Of a stretch of 64,000 nt of DNA, positions 1 through 64,000 are shown in pieces. Position numbers and translations under genes: made by a program. Origin of the DNA: Rhodopirellula sp. P2. GTDB taxonomy: Bacteria; Planctomycetota; Planctomycetia; Pirellulales; Pirellulaceae. The notes under the pieces are model-generated. The model was not told the origin of the DNA and did no database searches. It saw only the letters and a program-made list of their open reading frames with translations. Where the stretch lies: assembly GCF_028768465.1 (NCBI RefSeq), contig NZ_CP118225.1, forward strand, positions 6,305,001-6,369,000, read 5' to 3'. How positions within the stretch are numbered: position 1 is the stretch's first letter; every line of letters begins with the position of its first letter.

Positions 1-304
1 CTTGGCTGACCGACGGCGGCAACGGTTGGTTGAACTGTTTGACCAGTTCCGGCTTGTAGTCAAACAAGTCGATTTGGCTGGGGGCTCCCGCCATGAACAG
101 AAAGATCACGCGTTTCGCTTTGGGAGCAAAGTGGCAACCCGCCGGGATGTCGGATGTCGCTCCGGACGCGGCGTTGGGGGCCGTTGCGTTGGCAAACTTT
201 GGCCCCAGTACCAACGATGCGAGCGCCGTGGTTCCCAATCCCATTCCGGCATTGGCCAAGAACCGACGACGATTTTCGCTTGTCGAGCTGATGTGGTTAT
301 GCAT
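1..304 (-). CDS. DUF1501 family protein, N-terminal part (cut by window edge)
   Basis: The first 101 residues are visible, starting MHNHISSTSENRRRFL. The twin-arginine-like NRRRF followed by a hydrophobic stretch (GMGLGTTALASLVLG) looks like a Tat export signal, as is usual for DUF1501. The segment KRVIFLFMAGAPSQIDLFDYKPELV is typical of the start of the DUF1501 domain, an alkaline-phosphatase-fold family abundant in planctomycetes. The ATG lies 5 nt after the stop of the upstream DUF1553 gene, so the two are almost certainly one operon; this DUF1549/DUF1553 plus DUF1501 pairing is a standard planctomycete arrangement. The molecular function of the pair is unknown. The C-terminus is outside the window. 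Confidence 0.9.
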   Translation of the reverse strand, partial: MHNHISSTSENRRRFLANAGMGLGTTALASLVLGPKFANATAPNAASGATSDIPAGCHFAPKAKRVIFLFMAGAPSQIDLFDYKPELVKQFNQPLPPSVSQ

Positions 305-309
305 AGCGA

Positions 310-3039
310 TCAATCTTTGGTCTTGGTGATATCGAGGTTGTAGAGCGTGTTGCACAGCACCGTCCAAGCGGCGAGTTCGACTTTGTCGCAAGGTTCGTCG
401 ATGGACACTCCCTCGCACAAATCGTCAACCAATTCGGGAGAGCTGGCATACTCGTCACGCAGATCGCTCAGCAGCGTATGGAGGACGTCGATTTCCTCGG
501 CATCGGGGAGTTTGGACGTGACGGTTTCGTAGGCAAACACGATCCGATCTTCGGCGGGTTCATGCAGAACGGACTGAGCCAACTGCCGAGCGGCTCGAAG
601 GTATTCACTTTCGTTAAGCAACAGCAAGGCTTGTGTCGGTGTGTTGGTTCTTTCGCGGCGTGCGATGCAAGCGTCACGATTGGGTGCGTTGAGAATTGTC
701 ATTTGCGGCGGTGGCATCGCTCGTTTCCAGAACGTGTAAACGCTACGACGATAAATGGATTCACCTTGATCAGGACGGAAGCGTTCGCCCGTCATCGATA
801 CCGCTTTCCACAACCCGTCCGGTTGCGGTGGCTTGACACTCGGTCCGTGCATTCGCGTGGACAGCAATCCGCTCGAAAACAGGATCTGGTCGCGGATCAT
901 TTCGGCATCCAGCCGATAACGCGGTCCGCGACTGAGCAGCCGATTTTCCGCGTCCGCTTTGAACTCTTCCGGTGTGGCTCGCGAAGACTGGCGGTACGTT
1001 TTGCTCATCACAATTTGCTTGAGCAACGCTTTGACGTCCCATCCCGACTCGACAAACGTCACCGCCAATTCATCCAGCAATTCAGGATGGCTGGGGACCT
1101 CGCCTTGGTTGCCAAAGTCCTCCGACGTTTTGACGAGCCCGACGCCGAAGAAGAGTTGCCAAAAACGGTTCACCGCCACGCGCGCGGTCAGCGGGTTTTC
1201 CGGAGCCACCATCCAATTGGCCAAATCCATGCGCGATGGTGTTTCGGTTTGGGTGTCCAGCGGCGGCAGAAAACCGGGGACCCCGCGTTGGACTTCTTCC
1301 CCGGGTGCATCGTACTGGCCTCGGATCAGAACGAACGTCTTTCGGACCACATCGCGGTCCTTCATCACCATCGCCTTGTCGACACCATGTTCGACCGCGA
1401 TTCGATCTCGCTGAAGCTTCGCACGTTGTTTTTGCAACTTCGCCAACGACGACTTCAACTGCCCAAGTTCATTGTGGAGAGCCTCTTTGAGAGCGTCCCA
1501 CGCACGAATTGTCTTCGCGTGAGCCTCTTCCTCAGGCGTCATAGCTTCCGCCACCTCGCTTTCCGGCAACTCATCGTCGGACGCTTCCACCTCGGCCGCA
1601 TTCCCTTCCGGATCGTCCGATTGGCTCGCGTCCTGTTCGGCAGAATCTTCTTTCGCAGGCTCGATCTCCTTGATCTGCTGAATCCGTTTGGTGATCTGGT
1701 TCGCTCGTTTATTGAGAGGAGCGATTTGCTGATCGAGTTTTGCCAATTTGGCATCCAGACGATCCAGTTCGGTCTGCTGAGCTTCGGTGGGGAAACGCAC
1801 GAATGGCTCCTGAAAACCATCCACGACTTGTCGCGGGTTGGTTTCGGGCTCGGCATCGATGTTGTTGAAGAACGCGTAGAGCGAAAAGAACTCTTTCTGC
1901 GTGATCGGGTCAAACTTGTGGTCGTGGCATTGTGCGCATTGAACGGTCAGCCCCATGAAGGCGGTGCCGACGGCGGTGACACGATCGAGCACATTCTTGA
2001 CGTGGCTTTCCTCTGGCAAAGCGGTTCCGCGATCGATGATCAAATGCAATCGATTGAATCCGGACGCGATGAGTTGATCTCGAGTCGGTTGAGGATGCAA
2101 ATCGCCAGCGATCTGGTCTCGAACAAATTCATCGTACGGAAGATTTTCATTGAATGACCGGATCACCCAATCACGATAGGCGACGTGATTGCGATAGAAG
2201 TCTTTGTGCATCCCGTTGGTGTCAGCGAAACGCACCAGGTCCAACCAGTGACGGGCGATGTGTTCGCCGAATTGAGGACGCGAGAGCAGATCGTCGACCA
2301 GTTCTTCCCACGCCAATTCGGGTGAGTCGGCGTAAGCCGATTCGAACTGGCGGATTGCTTCTCGGCTGGGTGGCAACCCCGTCAAATCGAAAGTGACTCG
2401 CCGCAAAAGCGTTCTCGCATCGGCTTCTTCTGACGGGTGGCGCCGCAGTGACTCGAGCTTTCGCAACACGAACTGATCAACCGTTTGCGCACTCCACTCA
2501 GCATTCTTGGTGATCGGTGGTTGTGGCCGTTCGGGTGCACGGAATGCCCAGAAGTCTTCGTAGACGGCACCGCTTTCGATCCAGCGCCGAATCAGTTCCG
2601 TCTCTTCTTCGTTGAACGGATCCAAGTGCGAATCCGGCGGCGGCATCAACATCGATTCATCATCGGCAGTGATCCGGTGCCAGACTTCACTTTCCTCAAC
2701 CGAGTTTGGTTCGATTGCGTATCCAATCGCCCCTTCGTCTCCGTCGGGTTGATCCAACCGCAGACCGCCCTCTCGCGAACCAGCGTCTGGACCATGACAG
2801 GCGAAGCATCGGTTCGAAAGCAACGGCCGAATGTCGCGACTGAACGAAACCGATGACTCATCGGATTCAGAGACCGGTTTGGCATCCTCGGTGTCGCGAC
2901 CAACGTCCGCGGCCTGCAAGCGAACGGGCGAGAACGGACCGAGGACGGCTGAGCAAAGGACGGCCGCCAGAATCAAGACTCGTGGCAGACGCGTCTCACG
3001 GGCGAACCGGGATGGGAAATATCGCCGTTGGAATGGCAT
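310..3039 (-). CDS. Planctomycete cytochrome: PSCyt1 heme domain + DUF1549 + DUF1553
   Basis: A 909-residue exported protein. It has a hydrophobic signal segment at about 18-43, a c-type heme motif C78-F-A-C81-H82 followed by a planctomycete cytochrome C domain (about 68-165), DUF1549 (about 183-400) and DUF1553 in the last third (about 600-870). A second CXXCH (CAQCH, 'VQCAQCHDHKFDPITQ') sits inside the DUF1549 region as usual for the family. Between the DUFs is a long charged, probably coiled-coil insert rich in Lys, Gln and Glu (about 415-560), which varies in the family. It probably acts in the periplasm or cell envelope; its substrate is unknown. It is the first gene of a two-gene operon with the DUF1501 gene. 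Confidence 0.93.
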   Translation of the reverse strand: MPFQRRYFPSRFARETRLPRVLILAAVLCSAVLGPFSPVRLQAADVGRDTEDAKPVSESDESSVSFSRDIRPLLSNRCFACHGPDAGSREGGLRLDQPDGDEGAIGYAIEPNSVEESEVWHRITADDESMLMPPPDSHLDPFNEEETELIRRWIESGAVYEDFWAFRAPERPQPPITKNAEWSAQTVDQFVLRKLESLRRHPSEEADARTLLRRVTFDLTGLPPSREAIRQFESAYADSPELAWEELVDDLLSRPQFGEHIARHWLDLVRFADTNGMHKDFYRNHVAYRDWVIRSFNENLPYDEFVRDQIAGDLHPQPTRDQLIASGFNRLHLIIDRGTALPEESHVKNVLDRVTAVGTAFMGLTVQCAQCHDHKFDPITQKEFFSLYAFFNNIDAEPETNPRQVVDGFQEPFVRFPTEAQQTELDRLDAKLAKLDQQIAPLNKRANQITKRIQQIKEIEPAKEDSAEQDASQSDDPEGNAAEVEASDDELPESEVAEAMTPEEEAHAKTIRAWDALKEALHNELGQLKSSLAKLQKQRAKLQRDRIAVEHGVDKAMVMKDRDVVRKTFVLIRGQYDAPGEEVQRGVPGFLPPLDTQTETPSRMDLANWMVAPENPLTARVAVNRFWQLFFGVGLVKTSEDFGNQGEVPSHPELLDELAVTFVESGWDVKALLKQIVMSKTYRQSSRATPEEFKADAENRLLSRGPRYRLDAEMIRDQILFSSGLLSTRMHGPSVKPPQPDGLWKAVSMTGERFRPDQGESIYRRSVYTFWKRAMPPPQMTILNAPNRDACIARRERTNTPTQALLLLNESEYLRAARQLAQSVLHEPAEDRIVFAYETVTSKLPDAEEIDVLHTLLSDLRDEYASSPELVDDLCEGVSIDEPCDKVELAAWTVLCNTLYNLDITKTKD

Positions 3040-4004
3040 AGGTGATAATCAGCGTTCGGCGGCAGGGTTGTAGGCGGGATTCAAGCAGTGTAGATCGAAC
3101 AGGATCACTTGAAAGGATGGTGGTGAGTCTCGGCGAAACGGTACTCGCACGAGGCACCCGTGATTGTCCTCCTGAACGGGGATCTTTTTGCGGGCAATTT
3201 TTCTTGATCGATTCGTTTTTTCGAAAATCACGCTCGTTTTTCGGTAACAACGCACAAGATTACAGCGATGTCGGGATGACACTGTTGATGGCTGCTCGTC
3301 AAAGATCGACGGGGCCAGTCATCATCCGCATCGCGACATGCTGCCCCCAATGGAAGCGGTGCCACTGGTTGCCGAGTATCCTGGCGGAAACTTGAGCGAG
3401 ATTCAGTTTGAAATTTCGGTCTCGTCAACTTGACTCCCACCCTTGCTGTTCAGTCTTTCCATGCAGATTTTTGTTCGTGCGTTGTTTGTCGTGGCTCTGG
3501 TGGCCGGTGGTGCAGGCGTTTGTTGCCAAGCAGACGATGTCGCATCGAACTCATAGGCCGAAACGGGAGGGGGCGGAAAACGAGAATTCTGTGGGAGGGC
3601 AATCCGCGCTGCCTCCCATGCCCGGCCCTCACCCTCGCGTACGCCTGAACGGCGTCGCTCGAACTCTCCCCAAACTTCGTTTCGGGAGAGGTGCGTCAGG
3701 TGGAAAAACACCAGCAAGTGGTATCGAGAACTGCGACACCCCAAAGCGAGCCGGCGGCCTCTCGATGGACTTGGCACGATCGTGCTGGTCGCTTGCGCAA
3801 TCGCAAAGGTTTGCAGTCACGCCCCCAGCTAGACTGGGGCTGTCCTGGCGACGCTAGTGCGCCGAACGAAGGTTTTCACATCCCTTAGCCGAATTTCGCG
3901 TGAACGAAGATGGCTGGCAAGATCGACGCCAGTTGCCCCGTTTTTCGTGGATTTGACCTGCTAGGGGGTGATCTGCTGAGCTTTCCTCCATCCTGGTTCG
4001 ACCA
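3040..4004. other. Long intergenic region with gene remnants
   Basis: Nearly 1 kb without an intact gene. At 3461-3556 there is a 31-codon signal-peptide-like reading frame (separate entry). From about 3560 to 3860 the sequence is a low-information stretch containing CCCTCACCCTCGCGTACGCC and a later CTCTCCC / GGGAGAGG inverted pair around 3664-3692. It looks like an intergenic repeat, but no second copy was found in this window. The 5' part should contain the promoter of the minus-strand operon that begins at 3039; no clear hexamers can be assigned. Confidence 0.5.
3461..3556 (+). pseudogene. Signal-peptide stub, 31 codons
   Basis: ATG to TAG encodes 31 residues beginning MQIFVRALFVVALVAGG, continuing AGVCCQADD and ending after DVASNS. 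This is a complete secretion signal (basic start, about 13 hydrophobic residues, Cys near a possible lipobox or cleavage site) with almost nothing after it. The likeliest reading is the remaining 5' end of an exported protein gene whose body was deleted, next to another deletion remnant at 4005. A genuine small exported peptide cannot be excluded. Confidence 0.4.
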
Positions 4005-4328
4005 TTGAAGACACTCCTTTCCATTCTGTTTCTGACGACAATCACTGTCACGGCCTCGTCGTCTGTTTCCGCTCTCGAGCCACAACGATTGCGGTGCGAG
4101 TACCTGGAGAATCCAACCGGGATCGACGCAGCGCGGCCTCGACTGAGTTGGCAGGTCACATCCGATCAACGAGGACAATCGGACGCCGTGAACGCCTATC
4201 TTTTCGCAATTCCTGAAGGACTGACCGTGGGAAAACTACGCTTCGATCCCTTCGCGACTTACGATGAGTACGCGAATGCTGGCGAAATGAAGATCGAATC
4301 GATCTCGATTTATCGACTGGTCGATTGA
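4005..4328 (+). pseudogene. Deletion chimera: alpha-L-rhamnosidase N-terminus joined to a carbohydrate-module C-terminus
   Basis: 107 codons from a TTG start. Residues 1-24 are a signal peptide. Residues about 25-60 (LRCEYLENPTGIDAARPRLS followed by WQVTSDQRGQ) match the well-known opening of bacterial alpha-L-rhamnosidases (GH78), which are normally about 900 residues or more. From about residue 64 the sequence becomes YLFAIPEGLTVGKLRFDPF and then EMKIESISIYRL, which resembles the end of a galactose-binding-like module such as the one at the C-terminus of the downstream sulfatase. An in-frame internal deletion that fused the two ends explains this best. The enzyme's catalytic barrel is absent. 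Confidence 0.65.
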
Positions 4329-4433
4329 TCGTTCAGTCATCCGTTCCACTTCCACTTCAACCAACCCCGCATCCCTCCTACCTCAACACTGGCCTGCCGC
4401 CACACCGACTGCCAATCCCCACCGGACAACACC

Positions 4434-7103
4434 ATGAATCGAATCGCTCTCTCATTGCTCGCCTTCGCCATGTGCGTTTGCACTGGCCTTGTCGTGGCGG
4501 GTGAACTTGACCCTCAACAGCTTGCTTGGCATGCAAAGTACAAAGGCCAAGACAACGCTCCTTTGCCCGAGGAGATGTTGCTCAACACGGACTCCGAGCC
4601 AGATCTGTCGGAGGGATTCACTTCGCTGTTCAATGGCAAGGACCTGAGTGGCTGGACAGCCAAAGGTGGCAGCTGCACATTTGAGGTGAAAGACGGGATT
4701 CTGGTTGGCAAAGTGGTGCCAGGTTCCAACAGCACCTATCTATCAACCGAACGCGATGACTTCGACGACTTCATCTTTACCTGCGACATGAAGTGGGAAG
4801 AACAGTGCAACAGCGGGGTGATGTTTCGAGCTCAATCCAAGCCCGGCAAGAACGGAACGGAAACGGTGTTTGGCCCCCAGGCCGAAATGGAGGGTGTCGC
4901 TCAAGATCGCCATTGGTCGGGTGGCATCTATGGTCAGAGCTGCGGCGGCTTCTTTTATCCGTTGTGGCTGAAAGAACACCAGGCAGCCCGGGCGGCCACC
5001 AAGAAAGACGCTTGGAATCGGGTGACCATTTCTGCTCAAGGCAATGTGGTCAAAACCTGGATCAACGGTGTACCAGCGACCCACTGGATCGACGATGGAT
5101 CCTACCCCCAAGGCTTCTTCGGCCTGCAGGTTCACAAAGGTGCGAAAGGCACCGTGTTGTGGAAGAACATCCGAGTGAAAGAGCTCGAGAAAGAACCCGC
5201 CGCAACACCAAATGCCAGTGCATCAAAGCGTCCCAACGTGCTGTTCATCCTGGCCGATGATCTTGGGTGGAGCGACACGACGCTGTTTGGAACCACCAAG
5301 CTTTATCAGACACCCAATATCGAACGACTTGCAAAGCGTGGGATGACGTTCACTCGGGCATACTCGTCCAGTCCGCTGTGCTCGCCAACACGAGCGAGTG
5401 TTTTGACCGGGCTCAGCCCCGCGCGGCACGGCATCACTTCCCCGACCTGTCACCTGCCGAAGGTGGTTTTGGAACCGAAGGTGCCGACGACAGGACCACC
5501 GAACAAGTTCTCAACGATTCCCGAATCCGTTTCGCGGTTGGACACCAAGTACTACACGCTTGCCGAAATGTTCCAAGACAACGGCTACGCGACCGGGCAT
5601 TTTGGAAAATGGCATCTGGGCCCTGAACCCTACTCTCCGTTGGAACATGGTTTTGACATCGACGTGCCGCACCATCCTGGCCCGGGTCCTGCTGGCAGCT
5701 ACGTCGCACCTTGGAAGTTCAAGGACTTTGATCACGATCCGATGATCCCGGACGAGCACCTCGAAGACAGGATGGCCAAAGAAGCGGTTCGCTTCCTCGA
5801 GCAACACACAAACGAGCCGTTCTTCCTGAACTACTGGATGTTCAGCGTTCACGCACCGTTTGACGCCAAGAAAGAGTTGATCGAAGAATATCGAGATCGC
5901 GTCGACCCCAAAGATCCTCAACGTTGCCCCACGTACGCCGCGATGATCGAAAGCATGGACGATGCGATTGGCACGTTGCTGGACACGCTGGACCGTCTGG
6001 GAATCGCCGACGAAACGATCATCATTTTCGCATCGGACAACGGTGGCAACATGTACAACGAAGTCGATGGCACAACCGCAACCAGCAACGCTCCGCTGCG
6101 AGGCGGCAAGGCGACGATGTACGAAGGCGGTGTGCGTGGCCCGGCGATCGTTGTCCAGCCCGGTGTGGTGGAACCCGGATCACGAAGCGATGCGATCATT
6201 CAAAGCATCGATTTCTATCCGACGCTCTTGGAGATGTTGTCGATCGACGCTCAGCCGGACCAGCGTTTCGATGGTGTCAGCATCGTCCCCGCATTGCAGG
6301 AGAAGCCGCTGCAGCGAGACGCGATCTTCACCTACTTCCCTCATGATCCTCCCGTGCCAAATTGGATGCCGCCTTCGGTCAGCGTGCATCAAGGCGATTG
6401 GAAACTCATCCGCATCTTTCATGGCGATCCAAACGGTTCGCATCGCTACAAACTTTTCAACTTGAAGAACGACCTCGGTGAACGAACCAACCTGGCGGCA
6501 AAACATCCCGACCGGGTCCAGCAGATGGACAAGTTGATCGAGCACCATCTGGTTGAAACCAAAGCCGTCAGACCGCTGGCCAACAAAAACTTTGATCCCG
6601 CCAAATACAACGCTGCCGCCGAAGGCAAGGGCAATCTGAAAGGCAGCGACAATCAAAAGAAGCCCCCCAAGAACCAAGCTCGCCGAAATCCGGTCGCCGG
6701 TTGGCTCCCTGGTGGAACGTGTGAGCTGTCGCTGTCCAATGGCAAGTTGCGAGTCAACAGCACCGGCGGTGATCCCCACTTGAGTTCCTCACTTCCCGAA
6801 GTGGTGAAGGCATCCACGATGACATTCACCGTTGAGATGCAATCAAAGTCATCAGGTCGCGGGCAGGTGTTCTGGAAGGAAGTTGGCCAGCCGTATTCAG
6901 CGGAGCGAAGCCAAGGCTTTGATGTGATCCACGATGGAAACGTTCATACCTATTCCATCCAGCTTTCGCCGCAGGGCCCAGTGCAGGGCGTCCGAATCGA
7001 CCCGTCCAATGGCGCTGGCCAAATCGAGATTCAGAACATGCGTTTGCTCGCTGGCAACGGCGTCCCCATCCACGAATGGAACTTCGCGGACGCCGGTCGC
7101 TAA
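4434..7103 (+). CDS. DUF1080 (LamG-like) - sulfatase fusion protein
   Basis: 889 residues. Signal peptide 1-23; DUF1080/3-keto-disaccharide-hydrolase-like beta-sandwich about 60-250 ([13 protein letters not shown] start); type I sulfatase about 267-700 with metal ligands D275-D276 (LADDLGWSD) and the formylglycine signature C316-S-P-T-R320 ([11 protein letters not shown]). A third module (about 740-889) has a galactose-binding-like pattern ending [13 protein letters not shown]. The sulfatase would remove sulfate esters from a glycan outside the cytoplasm after Cys316 is converted to formylglycine; DUF1080 and the C-terminal part probably bind or act on the carbohydrate. The gene heads a plus-strand group of sulfatases. 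Confidence 0.92.
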
Positions 7104-7242
7104 GCACGTACGATGGTCTTCCTAGACCGTCGTCAACAAACAGTACGATGGTCTTCCAAGACCGTCGGGAGAACAGCGTCTTTTGTTTTGGTCGGGCTTG
7201 GAAGCCCAACCTACGGGTGTTTGGCTTGGAAGCCCTACCTAC
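7104..7242. repeat. Upstream REP cluster of the RAYT gene (four REP hairpins)
   Basis: Four short hairpins directly after the sulfatase stop. Two on the plus strand (7108-7132 and 7143-7167) read GTAC, then stem GATGGTCTT, loop CC, stem AAGACCGTC; the first copy has one stem mismatch. Two on the minus strand (7191-7214 and about 7219-7242) read GTAG, then GTTGGGCTT, CC, AAGCCCGAC; the last is imperfect. All have a tetranucleotide GTAN and a 9-bp stem with a T-G wobble at its third pair. This is the architecture of REP sequences mobilised by RAYT proteins. The segment 7143-7214 recurs almost exactly at 8052-8123. Confidence 0.85.
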
Positions 7243-7289
7243 GAGGAACCAGGCATGAAGGATCTTTCGAACAGAATAAGGAGTCTCAC

Positions 7290-7982
7290 GTGAGCGAAAC
7301 ATTTCACTTGAATGCTCCTCCCGGTTTTCGCGGATTGCATCCAGATCTGCCCATCGAAACTTATCACCGGCACCTTCCACACTGGCGGCAGGCCGGAGCG
7401 ACCTATGCGATCACATTTCGGCTGGCAGACTCAATTCCACAAGAACAACTTCGAAGCCTTCAACGATGGCGAGAGATATGGGAGCGATCGAACGGACAAC
7501 CACAAACAGACGCCGATTGGGAACAACTCGCGAAACAGATCACCCACCGTACCGAAGCCTGGCTGGACGAAGGCTACGGCGAGTGCGTGTTTGAGAACCC
7601 TACGTTAGCCGATGTGATGGCAAAGTCGATGTTGCAGTTCCAAAACGATCGTTATGTCACGTCTTGTTATTGCGTGATGCACAATCACGTTCACCTTGTG
7701 ATGAAACCACTGGGTGACCAACTTCTTGAAAAGATTCTTCGAGACTTGAAGGGGTATGTCAGCCGCATGGTCAATCGAGAACGGCATCGAGAGGGTCCCC
7801 TTTGGACGCAAGAAAGCCACGACCGAATCATCCGAGATGAAGAACATCTCTATCGCGTCATTCAGTACATCGGCAACAACCCAAAGAAGGCCGGTTATGA
7901 ACAGCGGCAATGGGTTCGCTGGATTCACCCCGATTGGGAATCGAAAGGCTGGGGATTTCGGGATTCGAGAGACAGGAAATGA
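7290..7982 (+). CDS. rayT: REP-associated tyrosine transposase (RAYT, Y1/HUH family)
   Basis: 230 residues from GTG at 7290, chosen because AAGGAG lies at 7278-7283, six nt upstream; longer upstream starts would run back through the REP hairpins. The HUH motif is H131-N-H133-V-H135 (VMHNHVHLV) and the likely catalytic tyrosine is Y156 in LKGYVSRMVN. The C-terminus (VIQYIGNNPKKAGY) is typical of RAYTs. RAYTs are single-strand-specific HUH nucleases that recognise REP hairpins with their 5' tetranucleotide. REP clusters flank the gene on both sides, which strongly supports the call. Confidence 0.92.
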   Translation: MSETFHLNAPPGFRGLHPDLPIETYHRHLPHWRQAGATYAITFRLADSIPQEQLRSLQRWREIWERSNGQPQTDADWEQLAKQITHRTEAWLDEGYGECVFENPTLADVMAKSMLQFQNDRYVTSCYCVMHNHVHLVMKPLGDQLLEKILRDLKGYVSRMVNRERHREGPLWTQESHDRIIRDEEHLYRVIQYIGNNPKKAGYEQRQWVRWIHPDWESKGWGFRDSRDRK

Positions 7983-8012
7983 GAGATGAGACTGGTCAAG
8001 TGCAACGTGAGA

Positions 8013-8123
8013 AACCGTACGATGGTCTTCCAAGACCGTCATCAACAATCCGTACGATGGTCTTCCAAGACCGTCGGGAGAACAGCGTCCTCTGTTTTGG
8101 TCGGGCTTGGAAGCCCAACCTAC
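8013..8123. repeat. Downstream REP cluster of the RAYT gene (three REP hairpins)
   Basis: Plus-strand hairpins at 8017-8040 and 8052-8075 (GTAC plus a GATGGTCTT stem, CC loop) and a minus-strand hairpin at 8100-8123 (GTAG plus a GTTGGGCTT stem). Segment 8052-8123 matches the upstream segment 7143-7214 with only two differences, both in the spacer between the hairpins. The transposase gene is therefore bracketed by nearly identical REP pairs in direct orientation. Confidence 0.85.
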
Positions 8124-8170
8124 GGACACCACCTCCAAAACATCGCAACCAACTTCTAGAGACAACTGAG

Positions 8171-9820
8171 ATGAACTTTCGAAACGTGCGAAATCTGGTT
8201 TGGGTGATGGCAGTCGCCTGGATGGGCGTGGTTTGCAATCACTCGAAGGCAGCCGAACGACCGAACTTCTTGGTGATCCTGGCCGATGACCTGGGGTTTT
8301 CAGATCCTGGATGTTACGGCGGCGAGATTGCGACTCCCAATTTGGATGCCCTGGCTGCCGGCGGATTGCGGTACACGCAGTTCTACAACACGGCTCGATG
8401 CTGGCCGACGCGAGCGGCCTTGATGACAGGTTACTACCCACAACAAGTCCGTCGAGACAGCATGCCAGGGGCGACGCGGCAATACGGCGGCGGTGGAAAA
8501 CGCCCCGATTGGGCTCAAACGTTGGCGGAATATCTTCGCCCGGCTGGGTATCGCACCTACCACTCGGGCAAATGGCACATCGATGGGAAACCAACTGACA
8601 ACGGGTTTGATCTCTCTGACGAAGCCACCCGAAGCCCGGGCTTCTTTGACTCGATCCGCAAGAAGAACCGCGATCCCAAGTTCTATCGGACCACCGCGAC
8701 CGCTCAACACGCGATTGATTGTTTGCAGGAACACGCCGAGGATCATGCTGACCAGCCGTTCTTTCACTTCCTCGCATTCCACGCCCCTCACTTTCCGCTG
8801 CACGCTTTGCCGGAAGACATCCAGCGGTACCGAGACCGATACATCGCCGGATGGGATGCGTTGCGGGAAGAACGCAATCAGCGACAACGTGAACTTGGGC
8901 TGGACGTCGGACCTCTGTCTCCGATCGAGACAGAGGTGGGGCCGCCCTATGCCTTTCCCGACCAACTCGAGGTGCTCGGCGCGGGAGAGGTCACTCGCCC
9001 GTTGCCATGGGATGAACTGACCAAAGAGCAACAACAATTCCAAGCAACCAAGATGGCGATCCACGCGGCCATGGTGGATCGCATGGATCAGGAGATCGGG
9101 CGTGTGCTCACGCAGTTGAAAGAAATGGGCCAGTTCAAAAACACTTGGATCTGTTTCCTGTCGGACAACGGCGCAAGTGCGGAGATCATGGTCCGTGGCG
9201 AAGGACACGATCCTTCCGCGTCACCCGGATCCGCAGCGACGTATCTGTGCTTGGGACCTGGATTCAGCAGCGCGGCGAACACCCCGTTCCGTCGGCACAA
9301 GACATGGGTGCATGAAGGAGGCACGTCGACGCCGTTCATCGTTCATTGGCCCGAGGGAATCCGTTCGACCAACGAGTTGCGGACCAATCTCGGTCATGCG
9401 ATCGACATTGCACCGACGGTGTTGGATCTCGCCAGGGTGGAACTGGATGAAACCGCCGGCCCACCAATGAGTGGCCAAAGTTTGAAACCGTCTTTTGATG
9501 ATAGCGATGCCCCAATTCATGACGAGTTGTGGTTCTATCACGAAGGCAACTGGGCACTGCGGCAGGGTGACTGGAAGATCATCCACTCCAACATCTCTCG
9601 CCCCTTTCCTTGGCTGCGTTCCGAAACCGCTGCCAAGGAGTCCAAAGAAGACGCCGATTGGCAACTCTATAACCTGGCCAACGACCGGGCCGAACAAAAC
9701 GACGTGGCGAACAAGCATCCTGAACGAGTCCAACGGATGGCGGATCGTTGGTGGGAATTACGCGATCAGTTTTTGCGTGATTCGATGGACGACTCGAAAC
9801 GATCGAAGCGAGCCAACTGA
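8171..9820 (+). CDS. Sulfatase (type I, formylglycine-dependent)
   Basis: 549 residues from ATG 8171 (MNFRNVRNLVWVMAV); upstream in-frame codons run into the REP cluster. Signal peptide about 1-28. Sulfatase domain starts RPNFLVILADDLGFSD (metal ligands D39-D40), with the modification signature C77-W-P-T-R81 (CWPTRAALMTG). DNGA at 'FLSDNGASAE' and the late KxxH-type regions are present. The enzyme would be exported and act on sulfated glycans. The stop codon overlaps the start of the next sulfatase by one base (TGATG), indicating translational coupling. Confidence 0.93.
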   Translation: MNFRNVRNLVWVMAVAWMGVVCNHSKAAERPNFLVILADDLGFSDPGCYGGEIATPNLDALAAGGLRYTQFYNTARCWPTRAALMTGYYPQQVRRDSMPGATRQYGGGGKRPDWAQTLAEYLRPAGYRTYHSGKWHIDGKPTDNGFDLSDEATRSPGFFDSIRKKNRDPKFYRTTATAQHAIDCLQEHAEDHADQPFFHFLAFHAPHFPLHALPEDIQRYRDRYIAGWDALREERNQRQRELGLDVGPLSPIETEVGPPYAFPDQLEVLGAGEVTRPLPWDELTKEQQQFQATKMAIHAAMVDRMDQEIGRVLTQLKEMGQFKNTWICFLSDNGASAEIMVRGEGHDPSASPGSAATYLCLGPGFSSAANTPFRRHKTWVHEGGTSTPFIVHWPEGIRSTNELRTNLGHAIDIAPTVLDLARVELDETAGPPMSGQSLKPSFDDSDAPIHDELWFYHEGNWALRQGDWKIIHSNISRPFPWLRSETAAKESKEDADWQLYNLANDRAEQNDVANKHPERVQRMADRWWELRDQFLRDSMDDSKRSKRAN

Positions 9821-11781
9821 TGGTGCGAAGTTTGTTTCTTGTTCCTGCCGCCCTGTTGCTGGTGCTGCCCGCTAAACCAAACGTTTCAGCGGCGGACAAG
9901 CCAAACGTTTTGCTCATCATCGCGGACGATGTGGGCTACTCGGATCTCGGTTGCTACGGCGGTGAGATCGACACGCCCCATTTGGATCAGTTGGCAGCCG
10001 ATGGAGTTCGCTTCAGCGAATTTCACGTCAATCCAATGTGCGTGGTGACGCGAACCAGCCTGATGACCGGCCACACGCATTCCCAGTCGGATGATTATCG
10101 ACGCTCGCTACCGGTGGCTCGTCTGCTGAAGAAGGCCGGCTATGCGACGTCGCTCGCCGGCAAGTGGCATCAACCTGGCAATCCGCTCGACGCTGGCTTT
10201 GACTCGTTTTACGGATTCCTCGGTGGTGCAATCGACAGCTGGTCCGGCATCGAACGAGGCAAACCGGCGATTCAAACCGACCGGCAATCCCCGGAACCAG
10301 TGAACGAGGGATGGTACAGTTCGGATGCGTTCACGGACCGTGCAATCAATGAGATCGAATCGGCACGAAAGCAGGGCAAACCGTTCTTCACCCAGGTTGC
10401 GTTCAATGCGCCGCACACACCGCTGCACGCACCTCGCGAGAGCGTCGAAAAGTACTACGAACGCTACCGAGCGGGTTGGGAAAAGCTGCGTCGAGATCGC
10501 TATGACCGAATGATCGCGATGGGTTTGATCGACGAACGTTACGTGATGTCCGAACCGGATGCAGAAGTGCGACGGTGGGACGAGTTGTCGGCCTCGATTC
10601 AGAAGCAGGAAAGCCGACGCATGGCGGCCTACGCTGGGATGCTGGATCGATTGGACTGGAACGTCGGGCGGTTGCTTCAACACTTGAGCGACCAAGAACT
10701 CGATGAGGACACCATCGTGATCTTCATGGCGGACAATGGTGGTGCTTACAGCAACGGCGACATCCGCACCTACGACCAACAAATCCCGTGGGAACCCGGC
10801 AGCAACGCGTTCGTGTCCAACGGATGGTCGTATCTGAAGAACACTCCATTCCGCTGGTACAAATCGTGTGCGCAAGAGGGCGGCGTGTCTGTGCCGATGA
10901 TCGTGCGTTGGCCAGCGCAATTGTCGGGACAAGCAGGAGCCATTCGCAAACAGCGGTTGCACGTCACGGATTTGTATCCAACGCTGCTTGAATTGGCGGG
11001 TGCGAAGTATCCAACTCATGATGGCGATCGCAAGCTGGAACCGCTTTATGGAAATTCGATGTTGCCGTTGCTTCGAAACCCTGACCTGCCGAATCTCGCG
11101 ATTCACGACGAGATATTTTGGTGCTTCAACCAGACGGGCAAAGCACTGACCAAGGGCAACTGGAAAATTTCCAGCATCAGTGACGGGCCGTGGCGACTGC
11201 ACGACATTCAAAACGATCCGGCAGAATCACTCGATTTGGCGGCGGAGCGCCCCGAGGTGTTGTCAGCGATGAGCGACGCTTGGTTCCAGTTCGCTCGCGA
11301 AAACACGAAGATGCCTGCGTCGTGGCGTGCACCGTTGAAGGAATATCAAGAAGGTTGGGGATACCACCGCATTCGCATGATCATGCCCGCTTATGTGCGT
11401 GCCGTTCCTGCGATGTCCGCGATGGATGTCCCATGCGATACAGATTGGAGCTTCCATTTTTCGAAGCCAATTCGGTTTGCGAATTCAACCGGCAAAACCC
11501 TTCGCTTGTACGAAGTCGGTGACACCCAAACGGTCATTTGGCAAGCGGATCCTGAACCTGGGCACCCTGACGAGGGCTCCCAACAAATCACATTCAACGA
11601 TCTGCCGCGACTGAAGCCGAACACGACGTATTTCGCGTTGTCAGATCCGGGCTGGATCACCGTTGGCAATCAACCCGCCGGGGGTTTGAACGATGGAGCG
11701 TTCTGGTACCGGTTTCGAACGGGGCCCGCCCGCCCCGATTTGTTGGATGGGCTTCCCGTCCAACGCCCGCTGCCTCGATGA
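9820..11781 (+). CDS. Sulfatase-family protein with atypical C-V-V-T-R signature
   Basis: 653 residues; signal peptide 1-25; sulfatase fold from about 27 (KPNVLLIIADDVGYSDLGCYG; ligands D36-D37). The modification motif reads C74-V-V-T-R78 (MCVVTRTSLMTG) where C-x-P-S/T-R or C-x-A-x-R is expected. DNGG is intact (IFMADNGGAYSNGD). An extra C-terminal beta-rich region (about 520-653: FHFSKPIRFANSTGKTLRLY) follows the catalytic domain. The gene is coupled to the preceding sulfatase by a one-base overlap. Maturation to formylglycine is uncertain because the proline is missing; it may still be active, or act as a non-sulfatase hydrolase. Confidence 0.88.
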   Translation: MVRSLFLVPAALLLVLPAKPNVSAADKPNVLLIIADDVGYSDLGCYGGEIDTPHLDQLAADGVRFSEFHVNPMCVVTRTSLMTGHTHSQSDDYRRSLPVARLLKKAGYATSLAGKWHQPGNPLDAGFDSFYGFLGGAIDSWSGIERGKPAIQTDRQSPEPVNEGWYSSDAFTDRAINEIESARKQGKPFFTQVAFNAPHTPLHAPRESVEKYYERYRAGWEKLRRDRYDRMIAMGLIDERYVMSEPDAEVRRWDELSASIQKQESRRMAAYAGMLDRLDWNVGRLLQHLSDQELDEDTIVIFMADNGGAYSNGDIRTYDQQIPWEPGSNAFVSNGWSYLKNTPFRWYKSCAQEGGVSVPMIVRWPAQLSGQAGAIRKQRLHVTDLYPTLLELAGAKYPTHDGDRKLEPLYGNSMLPLLRNPDLPNLAIHDEIFWCFNQTGKALTKGNWKISSISDGPWRLHDIQNDPAESLDLAAERPEVLSAMSDAWFQFARENTKMPASWRAPLKEYQEGWGYHRIRMIMPAYVRAVPAMSAMDVPCDTDWSFHFSKPIRFANSTGKTLRLYEVGDTQTVIWQADPEPGHPDEGSQQITFNDLPRLKPNTTYFALSDPGWITVGNQPAGGLNDGAFWYRFRTGPARPDLLDGLPVQRPLPR

Positions 11782-11853
11782 AGTCCATCGACAATCGTTG
11801 TACACTGCTATTTCAACCCATTCACCGCAGAGAAAGTTTGAGCGAGAAAGAAT

Positions 11854-13341
11854 ATGAGCGTCGCAACCCAACACACATTGCTTCCCGAAGTTCAATCGTT
11901 CCTGGATCAATCCCCCCTGGCGAGCTTCGTCGGCGGCAAAGCCTTCCCGAGCGGAGAAGGGAACGTGCTCGCAACGATCGATCCAGGCTCGGGAGATCAA
12001 CTTGCTGAAATCCACGATCTGAATGCCGCCGAGATTGACCGTGCGGTGGAAATCGCCAACGAAGCGTTCCCGGCTTGGTCAGGCTTGTCGCAACAAGAAC
12101 GCAGCAGCATTCTGCTGAAGCTCGCCGATGCGGTGGAGAGTCACAAAGCGATCATCGCCCAGATCGAGGCACTCGATGCCGGCAAAATCGAAGCCCAAGC
12201 CGCCGGCGATGTGCAAAACTTCGTCGACACGCTGCGATACTTCGTCGGCCTGTCCGACAAAGTCGAGAAACGAACAAAGTTGGATGTGCCCGGCCACGAT
12301 GCCTACACGGTCAAACAACCTTGGGGTGCCTGTGCCTTCATCTTCCCCTGGAACTTCCCGTTCTTGTTGATCGGTTGGGGAATTTCACCGGCGCTGGCTG
12401 CCGGGAACACCGTGGTGATCAAACCCGCCGAAGACACATCACTCTCGGCGATCTACTTGGCTCAATTGGCCAAAGAAGTCGGCGTGCCCGATGGCGTGAT
12501 CAACGTTGTCACCGGCCGAGGCGCAACAGCGGGTGCCGCCTTGACCAACAACGCTGAAATCAAACGCATGTCGTTCACCGGTTCGCCCGAAGTGGGCCGT
12601 TTGGTCGGTGAGTCGTGCGGACGCAACCTGGTTCCAGTCAAGCTGGAACTGGGCGGCAAGGGTGCCGCGGTTGTCTTCGATGATGTCGATGTCAAAGCCA
12701 CCGCGCAAGCATTGGTCGGTGCAATCACATTCCACACCGGCCAAGTCTGCTGCGATGCAACGCGTTGGTTGATCCAAGAAGGCATCTACGATGAATTCGT
12801 CGCTGAGTGCAAACAGTTGATGGAGAAGGTTCGCATCGGTCACCCGCTGGATCCCAACAGCGACATGGGGCCGGTCGTGAATCCCAAGCAACGAGAGCGA
12901 GTTCTCGGGTACCAAGAAAAGGGCAAGGCAGGAGGAGCTCAGTGTCTCTGCGGTGGTGGTCCCGCAACGGTCGATGGATTGAGCGGGAACTATGTCAAAC
13001 CAACGTTGCTGGCTGGACCGCTGGACAATGTCGCCGCACGCGAAGAAATCTTTGGCCCCGTGGCTTATTTGGCGAAGTTTTCCGATGAAGCCGATGCGAT
13101 CGCGAAAGCGAATGACACCGACTACGGATTGGCCAACAGTGTTTGGACGACGGATGCCGAACGAGCCAACCGGGTCGCCGAAGCGATGATCGCTGGCAAC
13201 AGTTGGATCAACGCTCACAACGTGTTCGCACACGGTGTCCCTTACGGCGGCGTCAAGAAAAGCGGCATGGGCGGCGGCGTGCTTTCGCCTGAAACATTGA
13301 TGGATTACTACCGCAGCACCTCGGTTGTCCGCCCCCTGTAA
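11854..13341 (+). CDS. NAD(P)-dependent aldehyde dehydrogenase
   Basis: 495 residues, the usual ALDH superfamily length, no signal peptide, cytoplasmic. Key residues: N167 in FPWNFPF, cofactor-site K190 in NTVVIKPAE, general base E265 in LELGGKG, nucleophile C299 in HTGQVCCDATR, and the C-terminal EIFGPVAY motif. It oxidises an aldehyde to its acid; the sequence resembles the betaine/general aliphatic aldehyde dehydrogenases, and the exact substrate cannot be read. It lies between sulfatases and a class II aldolase, so lactaldehyde released by a deoxysugar-phosphate aldolase is an attractive but inferred substrate. Confidence 0.93.
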   Translation: MSVATQHTLLPEVQSFLDQSPLASFVGGKAFPSGEGNVLATIDPGSGDQLAEIHDLNAAEIDRAVEIANEAFPAWSGLSQQERSSILLKLADAVESHKAIIAQIEALDAGKIEAQAAGDVQNFVDTLRYFVGLSDKVEKRTKLDVPGHDAYTVKQPWGACAFIFPWNFPFLLIGWGISPALAAGNTVVIKPAEDTSLSAIYLAQLAKEVGVPDGVINVVTGRGATAGAALTNNAEIKRMSFTGSPEVGRLVGESCGRNLVPVKLELGGKGAAVVFDDVDVKATAQALVGAITFHTGQVCCDATRWLIQEGIYDEFVAECKQLMEKVRIGHPLDPNSDMGPVVNPKQRERVLGYQEKGKAGGAQCLCGGGPATVDGLSGNYVKPTLLAGPLDNVAAREEIFGPVAYLAKFSDEADAIAKANDTDYGLANSVWTTDAERANRVAEAMIAGNSWINAHNVFAHGVPYGGVKKSGMGGGVLSPETLMDYYRSTSVVRPL

Positions 13342-13386
13342 TCACCTCCGCTGACCTTTGATTGATCCTTCACCGACGGGAATAGA

Positions 13387-14679
13387 ATGAGCCATTCGCG
13401 AGATGTCCAACATCCACGGGACCGAATCATGCAAACGATGGATCGCATCTATCGGTACCGCATGACGACCACTTCGGGTGGAAATTTGTCGATCCGAGAC
13501 AGCGAAGGCAACATCTGGATCACGCCGGCGAGAGTCGACAAAGGCAACCTGACACGGAACGACATCATCTGCGTTCGCGCCGATGGATCCGTCGATGGAC
13601 CGCACCCGCCATCCTCGGAGTTTCCGTTTCACAAAGCGATCTACGAAGCCCGACCGGATGTGAAAGCGATCGTGCACGCTCACCCGGTCGCCCTGGTCGC
13701 TTTCAGCATCTGCCGCGGAACCCCCGACACGCGGTTGTTTCATCAAGCACACAGCGTGTGCGGCAAAGTCGGGTTTGCACCTTACGCGTGCCCGGGAACG
13801 GAAGCTCTCGGGGCCAGCATTGCAAAGCAGTTCGAAGACGGATGCGACAGCGTGATCTTGGAAAATCACGGCGTCGTCGTTGCAGGGGAAGATTTCGCAT
13901 CCGCGTTTCAACGATTCGAGGCGTTCGAATTCGCGGGCAAGACGCTGATCAAAGCCAAACAAATCGGTGAGGTTCGATACCTCAATGATTCTCAACTGGA
14001 TCAAGCGGCCCACCGGAGCGTTGACTTCATCAGCTACCAACCGCCCGCTGCCACCACGCGAGAACAAGAACTACGACGGCAACTCTGTGAGTTTGTGCGT
14101 CGAGGTTGCCGCCAGCGATTGTTGATCAGCACCGAAGGCAGCTTTTCAGCTCGTTTGCAAGACAATTCGTTCTTGATCACACCAACGCAGCGAGACCGTG
14201 AGTTACTGCGAGCGGAGGACTTTGTGCTGGTCAAAGGCGAGTTTCGTGAATACGGAAAACTAGCCAGTCGAGCCGCTAACGCTCACCGCGCGATTTACGA
14301 AAAACATCCGCACGTGCAAGCGATCGTGTTCGCTCATCCAGTCAACGCCACGGCGTTCAGCGTCACCAGCGTCCCCTTGGATGTTCGTACCATTCCGGAA
14401 AGCTACGTCTTCCTCCGTGATGTGGCACGTGCCCCTTACGGCATTCAATATTCAGGTGATGAATCCATTGCCGACTATGTGTGCAGTCGAAACCCAGCCG
14501 CGATTCTTGAAAACGATGGTGTGTTGGTGACCGGAACCACGGTGTTGGACGCGTTCGATCGTTTGGAAGTGCTCGAATCCACCGCCGAAGCAGTGATCAA
14601 TGCGAAAGCGATCGGGGACGTGTCCGTGATGCAACAAGACGTCATCGATGAACTTTGCGAACAGTTCAATTTGTCGTGA
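13387..14679 (+). CDS. Tandem class II aldolase/adducin-domain protein
   Basis: 430 residues made of two class II aldolase domains (about 12-205 and 228-430). The first keeps the zinc/catalytic set: E78 (SSEFPFH), H97 and H99 (VHAHP) and H161 (ENHG). In the second copy the equivalents are mostly lost: HAHP is FAHP (only H317 remains), ENHG is ENDG (D377) and the Glu is replaced in ASRAANAH. One active and one structural domain is likely. Family members cleave L-fuculose-1-phosphate or L-rhamnulose-1-phosphate to lactaldehyde plus DHAP, which would fit the adjacent aldehyde dehydrogenase 45 nt upstream. Other sugar-phosphate substrates are possible. Confidence 0.85.
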
Positions 14680-14718
14680 CGCAGAGGACGATCTCCTCGC
14701 CGGTATCCCGGGCATGTC

Positions 14719-14832
14719 TCAACGCATCTGTTTCCTGTATTCGCGAGGCGACAAACCAAGGTGGGTGCGGAACTGCCGGCTGAAGTAGTTGCTGTCCGAG
14801 AAACCGACTTCGAAGGCGATGTCGGTGATCAC
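14719..14832 (-). pseudogene. C-terminal remnant of an AraC-family regulator
   Basis: The last about 37 codons before the stop read [20 protein letters not shown] then [17 protein letters not shown], a textbook second helix-turn-helix of AraC/XylS proteins. Upstream the frame runs into unrelated residues and no first helix-turn-helix or sensor domain is found in any minus frame up to 15270. It is therefore the 3' end of a deleted regulator. It lies tail to tail with the aldolase gene, where a regulator of a sugar-utilisation locus would be expected. Confidence 0.75.
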
Positions 14833-15270
14833 GCTTTGCTCGATCGTCGTTCCGTGTTCGTTGTATTTCGCCGGTGCGATCGATCTGCCGATGGTCAAAT
14901 CCATCGCGTTGGTCGGCACGATCGGATGGTTCGTCTTCACACCGATTTGGATGAGCCGACCATTGCCGGTCGACGCGGCGGAAGTCGAGATTTAGAAACG
15001 CGAAAGTCGGCGTTGATGTCGACGCAACCGACGGTTCGGCTTTCTGAATTCGTTTCGCGAACCTTGGTGTCGTGAGATCGGTCCATGGGACAAGGAATCC
15101 GATGCTGTTCGGATCCATCTCCCGATGCCGATGATGTCCCTTTCGCGAAAGTTGAAACGATGCGAGTTTTACCATTCTGTTTTGCAACGAAGTCAGGTTG
15201 CGAGTGATTGTCACTCCTTTGCCTGACAAGAACGATTTGTCTCAAACAACTGTTCACACAATGCGAAACA
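14833..15270. other. Intergenic, no gene recognised
   Basis: About 440 bases between the AraC remnant and the next gene. All six frames give only short, compositionally poor open frames. It presumably holds the decayed remainder of the regulator and the promoter of the gene at 15271, but no promoter hexamers stand out. Confidence 0.4.
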
Positions 15271-15624
15271 ATGAGAACCACATCCGAAAACAAGTCGGCG
15301 ACCAAGGTCGCTGCACGAGTCGCGGGGGAAGACATTCAAAAGGGTGACTACGTCACGGTTCTGAGCGAGATCTTCGAAGTCCCATCTTTTTTGTGGGGCT
15401 GTGCGGATGTCTCTTTGCCACCGGACGAACCCGTGCGGGCTCGATTCCTCTCCACCTCCACCGGCACGCCGTACAAAGTCAGCGTGGTTTGCTTGCCGTT
15501 TGTGTACGCCAAGCGACCACGTGGCACCGTCACGTGCTTTGACATTCGGCGGCACGAACTGGTGCGTCTGGACCGTGAAAGCGGCCGTTCGCTCTGGAAG
15601 TTGCTGAAGAAAAAGAAGAAGTGA
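15271..15624 (+). CDS. Conserved-looking hypothetical protein (117 aa)
   Basis: Starts at ATG 15271 (MRTTSENKSATKVAARVAGE), preferred over an upstream in-frame start because the preceding 21 codons are Cys-rich and unlike a protein N-terminus. The core GDYVTVLSEIFEVPSFLWGC, the following SLPPDEPVRARFLSTSTGTP and YKVSVVCLPFVYAKRP look like a small beta-barrel, and the tail ends in KKKKK. No catalytic motif is seen and the function is unknown. Confidence 0.65.
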   Translation: MRTTSENKSATKVAARVAGEDIQKGDYVTVLSEIFEVPSFLWGCADVSLPPDEPVRARFLSTSTGTPYKVSVVCLPFVYAKRPRGTVTCFDIRRHELVRLDRESGRSLWKLLKKKKK

Positions 15625-15639
15625 AGTCGGCATTGCGAT

Positions 15640-16491
15640 CTATTCAATGCTGAGCGAGGCAGTGTCGAGCAACCAAGTTTCGATCGCGTCATAAACTTGT
15701 TCGCGTTTGTCTTCGATCAGCAGTGAATGACGCAGGCCATCAAAGGAGACCCGATGACACTGCGGGCCGGCGCTGGCGACGAACTCGTCCGTGGTTTCCG
15801 AATCGCAAAGCTCATCTTCCGCACCGGTCAGCACCAGCAGTTTGACAGTCAGTTCTTTCGCGTGATCGGTCAACCAAATGCCATGGTTGACCAACTGGCT
15901 GCCAATTCCAATCGACAGCTTCTCGTGCATCAAATCATCCTCCGCGAGTTCACGCAGTGCCTCGGTGTCCTGCGTCAACTGCGCCGGTTCAATTGACGCT
16001 GAAACGCGAATGTGTGGGATGAGTTTGCCAGTCAACCACGCCGCGAAAGCTTGCGGACGCGTGGGAGGATTGGGCGGCAGGATCATCGGATTGGTAACGA
16101 TCGCTCTCTTCACATATTCGTGATCGCGGCCAAGAAGGTGATTCAACACCAAGTTTCCGCCCATGCTGTGCCCCAGCAACACGAGTTCCGCTCGAGGGAA
16201 TTGTTTCGCAGCGAATTCGAGGGCGACTGCAATGTCATCCACCAGTGTGTCGAAGCTGGGAGCGTCGCCGCGGACACCGGGACTTTGACCGTGCCCATGC
16301 TGATCATGGATGACCACTCCACGGTCCAGTGCCAGCATGCGATCGACGAAGTCGTCGTAGCACCCGGAATGTTCACCCAATCCGTGCACGACCACGAAGG
16401 TAAGCTCGGCGGATGATGGCCCGGAACGGCGACAGTGCAGTTGGCGTCCGTCGGGGGTGTTGAGTGCTGATTCGTCGATTGCAATGGCCAT
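15640..16491 (-). CDS. Alpha/beta hydrolase, monoacylglycerol lipase/lysophospholipase type
   Basis: 283 residues from the ATG at 16491 (MAIAIDESALNTPDGRQL); a GTG 13 codons upstream is possible. Serine-hydrolase motif GHSMGG with nucleophile S109, oxyanion HGLGEHSG (about 36-43), acid in the GAEDELCD segment and catalytic His in GLRHSLLIE near the C-terminus. HDQHGHGQSPG is typical of the Hydrolase_4 (monoacylglycerol lipase) branch. No signal peptide, so probably cytoplasmic; likely cleaves acyl esters of lipids or lysophospholipids. The gene is convergent with the upstream hypothetical gene. Confidence 0.9.
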   Translation of the reverse strand: MAIAIDESALNTPDGRQLHCRRSGPSSAELTFVVVHGLGEHSGCYDDFVDRMLALDRGVVIHDQHGHGQSPGVRGDAPSFDTLVDDIAVALEFAAKQFPRAELVLLGHSMGGNLVLNHLLGRDHEYVKRAIVTNPMILPPNPPTRPQAFAAWLTGKLIPHIRVSASIEPAQLTQDTEALRELAEDDLMHEKLSIGIGSQLVNHGIWLTDHAKELTVKLLVLTGAEDELCDSETTDEFVASAGPQCHRVSFDGLRHSLLIEDKREQVYDAIETWLLDTASLSIE

Positions 16492-16565
16492 GGAACGAGT
16501 GTGGTTGAAAGCCGGTCGGTGCAAGGACACTTTACGCTGGCGTCCAGAGAACGAGTTGGATGACG

Positions 16566-16847
16566 CTACTCTTGTTCGCGATCGATGAACTTGCAGAACC
16601 GACTGAGCTCGCCTCCGGCAGTTTTCTCCTCGTGCAAAAACGCAAGGTTCGATTCTTCAAATTTGTCGAAGAAGCTCGCCCAACTGATCGTCGACAAGCT
16701 GTCGTTTCGGTCACCGTGGGGGAAGTCAATTCGCAAGATGCCGATTCCATCGTCGGTCTCGGCGGTTGACTCAACGGTTGCGGGAACACCGCCGCGTTCG
16801 TGGACCCAAGTTTGAATGGCGTCGTGGTCGGTGGTGGCATTGGCCAT
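16566..16847 (-). CDS. Small acidic conserved hypothetical protein (93 aa)
   Basis: The ATG follows a strong AAGGAG ribosome-binding site six nt upstream. The protein opens TTDHDAIQTWVHERGGVPAT and continues TDDGIGILRIDFP and ISWASFFDKFEESNLAFLHE. This arrangement recurs in small stand-alone bacterial proteins, often mislabelled as '1,4-alpha-glucan branching enzyme', whose function is not established. No signal or membrane segment. Confidence 0.8.
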   Translation of the reverse strand: MANATTDHDAIQTWVHERGGVPATVESTAETDDGIGILRIDFPHGDRNDSLSTISWASFFDKFEESNLAFLHEEKTAGGELSRFCKFIDREQE

Positions 16848-17157
16848 GTTTTCTCCTTCGGAAGTGGATCGAAATGGGCAGATCGAATCGAATGAGGTGC
16901 CAGGTTCGAACCACAGCAGTTGTTTCGTCGATCAAGCCAGAGCGAAATCAAACAAGCAACATGCATGCCATCTTTGACCGAACGAGGGGTTTGCTCGCGA
17001 ACTGGTATGCTTTATGCCTTTGCCGTTGCATCGAACACTTTGCCGGCGAAGCGTCTGCTGGAACGTCATGTTTCAACGGCGATTGCTGCTTTCACAGTGA
17101 TCGGACATCATCGATTTGAGAATCCTGTCCCCGTCTCACATCAGCTAGGATTGAACT
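16848..17157. other. Divergent intergenic region
   Basis: 310 bases between divergent genes. No open frame with protein-like composition was found. It should carry both promoters, which could not be assigned with confidence. Confidence 0.4.
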
Positions 17158-18027
17158 TTGAGCGACGATCTCATCCTTGGCAGCCTTCCCGAAGAAATTT
17201 TGGAAGAGCTGTACCAAGCCAAGAAGACCTTGGAACATCACGGGATCGCGGATCGGTTGACCGAGATGATCGGAACACCGGTGACGGCATCGCTGAAGAT
17301 GTTGCCCGACAGTGTCGAGTCTGCGATCCATTCGGCAATCGAAAAATCACTCCACATCGCACTCGATGTCGCCTTGCGAACGTTGGGGAGCGATAAAAAT
17401 CCGTCCGGTTCAAAAGGCCGCGGCAAACCCAAATTGCTGACGCACAAGTTGTTGGCGGGAATCAGTGGTGCGGCAGGTGGTGCACTCGGTGGGGCGACCG
17501 TTGCGGCGGAATTGCCCGTCTCGACTGTGTTGATTCTACGGAGCGTCGCCGATATCGCTCGCAGTGAGGGTGAAGATCTCTCCGATGTCGAATCGCGGCT
17601 GGCATGCTTGGAAGTCTTTGCGCTCGATCCTGGCCAATCCTCCGACATCGACGACGAAACCGAAATTGGTTACTTCGCCGTGCGAGCCGCGATGGCGAAG
17701 CAGATCCAAGACGCGTCTCAGTACATTCTTAAAAATGGCATCAAAGACTCCGCTGCACCGCCGCTGGTTCGATTGGTGACACAAATCGGCAAGCGGTTTG
17801 GCATGGTGGTGAGTGAAAAAGTGGCAGCCCAGGCCATCCCCATCATCGGCGCGCTAGGCGGCGCGCTGATCAACAGCTATTTCATCGACCACTATCAGGA
17901 TCTGGCTCGCGCTCACTTCACAATTCGGCGCCTCGAACGAGAACACGGCCAACCCCTCGTCCGTGAAGCTTACGGGCAGATCAAACTTCGGCAGCGACCT
18001 CGGCGAGTGACCGATCGCAAGGCTTGA
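17158..18027 (+). CDS. EcsC family protein
   Basis: 289 residues from a TTG start (MSDDLILGSLPEEILEELYQ). Amphipathic N-terminal half, then the glycine/alanine-rich EcsC core: KLLAGISGAAGGALGGATVA followed by AELPVSTVLILRSVADIARS and EGEDLSDVESRLACLEVFAL. A second small-residue hydrophobic stretch AIPIIGALGGALINSYFI is near residue 240. EcsC proteins are peripheral or membrane proteins of unknown biochemical role, named from the Bacillus ecs operon; no ABC transporter genes are adjacent here. A later start is possible because TTG lacks a clear ribosome-binding site. Confidence 0.85.
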   Translation: MSDDLILGSLPEEILEELYQAKKTLEHHGIADRLTEMIGTPVTASLKMLPDSVESAIHSAIEKSLHIALDVALRTLGSDKNPSGSKGRGKPKLLTHKLLAGISGAAGGALGGATVAAELPVSTVLILRSVADIARSEGEDLSDVESRLACLEVFALDPGQSSDIDDETEIGYFAVRAAMAKQIQDASQYILKNGIKDSAAPPLVRLVTQIGKRFGMVVSEKVAAQAIPIIGALGGALINSYFIDHYQDLARAHFTIRRLEREHGQPLVREAYGQIKLRQRPRRVTDRKA

Positions 18028-18054
18028 TTGCTGTTTGGACGTTTCAACTCTGCG

Positions 18055-18125
18055 ACTCACCTGAGCAGGTCGGTAGGAATGATCGGGCAAAACCATGTGA
18101 GCCGTTTGGGCGTTCGCCCCGGTTG
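18055..18125. repeat. Half copy of the window's palindromic repeat family
   Basis: Contains GAGCAGGTCGGTAGGAATGA, then TCGGGCAAAACCATGTGAGC and CGTTTGGGCGTT. This equals the reverse complement of the right arm of the full 127-bp palindrome at 26466-26592. It lies downstream of the EcsC gene stop. Confidence 0.7.
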
Positions 18126-18283
18126 GACGTGGGAGCAACCACGCTACCCAAAACATTCAAAATGCTGAAAGACTTCTGCCGAACTGCTTAGTGGCCACTC
18201 CGCTGCTGCCGCTGGTCGGCAATTGACCAGACGGGAGCTTCGCCGGTCATTTCGGAACGCCAAAGTCGTTTGACCAACCCGTT

Positions 18284-18703
18284 GTGAATTCCAACGCGTC
18301 TCCCGTCGCCGCTTCAACGGCGTATTCCGCTGGGGTGGGCGTTGACGACCAAGCCGCCGATTTAATTCAAACCAGTGTCTGGAAAAAGGTCCTGATCGGT
18401 GCGGTCGTCACCCCGGTGTGTGTGGGAGGTTTGACTCGTAAATTCATGGTCCGAAATGCGGACAAGCAATATGATTTCGACCCGATCGCCATTGGATTGC
18501 TGCTGGTCCTGTCCTCGGTCGTGGGCGGATTGTTGGGAGCCTTGTTGGCGTGGAAGGACCGTGTGGAGTATCGCCGGGCGAACAATTTGCCGATCAGTTT
18601 TCCTTCCAAACTGCTGTTCGGCTACGGCATCCTTTCGTTGGTTCTGGTGTGGGTTCCAATCGCGATTTTGGGGACGCTCCTTGTCCTGGTTTTGACGCTG
18701 TGA
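18284..18703 (+). CDS. Predicted small integral membrane protein (139 aa)
   Basis: GTG start. Hydrophobic segments at about 36-50 (VLIGAVVTPVCVGGL), 70-90 (IAIGLLLVLSSVVGGLLGAL) and 112-138 (FGYGILSLVLVWVPIAILGT) predict three membrane helices separated by short basic loops. No recognisable domain; function unknown. The start is uncertain because there is no obvious ribosome-binding site. Confidence 0.6.
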   Translation: MNSNASPVAASTAYSAGVGVDDQAADLIQTSVWKKVLIGAVVTPVCVGGLTRKFMVRNADKQYDFDPIAIGLLLVLSSVVGGLLGALLAWKDRVEYRRANNLPISFPSKLLFGYGILSLVLVWVPIAILGTLLVLVLTL

Positions 18704-18824
18704 ACATCGCAGTGACAAGCGTGTGTGACATTCCGCTGTTGAAAACGCCCTTGTACACAGGGGCGTGAACCAATTGACCGCGTGACACGGATGGTTGAGG
18801 CCTTCTTTTCTTGGAGGCCTTTTC

Positions 18825-20396
18825 ATGATCGTGTCATCTGTCGCCATTTCGAAGTCGCGAGATCCCGTTCCATCGCGGGAACGTTCATCGCGATCACCTC
18901 GCTGGAGCGAGCCAACTCGACCGCCATCGCCACAGGGTGCCGAGCAGAATCAGAGGTCTGAAGAAAGACCTCGATCTTTTCACGCCCTCATATCTCGGTT
19001 GCGAATCAGGGGACGGGAAACGCTGACCGAAATGCCATCTTGGTTGATCAGCATGGTCGTTCATCTGACCTTGCTGCTCGTGTTGGCGTTGATCGGACGC
19101 TCGACGAACAAGGTCGGACGAATTGAATTGCTGTTTCGGCAATCGTCTGAAAGCTCCGGCATGGAATTGGCCGAGTTCACCATCGCCGCTACGGCACCGT
19201 TGGAATCGTTCGAACGTTCCATGGAAGAAGAGCGAATCGACACCACACAGTTGGTCTCGCTCGACGCGGAAGCGGAGATGTTCTCGCTGGTGCCAAAGTT
19301 GGATGCCAGTCTATTTGATCCGGTGGTTGCTTCGACGGGCCAATTGGACAAGTCCAACAAGATGTTCCAGGGGCGATCCGGGACGATGAAGGCACGTCTG
19401 TTGAAGATGTATGGTGGCGATCAAACGACCGAGGACGCTGTCGAAGCAGGGTTGGTGTGGTTGAAGCGTCAGCAACTTCGCAACGGCAGTTGGAGTCTGC
19501 ACGGGCCGTATGCCAACGGTGCTCGCGGTGAGAACCAGACCAGCGCCACCGCGATGGCGATGCTGGCGTTCATGGGCGCAGGAAGCACTCACCGAGGAGG
19601 CCCCTATCAAAAAGAACTGCTCCGAGCGGCACGTTGGTTGGTCGCGAAACAAGACCGGCAAGGCTTCCTGGCAGGATCCGAAATGGGGCACGAACGAATG
19701 TATTCACAAGCTCAAGCGACCATCGCGTTGTGTGAGTTGTATGCGATGACAGGCGATTCATGGATTCGTCCCTACGCGCAATCGGCCTGCGATTTCGCCG
19801 TTGCTTCCCAGTCACCGCAAGGAGGCTGGCGATATCAACCTCGAATGGACAGCGACACATCGGTGACAGGTTGGTTCGTGATGGGTCTGAAGAGCGGTGA
19901 TGCCGGCGGACTGGAGGTGGACCCGTACATCTGGCCGAAAATTGAGCGCTACTTCGATTCTGTCAGCCAAGGGTACACAGGCGGGTATTCCTACATGCCA
20001 AACGTTGCCCCCTCCCCTGCGATGACGGCCGAAGGCGTCTTGTGTCATCAGTATCTCGGCCGGCAACGCAACATGCCGGGGATGGCACAGAGTCTGGGCA
20101 CGTTGGTGCAGAATCATCCCGTCAAAGCAAACGAAGCCGACGTTTACTATTGGTACTACGCGACTCAAGCGTTGCACCATTATGGAGGACCGCTATGGAA
20201 TCAATGGAATGAAGAGCTGAAGGCCACTTTGCCAGCTCGCCAAGAAAAACGCGGGCGCGAACACGGAAGCTGGTCCCCAAGCGGAGACGCTTGGGGCGGC
20301 TACGCCGGTCGCCTGTACACGACATGCTTGTCGATCTATTGCCTGGAAGTCTACTACCGCCACCTGCCGCTGTATGACCATGCGGAACTCGACTGA
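18825..20396 (+). CDS. Membrane-anchored squalene-cyclase/prenyltransferase-fold protein
   Basis: 523 residues from ATG 18825, preceded by TTGGAGGCC. A basic, Pro/Arg-rich N-terminus (about 1-65) is followed by one membrane helix (SWLISMVVHLTLLLVLALIG, about 68-87) and an exposed domain. Residues from about 205 contain alpha-toroid repeats (GLVWLKRQQLRNGSWSLHGP; GGWRYQPRMDSDTSVTGWFV; HGSWSPSGDAWGGYAGRLYT). There is no DxDD motif, so it is not an obvious triterpene cyclase; the fold is used in planctomycetes by large exported or anchored proteins of unknown role. A paralogous fold occurs at 61530. Confidence 0.82.
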   Translation: MIVSSVAISKSRDPVPSRERSSRSPRWSEPTRPPSPQGAEQNQRSEERPRSFHALISRLRIRGRETLTEMPSWLISMVVHLTLLLVLALIGRSTNKVGRIELLFRQSSESSGMELAEFTIAATAPLESFERSMEEERIDTTQLVSLDAEAEMFSLVPKLDASLFDPVVASTGQLDKSNKMFQGRSGTMKARLLKMYGGDQTTEDAVEAGLVWLKRQQLRNGSWSLHGPYANGARGENQTSATAMAMLAFMGAGSTHRGGPYQKELLRAARWLVAKQDRQGFLAGSEMGHERMYSQAQATIALCELYAMTGDSWIRPYAQSACDFAVASQSPQGGWRYQPRMDSDTSVTGWFVMGLKSGDAGGLEVDPYIWPKIERYFDSVSQGYTGGYSYMPNVAPSPAMTAEGVLCHQYLGRQRNMPGMAQSLGTLVQNHPVKANEADVYYWYYATQALHHYGGPLWNQWNEELKATLPARQEKRGREHGSWSPSGDAWGGYAGRLYTTCLSIYCLEVYYRHLPLYDHAELD

Positions 20397-20486
20397 GTCG
20401 GAGGTCGGACGACATTCGCTACGAACTGCCCCGCAACACCGGACGGTGGCGGAGCACTCGAGAGCCGAGCGAAACGAGATCCTTGA

Positions 20487-21749
20487 TCACTTGCCTTCCG
20501 CGATGCAGTACAGCGATTGGTCGCTACGCAGATAGAGCTTTTCGTCCGAGACCGCCGGAGACGCATTGAAATCGGTTTTGTCGGATTCAAAGATGTTCTG
20601 GGCGATGGGACGAAAGGACTCGCCTGGGCGATAGACCAGCGTGCCGCTATGACGGGTCACGACATAGATGTAGTCGCCGACGAGGACAGGCGAAGCGTAG
20701 ACGGGGCGACCACTTTCCAAGTTGTTGACTCGTTCGCGGTAGATGACCTCGCCGTCGTCGGCAGAAGTGCAGTAGGCAATTCCGCGATCATCGATCCAGT
20801 ACAACCTCTTCTCAATCAGCAACGGTGTGGCAACATACGAACTGGAACGGTTCGTCCAACGAACATGGGAATCGGTCACGTCGTCATCACCGCCAACTCG
20901 CACTGCGATGCTACCGGACGCGCGGTAGCCACCAAAGCTGTAGATGGTCCCGCCATCGACGATGATCGAAGGGGTGACGTTGCCGGTCATGGGAGATTCG
21001 GCAAACCATTTCAGTTTGCCAGTCGCAGGATTCAACGACCAAATTTCGCCGGGCACGCTGATGACCAACTCCGTGTCGCCGCCTTCGGTTGGCACGATCC
21101 GAGGTGTGCCGTAGGTCAATTCCAACATCCCGGCTTCTTGACGCCAAACTTCTTTGCCGGTGGTTTTCTCCAGCGCATAAATCGACTTGGATTCTTCCGC
21201 AGCGTTGACGATGACCAGGTTCTCGAACACGACCAAACTCGCGGCTGATCCCCAGCGGCGATTGCTCGATTCCTTGCCCACGTCCACGCTCCAAATCTTT
21301 TGCCCGTTGAGATCGAGGCAGTGCACGCCTCCTTTGCCCAGAAAGACAAAAACATTTTGCCCATCGGTCACCGGCGTGTTGCTCGCGTAGCCATGCTCCG
21401 TGATGTATCCCTGGTAACCGTCTTCGCGATAGTCGACAGGAAAATCAACCGCCCAAAGTTGTTCGCCACTGTTCTTGTCAAAGCTCAGCACTTGACGTTT
21501 CGCGGTGTCAACGCCGGCGACATAACAAGTCACGATGACTCGATCACCGACAACGATGGGACTGGAGGAACCACCGCCCGGCAAATCCACTTTCCAAGCC
21601 AAATGATTTGCGTCGTCCCAGGTTGTCGGAACCACCTCGGTCGAGCGAGCCGATCCGCCTGGGCCCAGGAATTCAGGCCAGTCATCCGCCGACGCATGAG
21701 GCACCGCGGGGAGCGAACACAAACAAACGAAAAGGAATCGAATCATCAT
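20487..21749 (-). CDS. Exported PQQ-like beta-propeller repeat protein
   Basis: 420 residues from the ATG at 21749 (MMIRFLFVCLCSLPAVPHAS), which gives a clean signal peptide; the open frame extends 68 codons further upstream without protein-like sequence. DWPEFLGPGGSARS opens the mature protein in the way usual for planctomycete PQQ_2 propellers. Repeats with W and G at blade ends follow (GEQLWAVDFPVDY; GQKIWSVDVG; GKEVWRQEAG; GKLKWFAESP). No dehydrogenase catalytic residues are evident, so it is probably a structural or binding propeller. The gene is convergent with 18825-20396 and divergent from the peroxidase gene. Confidence 0.88.
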   Translation of the reverse strand: MMIRFLFVCLCSLPAVPHASADDWPEFLGPGGSARSTEVVPTTWDDANHLAWKVDLPGGGSSSPIVVGDRVIVTCYVAGVDTAKRQVLSFDKNSGEQLWAVDFPVDYREDGYQGYITEHGYASNTPVTDGQNVFVFLGKGGVHCLDLNGQKIWSVDVGKESSNRRWGSAASLVVFENLVIVNAAEESKSIYALEKTTGKEVWRQEAGMLELTYGTPRIVPTEGGDTELVISVPGEIWSLNPATGKLKWFAESPMTGNVTPSIIVDGGTIYSFGGYRASGSIAVRVGGDDDVTDSHVRWTNRSSSYVATPLLIEKRLYWIDDRGIAYCTSADDGEVIYRERVNNLESGRPVYASPVLVGDYIYVVTRHSGTLVYRPGESFRPIAQNIFESDKTDFNASPAVSDEKLYLRSDQSLYCIAEGK

Positions 21750-22011
21750 GAAAGTGGGTCTGTGGAAGGACTGAACTGAACCACTGCGGAAAACTGGCAG
21801 CGACTTTCTCTGCAGAGGAATGCGATATCCACCAACCCATCGGGCCACCAAAAACGGAGCGACAAACTTCTTTTCGTGACTCAAGAAGCCTTCCAAGGCC
21901 CAGAGCGGGAATCCCCGCACCCCAACTGTGACATTCCGCGAAGAATAGCACACCTAGAGAGAAGGACGTGTCGCTCTTCTCTTCTTCTCTAAAAACCGCA
22001 CAGGTGTCGCG

Positions 22012-24381
22012 ATGACAAAGTTCTGGAATCGTTGGATCGGAGGCCCTCAATCGTCACGCAAAAACCGCAAGCGGCGTACTTCGCAGCGGCGTCGCTTGCG
22101 ATCTGAGACGCTGGAGTCACGAAAATTGCTTGCGGCCAATCTGTTTCACAACGATGTCTTCCCCGAAGACGTCAATGAGGACGGGCAGGTCTCTGCGATT
22201 GATGCATTGGCGATCATCAATCAAATGAACAGTGACAGCGTGAGTGGCTTGAGTTCGCAGTTGCAGGGTGCCGACAGCGCAACGGGTGGAGGGCAGCGTG
22301 TCGACAACTCACGCCCATCGCGAGGCCGAATGACCGATGTCAATAACGATGGCCGAGACACGGCGCTCGATGCACTGATGGTGATCAATCGACTCAACCG
22401 CGATCGAAACTCCAATCACACCATGGACCGTCCAGAAGAAGTTCCCGAGACACCTGACGACACCGATTCGGTTTCGGACGAAGTTCGGTCGATCGATGGC
22501 ACAGGCAACAACATCGAGAACCCCGAATTGGGATCGACCAACACGGAGTTGTTGCGAGTCACCGAGAATGATTACGCCGATGGCATTTCAGAACCCAGCG
22601 GAGAAGACCGGCCGAGTGCTCGTGAAATCAGCAACACCTTGGCTGCCGCCGATCCTGAAGGAACCACGAATGACCGCGATCTGACTGCCTTTGTCTACGC
22701 CTGGGGGCAGTTCATCGATCACGACATCGATCTGTCTTTGACACCCGAAACAGATGGTGAGTCATTCGATATCGAAGTGCCTGAAGGCGATGCCTACTTC
22801 GATCCGTTCAGCACCGGTGAAGCCACGATTGGCTTGACACGATCCAATTTCGCCGACGGAACGGGCACCTCGGTCGACAACCCAGCCGAACAGGTCAATT
22901 CCATCACGGCTTGGATCGATGGGTCGCAGGTTTACGGCAGCGACCAAGAAACCGCGGATTCCCTGCGTGAATTCGTCGGCGGTCGATTGCTGATCACCGA
23001 CGACGGCTTGTTGCCGACCGACGAAAACGATGTCTTGATGGCGGGAGACATTCGCGCAGCTGAAAACATCATCCTCACCTCGATGCAGACCCTGTTCCTT
23101 CGCGAACACAATCGCTTGGCGGATGAAATTTCAGCGGTGAACGCGTCACTCAGTGACGAGGAAATTTACCAAGAGGCTCGTGCGACCGTGATCGCGGAAA
23201 TTCAGTCGATCACGCTCAACGAATACCTACCGGCCCTGTTGGGCGAAGACGCGATCTCGGAATACACCGGGTATGACTCGACCGTGGATCCCTCGATCGC
23301 CAATGAGTTCTCCACCGCGGCATTCCGATTCGGTCACACGACCTTGAACGATGAGTTCCGGTTCGTGGACAACGATGGCAATGAAATGGCTGATGCGGTG
23401 GCCCTTGCCGATGCGTTCTTCCAGCCTGAGCTATTGGAGGACACCGGGATTGATCCGTTGCTGAAATACGCTGCCTCCTCGCTGTCCCAAGAGGTGGACT
23501 TGGAAGTGGTCGATAGCCTGCGAAATTTCCTGTTCGGTCCTCCCGGTGCCGGTGGGTTCGATCTGGTCTCGCTGAATATCCAACGAGGCCGGGACCACGG
23601 ACTGGCGGATTTCAACTCCACGCGGGAAGCCTACGGTTTGGAAGCGGTGGAATCGTTTGACGAAATCACCAGCGACGCTGACGTGGCCGCCAACTTGGAA
23701 GCCTTGTATGGCGACGTGAACAACATCGATCTGTGGGTTGGCTTGCTGGCCGAAGATCACACCGACGATGGTTCACTGGGGGAAACCGCAACGGCCATCA
23801 TCTCGGACCAATTCGAGCGACTTCGCGATGGCGACCGGTTCTGGTACGAGAACACGATGACGGATCGCGAAGTACGCGAAATCGAGAACACTTCCTTGGG
23901 CGACGTCATTGCGAGAAACACGAACGTCAATTCTTTGCAGGAAAACGTGTTCTTCTTCTCGCCGACAATCACCGGAACGGTGGTGGCCGAGCAAACGCCG
24001 ACCGTGATGGACAACAACGATCGGGGGCGTTCTGATCGCCTGAACCCGTCCAGCATTGTTCCTGACGGGGATGTGGAACTGCTGGCAAGAGATCAGTCCC
24101 ACAATCCGACGGGGCAGAAAGACAATCGCGGCAGCCATCGAGCGGAACCGATGGTTGGCGTGGCAGTTGATTTACTGGATCGCGATGGCAACGTGGTGGA
24201 CACTGCAATCACGGATGAACAAGGCAAGTATCGCTTCACCGATTTTGCTCATTCCGGTTCGTACTCGGTGCGAATGAGTTCGTCCGACGACTACGTTGTC
24301 CTCGGAAGCGATACGCTGGACGTCCAGATCAGCAATGGCGAAGAATCCCTTCGCGAAATGAACTTTGCCGTTCTGGTTTAG
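22012..24381 (+). CDS. Exported animal-type heme peroxidase with dockerin-like repeats
   Basis: 789 residues. The N-terminus is very basic (RKNRKRRTSQRRRLRS) and leads to TLESRKLLA (33-41), the planctomycete LExR-type export motif. Two dockerin-type Ca-binding repeats follow (DVNEDGQVSAIDALAIINQM at 53-72 and DVNNDGRDTALDALMVINRL at 109-128). The animal heme peroxidase domain spans about 165-660, with distal H237 (GQFIDHDIDL), REHNRLAD, and proximal H442 (AAFRFGHTTLNDEF); RGRDHGL is also present. A C-terminal Ig-like or SdrD-like module (about 705-789, VVDTAITDEQGKYRFTDF) ends the protein. It would oxidise halides or phenolics outside the cell. Confidence 0.93.
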   Translation: MTKFWNRWIGGPQSSRKNRKRRTSQRRRLRSETLESRKLLAANLFHNDVFPEDVNEDGQVSAIDALAIINQMNSDSVSGLSSQLQGADSATGGGQRVDNSRPSRGRMTDVNNDGRDTALDALMVINRLNRDRNSNHTMDRPEEVPETPDDTDSVSDEVRSIDGTGNNIENPELGSTNTELLRVTENDYADGISEPSGEDRPSAREISNTLAAADPEGTTNDRDLTAFVYAWGQFIDHDIDLSLTPETDGESFDIEVPEGDAYFDPFSTGEATIGLTRSNFADGTGTSVDNPAEQVNSITAWIDGSQVYGSDQETADSLREFVGGRLLITDDGLLPTDENDVLMAGDIRAAENIILTSMQTLFLREHNRLADEISAVNASLSDEEIYQEARATVIAEIQSITLNEYLPALLGEDAISEYTGYDSTVDPSIANEFSTAAFRFGHTTLNDEFRFVDNDGNEMADAVALADAFFQPELLEDTGIDPLLKYAASSLSQEVDLEVVDSLRNFLFGPPGAGGFDLVSLNIQRGRDHGLADFNSTREAYGLEAVESFDEITSDADVAANLEALYGDVNNIDLWVGLLAEDHTDDGSLGETATAIISDQFERLRDGDRFWYENTMTDREVREIENTSLGDVIARNTNVNSLQENVFFFSPTITGTVVAEQTPTVMDNNDRGRSDRLNPSSIVPDGDVELLARDQSHNPTGQKDNRGSHRAEPMVGVAVDLLDRDGNVVDTAITDEQGKYRFTDFAHSGSYSVRMSSSDDYVVLGSDTLDVQISNGEESLREMNFAVLV

Positions 24382-24617
24382 CAGAGACTGAAGTCTGGTG
24401 GAGTCCGCGCAACCCCTTCACCATTTTCGCGGACGAGTCGCCAACCGCAATCGTCTCGACCTCGTCTCAATCGAGTAGCGTCCGCGCCAAACGGTAGCGC
24501 TATTCGATGAGGTTCAATGAAGCTTGGCGAACTTGATCGTTTTGGAAAGGCAACGAAGACGGCTTGCCGGAGACTTTCCGGCTGGCCTCTTCGTGCAGCA
24601 CCAGGGCTTCCACCAGA

Positions 24618-26429
24618 TCAAACCAAGGCGATGGGCTCCGCTGGATCTCCCACCATCAACCCTCGAAGCAACAACCAATCCGGTTCCTCCGGCTCTTTCA
24701 TCAGCTGGACTTGGTATTGCTCTGCCAACCGCTGGTATTCTCCCAGGTGGCCTGTGAAGCGAAACAGCGCCGGAACGCCCCACCACTGAGGCTGTGTGGT
24801 GCGAGCACCATTTGCGAGCGCGATCGCGTAGTCCTTGGCGGCTTCCGGCCAAAGATGCAAGCGAGCGTACAGCTGAGCTCGCTGAACCCGAGGCAAGTAG
24901 TAGCTGGGCTGAATTTCCACAGCGGCATCGTAGTCGCGGGCGGCCTCGCTCCATTGACCCGCATTGAGATGGGCATGGCCACTGGCAACAAGCTCATTGG
25001 CCTGGGTTAAGTAAGTGGCAAACAACTCGACCTCCTGCTTGGCAGTGATCGCCTCCGCTTTGGCGACCATCGCGCCGCGCAACGCTTCGTCCTTCGCATT
25101 TCGTTCTTGAATTGCCTGGGACATTTGCCAAAGACTCGCTGCTGTGCCCAAAACCATCGTGCAGCCCACCAAGGTCACGATGCCAATCACCACTCGATTC
25201 CGACGAGCAAATTTCTGGAATTGATAGAACTTGCTCGGTGGTCTCGCGGTGACCGGTTCGCCCTGCAGGTAGTGCCGGATATCTTGGGCCAACGAGGCAG
25301 CGGAATCGTACCGACGAGTGCGATCCTTTTCCAACGCCTTCATCACGATCCAGTCCAAGTCGCCACGCAGGTCCGAACTGAAGCTTCGTGATTGAGAGGG
25401 CCCCATCCCGCCGGACTGAATCCCCAGACTCCGGATGCGTTCCGCGGTCAAAGTGGACAGCCGAGTGCTGGGCCGCGGCGGCTCTTCTTCGCGGATGATT
25501 CGCCGCATCTCGTCCAACCCCGCGGAATCCAGACGACCACGATCGAATGGCGTGGCCCCCACAAGCAACTCGTACAGCAGCACACCAAGCGAATAGATGT
25601 CGCTGCGAGTGTCCACGTCGAGGCTGCTCATCTTGGCTTGTTCGGGGCTCATGTAAAGCGGCGTCCCAATCATCGAGAAAAATCGCGTGTACACCGTTTT
25701 ATCGGTCAGCTTTTGTCCCAGTGCCTTGGCGACTCCGAAGTCAATCACTTTCGCGACCGCTTTTCCGTCGTGCAACGTCACCATCACATTGGACGGTTTG
25801 ATGTCGCGATGGATGACGCCTTTTTGATGGGCGTGATGAACGGCCGAGCACACATCGATCATCAGGTTCAACCGATCTCGCACGTCCAATTGCTTTTCAT
25901 CACAGAACTCCGTGATGGGAAGCCCCCGCACCAATTCCATGACGAAGTAGGGTCGATGATCGGTGGTCACGCCCGCTTCAAACACTTGTGTGATATTGGG
26001 GTGGTTCATCAACGCAACGGCCTGGCGTTCGGCTTCGAAGCGTGCGATGACTTCTTTGGAACCGACGCCCGGTTTGACAATTTTCAAGGCAACACGGCGA
26101 CGGACCGGTTGCTCTTGCTCGGCGACAAACACCAAACCAAACCCGCCTTCGCCAATTTGTTCCCTTAGCTTGTACGGGCCAATTTGCATCCCGATGTGAT
26201 CGACGGACTCATCCACCAGTTCCCTTGCCAGGAATGGTCGGCTGCGGTCGGCTCCGATGGGATGATCCAACAACGCCGCGGGTTGCTCATGGGCGGCGAG
26301 CAATCCTTCCACCGACTGCCGAAGGTTTGCATCGTCACCGCAGGCAGAGTCCAAGTACGCCAAACGGTCGTCAAGGTTTTCTTCCTCGATCGCCTGCAAA
26401 AATATCGCTCGTTCAGTCGGGTTGGTCAT
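24618..26429 (-). CDS. Transmembrane Ser/Thr protein kinase with C-terminal TPRs (apparently frame-shifted end)
   Basis: 603 residues. N-terminal helical cap (ERAIFLQAIEEENLDDRLAY) typical of planctomycete kinases; kinase domain about 86-390 with glycine loop GEGGFG (93-98), K116, HRDIKPSN (207-214), D230-F-G and GTPLYMSPEQ (255-264). One membrane helix at about 412-434 (VVIGIVTLVGCTMVLGTAAS) and TPR-like repeats at about 480-590 on the outer side. After the stop at 24618 the neighbouring frame continues sensibly (DLVEALVLHEEASRKVSGKP, ending in LNLIE) to a stop at 24500. A one-base insertion near 24618 may therefore have removed about 38 residues. The ECF sigma factor at 28443 is of the type usually found near such kinases. 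Confidence 0.9.
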   Translation of the reverse strand: MTNPTERAIFLQAIEEENLDDRLAYLDSACGDDANLRQSVEGLLAAHEQPAALLDHPIGADRSRPFLARELVDESVDHIGMQIGPYKLREQIGEGGFGLVFVAEQEQPVRRRVALKIVKPGVGSKEVIARFEAERQAVALMNHPNITQVFEAGVTTDHRPYFVMELVRGLPITEFCDEKQLDVRDRLNLMIDVCSAVHHAHQKGVIHRDIKPSNVMVTLHDGKAVAKVIDFGVAKALGQKLTDKTVYTRFFSMIGTPLYMSPEQAKMSSLDVDTRSDIYSLGVLLYELLVGATPFDRGRLDSAGLDEMRRIIREEEPPRPSTRLSTLTAERIRSLGIQSGGMGPSQSRSFSSDLRGDLDWIVMKALEKDRTRRYDSAASLAQDIRHYLQGEPVTARPPSKFYQFQKFARRNRVVIGIVTLVGCTMVLGTAASLWQMSQAIQERNAKDEALRGAMVAKAEAITAKQEVELFATYLTQANELVASGHAHLNAGQWSEAARDYDAAVEIQPSYYLPRVQRAQLYARLHLWPEAAKDYAIALANGARTTQPQWWGVPALFRFTGHLGEYQRLAEQYQVQLMKEPEEPDWLLLRGLMVGDPAEPIALV

Positions 26430-26465
26430 GGAACGATCGTAGCCTCCTGGTGTGTTCTCGGCTTC

Positions 26466-26592
26466 TAAGCAGGTACGCAGGTGTCATCGGGTATGTGAGC
26501 CGTTGGCGTTAGCCACGGTTTTCACGCGCAGGCCAGGCGAACGCCCAAACGGCGCACATGGTTGTGCCCGATCATTCCAGCCGACCTGCTTA
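26466..26592. repeat. 127-bp imperfect palindromic repeat (best full copy)
   Basis: Begins TAAGCAGGT and ends ACCTGCTTA, a perfect 9-bp terminal inversion. The left arm contains ATGTGAGCCGTTGGCGTTAG and CCACGGTT; the right arm CGAACGCCCAAACGGC, CACATGG and CCCGATCATTCCAGCC. The two arms are imperfect reverse complements of about 55 bp around a short centre. Related full, half or interrupted copies occur at 18055, 40645, 49009, 50095, 50235, 62862, 62919 and 63324. All are intergenic. Confidence 0.85.
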
Positions 26593-26855
26593 GCCTGGGA
26601 CGATTTTGTACTTCCCTGGCAGAATGCCTGTCCATTCTCACCCTTGAAATCTCCGCACTGAGATGAATCAGTCACGGGCGGGGCGGAGGCAGGATCTGTC
26701 CCAGTTGCTCTGGCGTGAGGATCGACGAAAGCTCTTTATCGAAGTCATCCGGGCAAAGACGGAGGAAGCCAATCACGAAGAATTGAAATGGCCTCAAAGT
26801 GTCCGATCCTGTCGCTCATGGTCAAGTCTCGAGCAGCAGAGTTGGCCACGACACA

Positions 26856-27401
26856 TCATTGAGGACGTTCGGGTCGTTGGTTGGGACGAGCTTCACCGCC
26901 GGCTTCCATTGGATTGGGTCCTTGAGGTGGCCGAACATTTCGCAACTGAGTTTCCTGTTCGTCCGTCAGAATCGCGGCCAAGCGTCGGGTGACTTCGGCC
27001 TGCAACGCGGCAAGTTGTCGAGACTGACGTTCAGTCAGGTTCAGCGACTGTGCCACGGGTTCCGGCAAGACTTGTCCGGGCTCGGTGGGAGGCCCGTGTT
27101 GACCACCGTGTTCCCCCTGCGGTGGTTGCCCTGGATTTCCAGGTCCTGCGTTGCCGTTCATGGGGTTGCCGTTCATGGGTGGCGGACCACCGCGTCCGAA
27201 CTGGTTGCCGCGACTCTGGCTTTGCATCGCAATCAGCAGTTCCGATTTGGTGACGCTGCCGTCCTGGTTCGCGTCCGCCGTTGTGAACAACTGCAAGATC
27301 ATTTCGGTGGGAGGGCCACCGCGTCCGGGTGGTTGGGCCACGAGCAGATTGGGAAGACAGAATGTCCCGGCGACGGCGATGCACTGGAGTGTTCGAATCA
27401 C
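26856..27401 (-). CDS. Exported EF-hand protein, Pro/Gly/Gln-rich
   Basis: 181 residues with a signal peptide (MIRTLQCIAVAGTFCLPNLL, cleavage after about VAQ). An EF-hand calcium loop is at about 43-54 (DANQDGSVTKSE). Then follows a long low-complexity linker rich in Gly, Pro and Asn (about 65-112) and a helical segment at about 118-155 (LNLTERQSRQLAALQAEVTR then RLAAILTDEQETQL) resembling the 'LT..Q..ql..i' helices of periplasmic Spy/CpxP-type proteins. Function unknown; calcium binding in the envelope is likely. The 3' tail ends in a Pro/Arg-rich stretch. Confidence 0.8.
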   Translation of the reverse strand: MIRTLQCIAVAGTFCLPNLLVAQPPGRGGPPTEMILQLFTTADANQDGSVTKSELLIAMQSQSRGNQFGRGGPPPMNGNPMNGNAGPGNPGQPPQGEHGGQHGPPTEPGQVLPEPVAQSLNLTERQSRQLAALQAEVTRRLAAILTDEQETQLRNVRPPQGPNPMEAGGEARPNQRPERPQ

Positions 27402-27763
27402 GTTTCAACCTCAGAAGAGAAAAGAGACGACCAATCGCGAGCGTGCTTGGAAGAAAATCCAACAACCCATTGCCCAGAGACCAGTCAGGTTGGAAGGGGA
27501 CAAACCCACTTGAAACGCACGTTCCCTGAGACAGGAGCGATCAAAAAAGAGTCTGCCGAGAACCCAATGCGCCGCCAACCGCCATGGGGTGACACGCTTT
27601 CTGAACTTTATCTGAGGAAAGGTGCGATTCCAAAAACCATCGGGAATTCGTTGGTGCTTTTCAAAAATAGGGGCAAGAGTTGGAGTGTCCTACACCGACA
27701 TCGGTGATGCGTCCATCTGTTGCGACGCCCATTTGAAGCCTCTCGTTTGAAAGACACCATGCC
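27402..27763. other. Divergent intergenic region
   Basis: 362 bases between the divergent EF-hand and Pro-rich protein genes. No protein-like frame and no repeat copy were seen. Promoters for both genes should lie here but were not assigned. Confidence 0.4.
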
Positions 27764-28405
27764 ATGAATCTTTCTGGTCTCAGCTCCGCTGTCAGCAGCC
27801 AAACATCATCGACTCAATCGAATCGCCAAGGCCCTCCTCCGCCGAATGAAGAGCAGCTGTCCAGCGCGCTCGAAACGGTCGGTGTGGACGACACGACCGC
27901 CACGAAGGTGCTGGCTCAAATCGACGACGCGATTGCCAAGTTGAAATCAGAGTCGTCCGTTGGGAACACCCCTCAAGCATTCCGCTCCGCTGTGGAAGAA
28001 GTCTTGGACGCCAACGGGATCGATTCCGCAGAAGTCGAACAAGCCCTGAGAGCCAATGGCCCATCCGGTACAAGTGAAGCCGCTGGAGCGAGCGGCCCTG
28101 CCCGTGGCGGACGCCCCCATGGGCCGCCGCCCCCACCACCCGAAGACGAAACCACCACCAGTTCTCTCGAATCGGCATTGCTTTCTGCAGGTGTCGATGA
28201 GTCATCAACCGATGAATTGGTGAGCCAGATCATTGACTCGTTGGAGGAACTCGTGGTGGAATCCGATGGCAACGCTTCCACGGACCAAATCCGCGCGGCG
28301 TTGACCAGCGTGCTGGAAGAAAATGGTGTCGACGCCGACGCATTCGCACAGGCAATCGCAGGCGACATCAATGAAGCCGGTCTCGTCATTGATCAATACG
28401 CCTGA
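27764..28405 (+). CDS. Internally duplicated, Pro-rich-linker protein of unknown function
   Basis: 213 residues, no signal peptide, acidic. Two copies of a roughly 60-residue helical unit are visible: SALETVGVDDTTATKVLAQI with FRSAVEEVLDANGIDSAEVE, and SALLSAGVDESSTDELVSQI with IRAALTSVLEENGVDADAFA. Each is preceded by a polyproline linker (QGPPPPNEEQ; RPHGPPPPPPEDE). The units have an EF-hand-like spacing (EEVLDANGID) but lack a complete DxDxDG loop. Function unknown. It ends 38 nt before the ECF sigma start and is on the same strand, so co-transcription is possible. Confidence 0.7.
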   Translation: MNLSGLSSAVSSQTSSTQSNRQGPPPPNEEQLSSALETVGVDDTTATKVLAQIDDAIAKLKSESSVGNTPQAFRSAVEEVLDANGIDSAEVEQALRANGPSGTSEAAGASGPARGGRPHGPPPPPPEDETTTSSLESALLSAGVDESSTDELVSQIIDSLEELVVESDGNASTDQIRAALTSVLEENGVDADAFAQAIAGDINEAGLVIDQYA

Positions 28406-28442
28406 GCGACGAAGGCATGTCGGTTCAGCTACAATGGCCCCG

Positions 28443-29006
28443 ATGAATCCAGATATCACGCGAATCCTGACGGCCATCGACGAAGGCGATCCCAACGCGA
28501 CAGGGGATCTGTTGCCATTGGTCTATGACGAATTGCGGCGATTGGCATCCAGCCGAATGAATCATGAAAAGCCCGGGCACACCCTGCAGCCAACGGCACT
28601 GGTTCACGAAGCCTTCTTGCGACTTGTCGGCGGCAACGATCCGCAGCGATGGGACGGCCGAGGGCACTTCTTTGCCGCCGCAGCAGAAGCGATGCGGCGG
28701 ATTCTGATTGAAAATGCGCGCAGCAAAGGCCGCACCAAGCGAGGTGGAAATCTGGTTCGTCGTGAACTGGACAACGATGTCGCTTCCGTCGACACGCAAG
28801 ACATCGATGAACTGTTGACCTTGGACGATGCCTTGCACAAATTGTCCAGCGAAGACCCGGCGCTGGCGAAATTGGTCGAACTTCGCTACTTCACTGGGCT
28901 GACCATCGACGAGACCGCTGAGATCCTCGGTGTCTCCGCCCGAACCACCAAACGCAATTGGGCCTATGCACGAGCGTGGTTGCAACGTGAGATGAACCAG
29001 GGCTGA
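28443..29006 (+). CDS. ECF-type RNA polymerase sigma factor (planctomycete TIGR02999-like)
   Basis: 187 residues from ATG 28443 (MNPDITRILTAIDEGDPNAT); an in-frame ATG three codons upstream is equally possible. Region 2: LLPLVYDELRRLASSRMNHE, PTALVHEAFLRLVG, HFFAAAAEAMRRILIENARS. Region 4: LAKLVELRYFTGLTIDETAE then ILGVSARTTKRNWAYARAWL, the promoter -35 helix-turn-helix. This subgroup is expanded in planctomycetes and usually sits near Ser/Thr kinases with the N-terminal cap seen in the gene at 24618-26429. No anti-sigma factor gene is adjacent. Confidence 0.92.
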   Translation: MNPDITRILTAIDEGDPNATGDLLPLVYDELRRLASSRMNHEKPGHTLQPTALVHEAFLRLVGGNDPQRWDGRGHFFAAAAEAMRRILIENARSKGRTKRGGNLVRRELDNDVASVDTQDIDELLTLDDALHKLSSEDPALAKLVELRYFTGLTIDETAEILGVSARTTKRNWAYARAWLQREMNQG

Positions 29007-29036
29007 GAACCGGTCACGCCCATCGCGGTGACGGAC

Positions 29037-31976
29037 TCACTCTTCCCGCAGGAAGACTTCCAAATCGCTGCCGATGGAACCCACCGCCGCAACGCCAGTG
29101 CCATCCTTTGAAACGGCCAGCGATTGCACATAACCTCGGCCGACCGGAAACCGGTGCAAGCGAGCATTGCGTTGAAAGTCCCAAACATCGATCTTGGCGC
29201 TTCCACCAGTGATCAAGCAACGGCTGTCCGAAGTGAAACGCATCGACCAAAGAATCTCATTGCCGATCAACGGCATGAGTTCACGGAAGGTCTTCAAGTC
29301 CCAAACGCGCACGTTGTAACTATCACCAACCGCCAACCACGCCCCGTCCGCCGAAAACGCAGCCGATTGTCCAGAACTCCAAGAGCGGTTCAAAGGCCGT
29401 TCGCTGATCGTCTGCCCCGTGCTCACATCCGTGGTGATCAACCGGTGCCCGTCCGTTGCCAGCAATGTTTTTTCATCGTCTGAGATGTGAACCGCTTTCA
29501 GGGCACCTTGGAACCCGCCGATCATCGCGACCTCGCGACCGGTTTCCACCTCCCAACAACGAGCGACCTTGCCGGCCCCCCCCGAAATTGCCCAGCGACC
29601 CGATCGTGACACCTCGATGCATTTGACTTCTTTGGTGTGCCCCGCGAACTGGCCCACTGGTCGCATCAACCCCTCAGGCGAGACGGTGAAGACTGAGATG
29701 TGGCCTGTTTGACCTCCCGCAATCAATCGCGATCCATCCGGTGTGAAGATGCAAGCCGTCACCGCTTGCAGAATTTCCAGTTTGGTTTGTTCCGCAACGA
29801 TGTTTTGGTGTTGGATGTCAAACAGCGTGATCGCTCGGTCGGGACGCCCTCCCGCCAGCAACCGAGTGTTGGGGGAAAAGGCCAGTGACTTGATTCCCCA
29901 ACGCAGATCCGTGAACCTCGCTTTTGCGACCAGATTCGTCGGCAACTCATGCGACGGATTTGCTGATCCTGGCGTGCGAGCATTGGACGCTGCCGGACGG
30001 TACCTCTCCGAGGAAGACATGTCACGCGAGGCACTGTTGTTTGCACGAAGCGATGATTGGGGTGGGACATTTGACAGGTGCGGTGAGGGCGAGAGGGTCG
30101 TCTCGGAACGATCAGCCTCGTGAGCTTCGATCAAACGCAGATCCACGCAAGCATCCGAGAACAGTTCTTTGAAGACGTCGCGTTTGATGGTGCCGCCGCT
30201 GATCTGCAAGGAACTGAAGACCCGAGCCACGCGAGACGCATCCTTCAATCGGTTCAAAAATTCATCGGCTTGCAGCCCGAACTCACATGCGACTTGTTGC
30301 AGGTCAATGTCTTGGATGAACCGAGCCGCCATGGCAGAGACGGATTCGCCGCTGCGGCTGATCGTTGTGATCCCCAGTTCATCCAGCGCATCGGCAAATC
30401 GCTTGGCATCCCGGTCGATGATCTGGTCCAGTTCGTTCGCTTGACGATACAGCGCGAGAATATCATCCGCATCGTCGAAGGCGGATCGATTGGCTTGGAC
30501 CGCCGGGCCGACTTCATCTCGTTTGGGGATCATTCCGGCATAGTGACAAGACATGCAAGACACGCCGTTGGTCACCGTTCGATCGGGCTGCTTGGGATCG
30601 CTGACGATTTGCGTGGGGCCCTGATCGATGCGTTGTCCTTTTTCATCGGTCAACAGATAGCCTTGCAAACCGTTGGGCAACGTGAAAATGATTTCGCCGC
30701 CGTCATGTCGAAAAGAATTGCGTCCCTGGTTGGGACCGAGTGGGTACTCAAACAAATTTTGAAACCCCGTGTTGCTGGCAAAGTCATAGCTTTTCCAGTA
30801 CGAACCGTAGGGTGACTTGTGCCACTCGATCAAACGGTTGTTCTGCGAGACACCTGATCGATTGAACGCCGCTCGGATGGCCATTTCCTGATTGATATTG
30901 GCTTGCACGTTGACGCGCAGCATGTGCTCCAGATCAGCATCGGTCGACGGCAAATTCAGCACGCTGTGATACAGCGGCGGCTTGGACGCGGCAAAGACAA
31001 ACCAATCGACTCGCACGAATGGCATCTTGGTTTGTGTTCGCTCGAAACACGACAGAGCATGCGGAGTGGAAAGACGAAGGAAGTACGGGTTCGCATCTTC
31101 GATCGACCGCCAAATCGCTTGGGTCCAGTGAACCTTTCGAATGTCGAGGCGAAAGACAGTGCGGGCAGGGTCAATCGCTTCGGGAATGATCAAGTCCGCG
31201 TTCCACGACAGGCTGTTCAGCAATTTGGCAAACGCGTTGCGATAGGCCTGCAGTTCATCTTCGCTGACACCTGCATTGTACAAATGCGTCAGAGTGAAGT
31301 AACGCATGAACCGTTGCGAGCGTTCGGCTTGTCGCTGAAGATCTTCATCGATCCATTCAATGATCTGCTCATTGGTCACAAAGGGACGCGATGGTTCGTC
31401 GTCAAATGTCGGGGCCCCCGCAGCAATCCACTGTTCGATCACCTGGATGTCACGAGGGCTCAATCGTGGTTCTTCGTCGACCGGAGGCATCACGCTGTCA
31501 TCCTCCGCGTGGATGCGATCCAACAGCAACGAATCAGTCCCAGGTTCCGCAATTGTTTTCGAGAGTTTCGCCAGGTTCACGACAAAGTTGAAGCCACCCT
31601 CGCTGGTTCCATCTTCGCCGTGACAACGATGGCAGGCATCCCGCAACAGCACCTCGGTCCGCTCCGCCAATTCTTTTGGTGAAGCGTCTGCCATCTCTGT
31701 CGATTTCAAAGTCGGTTCCACCGCCTTCATCTCGCTCGGCTTCGCATTCGGCTTGGTTTCGAGTTCATTCAAATAGGCTTGATCTTTTTCGCTCAACTTG
31801 GCGAGCGGAATGCTGATGATCTTTCCGTCTGGACGTTCCAGGACCACGTTGGTCCCGTGCACGAGCACCAACTTGGCTTCGATGCGATAATCCCCCGATG
31901 AGTCTGTCCACTCACGAGCTTGCAGCGTGGACGGTGCCAGGAACGCGAACACGAGCAAGAACAACAAGATTCGCAT
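29037..31976 (-). CDS. SHD1 - cytochrome c - WD40 exported protein
   Basis: 979 residues from the ATG at 31976 (MRILLFLLVFAFLAPSTLQA); the frame is open further upstream but that part has no signal and is Arg/His-rich. After the signal peptide comes an SHD1-like domain (REWTDSSGDYRIEAKLVLVH, about 21-75). A first heme motif is C115-H-R-C118-H119 with a planctomycete cytochrome domain (VMPPVDEEPRLSPRDIQVIE). A large middle domain carries a second heme motif in GVSCMSCHYAG. WD40 repeats fill roughly the last 300 residues (GGQTGHISVF; GHTKEVKCIEVSRSGRWAIS). Probably periplasmic electron transfer or protein scaffolding; substrate unknown. Confidence 0.9.
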   Translation of the reverse strand: MRILLFLLVFAFLAPSTLQAREWTDSSGDYRIEAKLVLVHGTNVVLERPDGKIISIPLAKLSEKDQAYLNELETKPNAKPSEMKAVEPTLKSTEMADASPKELAERTEVLLRDACHRCHGEDGTSEGGFNFVVNLAKLSKTIAEPGTDSLLLDRIHAEDDSVMPPVDEEPRLSPRDIQVIEQWIAAGAPTFDDEPSRPFVTNEQIIEWIDEDLQRQAERSQRFMRYFTLTHLYNAGVSEDELQAYRNAFAKLLNSLSWNADLIIPEAIDPARTVFRLDIRKVHWTQAIWRSIEDANPYFLRLSTPHALSCFERTQTKMPFVRVDWFVFAASKPPLYHSVLNLPSTDADLEHMLRVNVQANINQEMAIRAAFNRSGVSQNNRLIEWHKSPYGSYWKSYDFASNTGFQNLFEYPLGPNQGRNSFRHDGGEIIFTLPNGLQGYLLTDEKGQRIDQGPTQIVSDPKQPDRTVTNGVSCMSCHYAGMIPKRDEVGPAVQANRSAFDDADDILALYRQANELDQIIDRDAKRFADALDELGITTISRSGESVSAMAARFIQDIDLQQVACEFGLQADEFLNRLKDASRVARVFSSLQISGGTIKRDVFKELFSDACVDLRLIEAHEADRSETTLSPSPHLSNVPPQSSLRANNSASRDMSSSERYRPAASNARTPGSANPSHELPTNLVAKARFTDLRWGIKSLAFSPNTRLLAGGRPDRAITLFDIQHQNIVAEQTKLEILQAVTACIFTPDGSRLIAGGQTGHISVFTVSPEGLMRPVGQFAGHTKEVKCIEVSRSGRWAISGGAGKVARCWEVETGREVAMIGGFQGALKAVHISDDEKTLLATDGHRLITTDVSTGQTISERPLNRSWSSGQSAAFSADGAWLAVGDSYNVRVWDLKTFRELMPLIGNEILWSMRFTSDSRCLITGGSAKIDVWDFQRNARLHRFPVGRGYVQSLAVSKDGTGVAAVGSIGSDLEVFLREE

Positions 31977-32198
31977 GGTATCCGGACAATTGAAAGAAGA
32001 GACAGACAGAAACCAGGGGCAGTTTGCAAGCAACATCCCCCGCCTCACAACGCCCCGTCGGCAAGCGTCACGACCGAGTATATCGCAGTGAACGCAGTCA
32101 AGCCATTTCTCCATATGGTGCCATCCACCTTGATTTGACTTTGCTGATGTGATGCATACGATGCTTTTGTCTTGCCAATCCCACTGGAGAGCAGAGCG

Positions 32199-33359
32199 AT
32201 GCCGCGGCCTCAGCGAAGCGAACAGTTTGATCCCAGCGAAGTGGGGATCGTGCACGTGGTCCAGCGATGTGTGCGACGCGCCTTTCTTGCAGGTGTCGAC
32301 CAGGCGACCGGCAAGGATTTCTCGTTCCGCAGGGAATGGATTCGCCGGCGGATGGAAGCTCTGGCTTCGGTGTTCGCGGTCGATGTGCTTTCGTACGCGG
32401 TGTTGAGCAATCACATGCATCAGATTCTCCGCAACCGGCCGGATGTCTGTGCTCAATGGAGCGACGAGGAAGTTGCGATTCGCTGGCTGCGTGTGTTCCC
32501 CGGTCGACGCCTCGAAGAACACTTGGCCGAGCCGACTGAAAACGATGTGCAAATGCTGGTTCGCAACAAGGAGCGGCTGACTGAAGTCCGTCGCCGCTTG
32601 TCAGACATCTCTTGGTACATGAGAGCCCTGGCCGAACCCATTGCCCGACTGGCGAACAAACAGGACGAATGCACCGGCCGATTTTGGGAAGGTCGCTTCA
32701 AAGCACAGAAAATCGTCGACGAGGCAGGCTTGCTCGCCTGCAGCATGTACGTCGATCTGAACCCGGTCCGCGCAGCGCTGACGGCGACTCCCGAGACCAG
32801 CCCGCACACCAGTGCCTACGACCGGATCGAAGCTCGCAAGGGCGAACGAATCCCTTCGGCCGCCTTTGATCTGAAACCGATTCCGACGGAAGAAGCCGGA
32901 CGAGAAATTCGAGAAACGCCGGTCGAAGTTCTTCAGGAAAAACGCAGGGCGAAGCGACGCAATCCAACCGGGAAACGGATCCGGCGAGACGAATGGTTGA
33001 GCCCTCTGACGTTGAGCGAAACCAAACTGTCCACCGAACCGCAAGTCCACACGAAAGGGCTCCGCAGCAGCGATCGCGGATTCTTGAACATCCGCTGGAG
33101 CGATTACAAACGGTTGCTGGACTGGACCGCGGCGCAACCGATTGCCTGCCGAGCGACTGAACTGCCCAAGCGTCTCGCCCAAACGCTCTCGGAAGTCGGA
33201 ATTGACGCTTCGATGTGGCGAGACTTGGTGTGGGACTGGCAGAAGTACTTTGGAAGAACCAGCTGCATCGGCCGCCCTGAATCGCTGAAAGCCGATGCAG
33301 AACGAACCGGCCGCCATCACCACCGCGGCCAGGTCCAAGCCGCAGCCTGCTTCGCCTGA
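32199..33359 (+). CDS. Large Y1/HUH transposase-like protein (RAYT relative)
   Basis: 386 residues from ATG 32199, chosen for GGAGAGCAG upstream; nine extra codons are possible. The HUH pair is H72-M-H74 in AVLSNHMHQILRNRP, and the probable catalytic tyrosine is Y140 in DISWYMRALAEPIARLAN. RFWEGRFKAQKI and ACSMYVDLNPVRA match the family. Unlike the transposase at 7290 the second position after HxH is Gln, and a 150-residue basic extension follows. No REP hairpins or terminal repeats flank it, so it may be a domesticated or immobile copy. Single-strand DNA nicking is the expected activity. Confidence 0.82.
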   Translation: MPRPQRSEQFDPSEVGIVHVVQRCVRRAFLAGVDQATGKDFSFRREWIRRRMEALASVFAVDVLSYAVLSNHMHQILRNRPDVCAQWSDEEVAIRWLRVFPGRRLEEHLAEPTENDVQMLVRNKERLTEVRRRLSDISWYMRALAEPIARLANKQDECTGRFWEGRFKAQKIVDEAGLLACSMYVDLNPVRAALTATPETSPHTSAYDRIEARKGERIPSAAFDLKPIPTEEAGREIRETPVEVLQEKRRAKRRNPTGKRIRRDEWLSPLTLSETKLSTEPQVHTKGLRSSDRGFLNIRWSDYKRLLDWTAAQPIACRATELPKRLAQTLSEVGIDASMWRDLVWDWQKYFGRTSCIGRPESLKADAERTGRHHHRGQVQAAACFA

Positions 33360-33410
33360 GCAGCAAGCCCGAAACAGTCGCCATCCTTCGCGGTGGTGCA
33401 TGGGCCGACG

Positions 33411-33432
33411 GAACAGTTGGGGACAACTGTTC
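33411..33432. repeat. Short hairpin repeat GAACAGTT...AACTGTTC
   Basis: An 8-bp perfect stem (GAACAGTT / AACTGTTC) around loop GGGGAC, followed by TACTC. The same hairpin occurs at 63474-63495 with loop AGGGAC and, less perfectly, at 62897-62917. It lies in the 279-base gap between the transposase-like gene and the PQQ gene; nothing else was seen in that gap. Confidence 0.65.
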
Positions 33433-33638
33433 TACTCTGCTGCGCTCAATCGATCTCACTCACGCGGCTGGCGTCTCCGAGCAGTCGATCAAGCTCGCAA
33501 AATAACACCGAGATAGAGGAAGTCGCCCTCAATCCGCCAGAGAACAAGCCCAAAGTCTCGCATCGCCAAAACCGGGAAGGTGGATGGCACCATACAGGGA
33601 AAGCATTGCGATGAGGGGTGCTGTCTCAACGAATCTGT

Positions 33639-34955
33639 TCAAGGTGACTGGATTTTGATCAAGTACTTTTTTCCTCGCACAAAGATCGCGCCGTTGGAAA
33701 CGGCTGGACATGCGGAGGTTGCCATCTCTGGAACGTCGTTGGTGGCGATGATCTCGGGTTCTCGCTGAGCCTTCACGACGGTCCCGAGCCCGCTTTGGTT
33801 GAAGAAGTACAGTCGATCGCCAGCAAGAATCGGTGACGCCAAGTAGTCGCCCGCGATACGTTTCTTCCAAAGTTCTTCACCGGTGTTCACATCAATGCAT
33901 GACAGCACACCGTTGTCGGTGACTTGAAAGATCAATCCATCGTGCTCAATCGGCATCGCAAAGCGCGGGTTGCCGCGTTCACGAACCCATTCGACGTGCG
34001 AGTCGGTGACGTCTCCCCTTGTGGACTCATCCAAACGGACCGCGACAAGCTGCGCACCGCGGGAACCAGTGTTGATAATCGCGAGTTTCTTCTCCGGCAC
34101 CCACAGCGGTCGGATGCCCGCGTTGTAGCTTTTGTGTCGCAGCGTCCAAAGTTCTTTGCCGGTTTCGAGATCGTAGCTTTGCATCGCTCGAGCACCGACG
34201 GACAGAACCTGCGTTTGATCGCCAACTTGGACGATCGCCGGCGTGCAATAGGCTTTTCGCAGGTCACCGTCACGCAGTGGTTTTCCGTCGTCACCAAGAT
34301 CTTCGTAGTCGGTGCTGCGGTCGGTTCGCCAAATCGTTTCTCCCGTTTCGGCATCGAGTGCCGTCGTGTATTGCTGATCAACGCCGTCGAACGTCAGCAC
34401 CAATCTATTGTCATGCAAGACGGGTGAGGAACCAGGTCCTCGAAAATGCTGACACGGCAGATCACGTCGCTGCCAGATCACCTCAGCAGTCTCCGCATCC
34501 AGCTTCGCGGTTCCATAGCTGCCGAAGTGAACATAAACAGCCCCCGGTCCTAACACACAACTCGGTGCAGCGTAGTTGTTGAACCCGACGGCGCCGCCAA
34601 GCTCCTCCACCTCCTCATTTTCAAACAGCAATTGGTCGTGGAGAATCTCGCCGGTTTGCTCATCGATCGCGATGACGAATTGCTTTTTTCCATCAGAAGT
34701 CGCCGTGGTCAGCCAGATCTTTCCGTCACGGATCACCGGCGACGAGTGACCTTCATCGTGCAAAGGAGCCTTCCAGGCAACGTTCTCGGTGTCCGTCCAG
34801 TGAATCGGCAGTCGCTCGGCATCGGCGTCAGCAACCACTCCGTTCAGATTCGGCCCGTGACGATCAGGCCACTGCGAAAATCCATTCGGTGCAGCAACGG
34901 TCAACGACGCGAAACAGATGGCGACGCAAAGAGAGTTCAAAATCAATCGAGTCAT
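33639..34955 (-). CDS. Exported PQQ-like beta-propeller repeat protein
   Basis: 438 residues from the ATG at 34955 (MTRLILNSLCVAICFASLTV), giving a proper signal peptide; the upstream open frame is not protein-like. FSQWPDRHGPNLNGVV opens the mature part, followed by WTDTENVAWKAPLHDEGHSS as in other planctomycete PQQ_2 proteins, and blade motifs such as GEILHDQLLF, AEVIWQRRDLP, GETIWRTDRS, GKELWTLRHK and GEELWKKRIAG. Paralogous to the protein at 20487. No PQQ-dehydrogenase catalytic signature; a sensor or scaffold role is plausible. Divergent from the hydrolase gene at 35131. Confidence 0.88.
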   Translation of the reverse strand: MTRLILNSLCVAICFASLTVAAPNGFSQWPDRHGPNLNGVVADADAERLPIHWTDTENVAWKAPLHDEGHSSPVIRDGKIWLTTATSDGKKQFVIAIDEQTGEILHDQLLFENEEVEELGGAVGFNNYAAPSCVLGPGAVYVHFGSYGTAKLDAETAEVIWQRRDLPCQHFRGPGSSPVLHDNRLVLTFDGVDQQYTTALDAETGETIWRTDRSTDYEDLGDDGKPLRDGDLRKAYCTPAIVQVGDQTQVLSVGARAMQSYDLETGKELWTLRHKSYNAGIRPLWVPEKKLAIINTGSRGAQLVAVRLDESTRGDVTDSHVEWVRERGNPRFAMPIEHDGLIFQVTDNGVLSCIDVNTGEELWKKRIAGDYLASPILAGDRLYFFNQSGLGTVVKAQREPEIIATNDVPEMATSACPAVSNGAIFVRGKKYLIKIQSP

Positions 34956-35130
34956 AACGATCGCTTGCACAAAACACGGTGGGCGTTGGGGTGGGAGCAT
35001 CAGGGACAGCATTGTAATTGACGTGCGACATGGATTGGTCGTCAAGCGGCAGCGATTCGTTTCGAACGTGTTCGGTTGTGACAAAATTTGTTCCGAAAGC
35101 GATTTAGCATGCCAACTGCGAGCCACCTCG

Positions 35131-37281
35131 ATGATAAACACTCTCCTTTTTTTGCTGACGTTCAATGTTGTCGGTCCACCCGTCGTGGAAGACTTGAACG
35201 TTCTGGACGGCGGGAACCCCAACGCTCCAAGCTGGATCGATTGGAACGACCCGGGTTTGATGCTGGCCCATCATCTCAATGGCTTGACGCGTGAATGTTT
35301 GGCAGCACGTGAAGACGAAGTCAGCGCACTGAAAACGGCGGAGGATTGGAAGGCTCGCCAAACCAAAGTACGGCAGACGCTCGATCAAATCCTCGGACCC
35401 TGGCCGGATCGCACACCGCTGAATCCGCAAGTCACCGGCACATTGCAAAAGGACGGCTATCGAGTTGAAAAGATCGTCTTTGAGTCGATGCCCCATTTCT
35501 ACGTGACGGGAGCACTCTTCATTCCGGATGGGCTCGAAGAGCCGCGTCCCGCCATTTTGAAAGTCATCGGACACTCTGCGCAAGCTTTCCGGCGAGACCT
35601 GTATCAAAACGTGATCTTGAATTTAGTTCACAAGGGCTTTGTGGTCTTTACCATCGACCCGTTGGGACAAGGCGAACGGTTGCAATCCTTTGATCCCCAA
35701 ACAGGAAAGTCGACCGTCGGTTCCTCCACCAAGGAACATTCCCACGCCGGCGTGCAGTGTTTTTTGACGGGGCGATCGATTGCTCGTTACTTCACGTGGG
35801 ATGGCATCCGCGCGATCGACTACCTGCTGACTCGGCCCGAAGTCGATCCCAACCGCATCGGTGTCACGGGACTGTCGGGAGGAGGCACGCAAAGCAGCTA
35901 CATCGGCGCGGTGGATCAACGAGTTCACGCCGTCGCACCGACTGGATATATCACCAGCATCAGTCGTTTGCTCGGATCGATTGGACCGCAAGATGCCGAG
36001 CAAGTTTTCTATCACGGGCCGTTGCTGGGAATCGATCACGCCGACTTGCTCGAGGTCCGAGCACCGAAGCCGACATTGCAAGTCACCACGACGCGAGATT
36101 TCTTCAGTATCCAGGGGGCTCGCGAAACGGCCGCTGAAGTGCGTCACGCCTTTCGGATCCTTGGTCATCCCGAGCGATTTGATCAAGTGGAAGATGACTT
36201 TGGACACGGCTTCACGAAACAGAACAACGAATCAACGTACGAATTCTTTCAAACGTTTTTAGAACTGCCGGGCAATCCGGAGGAACAGACCTACCCGTTT
36301 TTGACCGAAGCGGAATTGACGGTCACTCAAACCGGTCAGGTTTCCACGGCATTGGAAAGTGAAAACGTTTTCAGCATCAACCGTAGGGAGGCACAACCGA
36401 TGCTGGAGAGACTGATTGAGAGCAGGCGTGATTTTTTCCAGCATCTTCCGCAGGCGTTGAGCGAAGCGGCAAGGTTGTCCGGCTATCGCAAACCCGATGC
36501 AACCGTGGCTCCGGTCTTTCGCGGCCAGTACCAACGGGAAGGTTACCGAGTTCAAAAGTGGGGTGTGCCGGGTGAAGGCGAAACCATCATTCCAACGTTG
36601 GTGTTTGCTCCCGATGAACCCGGAGCTTGGCCGGCCATCATTTACGTGCGCGGCGACGGCAAGACAACGGATGCCGCTGCAGGTGGAAAGATCGAGGAAC
36701 TGGTGCGTCGCGGGTACGTTGTCGCGGCACCGGACCTGCTCGGATACGGCGAAACTGCCTACAAGTTCCGGCAAGGTCACGCATCAGTGCAACCTTTCTT
36801 CAATGCGTTGATGTCAGGCCGAAGCGTGGCGGGAATCAACGCCGGAGATGTCGTTCGAGTCATGGAGTTCCTGCAGGACCGAGACGACGTGAAACCAGAC
36901 CAGATCGGAGCCATCGCGATCGGTGATGTGGGGCCAGCGTTGTTGCACGCGGCTGCTTTCGAGCAGCAGATTCAGTGGCTGGTGCTCGTGGATTCTCTGC
37001 TGGACTACCAGAGCATCGTTGATCATGAACTGTATGACGTGAACGCCAACTCGCTGGTCGCCGGAGCTTTGACCTCCTACGACTTGCCCGATTTGTTGGC
37101 GAGCATCACACCTCGACGCGTCGCGGTTGCGCAACCGAGAACTCATCTGCGAACGGCGGCGACCAACGATGAGATCACATCGTCATTGGGCTTTGTCCAG
37201 CAACACGCGAAAGATCGGTTGCGTGTCGAAACGGAGGCAGCCGATTTGTTGAAGTTGGTCGAGTGGTGTGTCGCTCGCTGA
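35131..37281 (+). CDS. Double alpha/beta-hydrolase (acetyl-xylan-esterase-like) protein
   Basis: 716 residues from ATG 35131 (MINTLLFLLTFNVVG), which supplies a short signal peptide. First hydrolase domain about 75-430: HFYVTGALFIPDG, VIGHSAQAFRRD, FTIDPLGQGERL and nucleophile S249 in VTGLSGGGTQS, with a late His in DFGHGF. A second, weaker hydrolase-like domain (about 500-716: IYVRGDGKTTDAAAGG; APDLLGYGET) has AIAIGDVGPALL where G-x-S-x-G is expected, so it lacks a serine nucleophile. AXE1-type planctomycete hydrolases probably de-esterify polysaccharides or related esters outside the cytoplasm. Confidence 0.85.
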   Translation: MINTLLFLLTFNVVGPPVVEDLNVLDGGNPNAPSWIDWNDPGLMLAHHLNGLTRECLAAREDEVSALKTAEDWKARQTKVRQTLDQILGPWPDRTPLNPQVTGTLQKDGYRVEKIVFESMPHFYVTGALFIPDGLEEPRPAILKVIGHSAQAFRRDLYQNVILNLVHKGFVVFTIDPLGQGERLQSFDPQTGKSTVGSSTKEHSHAGVQCFLTGRSIARYFTWDGIRAIDYLLTRPEVDPNRIGVTGLSGGGTQSSYIGAVDQRVHAVAPTGYITSISRLLGSIGPQDAEQVFYHGPLLGIDHADLLEVRAPKPTLQVTTTRDFFSIQGARETAAEVRHAFRILGHPERFDQVEDDFGHGFTKQNNESTYEFFQTFLELPGNPEEQTYPFLTEAELTVTQTGQVSTALESENVFSINRREAQPMLERLIESRRDFFQHLPQALSEAARLSGYRKPDATVAPVFRGQYQREGYRVQKWGVPGEGETIIPTLVFAPDEPGAWPAIIYVRGDGKTTDAAAGGKIEELVRRGYVVAAPDLLGYGETAYKFRQGHASVQPFFNALMSGRSVAGINAGDVVRVMEFLQDRDDVKPDQIGAIAIGDVGPALLHAAAFEQQIQWLVLVDSLLDYQSIVDHELYDVNANSLVAGALTSYDLPDLLASITPRRVAVAQPRTHLRTAATNDEITSSLGFVQQHAKDRLRVETEAADLLKLVEWCVAR

Positions 37282-37319
37282 TGTTCAGATGAGCGAATCA
37301 CAACAATCCCCTCGGGCTC

Positions 37320-39116
37320 TCAATCCTGCGTCGTCAGGAAGACTTGGTGAACACCGGCACTGACGGAGTCGGACAAGGTCACCGAGAGAGTATGAGGTCC
37401 GGCCGGTAACGATGCTTCCATGAAATGACCACGCCGTTCGCCCGGTGCAACTTCGAAGGTGTGCGTTTCATCGTTCAGGTGAAGCGTCGCGGTTCCGCCA
37501 CGATGATCTTTGTCGGTCAGGATCAGCTCGATCTCGTATCGTTTTTCCTCTGGAGCATCCAACAACCAAAAGCCAGTGGAGTTCTTCGCCCAAGGACGAC
37601 CGCTGGAGTGTCGCCAATCTTGCCGTGTCAAAACCGTTTGCGGTTCATGCTCGGTACCGATGACGATCCGGGGCGGCGCGTAGTTGTCGGGACGAGTCGA
37701 GGAAACATCGTCGAACCACTGCGAGTACGCCTCTTTGAGCCGCTGAATGATCTCGGGGTGCTGATCAGCGAGATCGTTTTGTTGTTTGGGATCCTCTTCC
37801 AAGTTGTACAGTTCCAGTTTGGGCTCGCCTTCAAAACGCTCTTTGCCAAAGCCGCTGGGGTGGACCAACTTCCACGGATGTTCGTGCATCGCGAAGTGAT
37901 GAAATTTCTGCGGCACGTTGCCTCGGTGAGTCTGAAAGGCGATCAATCTTGTTTCCCACTGCGAATCATCCATTTCGCCGGTGAGCAATGGCAGGAAACT
38001 CTTGCCATCGAGTGCGGGCGTTTCTGGAGCGGCGACTCCGCAAGCATCGAGCAACGTCGGCATCAAATCGATGTGAGCCAGCATGACGTCCGTGGTGTCG
38101 TTCGCATCCACTTTCGCGGGCCAATGAAACAGCAACGGAGAACGAATGCCACCGTCATCCACCTGCGTTTTGTTGCCTCGCATGTTGCCGACATAACGCC
38201 GCGAATTGGGACCGTTGTCATTGAGATACAGCACAATCGTGTTTTCGCGAATCTTGAGTTCGTCGAGTGACGCGAAAAGTTTGCCGACGTTTTGGTCGAT
38301 GTTGGTGATCATGGCGGAGATCCTTGCCAGTTTGTCAAACTCGGCGTCGCGTCTCTTGGCGGGGAGATCGCTCACCAGAATCGGCGAGAAGTCGACTTGT
38401 TTGTATTCCTCGTAGAGTTCGTTTGGCACATCATCGAACGGTCCGTGCGGGGCATTGGTGGCGATGTAGCTGAAGAACGGTTTTCCCGATTCGGTTTGCT
38501 TGCGAGCAAAATCAATTGCCGCGTCGAAGAAGATGTCGGTGCAGTAACCTTCCATGGCCACTTCGTCACCATTGTGAAAAAGGGTCGGGTCGGTGTATTT
38601 GCCCTCCGCTCCAATCGGATCGGATGGCTGCCCGATACCGCCGCCACGGTGAATCAAACTCTCGTCGAAGCCTTGGTCCATTGGCCGCATGGGGTAGTTG
38701 TCGCCCAGGTGCCACTTGCCAAAGATGCCGGTTTGGTAGCCCGCTTCGCTGAGCCGTTCTGCCAGCGTGACTTCGTCCGGATCCATCATCGCTCGACCAA
38801 CGTACGTGTCGATGCAACGCGTTCGGTAGTTGTACCGCCCGGTCATCAGGCTGGCTCGAGTCGGGGCGCACACGTTGCTGACATAGAACCGGCTCAAGTA
38901 GCCGCTCTGGGTTCGCATCTTGTCCAGCGAAGGCGTCTGAATGATCGGATTGCCCATGAACCCGTAGTCGCCGACGCCTTGGTCATCGCTCATGATCACG
39001 ATCACGTTGGGACGATCGGCCTCGTTGGACTCAGTCGCACAAGCAGAACCCGAAGACAGAACGGAGCAAGCCAACAAGAGAAGACTTGCGGAAGCAAAGC
39101 GGAAGAAGGTTTTCAT
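37320..39116 (-). CDS. Sulfatase (type I, formylglycine-dependent)
   Basis: 598 residues; signal peptide 1-28 (MKTFFRFASASLLLLACSVL). Sulfatase domain from about 35 (RPNVIVIMSDDQGVGDYGF; ligands D44-D45), modification signature C83-A-P-T-R87 (CAPTRASLMTG), and LNDNGPNSRRYVGNMRGNK in the metal-site region. A C-terminal beta module (about 500-598; GTATLHLNDETHTFEVAPGE, RRGHFMEASLPAGPHTLSVT) is likely carbohydrate-binding. A homologue of exported arylsulfatases acting on marine sulfated glycans. Same strand as, and 55 nt downstream of, the next sulfatase, so they probably form an operon. Confidence 0.93.
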   Translation of the reverse strand: MKTFFRFASASLLLLACSVLSSGSACATESNEADRPNVIVIMSDDQGVGDYGFMGNPIIQTPSLDKMRTQSGYLSRFYVSNVCAPTRASLMTGRYNYRTRCIDTYVGRAMMDPDEVTLAERLSEAGYQTGIFGKWHLGDNYPMRPMDQGFDESLIHRGGGIGQPSDPIGAEGKYTDPTLFHNGDEVAMEGYCTDIFFDAAIDFARKQTESGKPFFSYIATNAPHGPFDDVPNELYEEYKQVDFSPILVSDLPAKRRDAEFDKLARISAMITNIDQNVGKLFASLDELKIRENTIVLYLNDNGPNSRRYVGNMRGNKTQVDDGGIRSPLLFHWPAKVDANDTTDVMLAHIDLMPTLLDACGVAAPETPALDGKSFLPLLTGEMDDSQWETRLIAFQTHRGNVPQKFHHFAMHEHPWKLVHPSGFGKERFEGEPKLELYNLEEDPKQQNDLADQHPEIIQRLKEAYSQWFDDVSSTRPDNYAPPRIVIGTEHEPQTVLTRQDWRHSSGRPWAKNSTGFWLLDAPEEKRYEIELILTDKDHRGGTATLHLNDETHTFEVAPGERRGHFMEASLPAGPHTLSVTLSDSVSAGVHQVFLTTQD

Positions 39117-39171
39117 GCGGGAACCTGGTGGGAATCAAAGGTGGGAAGCGTTGTTCAGAAGAGCGTCCAGT

Positions 39172-40611
39172 TCAGCGACTGCGGCCATCGTCGACGATTT
39201 GCTTCATGCGTTTCTGCAACCGCTGAACGATGTCAGGATGGTCTTGGTAAAGGTTGTTCGTTTCGGAGGGATCGCTTTTTAAGTTGTAAAGCTGACCGGT
39301 CGGGCCACCGGGTTTGGGCGGGATTCGTGATGGTTTTGAAAAACCACCCGAGCCGAGGCCGGTGATCAATTTCCAATCGCCTGCTCGGATCGTCATCGTT
39401 GATTTGCTTCCGGCTCGCATCACGAATTCGGTTCTCTTGGTACCTTCTTCGAATGGATGCTGAAGCAACGCCGGCAGAAAACTGTGGCTGTCCGGCCCAG
39501 CGTCTTGGGGAAGCTCTGTCTCCCAAATGTCGGCGAAAGTGGCCATCAAATCGGTGAAGCAAACCAGATGATCCGTGCTGCTGGATGCGCTGGCGTGGCC
39601 TGGCCAGCGAACGATGAACGGCATCCGGTGGCCAGCCTCCCAGGCGTCGGCTTTCATGCCGCGAAAACCACCGGCTGAGTCATGCTGGAATCGCTCTGTG
39701 TCATTTTCGTACCAGACCGGTCCATTGTCCGAAGTGAAGATGACGATCGTGTCACGTTCCATGTTATGCAGTTGGAGAGCATCCAGCACGCGTCCGACTT
39801 CATGATCGACCATCATCACAAAATCGCCGTAAGAGTCGACTTTGCTTTTGCCCGTGAACTCAGGACTTGGTAGCCAAGGCGTGTGGGGTGCGGGATAAGC
39901 CAGATACAGCATCATTGGAGATGCGTCCTCAGCGTTTGGATGAGCTTGGATGCTGCTGATCGCCACGTCCGTGAAGTGTGGCAAAACATCGGCGAGTTCC
40001 AAATCGGGAGCGATGCCGCCGGCTCTCCAAAAGGCACCTTGAATCGGCGACCAACCCTCGCTGGCGTTGGCCTCGATGCGATCCGTAGGCGGATGCACTG
40101 CGTTGCGATCGTTGATGTAGAAGTAGGGCGGAATGTCGGTGGAGGCTCGGATGCCAAAGAAGTGGTCGAAGCCACGATCCACGGGACCACCCACCAACGG
40201 ACGGTCATAGGATTCGTTGGCACGTTCTTCAAACCCCAAGTGCCACTTGCCAACCATGGTGGTTCGGTAACCCTGTGATTTCGCCAGCGAAGCCAGCGTG
40301 GCTTGATCGGGATCGATCAGAGGTTCACGTGGCCAAACGCTGACATCGGTTCGGAATGGATAACGTCCCGTCATCAACCCATACCGCGACATGTGACACA
40401 GAGGTCCCGGTGCATGGGCGTTGGTGAATCGCATCCCATCGCGAGCGAGTGAATCGATGTTCGGTGTTTCGATCTTGGAGTCGGGGTTGAAACACCCCGG
40501 GTCTCCGTACCCCATGTCGTCGACCAAGATCACAACAATATGAGGACGTTCGGCAGCAAAGAGCGCCGACGAAACGAATGCAAACAAAAGTGCGAGGAGA
40601 GAGCGATGCAC
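39172..40611 (-). CDS. Sulfatase-family protein with atypical C-H-M-S-R signature
   Basis: 479 residues; signal peptide 1-20 (MHRSLLALLFAFVSSALFAA). Sulfatase fold RPHIVVILVDDMGYGDPGCF (ligands D31-D32), then the modification site C72-H-M-S-R76 (LCHMSRYGLMTGRYPF), with Met in place of the canonical Pro. DNGPVWY and GHRMPFIVRWPG are intact. The remainder is standard for type I sulfatases. Whether Cys72 is matured to formylglycine is uncertain; the otherwise complete active site argues for activity. It precedes the sulfatase at 37320-39116 in the same direction. Confidence 0.9.
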   Translation of the reverse strand: MHRSLLALLFAFVSSALFAAERPHIVVILVDDMGYGDPGCFNPDSKIETPNIDSLARDGMRFTNAHAPGPLCHMSRYGLMTGRYPFRTDVSVWPREPLIDPDQATLASLAKSQGYRTTMVGKWHLGFEERANESYDRPLVGGPVDRGFDHFFGIRASTDIPPYFYINDRNAVHPPTDRIEANASEGWSPIQGAFWRAGGIAPDLELADVLPHFTDVAISSIQAHPNAEDASPMMLYLAYPAPHTPWLPSPEFTGKSKVDSYGDFVMMVDHEVGRVLDALQLHNMERDTIVIFTSDNGPVWYENDTERFQHDSAGGFRGMKADAWEAGHRMPFIVRWPGHASASSSTDHLVCFTDLMATFADIWETELPQDAGPDSHSFLPALLQHPFEEGTKRTEFVMRAGSKSTMTIRAGDWKLITGLGSGGFSKPSRIPPKPGGPTGQLYNLKSDPSETNNLYQDHPDIVQRLQKRMKQIVDDGRSR

Positions 40612-40644
40612 GGGATTGGTAGGTGGGAGGGAGGGAAGGTTTGC

Positions 40645-40680
40645 AAGCTAAATGAGCCGTTTGGGCGTTAGCCCCGGTTC
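40645..40680. repeat. Fragment of the palindromic repeat family
   Basis: ATGAGCCGTTTGGGCGTTAG followed by CCCCGGTTCC matches one inner arm of the 127-bp palindrome (26466-26592). It lies in the 146-base gap upstream of the sulfatase start. The same gap ends in three tandem AGCTAGA units that run into the stop codon of the ankyrin gene. Confidence 0.65.
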
Positions 40681-40757
40681 CAAACCGCAATCGCGGGTGA
40701 CGCCGAGCAATCGATTAACAATCGAGAACTCGATGATCCTGACTTAAAAGCTAGAAG

Positions 40758-42248
40758 CTAGAAGCTAGAACCTTCGATCGCTTCTTTCAAAGCTTCGATT
40801 GTCGGCGGTGACGGTTTGACGCTGCCGGGACGTTTGCCACCGGCGATATCCAGCGGTGTCCAACCACGTTTGTTCTTGTGGTTCCAAATTTCTGGATCTG
40901 CACCGACCAAGGTCAGCTTTCGAACCGCGGTAGGAAACGTTCGCAACGCGGCACCGTGCATGGCTGTTTCTCGGTTCCGATCCACGACGTTGGGGTCGAT
41001 TCCTAGATCAACCAACATCTCAATCGCGCGGTCCACTTCTTCGGGCGTGCCCGGTTCTTCGCCAACCGCGATCACCCCAACGCCTGCTGCTGCCATCAGC
41101 GCGGTGGTCCCGTCGTCATTGGGGATGGTGGGGTCGGATCCGAGTTCCAGCAACAGAGTCATCAGTTCAATGTCAGCACCGCGAGAGGCCAAGAAGAACG
41201 GCGTGGCGCCTTTGGGGTTGAGGCGTTGGCCGCGTGACTTACCGGTGTTCAGTTGCAGATTCAGGTCGGCCCCCATTTCCACCATTTGGCGGACAAAGTC
41301 CAAACTGTGAATGGATCCCGTGATGCGCGGTGCAGGGTCGCCTTCCGGGTTGTCACCCAATTCCGTTTTGCGAACCCAGGTGATCGCGTGCAAAGGAGCG
41401 TAGCCGCTGCGTTGGTCGTTTGGATCGGCACCGCGACGGACCAAATCGCAAGCCAACTGAAGGTGTCCGCTTTCAATCGCGAACATCATCGCCGACATTC
41501 CGGACCGCGCGTTTCGGCCGCCGCTGCGTTTGGGTTTCGCCACCGTGTTGACGTCCAGCCCCGCATCGAGCAAACGCATCACCACCGCCGATTGGCCGTG
41601 TCGAGCCGCGAACATGAGCGCAGACAGCCCGGACTGTTGCAGTGTCGTGTCAACGTTGCATCCCGCATCGATCAAGGAGTCGACGGCATCCAGGTTGCCG
41701 GCCGCGGATGCCCACATCAGTGCGGTTTGCCCGCGGGCTTCTTTGTCTTCCATGTCGGCGCCGGCTTTGATCAGCGAACGGACAACGTTCGCGTTGCCTT
41801 GTCGCGCAGCCAACATCAACGGCGATTCGCCGCCGCGTCGGGCCGCGTTCGCATCGGCGCCGGCGTCCAACAAGGCTCGGACCGCTCTGAGATTGCCATA
41901 CTCGCACGCCAAACTCAGGGGTGTGACCTGGTACAGCGTTTCGGCATCCACCTCCGCCCCGGCAGTGACCAAGGCCGTGATCGTGCGGGAATGATTGTGG
42001 TAGGCCGCCCAGTGCAAAGCGGTCATTCCGTCGGGCTGAGACGCGTCAACGTTCACCCGATCGCCAGCCAGCGATTCCCGAACCAAATCCCAACGTTGCT
42101 GTTCCGCCGCGGAAACCCACGCATGATCGGATGCCGATGGAGCGACGCCACGCTCATCGGTCGAATTTCGATCGGATGGCTCAGCCGCGACAACGCAAAG
42201 ACAAGCCAGTAGCGAGCCAACAACCGCCATGAACATTCTCAACTTCAC
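40758..42248 (-). CDS. Exported ankyrin-repeat protein
   Basis: 496 residues; GTG start overlapping the stop of the DUF1552 gene by four bases (GTGA), so translationally coupled. Signal peptide MKLRMFMAVVGSLLACLCVV. About nine ankyrin repeats run from about residue 70 to 490: DGMTALHWAAYHNHSRTITA, VTPLSLACEYGNLRAVRALL, ESPLMLAARQGNANVVRSLI, QTALMWASAAGNLDAVDSLI, LSALMFAARHGQSAVVMRLL, TPFFLASRGADIELMTLLLE. An Arg/Gly-rich insert KPKRSGGRNARSG interrupts the array. Ankyrin domains bind proteins; the partner is probably the DUF1552 or cytochrome product of the same operon. Confidence 0.92.
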   Translation of the reverse strand: MKLRMFMAVVGSLLACLCVVAAEPSDRNSTDERGVAPSASDHAWVSAAEQQRWDLVRESLAGDRVNVDASQPDGMTALHWAAYHNHSRTITALVTAGAEVDAETLYQVTPLSLACEYGNLRAVRALLDAGADANAARRGGESPLMLAARQGNANVVRSLIKAGADMEDKEARGQTALMWASAAGNLDAVDSLIDAGCNVDTTLQQSGLSALMFAARHGQSAVVMRLLDAGLDVNTVAKPKRSGGRNARSGMSAMMFAIESGHLQLACDLVRRGADPNDQRSGYAPLHAITWVRKTELGDNPEGDPAPRITGSIHSLDFVRQMVEMGADLNLQLNTGKSRGQRLNPKGATPFFLASRGADIELMTLLLELGSDPTIPNDDGTTALMAAAGVGVIAVGEEPGTPEEVDRAIEMLVDLGIDPNVVDRNRETAMHGAALRTFPTAVRKLTLVGADPEIWNHKNKRGWTPLDIAGGKRPGSVKPSPPTIEALKEAIEGSSF

Positions 42249-43585
42249 AGTGTCACCGGATCAAAGAGGTCGTCGACCGTTCCGGTGCTGTCCGCGAACG
42301 ATTCCAACGGCACACCGACTTTGTTGAGCAACGTCAGGTGAAGGTTCGACAATGGCTCAGGGGCTTTGAACCGAAGGTGGCGATTGCCACGCATGTTTTC
42401 GGCAGCACCACCAGCCACCAAGATTGGCAGATTGCTGTGGTCGTGAGCGTCCGGATCGCCCATGCCGCTGCCGTACATGTAGAGCGAATGATCGAGCAAT
42501 GTCCCGTCGCCTTCGGGGACTTCATTCATCCGCTTCAAGAAGTCCGCAAACAGCGAAACATGGAACTGGTTGATCTTGGCGACCTTGGCCAGTTTTTCCG
42601 GATCGCGACCGTGGTGCGTCACGGGGTGGTGAGGATCAGGAACACCGATCTCGGGATACGTTCGCGTGCTGGCTTCGCGAGCCAACTGGAATGAAACGAC
42701 GCGCGTGATATCGCCTTGGAAGGCGAGCAACTGCAGATCAAACATCAGCTTCGCGTGATCGGCGTAAGCGGTGGGGACACCAACCGGACGATCCAGGTCG
42801 GGCAGCGGATTTTCATGGCTGTTTTGTTCCGCCAATTGAATCCGGCGTTCGACTTCGCGGATGCTTTCCAGATAACCATCGATCTTGTTGCGATCCGAGG
42901 CACCCACGCGATTCTTGATCCGCTTGATTTCCAAGTTGATCGAATCCAGCAGGCTGGCTCGTTTCTGCATCGCGGCTCGACGTTGTTCCGGCGTCCCGCC
43001 TTCCCCAAACAAGCTTTCAAACACAATTCGCGGATGAGCTTCGGATGGCAAGGGCTGCGTCGGAGAAGCCCAGGACAAACTGTTCTGGTAAACACACGCG
43101 TAACCGTTGTCGCACTGCCCGACCGTGGACAACAGGTCCATCGACAGTTCCAACGAAGGCAACTGAGTGGTCGCACCGATCTTTCGAGCCGCGACTTGAT
43201 CGACCGTCGTGCCGTTGTAGTAATCGCTGCTCTCGGTTCGCTTGGCTCGAGCGGCACTCAAAAACGCTGAGTTCGATGTCGCGTGTGAACCGGGGTAAGC
43301 GTTTTGCAAATCGGTGTTGGAAATCACGGTCAAGTGATCCTTGACCTCTTCCAACGGTGACAAGCTGGACGGCAATTCGTCGAGCGTTTCGCCATCGGGT
43401 GTCCACTCAGCCGGGTTGTAACCCATCGGAATGTAGATGTATCCAATTCGTTTCAACCGGCTCGGGGCGGCCGCGGTCGCCGCGGATGCGGTCATGGCCG
43501 GAATCATCGCGTCCAGCAATGGCAATGCGACGGAGGCACCGGTGCCGCGAAGCAAGGTTCGGCGAGAGAGATGGGATCGTTTCAT
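42245..43585 (-). CDS. DUF1552 family protein
   Basis: 446 residues starting MKRSHLSRRTLLRGTGASVA, a Tat-type signal with SRRTLLRG. The family core is evident: YIPMGYNPAEWTPDG, LEEVKDHLTVISNTDLQNAY, HATSNSAFLSAARAKR, TTVDQVAARKIG, LYMYGSGMGDPDAHDHSNLP and ILVAGGAAENMRGNRHLRFK. DUF1552 genes are almost always located beside DUF1592/1588/1587 cytochrome genes in planctomycetes, as here (35 nt downstream). The molecular function is unknown; a role together with the partner cytochrome in the envelope is inferred. Confidence 0.94.
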   Translation of the reverse strand: MKRSHLSRRTLLRGTGASVALPLLDAMIPAMTASAATAAAPSRLKRIGYIYIPMGYNPAEWTPDGETLDELPSSLSPLEEVKDHLTVISNTDLQNAYPGSHATSNSAFLSAARAKRTESSDYYNGTTVDQVAARKIGATTQLPSLELSMDLLSTVGQCDNGYACVYQNSLSWASPTQPLPSEAHPRIVFESLFGEGGTPEQRRAAMQKRASLLDSINLEIKRIKNRVGASDRNKIDGYLESIREVERRIQLAEQNSHENPLPDLDRPVGVPTAYADHAKLMFDLQLLAFQGDITRVVSFQLAREASTRTYPEIGVPDPHHPVTHHGRDPEKLAKVAKINQFHVSLFADFLKRMNEVPEGDGTLLDHSLYMYGSGMGDPDAHDHSNLPILVAGGAAENMRGNRHLRFKAPEPLSNLHLTLLNKVGVPLESFADSTGTVDDLFDPVTL

Positions 43586-43620
43586 CGTGCTTCCAGTTTA
43601 GAAGTGGGCAGCGTGACGGA

Positions 43621-46600
43621 TCATCGGGATGTTTGCGTGTTGTTCGATTCAGACAAGGTTTCTCGGTACCGAAACGGCTCGCTCAGAACGATGCCATTGA
43701 TCAGAGAAGCCAGCGTGTAGTTGGACTGCGAGGCATCACGAACGATGCGGCGAATTGCCGGTCCGTCGTATGGCTCGACGGCTCGTCCGAGTGCGTAGGT
43801 CATCAGTTTCTCAGCAACGGTTTGAGCAAAGATGTCCGGTCGAGCCACGATGCCGGATTCCAGTTCATCGATCGATTGCAACTCAGTGCCATCGGGGAGT
43901 TGCCCCGACGAATCGACATCCAGCGTGCCTTCAAATTGTCGCCAACGTCCGACCGCGTCAAAGTTTTCGAGAGCGAAGCCAAGCGGATCGATCAAGTCAT
44001 GGCAACTCGCACAAGTCGGATTGGCTCGGTGCATCGCCAGCCGTTCTCGAACCGTCATCGCCGCGAGCGTGTCTTTCTCTTTCAAATTGGGGACGTTCGG
44101 CGGTGGTGGAGGAGCCGGTGTTCCAAAGATGTTTTCCATCACCCAGTTGCCGCGAATGGTCGGCGACGTTCGAGTGGCGTACGAGGTGACCATCAGAATG
44201 CTGCCGTGCCGCAAGATGCCGCCCCGGTGCGACTCGGGCGAAACTTTAACGCGACGGAAATGGCTGCCGGTGACGCCTCGGATCCCGTAGTGCGTGGCCA
44301 AACGTTCGTTCAAAAAGGTGTCTTGCGAGGCGATCAAATCCGTGACGCTTCGATCGTTCGTCAAAACATCCTGAAACAACAACTGAGTTTCGCGTTGAAA
44401 GGATTGGCGAAGGTTGTCGTCGAAGTCGGGGAACAATCGCAGGTCGGGCGTGATCGAATCCAGGTTGCGCAATTGCAACCACTGCGAGGCGAAGTTTGTG
44501 ACGAGTGAATTTGCACGCGGATCGTCTAGCATTCGTGCGACTTGCCCGGCCAGCACGTCATCGTTTCGCAATTGCTTGGCGTCGGCGAGGTCCAACAATT
44601 CTTCGTCGGGCAAACTGCTCCACAAGAACGATCCCAATCGGGACGCCAGTTCATGGTCATTGACCGCAACGACATTTGTTTCTGGTGACGCAACGGCATT
44701 TGGATCAACGGATTCAATCCGGAACAGGAAATTTGGATTGACGAGCAACGCGGTGAGAGCGGACTCGATGCCCTCGTCAAAGTTGCCGGATGAGAAACCG
44801 TCAACAAAGAAATTCATCAGCAAATCGAGTTCGTCGTCAGTGACTGAGCGACGGTACGCTCGTCGAGCCAAACGCGTGAGGATCGTTTGAGCGTCGTCCC
44901 GGTTCGCGTTTTCGCCCGACCAGTGCTCGCCGAAGATTGCTTGGCGACTGGTTGTGTTGCCGGGGCCTTCCGGAGCGAACGGCCCCACGATGGACACCTG
45001 ATAGATCGCCGGCGTCAATCGCGGATGCCGGTGCCGATTGAAGTTGGCATCGAATGGCTGTCGTTTGCCCTCTGTCAGCGACGAGAAAGTCTTTGGGAAA
45101 GTGACGCCAATCGAATGCCGACCGGCATCGAAGTGCAAACGCTGTTTCAGATGGGAATCCGAATGCGTGTAGTCGGGACCGCCGTACTTGCCGGTCTTCT
45201 TTGGTGGAAACACCTTGAACTGGTGCACTGGAGCACGATCGACCAGCACGTCAATTTCGTGTTCGCGGTGCAAACCCTCGACTTGTTCGTCTCGGTCGCG
45301 AGTCAATTTCAATTCGATTTCGTACTCACCCGTTTGCGGGAAGTGCTGATCGAACAAAACGCCGCCGCGGGTTCCAAATGGCAAGCCTTCCACATGCTTT
45401 TCTTGCGAACGGTCGGCTGGTAGGCGAATCGTCACTCCCGCGGGACCGTTCCCCAAACCTCCGACGGCCACGCGAGCGATCTTTTGTGCGGCCGACACGT
45501 AACGGTTCAGGTGCGTCGGCGAGAGTTCCTCGACGGTGATGTTGTCAAACCCGTGACTGGACTCATCCTTGGGAAGGTAGTCCGATGCATCGATGGTCAC
45601 CGCCAACAAATCACGGATCGCGTTTTGATATTCCACGCGAGTCATCCGCCGCATCGCACCCACTCGGCCGGGTCGTGGGAACTGCTGGGCGTGATGGTCG
45701 AGAACAGAAACCAACGCGGCTGTTACTCGAGAGTAGGTCGCTTCATCGGGTTGACCGTAATCGGGCGGCGGCATCTGACGCGTGTTGACTCGTCGCAGGA
45801 TCTTTTCCCACTCGGCTGTCGCGAAGTCAGGTTGTGCGAACTGATCGGCATCGAAATCAAACGCCTGCAAATCCAACCCTGCTTCGGCGTCGCTTCCCGT
45901 GTGACAATCGAGACATTGACCGGAAACGAATTTGCGAATCGCGGAAAGATCGTCTGAAACGACTTGGTTCGCTTGCGACGCGGGTGGTTGAACGGGATCG
46001 TTCCCGGCCTCGGCAGTTCCGGCAGTGCTGACCTGAGTCGTCAGCCACTCGCTAGGCAATGTCTCGGTGGATGCGACTTCACCGCGTAACAACAGAGCCG
46101 CTCGGCCGACGATCTTGAGATAGTGATCGCTGGGCAAGCCTTCGTAGGTCACGAATTTTGCGTCGCGTCCTTGTGGTGGATCGTTGGTGCACTTGAAGAT
46201 GGCGGTGGCTTCATCGACTTCGTCAAACATTGCGACGTACAGCATCTCTGCCCCGGCCTTCTTCGCCGCGATGATTTGCGACCAAAGGAATTGGCCTTTC
46301 AGTCGCGGGATGTCATCCAGGGGTGCTTCTCCGTTGCGAAGATTGAACCAGCTGAAACCGGGGAAGACGACGGGCAAGTAACCTTGTCCGTTGGCACCGC
46401 ACTCTTGTTGATCAGGTTGCCAAGTTTGCTCGCCGTGTCGTTGGGCTTGCTCTGGATTGCGATAGCGTCCGGGCGTCCATGGGCTGATCACATCCGCCAT
46501 TTCAAAGATTGATCGAACCGCCGGATCGGTCACGCAGTCTCGGTTGAGTTCTCGCCAGCCGGTCGGGACCCCCAGCATGATGCTGCAACCGGCTCGATTC

Positions 46601-47328
46601 AGTTGGGCGATCAGCGTTTTGCAATCATCCAGCGTGTAAGCACCGGGCTGGTGCCGTTCGGCGAACCCGACACCCCAAATCGCGACGAGGGGCATGCCGT
46701 TGTGATGCAGGTAAGCGTCGCTGCTGGTGATCGCTTCTTCGTTGACCAGACGAGTCCAGTCTTGTTGAACGACGTCGAGTTCTCCTTCTCGAAGCCCCGA
46801 CAAGTCATACATCACCGCGAAGGCCCGCCCGTTCTCTTCGGAGCCGCGACGACAGTGATTCAAAATCGCGGTTCGATTCGCGAGACTGGCGGGAGATCTC
46901 AGCGAAGTTGCGAAGCGTTGGACAAAGGCACCATCGATTCCGTACTCACGCATCCATTGAAAGTGACGGCGAACGGATTGTTCGTTGGCGCTGCTGAACA
47001 CTTCCGCGACGCTGCCGTCGGAATGCCGGAACTTGGTGGCAAAGCGTTCTTCCGGTGAGTACTCCGACATGTCCGGCCAAAGGTCGACCGTGACATTGCC
47101 TGGACCAAGTGGTTTTCTCGAGTTGCGTCCCCAATGTCGCCAACCAAGTCCGGCGTCGTCTCCCTCGCAGTTGAACCAGCCTTGGTAGCCGCACATCACC
47201 TTGCCGGTCAGCGTGCTGCAATCGACTCGTTCGGTAGGCAGGGACTGAACGTTCGAATCATCACCGATCGCGGATCCACAGAACCCGAATATCAACGCGG
47301 CGACAACAGCGGGTACAAGACGCAACAA
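43621..47328 (-). CDS. GH99/GH71-like domain fused to DUF1587-1595-1592-1588-1585 planctomycete cytochrome
   Basis: 1235 residues. Signal peptide 1-22. Residues about 37-420 look like a GH71/GH99-like TIM barrel (MCGYQGWFNCEGDDAGLGWR, HWGRNS, HFQWMREYGIDGAFVQRF, MYDLSG, IWGVGF, YVAMFDEVDEATAIFK). A c-heme motif is at C472-L-D-C475-H476. Then come DUF1587 (MRRMTRVEYQNAIRDLLAV), DUF1595 (LARRAYRRSVTDDELDLLMN), DUF1592 (ALLVNPNFLFRIE; LASRLGSFLWSSLPDEELLD), DUF1588 with CASCHDLIDPLGFALENFD, and DUF1585. The cytochrome modules are usual next to DUF1552, but the N-terminal glycosidase-like domain is not. It heads a three-gene operon and is probably exported. Confidence 0.88.
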   Translation of the reverse strand: MLRLVPAVVAALIFGFCGSAIGDDSNVQSLPTERVDCSTLTGKVMCGYQGWFNCEGDDAGLGWRHWGRNSRKPLGPGNVTVDLWPDMSEYSPEERFATKFRHSDGSVAEVFSSANEQSVRRHFQWMREYGIDGAFVQRFATSLRSPASLANRTAILNHCRRGSEENGRAFAVMYDLSGLREGELDVVQQDWTRLVNEEAITSSDAYLHHNGMPLVAIWGVGFAERHQPGAYTLDDCKTLIAQLNRAGCSIMLGVPTGWRELNRDCVTDPAVRSIFEMADVISPWTPGRYRNPEQAQRHGEQTWQPDQQECGANGQGYLPVVFPGFSWFNLRNGEAPLDDIPRLKGQFLWSQIIAAKKAGAEMLYVAMFDEVDEATAIFKCTNDPPQGRDAKFVTYEGLPSDHYLKIVGRAALLLRGEVASTETLPSEWLTTQVSTAGTAEAGNDPVQPPASQANQVVSDDLSAIRKFVSGQCLDCHTGSDAEAGLDLQAFDFDADQFAQPDFATAEWEKILRRVNTRQMPPPDYGQPDEATYSRVTAALVSVLDHHAQQFPRPGRVGAMRRMTRVEYQNAIRDLLAVTIDASDYLPKDESSHGFDNITVEELSPTHLNRYVSAAQKIARVAVGGLGNGPAGVTIRLPADRSQEKHVEGLPFGTRGGVLFDQHFPQTGEYEIELKLTRDRDEQVEGLHREHEIDVLVDRAPVHQFKVFPPKKTGKYGGPDYTHSDSHLKQRLHFDAGRHSIGVTFPKTFSSLTEGKRQPFDANFNRHRHPRLTPAIYQVSIVGPFAPEGPGNTTSRQAIFGEHWSGENANRDDAQTILTRLARRAYRRSVTDDELDLLMNFFVDGFSSGNFDEGIESALTALLVNPNFLFRIESVDPNAVASPETNVVAVNDHELASRLGSFLWSSLPDEELLDLADAKQLRNDDVLAGQVARMLDDPRANSLVTNFASQWLQLRNLDSITPDLRLFPDFDDNLRQSFQRETQLLFQDVLTNDRSVTDLIASQDTFLNERLATHYGIRGVTGSHFRRVKVSPESHRGGILRHGSILMVTSYATRTSPTIRGNWVMENIFGTPAPPPPPNVPNLKEKDTLAAMTVRERLAMHRANPTCASCHDLIDPLGFALENFDAVGRWRQFEGTLDVDSSGQLPDGTELQSIDELESGIVARPDIFAQTVAEKLMTYALGRAVEPYDGPAIRRIVRDASQSNYTLASLINGIVLSEPFRYRETLSESNNTQTSR

Positions 47329-47774
47329 GGAAGTTCTCTGGGAAAAGATCCAAACGGACGGGACGAGAACGGGAATGGCCGGGGAGTTGCCGGATGCATT
47401 CTGCTCGCCGGTTTTCGGGCAAGCGAGTGACCGCTGTCACGACCAAAAGTTCGCGGTCCATCGTACTCGATCAGCGAGCCCAACGCACCCGGAAAGGGGC
47501 GGCATTGCCCCTTGTTCTAGCTTCTCGGAGCTCCGTTTTCCTTTGCGAGCGACTGCTTCGATCGCCCCACGCCTGGTTTTGTCGGATGCGGAGGAGGTTG
47601 GCAGCAGTCTTTCGGCATCGGAACCGTTTTTGAAAACCTCACGCTTCCGTCGGAAAACCGGGACGAAGGTTGGACCGCGAAAACTGGACGGGTCACACAG
47701 ACAATGCGGCGTTGGTATTGGTTCTGTCCCACGTCCAATGGGCTGGCCCTTACGGAGAGCACTCAAAGAACACT

Positions 47775-47864
47775 AGGACCGCCCCTTTGGGGCTTTGCAA
47801 TCTTGGTCCCGCCGTAACCCAGGGCGTTGCCCTGGGCTTTCATAGGTCTGCCCCTTTGGGGCGA
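47775..47864. repeat. Triple-hairpin GC-rich repeat cassette
   Basis: Runs AGGACCGCCCCTTTGGGGCT ... CCCAGGGCGTTGCCCTGGG ... GCCCCTTTGGGGCG: two GCCCC/GGGGC hairpins flank a CCCAGGGC/GCCCTGGG hairpin with loop GTT. The stretch matches 63172-63265 over its whole length, including the spacer TCTTGGTCCCGCC. The order and spacing of the three hairpins are conserved while their loops differ (TTT here, CGTT-type there), the pattern expected of a structured repeat. Confidence 0.75.
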
Positions 47865-47878
47865 ATGTTCAGCGAAAG

Positions 47879-48165
47879 CTAATGGATGCCAAACGCATCC
47901 GACCAGGAGCTCATTGATCCTGCGACATGCACATCGACTCCCGATTCGGTGACCTCGACCGCGCCAAAGATATCGACGGCTTGTCCTTCCTGTTCGACAT
48001 GCAGGCTGATCCGGTTGCCTGAGTCAAACGGTGGCACCGCATTTAGAGCATCCAGGTCCAAGTCAAAACCTTCGCCGCCATCTATTCGCGAGATTGCAGA
48101 GCCTCCATCGAGAGCACGCGTTCGCGACTTCGGTTCTTCTTCCCGCGGCGATTCTTTTTGTTCAC
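47879..48165 (-). pseudogene. Frame-shifted small surface protein with LExR-type export motif
   Basis: From a GTG at 48165: VNKKNRRGKKNRSRERVLSM then EALQSRE, then stop (48082-48084). The basic start and MEALQSRE followed by an expected L resemble the planctomycete LExRxLLA export motif, as in the peroxidase at 22012. One base out of frame the sequence goes on DGGEGFDLDLDALNAVPPFD, SGNRISLHVEQEGQAVDIFG and AVEVTESGVDVHVAGS to a stop at 47879. A single-base deletion near 48082 would join the two into one about 95-residue exported protein. A sequencing error is the alternative. Confidence 0.55.
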
Positions 48166-48286
48166 GGATCCGAGAAGTCTTCCCCGCCTGCGGTGACGGC
48201 CTTCTAAACTGGGGGGCACGCGACTCAAGCTCTGCGCTGCAATCGACTGAACTCGTTCGTCTTTGTCACAAACGGATTGAATTGCC

Positions 48287-48766
48287 ATGCCTCGGTACAG
48301 ACATCTGTTTTTCCCGATCGCCTTCGTGTGCTTTCTGCTAGGCTGCGAGCGAGTTCCGCCAGCTCCGCCGGTGGATATCTCTGAATACGAAGCTCAGTAC
48401 TATCTCTGGCGTGGCAGCGCCGAACAGCAGTTGGATGAGCTCAGCTCTTGGATTTGGGGAGACAACGAGCTGAGGGTAGAACTAGGTAAGCAAACCGACG
48501 AACGCTATGTTCGATTTTTACACACCCAGATTCAGCAAGACATGCATTGTGCTGCACTGCTTGCGAAGACGCAGCTTGGATCCGATGAGCTTCGTGAGGC
48601 AGTGAACCAATCGAGCTCACCCGTTCAAACTCAAGTGCTCTGGGTCAAATGGTTCGCCGAACGCGACCCGGATGGAGTCTCGCATCCGATCCCAAGGTCG
48701 CCAACCGACCGCTTGATCATCTCGAGGATCGATGAAGGCCGGAGGAGATACCAAGGAAACAGGTAA
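48287..48766 (+). CDS. Predicted lipoprotein of unknown function (159 aa)
   Basis: MPRYRHLFFPIAFVCFLLGC is a signal peptide ending in a lipobox (LLGC, Cys20). The mature part is mostly helical (YLWRGSAEQQLDELSSWIWG, VRFLHTQIQQDMHCAALLAK) without a recognised domain. No operon partner. Base composition is slightly less GC-rich than the neighbours, and no homologue is recognised. Confidence 0.7.
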   Translation: MPRYRHLFFPIAFVCFLLGCERVPPAPPVDISEYEAQYYLWRGSAEQQLDELSSWIWGDNELRVELGKQTDERYVRFLHTQIQQDMHCAALLAKTQLGSDELREAVNQSSSPVQTQVLWVKWFAERDPDGVSHPIPRSPTDRLIISRIDEGRRRYQGNR

Positions 48767-49252
48767 ACGGATTTGATTCGGCAACCAAACGTGTCACCGG
48801 AAAACTCCATGACCTCCTTCGGCGAGAGGGATGACAGGTTGTGTTTTCGGTGCTGTTCAGGAAGAAATGTTGCATCTGCTCTCAGACTGCCGATCGCAAA
48901 GATTGGTTGGCACAGTCGAACGCTCAGCGGTTCAAGTCATCATCGGCTCCCGCTTGCCGGCTTTCGAATCAACGACAGCGGTTCACGGCGGGGACCGCCG
49001 TTCTAAGCAGGTCGGTAGGAATGATCGGGCAGAACCTCACGTAGGCGAGTCTCTCTGAGACTCGCAAATGACAGCGTCTCGAAGAGACGCCGCTACGTGA
49101 TCAAGCCCAATGACTCCCGCTCACGTGCTTGCAGGTTGTCGAGCGTCCGAACCTGTAGCTCGGTGGTCCCCCACAGAGTCCAGCCTGAATTCACTGCGAA
49201 TGGCCAACGCTGTTTCTAAAAATCGTTATGGCGAGCCAGCGTGGTTGAACGA
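48767..49252. other. Intergenic region with repeats
   Basis: 486 bases. Frames are short and not protein-like. The middle carries half of the palindromic repeat joined to an inverted REP pair (49009-49100, separate entry). The rest shows nothing recognisable. Confidence 0.45.
49009..49100. repeat. Half palindromic repeat plus inverted GTAG-type REP pair
   Basis: 49009-49036 (TAAGCAGGTCGGTAGGAATG then ATCGGGCAGAACC) is one outer arm of the 127-bp palindrome family and stops abruptly. From 49041 follows GTAG with hairpin GCGAGTCTC-TCT-GAGACTCGC (9-bp perfect stem). After a short spacer comes GCGTCTC-GAA-GAGACGC and CTAC (49093-49096), which on the minus strand is again GTAG plus a 9-bp stem with one wobble. 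TCACGTAG at 49037-49044 also pairs with CTACGTGA at 49093-49100, so the block can fold as a three-way structure. Confidence 0.75.
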
Positions 49253-49909
49253 TTAGTCGTCCAGTGGCATGACTTCCGATTTTCGGATGTGCACGATGCT
49301 GCCTGGGTCGTGCTGCTGGAATGCGAAGTGGCCGGGACCGTAGGTCTTTTCGAAATCCATGTATTCGTACAGCTCGTTCCCATCGACCGTGATCTTGATG
49401 CGAGTCATGTCGCGACCGCGCCAGTTGTCGTCTTTGACTTCGATCTCGTAGGTGAACCAGGTGTCGGGTTTGACCAGTTCGGGGTAAACGTGGCAGAAAC
49501 CGTACAGCGAACCGGTGCGGATCGGGTCGGTGTGGGTGCTGTCGACCTGGGCTTCATAGCCGTCCATGAATCCGGGTTTGCGTGTCGTGCGGAAGTAAAC
49601 GCCCGAGTTGCCACCGTCGTTGATTTTGACTTCCGCGCGGTAGCGGAAATTCTTGTACGGGCCCGAGGTGTTGACCAACATCGAAACACCGCCGGTGCCT
49701 TTGATCACACCATCGACCACTTCCCACTTGCTGTCGTCTCGCCCAACTTTCTCCCAACCTTCCAGCGATTCACCGTCGAACAAAGTCGTCCACTTGGCCG
49801 ACTCGTCGCCTTTCGCGTTGTCTTCAGCGGAAGCGTTGGGGCCAACAAGTGCAACGCACAGTGCGAGGGCGATCCCCATTGGAAAGCGAAGCGAATGAAA
49901 GATGCTCAT
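49253..49909 (-). CDS. Exported DUF1080 (3-keto-disaccharide hydrolase-like) protein
   Basis: 218 residues; signal peptide MSIFHSLRFPMGIALALCVA with cleavage near ASA. The single DUF1080 beta-sandwich begins KWTTLFDGESLEGWEKVG and contains YKNFRYRAEVKINDGGNSGV then YFRTTRKPGF, EAQVDSTHTDPIRTGSLYGF and a C-terminal PGHFAFQQHDPGSIVHIRKS. The family binds or hydrolyses (oxidised) disaccharides in the periplasm; the specific sugar is not readable. It stands alone, with no operon partner. Confidence 0.92.
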   Translation of the reverse strand: MSIFHSLRFPMGIALALCVALVGPNASAEDNAKGDESAKWTTLFDGESLEGWEKVGRDDSKWEVVDGVIKGTGGVSMLVNTSGPYKNFRYRAEVKINDGGNSGVYFRTTRKPGFMDGYEAQVDSTHTDPIRTGSLYGFCHVYPELVKPDTWFTYEIEVKDDNWRGRDMTRIKITVDGNELYEYMDFEKTYGPGHFAFQQHDPGSIVHIRKSEVMPLDD

Positions 49910-50094
49910 GGTGTTGTTTCTCTATTTCTGAAGGCTGGGGAAGACAGGTGCCTGAGACGCATTGTCGAACACGTCGGTGTCGAATGATTAAAACTACCAC
50001 CGTTGCACTTGTCCATAGACAGATCGGCGGGCGAGAAGAAGACGATCGAGATTCACGCATGAAAGCGGGTTGCTTGGCGTTCTCAAGGGTTCCT

Positions 50095-50350
50095 TCACAG
50101 AACCCGGGCGAACGCCCAAACGGATCACATGAATGTTCGCGATCCTTCCTGGCCGCCAACTTCGTGACGTTTGTTGGATTTTTTGTCAGCCGCATCCGCC
50201 TGCTGACTTCTGGGAAGACGCGAGCGGCGGCTTTCAACAGGCACGCAGGTGTCATCGGGTTTGTGAGCCGCCTGGCGTTAGCCACGGTTCCCGCACTCAA
50301 CCGGGCCGAACGCCCAAATGGCTCACGGGATTCAACCCAATCATTCTAGC
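50095..50350. repeat. Half copy and full copy of the palindromic repeat family
   Basis: A half copy (about 50095-50155: CGGGCGAACGCCCAAACGGA, TCACATGAATGTTCGCGATC) is followed by a more complete one from about 50235 (CAGGCACGCAGGTGTCATCG, GTGAGCCGCCTGGCGTTAGC, then CGAACGCCCAAATGGCTCAC) to 50350. The second copy ends right at the stop codon of the zinc-ribbon-like gene, so it could form its transcription terminator. The rest of 49910-50094 shows nothing recognisable. Confidence 0.7.
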
Positions 50351-50518
50351 TTAGCTGTTGGCCGGCGGTTCCGTGACTTTTTCCAGAGGTTTGCCGCAGC
50401 AACGGAATTCAGGTTCGCAACCCTCGCAGTCACAACCCTTGGTCACGTGAATTTCCATTTGGCAGTTCACGCATCGATACATGTCGCCCACTTGGGGCGC
50501 GTCTTTCGAAACTGGCAT
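50351..50518 (-). CDS. Small Cys-rich metal-binding protein (55 aa)
   Basis: Start at the ATG of MPVSKDAPQVGDMYRC, preceded by AAGGAGACCTCCC, an excellent ribosome-binding site; longer in-frame starts are not needed. Seven cysteines in MYRCVNCQMEIHVTKGCDCE and GCEPEFRCCGKPLEKV suggest C-x2-C and CC knuckles binding zinc or iron, reminiscent of desulforedoxin-like domains (CGKPLEK is typical of that fold). Small cytoplasmic protein; redox or metal role inferred. Confidence 0.8.
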   Translation of the reverse strand: MPVSKDAPQVGDMYRCVNCQMEIHVTKGCDCEGCEPEFRCCGKPLEKVTEPPANS

Positions 50519-50771
50519 GGGAGGTCTCCTTGGTGAAAGAGTTTCGACCCTGATCATTTCGCGACCAGGTTTCGACAAGCAGCACCAGCGATCCGCGTGC
50601 CAATCAGATGCTCAGGAGGACCGCATCGTGATCAATCGGCATCGCGATCTTGCCCAACTCGAAAGGGGCAGAAAGCGTGTGCATAGCAAAAGGAATCTTG
50701 GTTCACCGTTTGCACGGTGTGGATGTTTTCAAATGCCCTTTCACATTTCGATTGCTTTCAAAGGATTGGAG

Positions 50772-51365
50772 ATGAGTACCGATCACAACGCCCCCATCGA
50801 ACAGATCATCCATCAAATCGATGAAGTCGCCGAGAACAACGAACGAGTGAAGTTTGGCCAGGTGATGGACGCTGTTGGACGAAAATCGTTCGCGTCGTTG
50901 CTGCTGATCGTGGGCGCGATCATGGTGGTGCCCGGTCCTGCTGATATTCCGGGCGTCCCGGTGTTGTTGGGTTTGCTGGTGGTCACCTTGTGCGGCCAAA
51001 TGCTGGCCAATTCGGACCATGTTTGGATCCCGAGTTGGATGGAACGTTGGGAGATCGGTCAAAGCAAAGTTCAGAAAATGTTGGACTGGTTGCGGAAACC
51101 TGCCGCTTGGATTGACAGCATGACGGCTCAGCGATGGACTTGGATGATGAATCACGCGACGATCAGCACGCTGTCGGTGGCGGCGATTTTGGTGGCGATG
51201 AGCACACCTGTTTTGGAATTCATCCCGTTCAGCGCCAACTTAGCCGGAGGAGCCATCTTTGCGTTCGCGTTGTCGATCCTGGCCCGCGATGGTTTGCTGG
51301 CGGGAGTCGCCGTTTGCATCGCTGTGGCCACGTTTGGCTTGGTCGGATACCAGCTTCTCGGATAG
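50772..51365 (+). CDS. exoD-like: ExoD-family membrane protein
   Basis: 197 residues from ATG 50772 (MSTDHNAPIEQIIHQIDEVA), with AAGGATTGGAG upstream. A hydrophilic N-terminus is followed by the conserved core FASLLLIVGAIMVVPGPADI, PGVPVLLGLLVVTLCGQMLA and SDHVWIPSWM, then membrane helices STLSVAAILVAMSTPVLEFI and ANLAGGAIFAFALSILARDG and a last one to the C-terminus. ExoD proteins are about 200 residues and are linked to exopolysaccharide production and alkali tolerance in rhizobia; the biochemical role is unknown. No exopolysaccharide genes are adjacent. Confidence 0.9.
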   Translation: MSTDHNAPIEQIIHQIDEVAENNERVKFGQVMDAVGRKSFASLLLIVGAIMVVPGPADIPGVPVLLGLLVVTLCGQMLANSDHVWIPSWMERWEIGQSKVQKMLDWLRKPAAWIDSMTAQRWTWMMNHATISTLSVAAILVAMSTPVLEFIPFSANLAGGAIFAFALSILARDGLLAGVAVCIAVATFGLVGYQLLG

Positions 51366-51371
51366 ACCACG

Positions 51372-51690
51372 CATGCCGGACTGCCATGTGAAGGCGTCAG
51401 AAAGTTCAGAACGGGCAAAATGCCCAACGAAAAACTGCTGACCGAGATGGGGAACTTCAACGAGAAGTCGGTCGAGGCCGGGATCATGAAAGCCGGTGAA
51501 GGCTTGAAGCCAACCAGCCAAGGGGTTCGCGTTCACTTTCAGGGAGCGGAACGGACGGTGACTGACGGACCGTTCGCTGAGCGAAACGATCGATTGGGTG
51601 CGTCGCTGCCCCAATCCGATGATCAACGAAGCGTGGAAGATCAAAGATCACGCTATGTTGGATGAGCCGTCCTATGGCGCAGAGTCCTGC
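51372..51690 (+). pseudogene. Decayed YCII/DGPF-domain protein gene
   Basis: Pieces of a YCII-like protein appear in successive frames. VKASESSERAK (about 51387-51420) is followed one frame over by MPNEKLLTEMGNFNEKSVEA and GIMKAGEGLKPTSQGVRVHF, then TDGPFAE (the DGPF motif). After about 51580 the homology continues in another frame as ETIDWVRRCPNPM, and the stretch normally lying between DGPFAE and that motif is missing. At least two frameshifts and one deletion make it non-functional. Family members often neighbour ECF sigma factors, consistent with the sigma remnant at 52128. Confidence 0.75.
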
Positions 51691-51789
51691 ATTTGAAAAT
51701 TTATGCCCGCGTTCAAAAATCCATGAACGGGTGAACGTGACGCACCGAACCCGCGTTGCAATCGTCTGAATGATTGCCTTTGCTTGTCC

Positions 51790-52023
51790 CCTCTTTCAAG
51801 ATTGAGTCTGTTTCTGTTTGCCAAACCACAATCCGAGCACCAATGGCTCGAGCAAGTTCTCGGCGAATGGAATTTCGACCATGACTGCAAAAATGCCGGA
51901 TGGATCCAATTCGACTACCCACGGAAAAATGTCCTGCCGATCGTTGGGAGGCATGTGGGTGATCTGCAAGACGAAAACGGTCAGTGGATCGAATTCATGA
52001 GTGGCAAACACACTCGTTGCTAG
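51790..52023 (+). pseudogene. Decayed DUF1579-like protein gene
   Basis: Frame one reads FAKPQSEHQWLEQVLGEWNF then DHDC, which fits the start of DUF1579 proteins (normally about 160 residues). It then drifts. The neighbouring frame supplies SCRSLGGMWVI (about 51920-51950), the next conserved block, while about 25 residues between them are missing and nothing follows. A deletion plus frameshift has inactivated it. It sits between the YCII remnant and the ECF sigma remnant, genes that often occur together. Confidence 0.6.
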
Positions 52024-52127
52024 CGGGCGGTTGATTGAATGAGTCGGAACGCGTTCGTTGACGGTTCGTTGCGGGGAACCGTGGAACAACTCGGCCGCTA
52101 ATTCTTGATTCACGTCGCGGACATTGA

Positions 52128-52320
52128 TCAAGCAATCTCGGTCGCGGCGAAGATCCCCTGAGCAAGACGAGTCTTGGCTTTGCCGCGGACGATCCGTTGA
52201 GCCAGAGTGGACGGGGCCACCAGAAACGCTCGGGCGATTTCATCCGTTGTCATCCCGCAGACTTCTCGCAGTGTCAGTGAGACAAAGCGCCAAGCACAAT
52301 CCAAATGCGTGTCACAACGC
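52128..52320 (-). pseudogene. Remnant of a YCII-associated ECF sigma factor
   Basis: The minus-strand frame ending at 52128 contains CDTHLDCAWRFVSLTLREVC then GMTTDEIARAFLVAPSTLAQ and RIVRGKAKTR. This matches region 4 of the large ECF sigma factors paired with YCII/DGPF proteins, where LTLREVxGLTTEEIARAFLV followed by TLAQR is the hallmark. Upstream of about 52320 the frame loses similarity and runs into the next gene's region, so about three quarters of the protein (normally over 400 residues) is gone. Confidence 0.75.
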
Positions 52321-52377
52321 GAGATCGCCAGCCAGTTCGAAACCTCATCGATGCAGTCTGCTCCGAAAAAGCTCGGA

Positions 52378-52620
52378 CTACGGGTTGGTCTCCACCGCGT
52401 CGCGATCGATGCTGGCGTCGATGTTTTCGGCAGCCCGATCGATTGCTTTGGCAGCTCCATCGGCGGCTTCCCGTGAGGTTTCGACCAACGAGGATGTGTC
52501 CTGACGAACTTTGTCCGTGTCGACACGCACGGTTGGATCGCCATCGTCCGAAGTGAATCGCAACCAACCAACGACCGCCATCAGCAGGACGATAGCGACG
52601 ACAAAGATGAGAGCACGCAT
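52378..52620 (-). CDS. Small single-pass membrane protein (80 aa)
   Basis: MRALIFVVAIVLLMAVVGWL is an N-terminal membrane anchor. The remaining residues form a hydrophilic, probably alpha-helical tail (TVRVDTDKVRQDTSSLVETS, REAADGAAKAIDRAAENIDA) with heptad-like Ala/Asp spacing. Function unknown. The 302 bases upstream, up to the GH13 start, show no other gene. Confidence 0.72.
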   Translation of the reverse strand: MRALIFVVAIVLLMAVVGWLRFTSDDGDPTVRVDTDKVRQDTSSLVETSREAADGAAKAIDRAAENIDASIDRDAVETNP

Positions 52621-52922
52621 GGGTTTTCTTGGAGTTGAAAGGAAACGGTCGCCACCCGTTTTTGTGACTTTTCTGGGACCACCTCAACCTGAAGAACAAT
52701 ATGGGTGATGGCCAAGGGAGGGGCGAGGGAGACGGAACGCAATTGGTGTGCCGTAGGTTCAGTGCTTTGGATGAAATCTCGTTGAAGGGTTCGCGGTCGG
52801 CACAGAAATTGCCTTGTCGACGGAGGCTCAGCAGAGCATGGTCTTGGTTGCGTTTTGCGATGATTGATTCGCTGCACCAACAAACCAGCTTGCAAGTTGC
52901 GATCGTCATCGAAGGACGTGAA

Positions 52923-54755
52923 ATGAATGGAACCTCGGTTTTGTCGAGTAGTGATTTGAACCAAGAACAGATTCTGAACGCGGAGGCTTCCAAACAAGGA
53001 ATGGGAGCCATCGTTCACGAGAAGGGCGTTGCCTTTCGGGTCTGGGCCCCAAACGCAGACCGTGTTTCGGTCGTGGGAACGTTCAACGACTGGGACGAGG
53101 AATCCAATCCGTTGCAGCGAGAAGAACACGGCACTTGGTACGCCGACATTGCGAAAGCCAAACCCGGCGACGAATACCAGTACCAGATCATCAACGGGGA
53201 CCAGTCATTCAATCGCATCGACCCGTACGCCCGGGAAGTCACCAATTCGATCGGCAACGCGGTCGTCTACGCAGACACATTTGATTGGAAGCATCCGGCC
53301 TTTGATCGACCGGCTCAGAACGAGTTGGTGATCTACGAGATGCATATCGGAACGTTTCATCGAGACGATCCCGATCAACCGGGAACGTTCTCTGATGCAG
53401 TGGCGAAGTTCAAGCATCTCAAAGAACTCGGTATCAACGCGATTCAGATCATGCCTGTCGCCGAATTTGCTGGTGATTTGTCATGGGGTTACAACCCCGC
53501 TCACATCTTTGCAGTCGAACAGGCTTATGGTGGTCCGGACGCGTTGAAAGCGTTCGTCGACGCGGCACATCAAGCCGGCTTTGCGGTGATCATCGACGTC
53601 GTTTACAACCACTTTGGCCCCAGCGACTTGGATTTGTGGCAGTTCGATGGGTGGAGCGAAAACGACAAGGGTGGCATCTACTTCTATCAAGACCATCGTT
53701 CCAGCACGCCTTGGGGTGACACCCGACCAGACTATGGTCGCGGCGAAGTTCGCCAGTTCATTCACGACAACGCGATGATGTGGATGCGAGAATTCCACGC
53801 CGATGGATTGCGGTATGACATGACCGCTTACATTCGCACGGTCTCAGGGATTGGCAACGATGACATTGCCGAAGGCTGGGGTTTGATGCAGTGGATCAAT
53901 CGTGATTTGCGAAAGGAGTTCCCAGGGTGCTACTTGATCGCGGAAGACCTGCAAACCAACAACTGGTTGACCAAAACCGAGGACCAAGGCGGCGCAGGCT
54001 TCACAACGCAGTGGGACGCGGCCTTTGTCCATCCGATCAGATCGGCAGTGCAAGAAATCGATGATGCTCATCGAGACATGTGGGCGGTGCGAGACGCGTT
54101 GTGCCATCGATACAACGGGGACGCTTTTCAGCGAGTGATCTACAGCGAGTCGCATGATGAAGTTGCCAACGGAAAATCACGTGTTCCGAGTGAGATCGAC
54201 GCCAGTGATCCAGAGAGTCGTTTCGCCAAGAAGCGAACGGTCCTGGCTGCGGCATTGGCGCTCACGGCCCCTGGCATCCCGATGCTGTTCCAGGGACAAG
54301 AGATGTTGGAAGACGACTGGTTCGAGGACACCGATCCACTGGAGTGGGAACGGACTCGCCGGCTCAGAGGAATCAAACGCCTTTTTCGCGACCTGATTCA
54401 CCTGCGTTTGAACGAAGACGGCACGTCGCGAGGATTGACGGGCCAGCACATCTTGATGCATCACGTCAACGAAAATGACAAAGTGGTGGCGTTCGTGCGG
54501 CGTGCCGAGGATCCTCAGGACGACGTTTTGGTGCTGGCAAACTTTGCCAACCGTTCTTGGGATCAATACGAAATCGGTTTTCCCGATTCGGGCGATTGGC
54601 AATTGAAGCTCAACACCGATTGGTCTGGCTACGATCAGGACTTCGACGATCATCCGGTCGAACATGTCGATGCGACGGACCAGCCCTACGATGGTTTGCC
54701 AGCTCGTGCCGAAGTGTCGTTTGGCGCTTACGCGGTTCTGATCTACACCCGCTGA
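52923..54755 (+). CDS. GH13 alpha-glucan enzyme with N-terminal CBM48 (branching-enzyme-like)
   Basis: 610 residues from ATG 52923; upstream in-frame starts precede unrelated residues. CBM48 at about 33-105 (GVAFRVWAPNADRVSVVGTF then NDWD). GH13 barrel about 130-500: region I DVVYNHFG (225-232), region II GLRYDM with nucleophile D299, region III IAED with acid/base E341, and region IV YSESHDEVANGKSR. C-terminal beta domain to 610. The YEMHIGTFHRD opening and SHDE suggest 1,4-alpha-glucan branching or maltooligosyltrehalose-type enzymes. No signal peptide, so probably cytoplasmic glycogen metabolism; no other glycogen genes are adjacent. Confidence 0.9.
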   Translation: MNGTSVLSSSDLNQEQILNAEASKQGMGAIVHEKGVAFRVWAPNADRVSVVGTFNDWDEESNPLQREEHGTWYADIAKAKPGDEYQYQIINGDQSFNRIDPYAREVTNSIGNAVVYADTFDWKHPAFDRPAQNELVIYEMHIGTFHRDDPDQPGTFSDAVAKFKHLKELGINAIQIMPVAEFAGDLSWGYNPAHIFAVEQAYGGPDALKAFVDAAHQAGFAVIIDVVYNHFGPSDLDLWQFDGWSENDKGGIYFYQDHRSSTPWGDTRPDYGRGEVRQFIHDNAMMWMREFHADGLRYDMTAYIRTVSGIGNDDIAEGWGLMQWINRDLRKEFPGCYLIAEDLQTNNWLTKTEDQGGAGFTTQWDAAFVHPIRSAVQEIDDAHRDMWAVRDALCHRYNGDAFQRVIYSESHDEVANGKSRVPSEIDASDPESRFAKKRTVLAAALALTAPGIPMLFQGQEMLEDDWFEDTDPLEWERTRRLRGIKRLFRDLIHLRLNEDGTSRGLTGQHILMHHVNENDKVVAFVRRAEDPQDDVLVLANFANRSWDQYEIGFPDSGDWQLKLNTDWSGYDQDFDDHPVEHVDATDQPYDGLPARAEVSFGAYAVLIYTR

Positions 54756-55040
54756 GCCCCGCAGGGCGATCGTTCTTGAACCTCGACGACGCCGCGTTTC
54801 CTCGTTTTCATTGCCCCTCGCCTGCTGCGAAATTGCCTTCACGGAACGTGAAAAACGCGGACGTTGCCCAAAATGTGGGACGCCGATAGACTGTCGCTGC
54901 ACTGCCCGAACACACCGTTCGAGCGGTGCTCGGCATCGTCGACTCGACCTCAGATGTCGGTTGTTTTGTGGTGTTGGCTTGCATTGAAAGTCCTCCTTCA
55001 CAAACCAAACACGGGGTCCATTCAGCGCCCCCACTCTCTC

Positions 55041-55114
<74 letters not shown>

Positions 55115-55466
55115 CTTTTCTGTGCAGTGCTCTCTGTCCAAGGCAGTGTTTTGCTGACGGTCCGCGAGGCTTGGCCGCAGGGGCTCATTCAGGTGCTGTG
55201 ATCGCAAAATCGGCACATCGGAGGTATCTGCGGGCGTTGGCTGCGATCCAATCCCAACCGTCTCACGCGTTGAATCGGCTGGATCCGCTAGCCAGCAGCG
55301 TCTCGGCTGAGTTCTCAATTGCGGCTGAGCCCCCAATTGACAGTTGCCGCCCAACAAATGGAGATTGGGCCCCGCTTGGTCTATCCTGATGCGTTCACGG
55401 GCATCCATCACAATGCCCGGCGTCGTTCCAACCCGTCTTCCTCACGAGATCTCTGTCGTGCCTTTC

Positions 55467-56642
55467 ATGCGAATTCTTTCTTTCACCTTCCTCGCTTTGC
55501 TCTCCGGAATTCCGATGAATGGGATGGCCCACGAGGGTCACGACCACGGAGATTCCGACGCGTCGAAGGAATCCGCCGCGGAGTTCGATCCGACGGCGCC
55601 GACCAACAAATTCCAAGTGAACGGCAAAACGTATCGCTGGGAACATCGCCCCGAGTTGGGCAAGCAATCCGAAGCGATGATCGATGCAGCCAAAGGCGGC
55701 CTGCACAACAACGCTGATCGGGATTTGCTGACCGGCGAAATCGTGACCGCTGTTGCCAAGCACGGGCTCGTGACGCTCGATCCCGAGTTGAAGGAATGGA
55801 CACCCGTCGAAGATCAGGACCCAGTGTTCGCTGCCGGCATGAACGCTCACGGCACCGACTGTTTCGTCTTGGATGGTGAATCGTACTGGACGTTTGCTTC
55901 GACCAACACGCAACAAGTGTTCGTGACCAAACGTGGCAAGGTCTTGGCAACGCTGAGCCAACCCAAGGGGGATGAATTCGACAACCCGACCGTCAATGAA
56001 TACTTCAAGGCGGGTGGACGATTCACTCCTTGCGATGTCGTCTTCTTGCCAGATGCAAAGCGTTTGGTCGTCGTCATCGGGTACGCACCGGGTGACTTTG
56101 CCTTGTCCGCAGAGTTGGTTGACGGCCAATGGAAATGGAACGGTCCGGCATGGGGCGGCCGAGAAGGCAGCGGAGGGATGCTCAACACTGGGCACGGCGT
56201 TCAGGTTGCAACAGAAGGTGGCCAAGAAATCGTTGAAATCGCGTCGCGTTCACACGGTCGCATTTTCTCGTTCACGCCAGGTGGAGCTCAGATTCGCACA
56301 CCCGGAGCTGGCAAGGAGTACTACATTCAGTTGCCCAAAGGTTCGAACCCTTGCAACATTTCAAGCTTCGGCGACAGCATGTTCCTGCCGTTGTTGAATG
56401 CATTGCCCAAGACCAACGGGTCGGCGCCCGTGTTGGTGATGGACAATGGAAAGCCATCGGGTGCTCTGGTTCCCGCGACCTACGAGACGTTGCAGTTGAT
56501 GCGTCACATGCATGGTTTCTGCCCCGTTGAGATCGATGGCAAGTTGTTCGGCGTTGTCCTGTCATGGCGAAACGGTGGCGAAAATTCGAAGGGCAAACTC
56601 AACGATGGTCAAATCGCGATTTTCGAAGCGGTCGAAGAGTAG
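55467..56642 (+). CDS. Exported protein of unknown function, probably beta-propeller
   Basis: 391 residues from ATG 55467 (MRILSFTFLALLSGIPMNGM), giving a signal peptide; the upstream extension is Pro/Arg-rich and not signal-like. The mature N-terminus is His/Asp-rich (HEGHDHGDSDASKE), a possible metal-binding stretch. The body has repeated beta-rich segments (SYWTFASTNTQQVFVTKRGK; FTPCDVVFLPDAKRLVVVIG; TGHGVQVATEGGQEIVEIAS; HGRIFSFTPGGAQIRTPG) resembling NHL-type propeller blades. No enzyme motif seen. Followed after 57 nt by small membrane-protein genes on the same strand. Confidence 0.75.
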   Translation: MRILSFTFLALLSGIPMNGMAHEGHDHGDSDASKESAAEFDPTAPTNKFQVNGKTYRWEHRPELGKQSEAMIDAAKGGLHNNADRDLLTGEIVTAVAKHGLVTLDPELKEWTPVEDQDPVFAAGMNAHGTDCFVLDGESYWTFASTNTQQVFVTKRGKVLATLSQPKGDEFDNPTVNEYFKAGGRFTPCDVVFLPDAKRLVVVIGYAPGDFALSAELVDGQWKWNGPAWGGREGSGGMLNTGHGVQVATEGGQEIVEIASRSHGRIFSFTPGGAQIRTPGAGKEYYIQLPKGSNPCNISSFGDSMFLPLLNALPKTNGSAPVLVMDNGKPSGALVPATYETLQLMRHMHGFCPVEIDGKLFGVVLSWRNGGENSKGKLNDGQIAIFEAVEE

Positions 56643-56699
56643 ACCGAGTTGGCATGGGCTGTGCCCGTGCGATTCCCGCTGCATGAAGTGACCGATGTC

Positions 56700-56834
56700 A
56701 TGACAAACCTTCCTTTGGCATTGGTCTGGTTGCTGTTTCTGTTGTTCGCCATTCCCCTCGCGGGATTGGCGTGGAACGCTCGGCAGCAATCGCGTGCGGT
56801 GGCGCAGGTCGATCTCACGCCCAAGACCACTTAG
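56700..56834 (+). CDS. Small membrane protein (44 aa)
   Basis: MTNLPLALVWLLFLLFAIPL then AGLAWNARQQSRA is one hydrophobic helix and a short basic tail. ATG 56700 is chosen; an upstream in-frame start adds 17 residues that overlap nothing. First of a run of small membrane proteins on the plus strand. No domain recognised. Confidence 0.55.
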   Translation: MTNLPLALVWLLFLLFAIPLAGLAWNARQQSRAVAQVDLTPKTT

Positions 56835-56894
56835 GAAGGTCCGGTCATCGATAACGGGGCCGGAACAAGGTCGCAAGAGATCACTGTTTCCGTC

Positions 56895-57101
56895 GTGACG
56901 TCGGTTTCGACATCGCAAACGGTGGAACTGGGGCCAATCGCGTTTCGGGTATCTGCCCGAGAGTGGGCCGCCAACGCGGTGCTGATGAGCATCGTTTTGC
57001 TGGGGATCGGCTTGATTGGCCTGCTGCATTTTCCGGATGATTCACCGACGACCGAATCTCCAATGAGTTCGGGGACAATCAGCGCCCCCCTTGGCGATTG
57101 A
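56895..57101 (+). CDS. Small membrane protein (68 aa)
   Basis: GTG start. Hydrophilic N-terminus (VELGPIAFRVSAREWA), one membrane helix (NAVLMSIVLLGIGLIGLLHF) and a Ser/Thr/Pro-rich tail. No domain recognised; it belongs to the 56.7-59.3 kb run of small membrane proteins. The start codon is uncertain. Confidence 0.5.
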   Translation: MTSVSTSQTVELGPIAFRVSAREWAANAVLMSIVLLGIGLIGLLHFPDDSPTTESPMSSGTISAPLGD

Positions 57102-57180
57102 TTCGGCCCTTCATGAAGGCGAGATCATCCGACGGTCTTCGGCCAATGGGCTTGTCCGTTCTCTCACTTCGAGCGTTTCC

Positions 57181-57633
57181 ATGCAGAGAAGACATTTTCT
57201 TTCGTTCTCAGCGTTCGCGGCCGCCGCATCCGTCACGGGATGCGATTCGGGCAAGGTGACAGAGCCCATTGCGGCTTCGGTGGAGCGAGTGGCAACGGAG
57301 GTTGAGGACGCCGTTGATGAGACATCGACCGAAAGCTTGGAACGTTACCGCGTTGCATTGCGAGGCTACGAAATTGTGTCGGGGATGATTGGACCGCGAG
57401 TGTTCTTCTTGCCATATCCTGGGATGAGGATCCTGTCCGTGGTGATTGTGGCGACCACGGTCTCGGCGAAGTTGGCGGTCAAGTACATCGACACGGAGTT
57501 GATTCAACGACAGTTCGAAGAAGAGCTGACGGATCATGAACGCTCGCTGGTCGAGTCCGATGGCTACGTCCAATTCGAAACTGAAAGTGGCGTCTCAGAG
57601 ACGGTTATGCTGGGGCCAAGCGAGTACGCGTGA
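57181..57633 (+). CDS. Predicted lipoprotein with membrane segment (150 aa)
   Basis: From ATG 57181: MQRRHFLSFSAFAAAASVTG then Cys21, a Tat-like RR start and lipobox (SVTGC). An acidic helical stretch follows (VERVATEVEDAVDETSTESL), then hydrophobic RILSVVIVATTVSAKLAVKY, and a charged C-terminus (QRQFEEELTDHERSLVESDG). No family recognised. The upstream 30 codons of the frame are not protein-like. Confidence 0.6.
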   Translation: MQRRHFLSFSAFAAAASVTGCDSGKVTEPIAASVERVATEVEDAVDETSTESLERYRVALRGYEIVSGMIGPRVFFLPYPGMRILSVVIVATTVSAKLAVKYIDTELIQRQFEEELTDHERSLVESDGYVQFETESGVSETVMLGPSEYA

Positions 57634-57685
57634 GTTCCATTCATCGGCCACCTGAAATCCACTGAGCCCATCGTCGGATCCAATC

Positions 57686-57982
57686 TTGAAAGCCCCACGC
57701 CCCACCATCACTCTCGGGTTCAATGTTCTGCTGATTTTGTACTCGGCGGGAACCGGGTTCATCACGTTCGCTTTTTCGGACAAAGCCCAGAACGTTCCCA
57801 TCCAAGGCTTGGTGCTCACATCGTTGATCGATTTTGTTCGCTACCTGATCATGATGTTCATTTCCGCATGGTTCATTCGCGAATTCTGGAATCGATTGGT
57901 CGCAGATTTGTTCTCGATCCGCTTCCTCGCCTATCGTGAGGCCATCACGATTGTCGTCCTCTTGGGTTTGTTCGGCTTGTGA
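57686..57982 (+). CDS. Predicted integral membrane protein (98 aa)
   Basis: TTG start (MKAPRPTITLGFNVLLILYS). Hydrophobic segments at about 9-30, 42-62 (LVLTSLIDFVRYLIMMFISA) and 80-97 (REAITIVVLLGLFGL) suggest three membrane helices. No domain recognised. The start is uncertain. Confidence 0.55.
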   Translation: MKAPRPTITLGFNVLLILYSAGTGFITFAFSDKAQNVPIQGLVLTSLIDFVRYLIMMFISAWFIREFWNRLVADLFSIRFLAYREAITIVVLLGLFGL

Positions 57983-58144
57983 ACAAGCGACGATTGATTC
58001 ACAACAGGCGATTTGACTCGATCATGTTTGACTCGGCCAAGCAGGGGCAATAAGATCATTTGATCGCTTCCCTTTCGTGACCAGTGGTCGACGGAGTGCA
58101 TTCGGCGAACTTTCCAGTCCATTTGTTTGTTGGAGAATTCAGCC

Positions 58145-58651
58145 ATGCACCTTTCCGTTGGTATCTTCGAACTTGTCTTGCCCGTCGTTCTTGGGCTTGT
58201 CTCACTGCTTCTGCGGTGGCGTCGCAGCAAGTATCAGCAAACGGCGGTGATTGCCTTTGCCTGCTCCGGCGGTGCGACCTTGCTATCGCCCGCGGACCTT
58301 GCGTCCACGTTGATCTTCACCATCGCGTTCTTTTTGTGCTTCCAACTGGGGACACGTTCCAAGAGGCCAGTGAAGACAAACGAGATGATGGAGACGGACG
58401 TCGACCATTCGCGATCGAGCTGGATCAATCCGTTTCGCTTGGGAGCGGTGGGGGCTGCTCTTGGAGTCGCCGTCTTCGCATTCGGACAAATGCAACTCTG
58501 GCAGCGGGCGACCGAACCGCTGGCCCATCACGTTTTCCGAGCATGGGCCGCCAGTTGGATTGGAACCATGCTGCTTGTACTGTCAGCTACTTGGTGGGGC
58601 TACCATTTCGCGAGCCGACAAGTGCTGGGTAAGAAAGACGCCTCCAGTTGA
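58145..58651 (+). CDS. Predicted integral membrane protein (168 aa)
   Basis: ATG 58145 with TTGGAG about ten nt upstream. Hydrophobic segments MHLSVGIFELVLPVVLGLVS, VIAFACSGGATLLSPADLAS with TLIFTIAFFLCFQLG, RLGAVGAALGVAVFAFGQMQ and WIGTMLLVLSATWWGYHFAS predict four to five membrane helices. No motif for a known family. Ends 26 nt before the next gene on the same strand. Confidence 0.7.
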   Translation: MHLSVGIFELVLPVVLGLVSLLLRWRRSKYQQTAVIAFACSGGATLLSPADLASTLIFTIAFFLCFQLGTRSKRPVKTNEMMETDVDHSRSSWINPFRLGAVGAALGVAVFAFGQMQLWQRATEPLAHHVFRAWAASWIGTMLLVLSATWWGYHFASRQVLGKKDASS

Positions 58652-58677
58652 CCGCACTCGAGCAGAACAGGTGCCTC

Positions 58678-59334
58678 ATGCGATTCACGTTGACGCAGAT
58701 TTTGACCACGGTGCTCGTCGTCGCCTTGGGGTTCGCGCTCGTTGGCACTCAGTTCCGGCATCAGCGACGGATCGCGTCGTTGGAACATGCTCTCTATCAA
58801 GCCCGCGAGGACATTGCGATTGCCGAGTACGGTTCTGCGAGCTGTCAGCTGCTGGAATTCCGCCCACATTTTCATGACGATCCATCGAGCTTGCGTTTCT
58901 TGAATCACGAAATTGCTCGTTCGATTTTGATGCACTGGGAACGCGAAGCGGCAATCGATGCGGCCGTTGACACTCCTGGTCATAGCAAGGCATTTGCAAA
59001 ACGGGCCTTGGCACTATTGGAGTGCACGACACCGGACGATTTTGTTCGAGAGTTGCGTTCGAGGTTTTCAATCTATCCCGATGATGAATTGGAATCATGG
59101 TTCTCCCGCAGCCCACCAGGCGACCTGCTCAACTTCAAGGCGTTCTTGCAGGCAGCACTTGAACTGAATGAACCTGCAGGCCCTGGGAGCCACCGAAAGT
59201 CTTGGCGACTTCCGCTACGGCATCGGATCCCCATTTTTGATCGTGACGCACCACTCAACATACTCCAGAATGCTCTTCACGCGTTTCTCTCTCTCATTGC
59301 TGTCCAACGAAACCGACATGAGTTCATCTCCTAA
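58678..59334 (+). CDS. Membrane-anchored hypothetical protein (218 aa)
   Basis: ATG 58678. MRFTLTQILTTVLVVALGFA then LVGTQFRH is an N-terminal anchor, followed by a coiled-coil-like segment (QRRIASLEHALYQAREDIAI). The middle is globular and His-rich (LLEFRPHFHDDPSSLRFLNH). The last about 50 residues become Arg/His-rich and overlap the start of the next gene by 17 bases. A frame error near 59180 is possible. Function unknown. Confidence 0.55.
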   Translation: MRFTLTQILTTVLVVALGFALVGTQFRHQRRIASLEHALYQAREDIAIAEYGSASCQLLEFRPHFHDDPSSLRFLNHEIARSILMHWEREAAIDAAVDTPGHSKAFAKRALALLECTTPDDFVRELRSRFSIYPDDELESWFSRSPPGDLLNFKAFLQAALELNEPAGPGSHRKSWRLPLRHRIPIFDRDAPLNILQNALHAFLSLIAVQRNRHEFIS

Positions 59335-59899
59335 TCCAGACGACTACCTTGGGCATTGCGAGGACATTGATGCTGACCATCCGGACATCGTTGAATGTGC
59401 ACGCAAGTTGGCGGGGGCATCAATCGAGGAAACCGCTAAAAACTGCATTGAGTTTGTACGTGACGCGATCCAGCACACCGGAGATGAACAGCGAAACCCG
59501 GTGACGTGCCGAGCGTCGGATGTGCTGTTGCACGGGATTGGATACTGCTACGCCAAGAGTCATCTGCTGTGTGCGTTGTTACGAGCCAATCAAATCCCCG
59601 CCGGGATGTGTTACCAGCGATTGTCGGTCGACAGCGATGGTGCACCGTTTTGCTTGCATGGATTGAACGCGGTTCATTTGCCGGGGCATGGCTGGGTTCG
59701 GATTGACGCTCGTGGGAACAAACCCGGTGTGAACGCCCAGTTTGATCCGCCTCATGAGCGACTCGCGTTTGCAGCCAAAATGGAAGGCGAACGAGACCTC
59801 CCAGAGATTTGGCGAGAGCCACATCCGGCCGTGGTTGAGCGACTCAGGCGGCACGATGACTGGATCGAGCTCTCCAAAGACTTGCCTGATCTCGTTTGA
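59318..59899 (+). CDS. Transglutaminase-like cysteine hydrolase
   Basis: 193 residues from ATG 59318 (MSSSPNPDDYLGHCEDIDAD). The triad of the transglutaminase core is visible: C77 in GIGYCYAKSHLLCALLRA, H120 in LNAVHLPGHGWVRI and D130 in RIDARGN. SIEETAKNCIEFVRDAIQHT precedes it as in typical family members. No signal peptide, so probably cytoplasmic. Such proteins are usually proteases or amidases rather than cross-linking enzymes; the substrate is unknown. Confidence 0.88.
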   Translation: MSSSPNPDDYLGHCEDIDADHPDIVECARKLAGASIEETAKNCIEFVRDAIQHTGDEQRNPVTCRASDVLLHGIGYCYAKSHLLCALLRANQIPAGMCYQRLSVDSDGAPFCLHGLNAVHLPGHGWVRIDARGNKPGVNAQFDPPHERLAFAAKMEGERDLPEIWREPHPAVVERLRRHDDWIELSKDLPDLV

Positions 59900-60271
59900 A
59901 GGCAACCGCCAGACGGTACAATGGAGACCACTGTCGCGACGTGGTCGATTGCGTCGCGGCGTTTGAATGGTTGCTTGGCGATTGCCTGCATGCCTTCCAG
60001 AGGGTCCTTGCCGAGAAATGACGAAAACCAAAGAGGGGCTGAGACCTCCTGCGACAGCCAAGTAACGTCAAGATTTCGGCACTGGCCCCTTCCAGTGCCC
60101 CGAATCGACTCGTTGAATTTCGGTTGATTGATTTGGTGATCGCTGGAGATACCCTAAAACGCCGTGCCGCGTTTCCGGCGGTATGCCCCCGAAGTGAGCA
60201 ATCTTGACACAGACGACCGAAAGCAAATCGCCAATCACGGTCGTCCCGTATCGCCTTGAGAGAATGACATC
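59900..60271. other. Intergenic, nothing recognised
   Basis: 372 bases between same-strand genes. No protein-like frame, repeat copy or clear hairpin was found; presumably it holds the promoter of the 60272-62819 pair. Confidence 0.4.
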
Positions 60272-61504
60272 ATGAATTGTTTGTTGAATCTGATGACTCG
60301 AGCCGCCATCGCGGCATTCTGCGTGAGCCTTAGCGCCAATTCGCTTCTCGCGTTGGACGACGCACCGAAGGACAAGGAAACAGAGAAGGCGGCTGAACCG
60401 CTCAAGGTGCAAGGAACATTCGAGGCAACTCAAAGCTCGGAATTGACGCACGGGTTGGATCAGTTCGGTGCACTCGAGATCAAGAAGATCGTGCCTCACG
60501 GAACCGAAGTCAAACAGGGACAGACGGTCATTTGGTTCGACACGGAATCCATCGACAAAAAACTTTCCGCCGCCGAGATCGACATTCGCTTGGCAAGGAT
60601 CACCGCCGCAGACGAACAGTTTGCCTACGATCAATTCGTTGCCGCTCAAGAACTTGATCGCCAGGATGCGGAACGGAAGCGTCAATCCGCCAAGCAGGCC
60701 TACGACAACTACTTGCAATTCGACCGCGATCGTAAAATCAAAAGCGCTGAATTTGACATTGAAATGTCCAAAGCCTCACTCGAGAACGCGGCCGAGGAAT
60801 TGAAGCAGCTTCAGCAGATGTACGACGCCGATGATTTGACCGAGGAATCGGAAGAGATCGTGCTCAAGCGTGCCAAGCGAGCTGTCGAGTCCGCTCAATT
60901 TCGTTTGGAAAGCACGGAGATCCGGTCCAAACGAATCATTGAACAATCCATTCCCGCCGAAGACGCCTCGACCGAAGCCGCGTGGGAACGAGCTCAAATG
61001 ACATACGAGAAAACCATTCGCGATCTCGACAGTGCGAAAAAGAAACGCGACCTGGAACGCCGCAAGGCCGCTGATGCTTTAACCGAGAAGGAAGCGAACT
61101 TCAAAGACCTCCGCGAACAACGAAAATCGATTGTCATCCAGGCACCCGGCAATGGGATCCTGCTGTATGGAGAACTCAGTCGCGGTGCACTGAACGCCAA
61201 GCCGAGTCCGATCAAGGCAGGAGCGAAGGTCTCCACTGATCAGGTCATCGCCACGTTGGTTCAGCCCAAAAGGATGCGAGTTCGCTTGACGCTGAGCGAG
61301 GCAGATCTGGCTAGCATCCAAGCTGGCGACTCATGCGTTATCAAGCCAGCGATTGCCCCGAAGACGGAGGTCAAGGGCAGCATTGATTCGCTCGCATCGG
61401 TGCCGTTCATGGGAACGAAGTTTGATGCAACAGTGAAGATCACAGGCAAATTGCCCGAAGCGGTGAAACCGACGATGACCGCGACCGTTGAATTGACGAA
61501 ATGA
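60272..61504 (+). CDS. Membrane-fusion (HlyD/RND adaptor-like) protein
   Basis: 410 residues; signal peptide to about residue 28 (ending LLALDDA). Beta-barrel and lipoyl-like half (EIKKIVPHGTEVKQGQTVIW), then a long coiled coil about 105-270 (LDRQDAERKRQSAKQAYDNY, LERRKAADALTEKEANFKDL), then lipoyl return IVIQAPGNGILLYGELSRGA and a C-terminal barrel (RVRLTLSEADLASIQAGDSC; PTMTATVELTK). Such adaptors link inner-membrane pumps to outer-membrane channels. No pump or TolC gene is adjacent; instead a squalene-cyclase-fold gene follows after 25 nt, an unusual partner. Confidence 0.85.
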   Translation: MNCLLNLMTRAAIAAFCVSLSANSLLALDDAPKDKETEKAAEPLKVQGTFEATQSSELTHGLDQFGALEIKKIVPHGTEVKQGQTVIWFDTESIDKKLSAAEIDIRLARITAADEQFAYDQFVAAQELDRQDAERKRQSAKQAYDNYLQFDRDRKIKSAEFDIEMSKASLENAAEELKQLQQMYDADDLTEESEEIVLKRAKRAVESAQFRLESTEIRSKRIIEQSIPAEDASTEAAWERAQMTYEKTIRDLDSAKKKRDLERRKAADALTEKEANFKDLREQRKSIVIQAPGNGILLYGELSRGALNAKPSPIKAGAKVSTDQVIATLVQPKRMRVRLTLSEADLASIQAGDSCVIKPAIAPKTEVKGSIDSLASVPFMGTKFDATVKITGKLPEAVKPTMTATVELTK

Positions 61505-61529
61505 TCGTGATCATCCTCGGGAAAATGCA

Positions 61530-62819
61530 ATGAATATCAAGCAAACCGAACGCCCGGTCATGACGACCAAGATCGCTCCTGCTGTTCGCATCCAGCCGCT
61601 TCACTTCGTCCTGATGCTGGCGGCCTGGAGTCTGCTGGCACCCAGCGCGACATTGCCGGCGGAAGACGTGGCTGCGGTGGAGCCCTTTGATTTGTCGCGC
61701 ACTCCAGTGCCCCCGAAAATCGATGGTCCCACCGAACCGGAGATCCGCGCCGCGATCGTGCGTGGGGTCCAGTTCATGCTCGACGATCAGAACGCCAACG
61801 GTTCTTGGGGCTCCCCCACGCGAACCAAAGGGTTGAACATTTTCGCTCCGGTCCCTGGAGCTCACCACGCGTTCCGAGCCGCGACCACATCGCTAGGAAT
61901 CGCGGGGTTGATCGACACGCTGGAACACCTACCAGCGGATGCATCCGAACGAGGATTGCGGGCTCAAGTCCGCGAATCGGTCGAACGAGCGGAAACGTGG
62001 TTGTTCCGCGAATTGCCGAAACTGCGACGAGCCGATGGTTCGGCCATGTACAACGTTTGGGGGCACGGTTACTCAATTCAAGCCCTGGTGCGATTGCATG
62101 CATGGCACCAGAACGATGCGGATCGGCAAGCCAGCATCGTCAGTCTGATCCAGAATCAATTCGAAATGCTGCAGCGTTACGAATCGGTCGACGGTGGTTG
62201 GGGCTATTACGACTTCCGCTACCAAGCCGACCAGCCCACTTCGTCGTCGACCAGCTTTGTCAACGGAGCGGTGTTGGTGGCACTCAAGGAAGCTGATTCC
62301 ATCGGGGTGACTCCGCCAAAACGCATGGTGGATCGCGCCGTCGCAGCTCTGGGCCGACAACAGAAACCCGACTTCAGCTACCTGTACAGCGAAGACCTGC
62401 AGTATCGACCGATGCGAGAGATCAATCGCCCCGGCGGGAGTCTCGGTCGGTCCCAGTGCTGCAATGCGGCGATGCGAGTTTGGGGTGATTCTAAAATCAC
62501 CGATGATGTCGTGAAGGTCTGGCTGTGTCGGCTCTATCTCCGCAACGGCTGGCTCGACATCGGCCGCAAGCGACCGGTGCCTCACGAAGCCTGGATGCAG
62601 GTGGCAGGCTACTTCTACTTCTTTGGCCACTACTACGCCGCAGTGGGAATGGACTTGTTGCCCCAAGAAGAACGTGCCCCGTACCAATCGATGCTGGCCA
62701 AGCTGATGCTGGACCGTCAAGAATCCGACGGTTCATGGTGGGACTACCCGCTGTACGACTACCATCAACCTTACGGAACCGGATTTGTCCTGATGACGCT
62801 GGACGCTTGCATGCCGTGA
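61530..62819 (+). CDS. Exported squalene-cyclase/prenyltransferase-fold protein
   Basis: 429 residues from ATG 61530; an ATG ten codons on is also possible. Signal peptide about 17-47 (LHFVLMLAAWSLLAPSATLP). Alpha-toroid repeats: VQFMLDDQNANGSWGSPTRT, GYSIQALVRLHAWHQNDADR, YESVDGGWGYYDFRYQADQP, GRSQCCNAAMRVWGDSKITD and QESDGSWWDYPLYDYHQPYG. No DxDD catalytic motif, so a cyclase reaction is unlikely; protein or glycan binding is possible. Co-transcription with the adaptor gene 25 nt upstream is likely. Fold paralogue at 18825. Confidence 0.82.
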   Translation: MNIKQTERPVMTTKIAPAVRIQPLHFVLMLAAWSLLAPSATLPAEDVAAVEPFDLSRTPVPPKIDGPTEPEIRAAIVRGVQFMLDDQNANGSWGSPTRTKGLNIFAPVPGAHHAFRAATTSLGIAGLIDTLEHLPADASERGLRAQVRESVERAETWLFRELPKLRRADGSAMYNVWGHGYSIQALVRLHAWHQNDADRQASIVSLIQNQFEMLQRYESVDGGWGYYDFRYQADQPTSSSTSFVNGAVLVALKEADSIGVTPPKRMVDRAVAALGRQQKPDFSYLYSEDLQYRPMREINRPGGSLGRSQCCNAAMRVWGDSKITDDVVKVWLCRLYLRNGWLDIGRKRPVPHEAWMQVAGYFYFFGHYYAAVGMDLLPQEERAPYQSMLAKLMLDRQESDGSWWDYPLYDYHQPYGTGFVLMTLDACMP

Positions 62820-62861
62820 ACGCGAAAAAGCCAAAGCATTCGCCCCGGTAAAGTGCGGGAA

Positions 62862-62996
62862 CCGGGGCCAACGCCCAAGCGGCTCAGATACCCGACGACA
62901 GTTGAGGACAACTGTTCGAAGCAGGTACGCAGGAGTCATGGGGTATGTGGGCCGTTGGCGTTAGCCACGGTTTTCACGCACAACCGTGGCTCACGC
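62862..62996. repeat. Palindromic-repeat half copy, short hairpin, and left arm of an interrupted palindrome
   Basis: 62862-62895 holds a half copy (GGGAACCGGGGCCAACGCCC, AAGCGGCTCAGA). 62897-62917 is an imperfect copy of the GAACAGTT/AACTGTTC hairpin. From about 62919 (AAGCAGGTACGCAGGAGTCA, ATGTGGGCCGTTGGCGTTAG, CCACGGTT ... AACCGTGGCT) runs the left arm and centre of a 127-bp palindrome. It is interrupted at GGCTCACGC (62988-62996) by the element at 62997; the rest resumes at 63324. Confidence 0.72.
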
Positions 62997-63323
62997 TGGA
63001 CTGTCAAAAGGTTAGTATTGACACGGAAAATGCGACGTTGATTTTTATTCTGTCCTACGCCCCAACGGGGCAGCTCTAAAATAGCCCCAGGCATCGCCTG
63101 GGGTTTCGTTACGGAGATTCCGACACCAGCCCCAACGGGGCGGCCCTAAGAAAGACTCCCCAAAACCCGCTAGGACCGCCCCCGTTGGGGCTTTGTATTC
63201 TTGGTCCCGCCACAACCCAGGGCGTTGCCCTGGGCTGGCATAGGGCTGCCCCGTTGGGGCGAAGTCGAGGAACGAAACCTGCGCAGTCCAAAGCGGTGTC
63301 AATACCAACCTTTTGACAGCCCA
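62997..63323. mobile_element. Putative 327-bp non-coding insertion element (MITE-like)
   Basis: Left end TGGACTGTCAAAAGG then TTAGTATTGACAC; right end, read on the minus strand, TGGGCTGTCAAAAGG then TTGGTATTGACAC: 28-nt terminal inverted repeats with two mismatches. Immediately outside are GGCTCACGC (62988-62996) and GGCTAATGC (63324-63332), an apparent 9-bp target duplication with two changes. The intact palindrome family has GGCTAACGC at this spot. The interior has no open frame and carries several GCCCC/GGGGC hairpins, including a segment (63172-63265) also present at 47775-47864. It would depend on a transposase elsewhere. Confidence 0.65.
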
Positions 63324-63377
63324 GGCTAATGCCCAAACGGCTCACATGGTTGTGCTTGATCATTCCTGCCGACTTTT
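63324..63377. repeat. Right arm of the interrupted palindromic repeat
   Basis: GGCTAATGCCCAAACGGCTC then ACATGGTTGTGCTTGATCAT and TCCTGCCGACTT complete the palindrome whose left part ends at 62996. Together they match the full copy at 26466-26592 once the 327-bp insert and one duplicated 9-mer are removed. Confidence 0.7.
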
Positions 63378-63473
63378 GTTCCGTGTGCGAAACCTAACGC
63401 TTCACCGCCCGCCTCCACCGAATCCAAACTCAAACAGTTCGAAATAGACCATGGGTCGGTACCTTGCGAGACG

Positions 63474-63495
63474 GAACAGTTAGGGACAACTGTTC
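63474..63495. repeat. Short hairpin repeat GAACAGTT...AACTGTTC
   Basis: Perfect 8-bp stem around loop AGGGAC, followed by TACAC; same family as 33411-33432. It lies about 120 bases upstream of the PhoD gene. Nothing else was recognised between 63378 and 63616. Confidence 0.65.
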
Positions 63496-63616
63496 TACAC
63501 TGACGATGCCGGAGCCGCTTGTTTCGGCCTCCCGGCATTCTCACGCACCAGGCTGTGATAACATGGTTGCCCCACCTTGAAACGGGCCACGCCAGACTCT
63601 ACTCCAGAACGCCGCC

Positions 63617-64000
63617 ATGAAGAGAATGTTGTCAGGAATCCTGTTTGCGATCCTGCCTATTGCTTCGGTATCTCACGCGAAACCGCCGATCCCCACGCCG
63701 CGTGACACACCCGTGGTGGGCGACATGGACCACTTCTTCCTCGGGTCCATGTATGGGCTGAAAGAGACCGACGAGAGCCTCCGTCGTGTGGTGGACACGC
63801 CGGATTTCCGGGAACTGATTCAAAAACACGATTTGAAGCTTTTGGGCGGCCCGATGCTGGGCTGCGTCACCGATCATAGCGCTCGCATTTGGGTTCGAAC
63901 GACCGAAGCCGCCAGCGTGCAAGTTGTGATGGACGGCGGCGCAAGCAAGGTCGTCACAACATCGGCGGAGATGGACTTCACCGCGCTGTTGGATCTGGAC
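63617..64000 (+). CDS. PhoD-like alkaline phosphatase/phosphodiesterase, N-terminal part (cut by window edge)
   Basis: 128 residues are visible from ATG 63617. Signal peptide MKRMLSGILFAILPIASVSH, cleavage near AKP. The segment LKLLGGPMLGCVTDHSARIW then VRTTEAASVQVVM is the hallmark start of the PhoD N-terminal immunoglobulin-like domain. The insert DMDHFFLGSMYGLKETDESL between signal and domain is longer than usual. PhoD enzymes release phosphate from phosphodiesters outside the cytoplasm using Ca and Fe. The catalytic domain lies beyond the window. Confidence 0.85.
   Translation, partial: MKRMLSGILFAILPIASVSHAKPPIPTPRDTPVVGDMDHFFLGSMYGLKETDESLRRVVDTPDFRELIQKHDLKLLGGPMLGCVTDHSARIWVRTTEAASVQVVMDGGASKVVTTSAEMDFTALLDLD

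Follow-up and report, generated by a model that had tools for sequence, protein, structure and literature searches.

Near the right end of the window, by which we mean the whole stretch of 64,000 nucleotides of Rhodopirellula sp. P2 that was analysed, lies a 327-bp non-coding element (62997..63323, + strand), which raises the questions of what moved it there and where its palindromic core came from. From its copies, its insertion sites and its relatives, we conclude with a probability of about 0.85 that it is a non-autonomous DDE element with a captured REP unit as its core, and that it was moved in trans. A preliminary description, made from the letters alone, had proposed a candidate MITE in a planctomycete, and this is supported by second copies, an empty site and a transposase with related ends. 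Its coordinates are exact, and the element is repeated at full length in the genome. The 28-nt terminal inverted repeats (62997..63024, + strand, and 63296..63323, − strand), both recovered by end-pattern matches, are of the TGTCAAAAGGTTGGTATTGACAC type and lie in an inverted stretch of 29 nt (62996-63024 / 63296-63324) that is 93% complementary. As is usual for MITEs, the element is short and its interior holds only palindrome-derived ORFs of up to 87 aa. The 87-aa ORF (63045-63308, minus strand) consists of translated palindromes only (SPGQRPG, APTG), and such frames may get annotated as hypothetical proteins.

A search of the genome (one contig of 7,291,416 bp) located near-full-length copies at 25 places, that of the window included, with 97-100% identity over 322-327 bp, besides eight diverged copies (84-94%, aligned over 278-326 bp) and a truncated one of 254 bp (98%); the many dispersed copies expected of a MITE are thus present. 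A 23-nt end pattern, allowing up to three mismatches, matched 53 times in the same genome (reversed control, 0), always inside known copies. The 22 full-length copies differ from their consensus by 0.82% on average, and their variable columns are more often singletons (26) than shared (8), both of which attest to a recent burst. MITEs of this kind are also present in four other genomes of the genus (G003, G004, G006 and G009). One of the same-genus genomes is that of Rhodopirellula solitaria CA85, as its locus L080 is contained in full within L122. An exact search for the ends in a collection of genome contigs, from which the own and near records may be absent, returned no locus, the full element matched plasmid records once, over 49 bp only, and Rfam had no match within 58-64 kb of the window. 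A diverged, shortened relative lies elsewhere in the window (47671-47867), with an end-like left terminus, TGGACCGCGAAAACTGG, and no clear right end.

The core (63058..63263) is a REP-like unit of paired palindromes. REPs, RAYTs and REPINs have been described (PMC3733652, PMC6006769, PMC2817692 and PMC3116915). RAYT-associated REPs or BIMEs are recognised as palindrome arrays beside a Y1 transposase gene, other marks of such units being a conserved head tetranucleotide and processing by the RAYT. Such arrays were found at L159, at L160 and at L173/L191 of the own genome, and the core resembles one unit of them. At L159, in a same-genus genome, it aligns to the array flanking the Y1_Tnp gene with 72% identity over 228 nt (E 3.6e-23); at L160, in a different genus of the family, it aligns to the RAYT array with 81% over 95 nt; and in the array at the own RAYT (L173) it aligns four times, with 91% over 46 nt. 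A further core match, at L177, is merely a neighbouring MITE copy. The own RAYT with the core-like array, at G000:C1:948207-948551, is 66-68% identical to the RAYTs of L159 and L160, whereas six other RAYT-like genes of the genome, which have no such array nearby, are only 37-46% identical. The core is therefore best read, from these alignments, as a captured REP unit of that one RAYT (Y1 tyrosine transposase) subfamily. Three RAYT-like genes stand in a row with equal scores and about 1-kb spacing at G000:C1:6437942-6440280 (L168-L170), which is unusual, as RAYTs are described as single copies; the window itself contains a Y1_Tnp (IS200-like) match above the Pfam cut-off at 7665-7877 (28.7 bits against 23).

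Ends of this class enclose palindromic cores of at least three unrelated types (A, B and C), which among eight cores showed no cross-match at E ≤0.01. Both this and the likeness of the hairpins to one REP unit of a RAYT array go beyond the preliminary description. When four B- and C-type cores were compared with 13 Y1 loci of the own genome, with L159 and with L160, no match reached E 1e-3, and within these loci neither type was linked to a RAYT. In L059, L060, L062, L067, L070, L072 and others, ends of the same class frame cores made of CATCCCGGTAGGGATG or CTCTCCCCC hairpins. L066 (C type) and L077 (short A type) have exact flanking duplications, and five others that were compared have poor ones, agreeing at 3 to 7 of 9 positions.

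The structured, GC-rich hairpins that had been noted in the window element were borne out by a predicted fold of −180.7 kcal/mol (z −12.4 against shuffles). Such folding might itself be why the element was retained and multiplied, the hairpins being of use to host or element as terminators, mRNA stabilisers or a transposition cruciform, with selection on the palindromes and only a secondary likeness to REPs. In line with this, nine elements with the three unrelated cores folded with z-scores between −6.5 and −15.2; in 25 control pieces the mean was −0.38 and the lowest value −3.21. In an alignment of 19 A-type elements (that of the window and 18 of 21 diverged or relative copies; L025, L190 and L195 were dropped), mean identity was 0.89 in the core and 0.70 in the ends, and in all 171 pairs the core was the more similar part. 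The pairs lack independence, and the copies had been retrieved through whole-element similarity, both of which favour the long core. Within the core the stems were most conserved, and two spacers fell to 0.72-0.73. Against selection on the palindromes, covariation, with a term of +0.37, did not on balance favour a selected RNA structure: two-sided changes occurred at 5 of 73 base pairs, four of these five in the ends, and since the stems hardly vary, they test nothing. Gene conversion, or the retrieval of copies by whole-element similarity, could also have produced the pattern of conservation. We regard selection on the palindromes as the less likely explanation.

The insertion site bears on what moved the MITE. 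The flanks GGCTCACGC (62988..62996) and GGCTAATGC (63324..63332) had been taken for a diverged 9-bp target duplication. The orthologous locus of a sister genome (G009:C52) agrees with this: there the host palindromic repeat, of which approximately 62919..62996 and 63324..63373 (both + strand) are the left and right parts in the window, is uninterrupted and contains a single GGCTAACGC, from which both flanks have decayed. This locus provides the empty site that the preliminary description had suggested looking for in another strain, and it matches the expectation that removal of the insert and one 9-mer leaves an intact repeat. The insertion in the window thus comprised 327 + 9 bp, and both 9-mers have each changed since. 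Of 30 retrieved copies, 28 were used to count duplications; the other two are truncated or offset. The flanking 9-mers were identical in 13 of the 28, agreed at eight or more positions in 18 and at seven or more in 21, and the base just outside the duplication matched in one. In the remaining seven copies the duplications were poor (3-6 of 9); some are one-base slips and others look like the result of exchange between repeats.

Because of these duplications and the empty site, we rejected movement of the MITE by a RAYT (Y1 transposase) acting on the core, with the inverted ends as mere relics. The likeness of the core to RAYT-flanking arrays would suit such movement, but the element ends sharply at the inverted repeats and the empty site holds one 9-mer, while IS200-type transposition leaves no such duplication according to PMC2817692; RAYT mobility is highly improbable.

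Scored by flanking motifs, 17 of the 28 copies lie in the host palindromic repeat. One arm of this repeat occurs 218 times in the genome (control, 0), which at about 127 bp each amounts by our arithmetic to about 0.4% of the genome, and the MITE accordingly prefers this one palindromic repeat. Several copies elsewhere have perfect duplications, for example GGCTTGGTG (L002), GCGCAAGCC (L005) and GGCTTGCCC (L012). That the element forms part of a larger host repeat and was multiplied through recombination or duplication instead of transposition is extremely improbable and was rejected on the 9-bp duplications and the empty site, for although many copies lie in host repeats and some have mismatched flanks (e.g. 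L004, L010, L013), as conversion between repeats would give, the three just named are perfectly duplicated at unrelated sites. The host repeat itself has inverted ends of its own around AAGCAGGT (e.g. L071, about 3720-3850), and it may be an old mobile element.

The preliminary description had also suggested looking for a transposase with matching ends. A degenerate end pattern (86 matches; control 3) led to a complete IS of 1690 bp (G000:C1:6370169-6371858, corresponding to L076:2370-4059), 1.8 kb to the right of the MITE and 1.2 kb past the end of the window. Like the MITE it is inserted in a copy of the host palindromic repeat, a different one of the same genome, and it is flanked on either side by GGCTAACGC; its ends are related to those of the MITE but agree with them at only 17-19 of 28 positions. 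Its first ORF of 86 aa and its second ORF of 473 aa, in the −1 frame, overlap at a run of nine A, which suggests programmed frameshifting. The second ORF is single-copy in the genome and matched neither Pfam nor NCBIfam over cut-off, nor any PDB entry by sequence. The own genome yielded no closer autonomous partner, as all 53 end matches in it belong to known copies. Counting the own genome in both sets, 3 of 13 genomes of the genus and 12 of 296 of the order have the transposase.

The diverged members of the MITE family connect it with the IS more closely than the window element does. The right end of L067 matches the left end of the IS at 23 of 28 terminal and 26 of 34 subterminal positions (z 12; 0 of 500 shuffles), and it encodes NLRKRMAATSP, compared with KLRKRMAAASP at the C-terminus of the transposase. 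Some sister MITEs thus keep a fossil of the C-terminus of the IS orfB, and these fossils, together with the related IS, point to a candidate autonomous relative of the MITE. The A-type elements L183, L184 and L187 match the IS end with z-scores of 8.2, 7.3 and 7.7, and the right end of the window element with 17/28 + 10/34 (z 5.4). Since this last match is weak in its subterminal part, the A-type MITE is tied to the IS family mainly via its diverged members.

Relatives of the transposase were found at 33 loci in named genomes, the nearest in Rubripirellula obstinata (61%), and the family is spread over Planctomycetes, Cyanobacteria, Desulfobacterota, Gammaproteobacteria and MAGs labelled Chloroflexi and Nomurabacteria. 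Beyond the preliminary description, this family is unnamed in the libraries searched (Pfam, NCBIfam, PHROGs and plasmid annotations): six further relatives had no Pfam or NCBIfam match over cut-off, three had none in PHROGs, and in plasmid records the annotation was 'hypothetical protein' in 9 of 9 cases, and with a second query in 10 of 11, the remaining one having no feature. We searched 23 transposase loci for ends without assuming an end sequence, and found inverted ends (13-14 of the first 14 nt) with a perfect 9-bp duplication at ten of them (L117, L124, L125, L126, L129, L131, L198, L200, L201 and L202). These represent eight distinct elements, as L125/L126 and L198/L202 are each one element at different sites, which indicates movement; one Nostoc plasmid carries two copies with different duplications. 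At L125, L126, L129 and L131 an 11-bp duplication with ends one base shorter fits too, and 9 bp fits all ten. At the other 13 of the 23 loci, among them L111, which holds the closest named relative, and L199 on a plasmid, no convincing ends came out.

A structural model of the L111 protein, the 61% relative (pLDDT 84.1, pTM 0.79, 19 sequences), has an RNase H-like strand order with a helical insertion, in keeping with the RNase H-like DDE fold and all-alpha insertion of hAT and P element transposases. D111, D180, D204-x-x-H207 and E379/E382 are conserved in the family and may be catalytic. All 11 Foldseek matches of the model at E ≤0.001 (best E 7e-7) were Hermes or P element, with low TM-scores of 0.34-0.41. 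These best matches are eukaryotic, and the sequence search of the PDB had given no match. hAT duplications are 8 bp long, whereas those found here are 9 bp.

The prokaryotic Mutator-like families p-MULT 1-5 (IS256, ISH6, ISLre2, ISKra4/ISMich2) are, according to PMC3942029, also DDE transposons with 8-9 bp duplications, some of them in Planctomycetes and Chloroflexi, and ISMich2 has two ORFs with a −1 frameshift, as predicted for the related IS. Unlike the conserved terminal cytosine described there for p-MULT, the ends found here read T(G/A)GG...A, and neither the IS transposase nor the relatives tried matched a profile of the IS256/ISKra4 families over the Pfam or NCBIfam cut-off. With the bacterial MITEs NEMIS, RUP, ERIC and Nezha the element shares its small size, lack of coding capacity, inverted ends, duplication, copy number and a related, putatively autonomous IS; unlike them, it has a core resembling a RAYT REP, its end class holds at least three unrelated palindromic cores, and its ends vary more than its core. 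The inverted palindromes of the core, which match RAYT-flanking arrays, recall the REPINs and BIMEs of RAYTs as described in PMC3116915 and PMC2817692, but here DDE-type ends frame the core, and its movement left a 9-bp duplication. The IS elements that PMC1525189 reports to target REP sequences share the strong preference for a palindromic intergenic repeat, although the MITE is non-autonomous and itself carries palindromes of another system. Neither a MITE with a RAYT REP core nor this IS family was found in the limited open-licence literature searched.

Taken as a mechanism, a transposase of the IS family would bind the 28-nt ends of the MITE, excise or copy it, and insert it at a G-rich/C-rich 9-bp sequence, for instance GGCTAACGC, so that a palindrome of the RAYT system would travel in the shell of a DDE transposon. 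As for the mover of the recent copies, the ends of the own genome's single IS are clearly diverged, and G003, G004, G006 and G009, all of which hold such MITEs, did not yield the transposase when searched. A wider reading, to which we give somewhat less than even odds, is that an unnamed, multi-phylum family of bacterial DDE IS elements with a Hermes/P-element-like fold spawns MITEs that serve as exchangeable shells: these would take up palindromic cores of other repeat systems, a RAYT REP unit being one, carry them into a third palindromic repeat and persist after their transposase is lost, constraint falling on the core and not on the ends.

The element joins two mobile systems that have been thought of apart, DDE transposons and the palindromes of RAYT/REP systems, and as a composite it makes the spread of REP units testable. 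An IS family passed over by annotation pipelines suggests that many transposons and MITEs go unrecognised.
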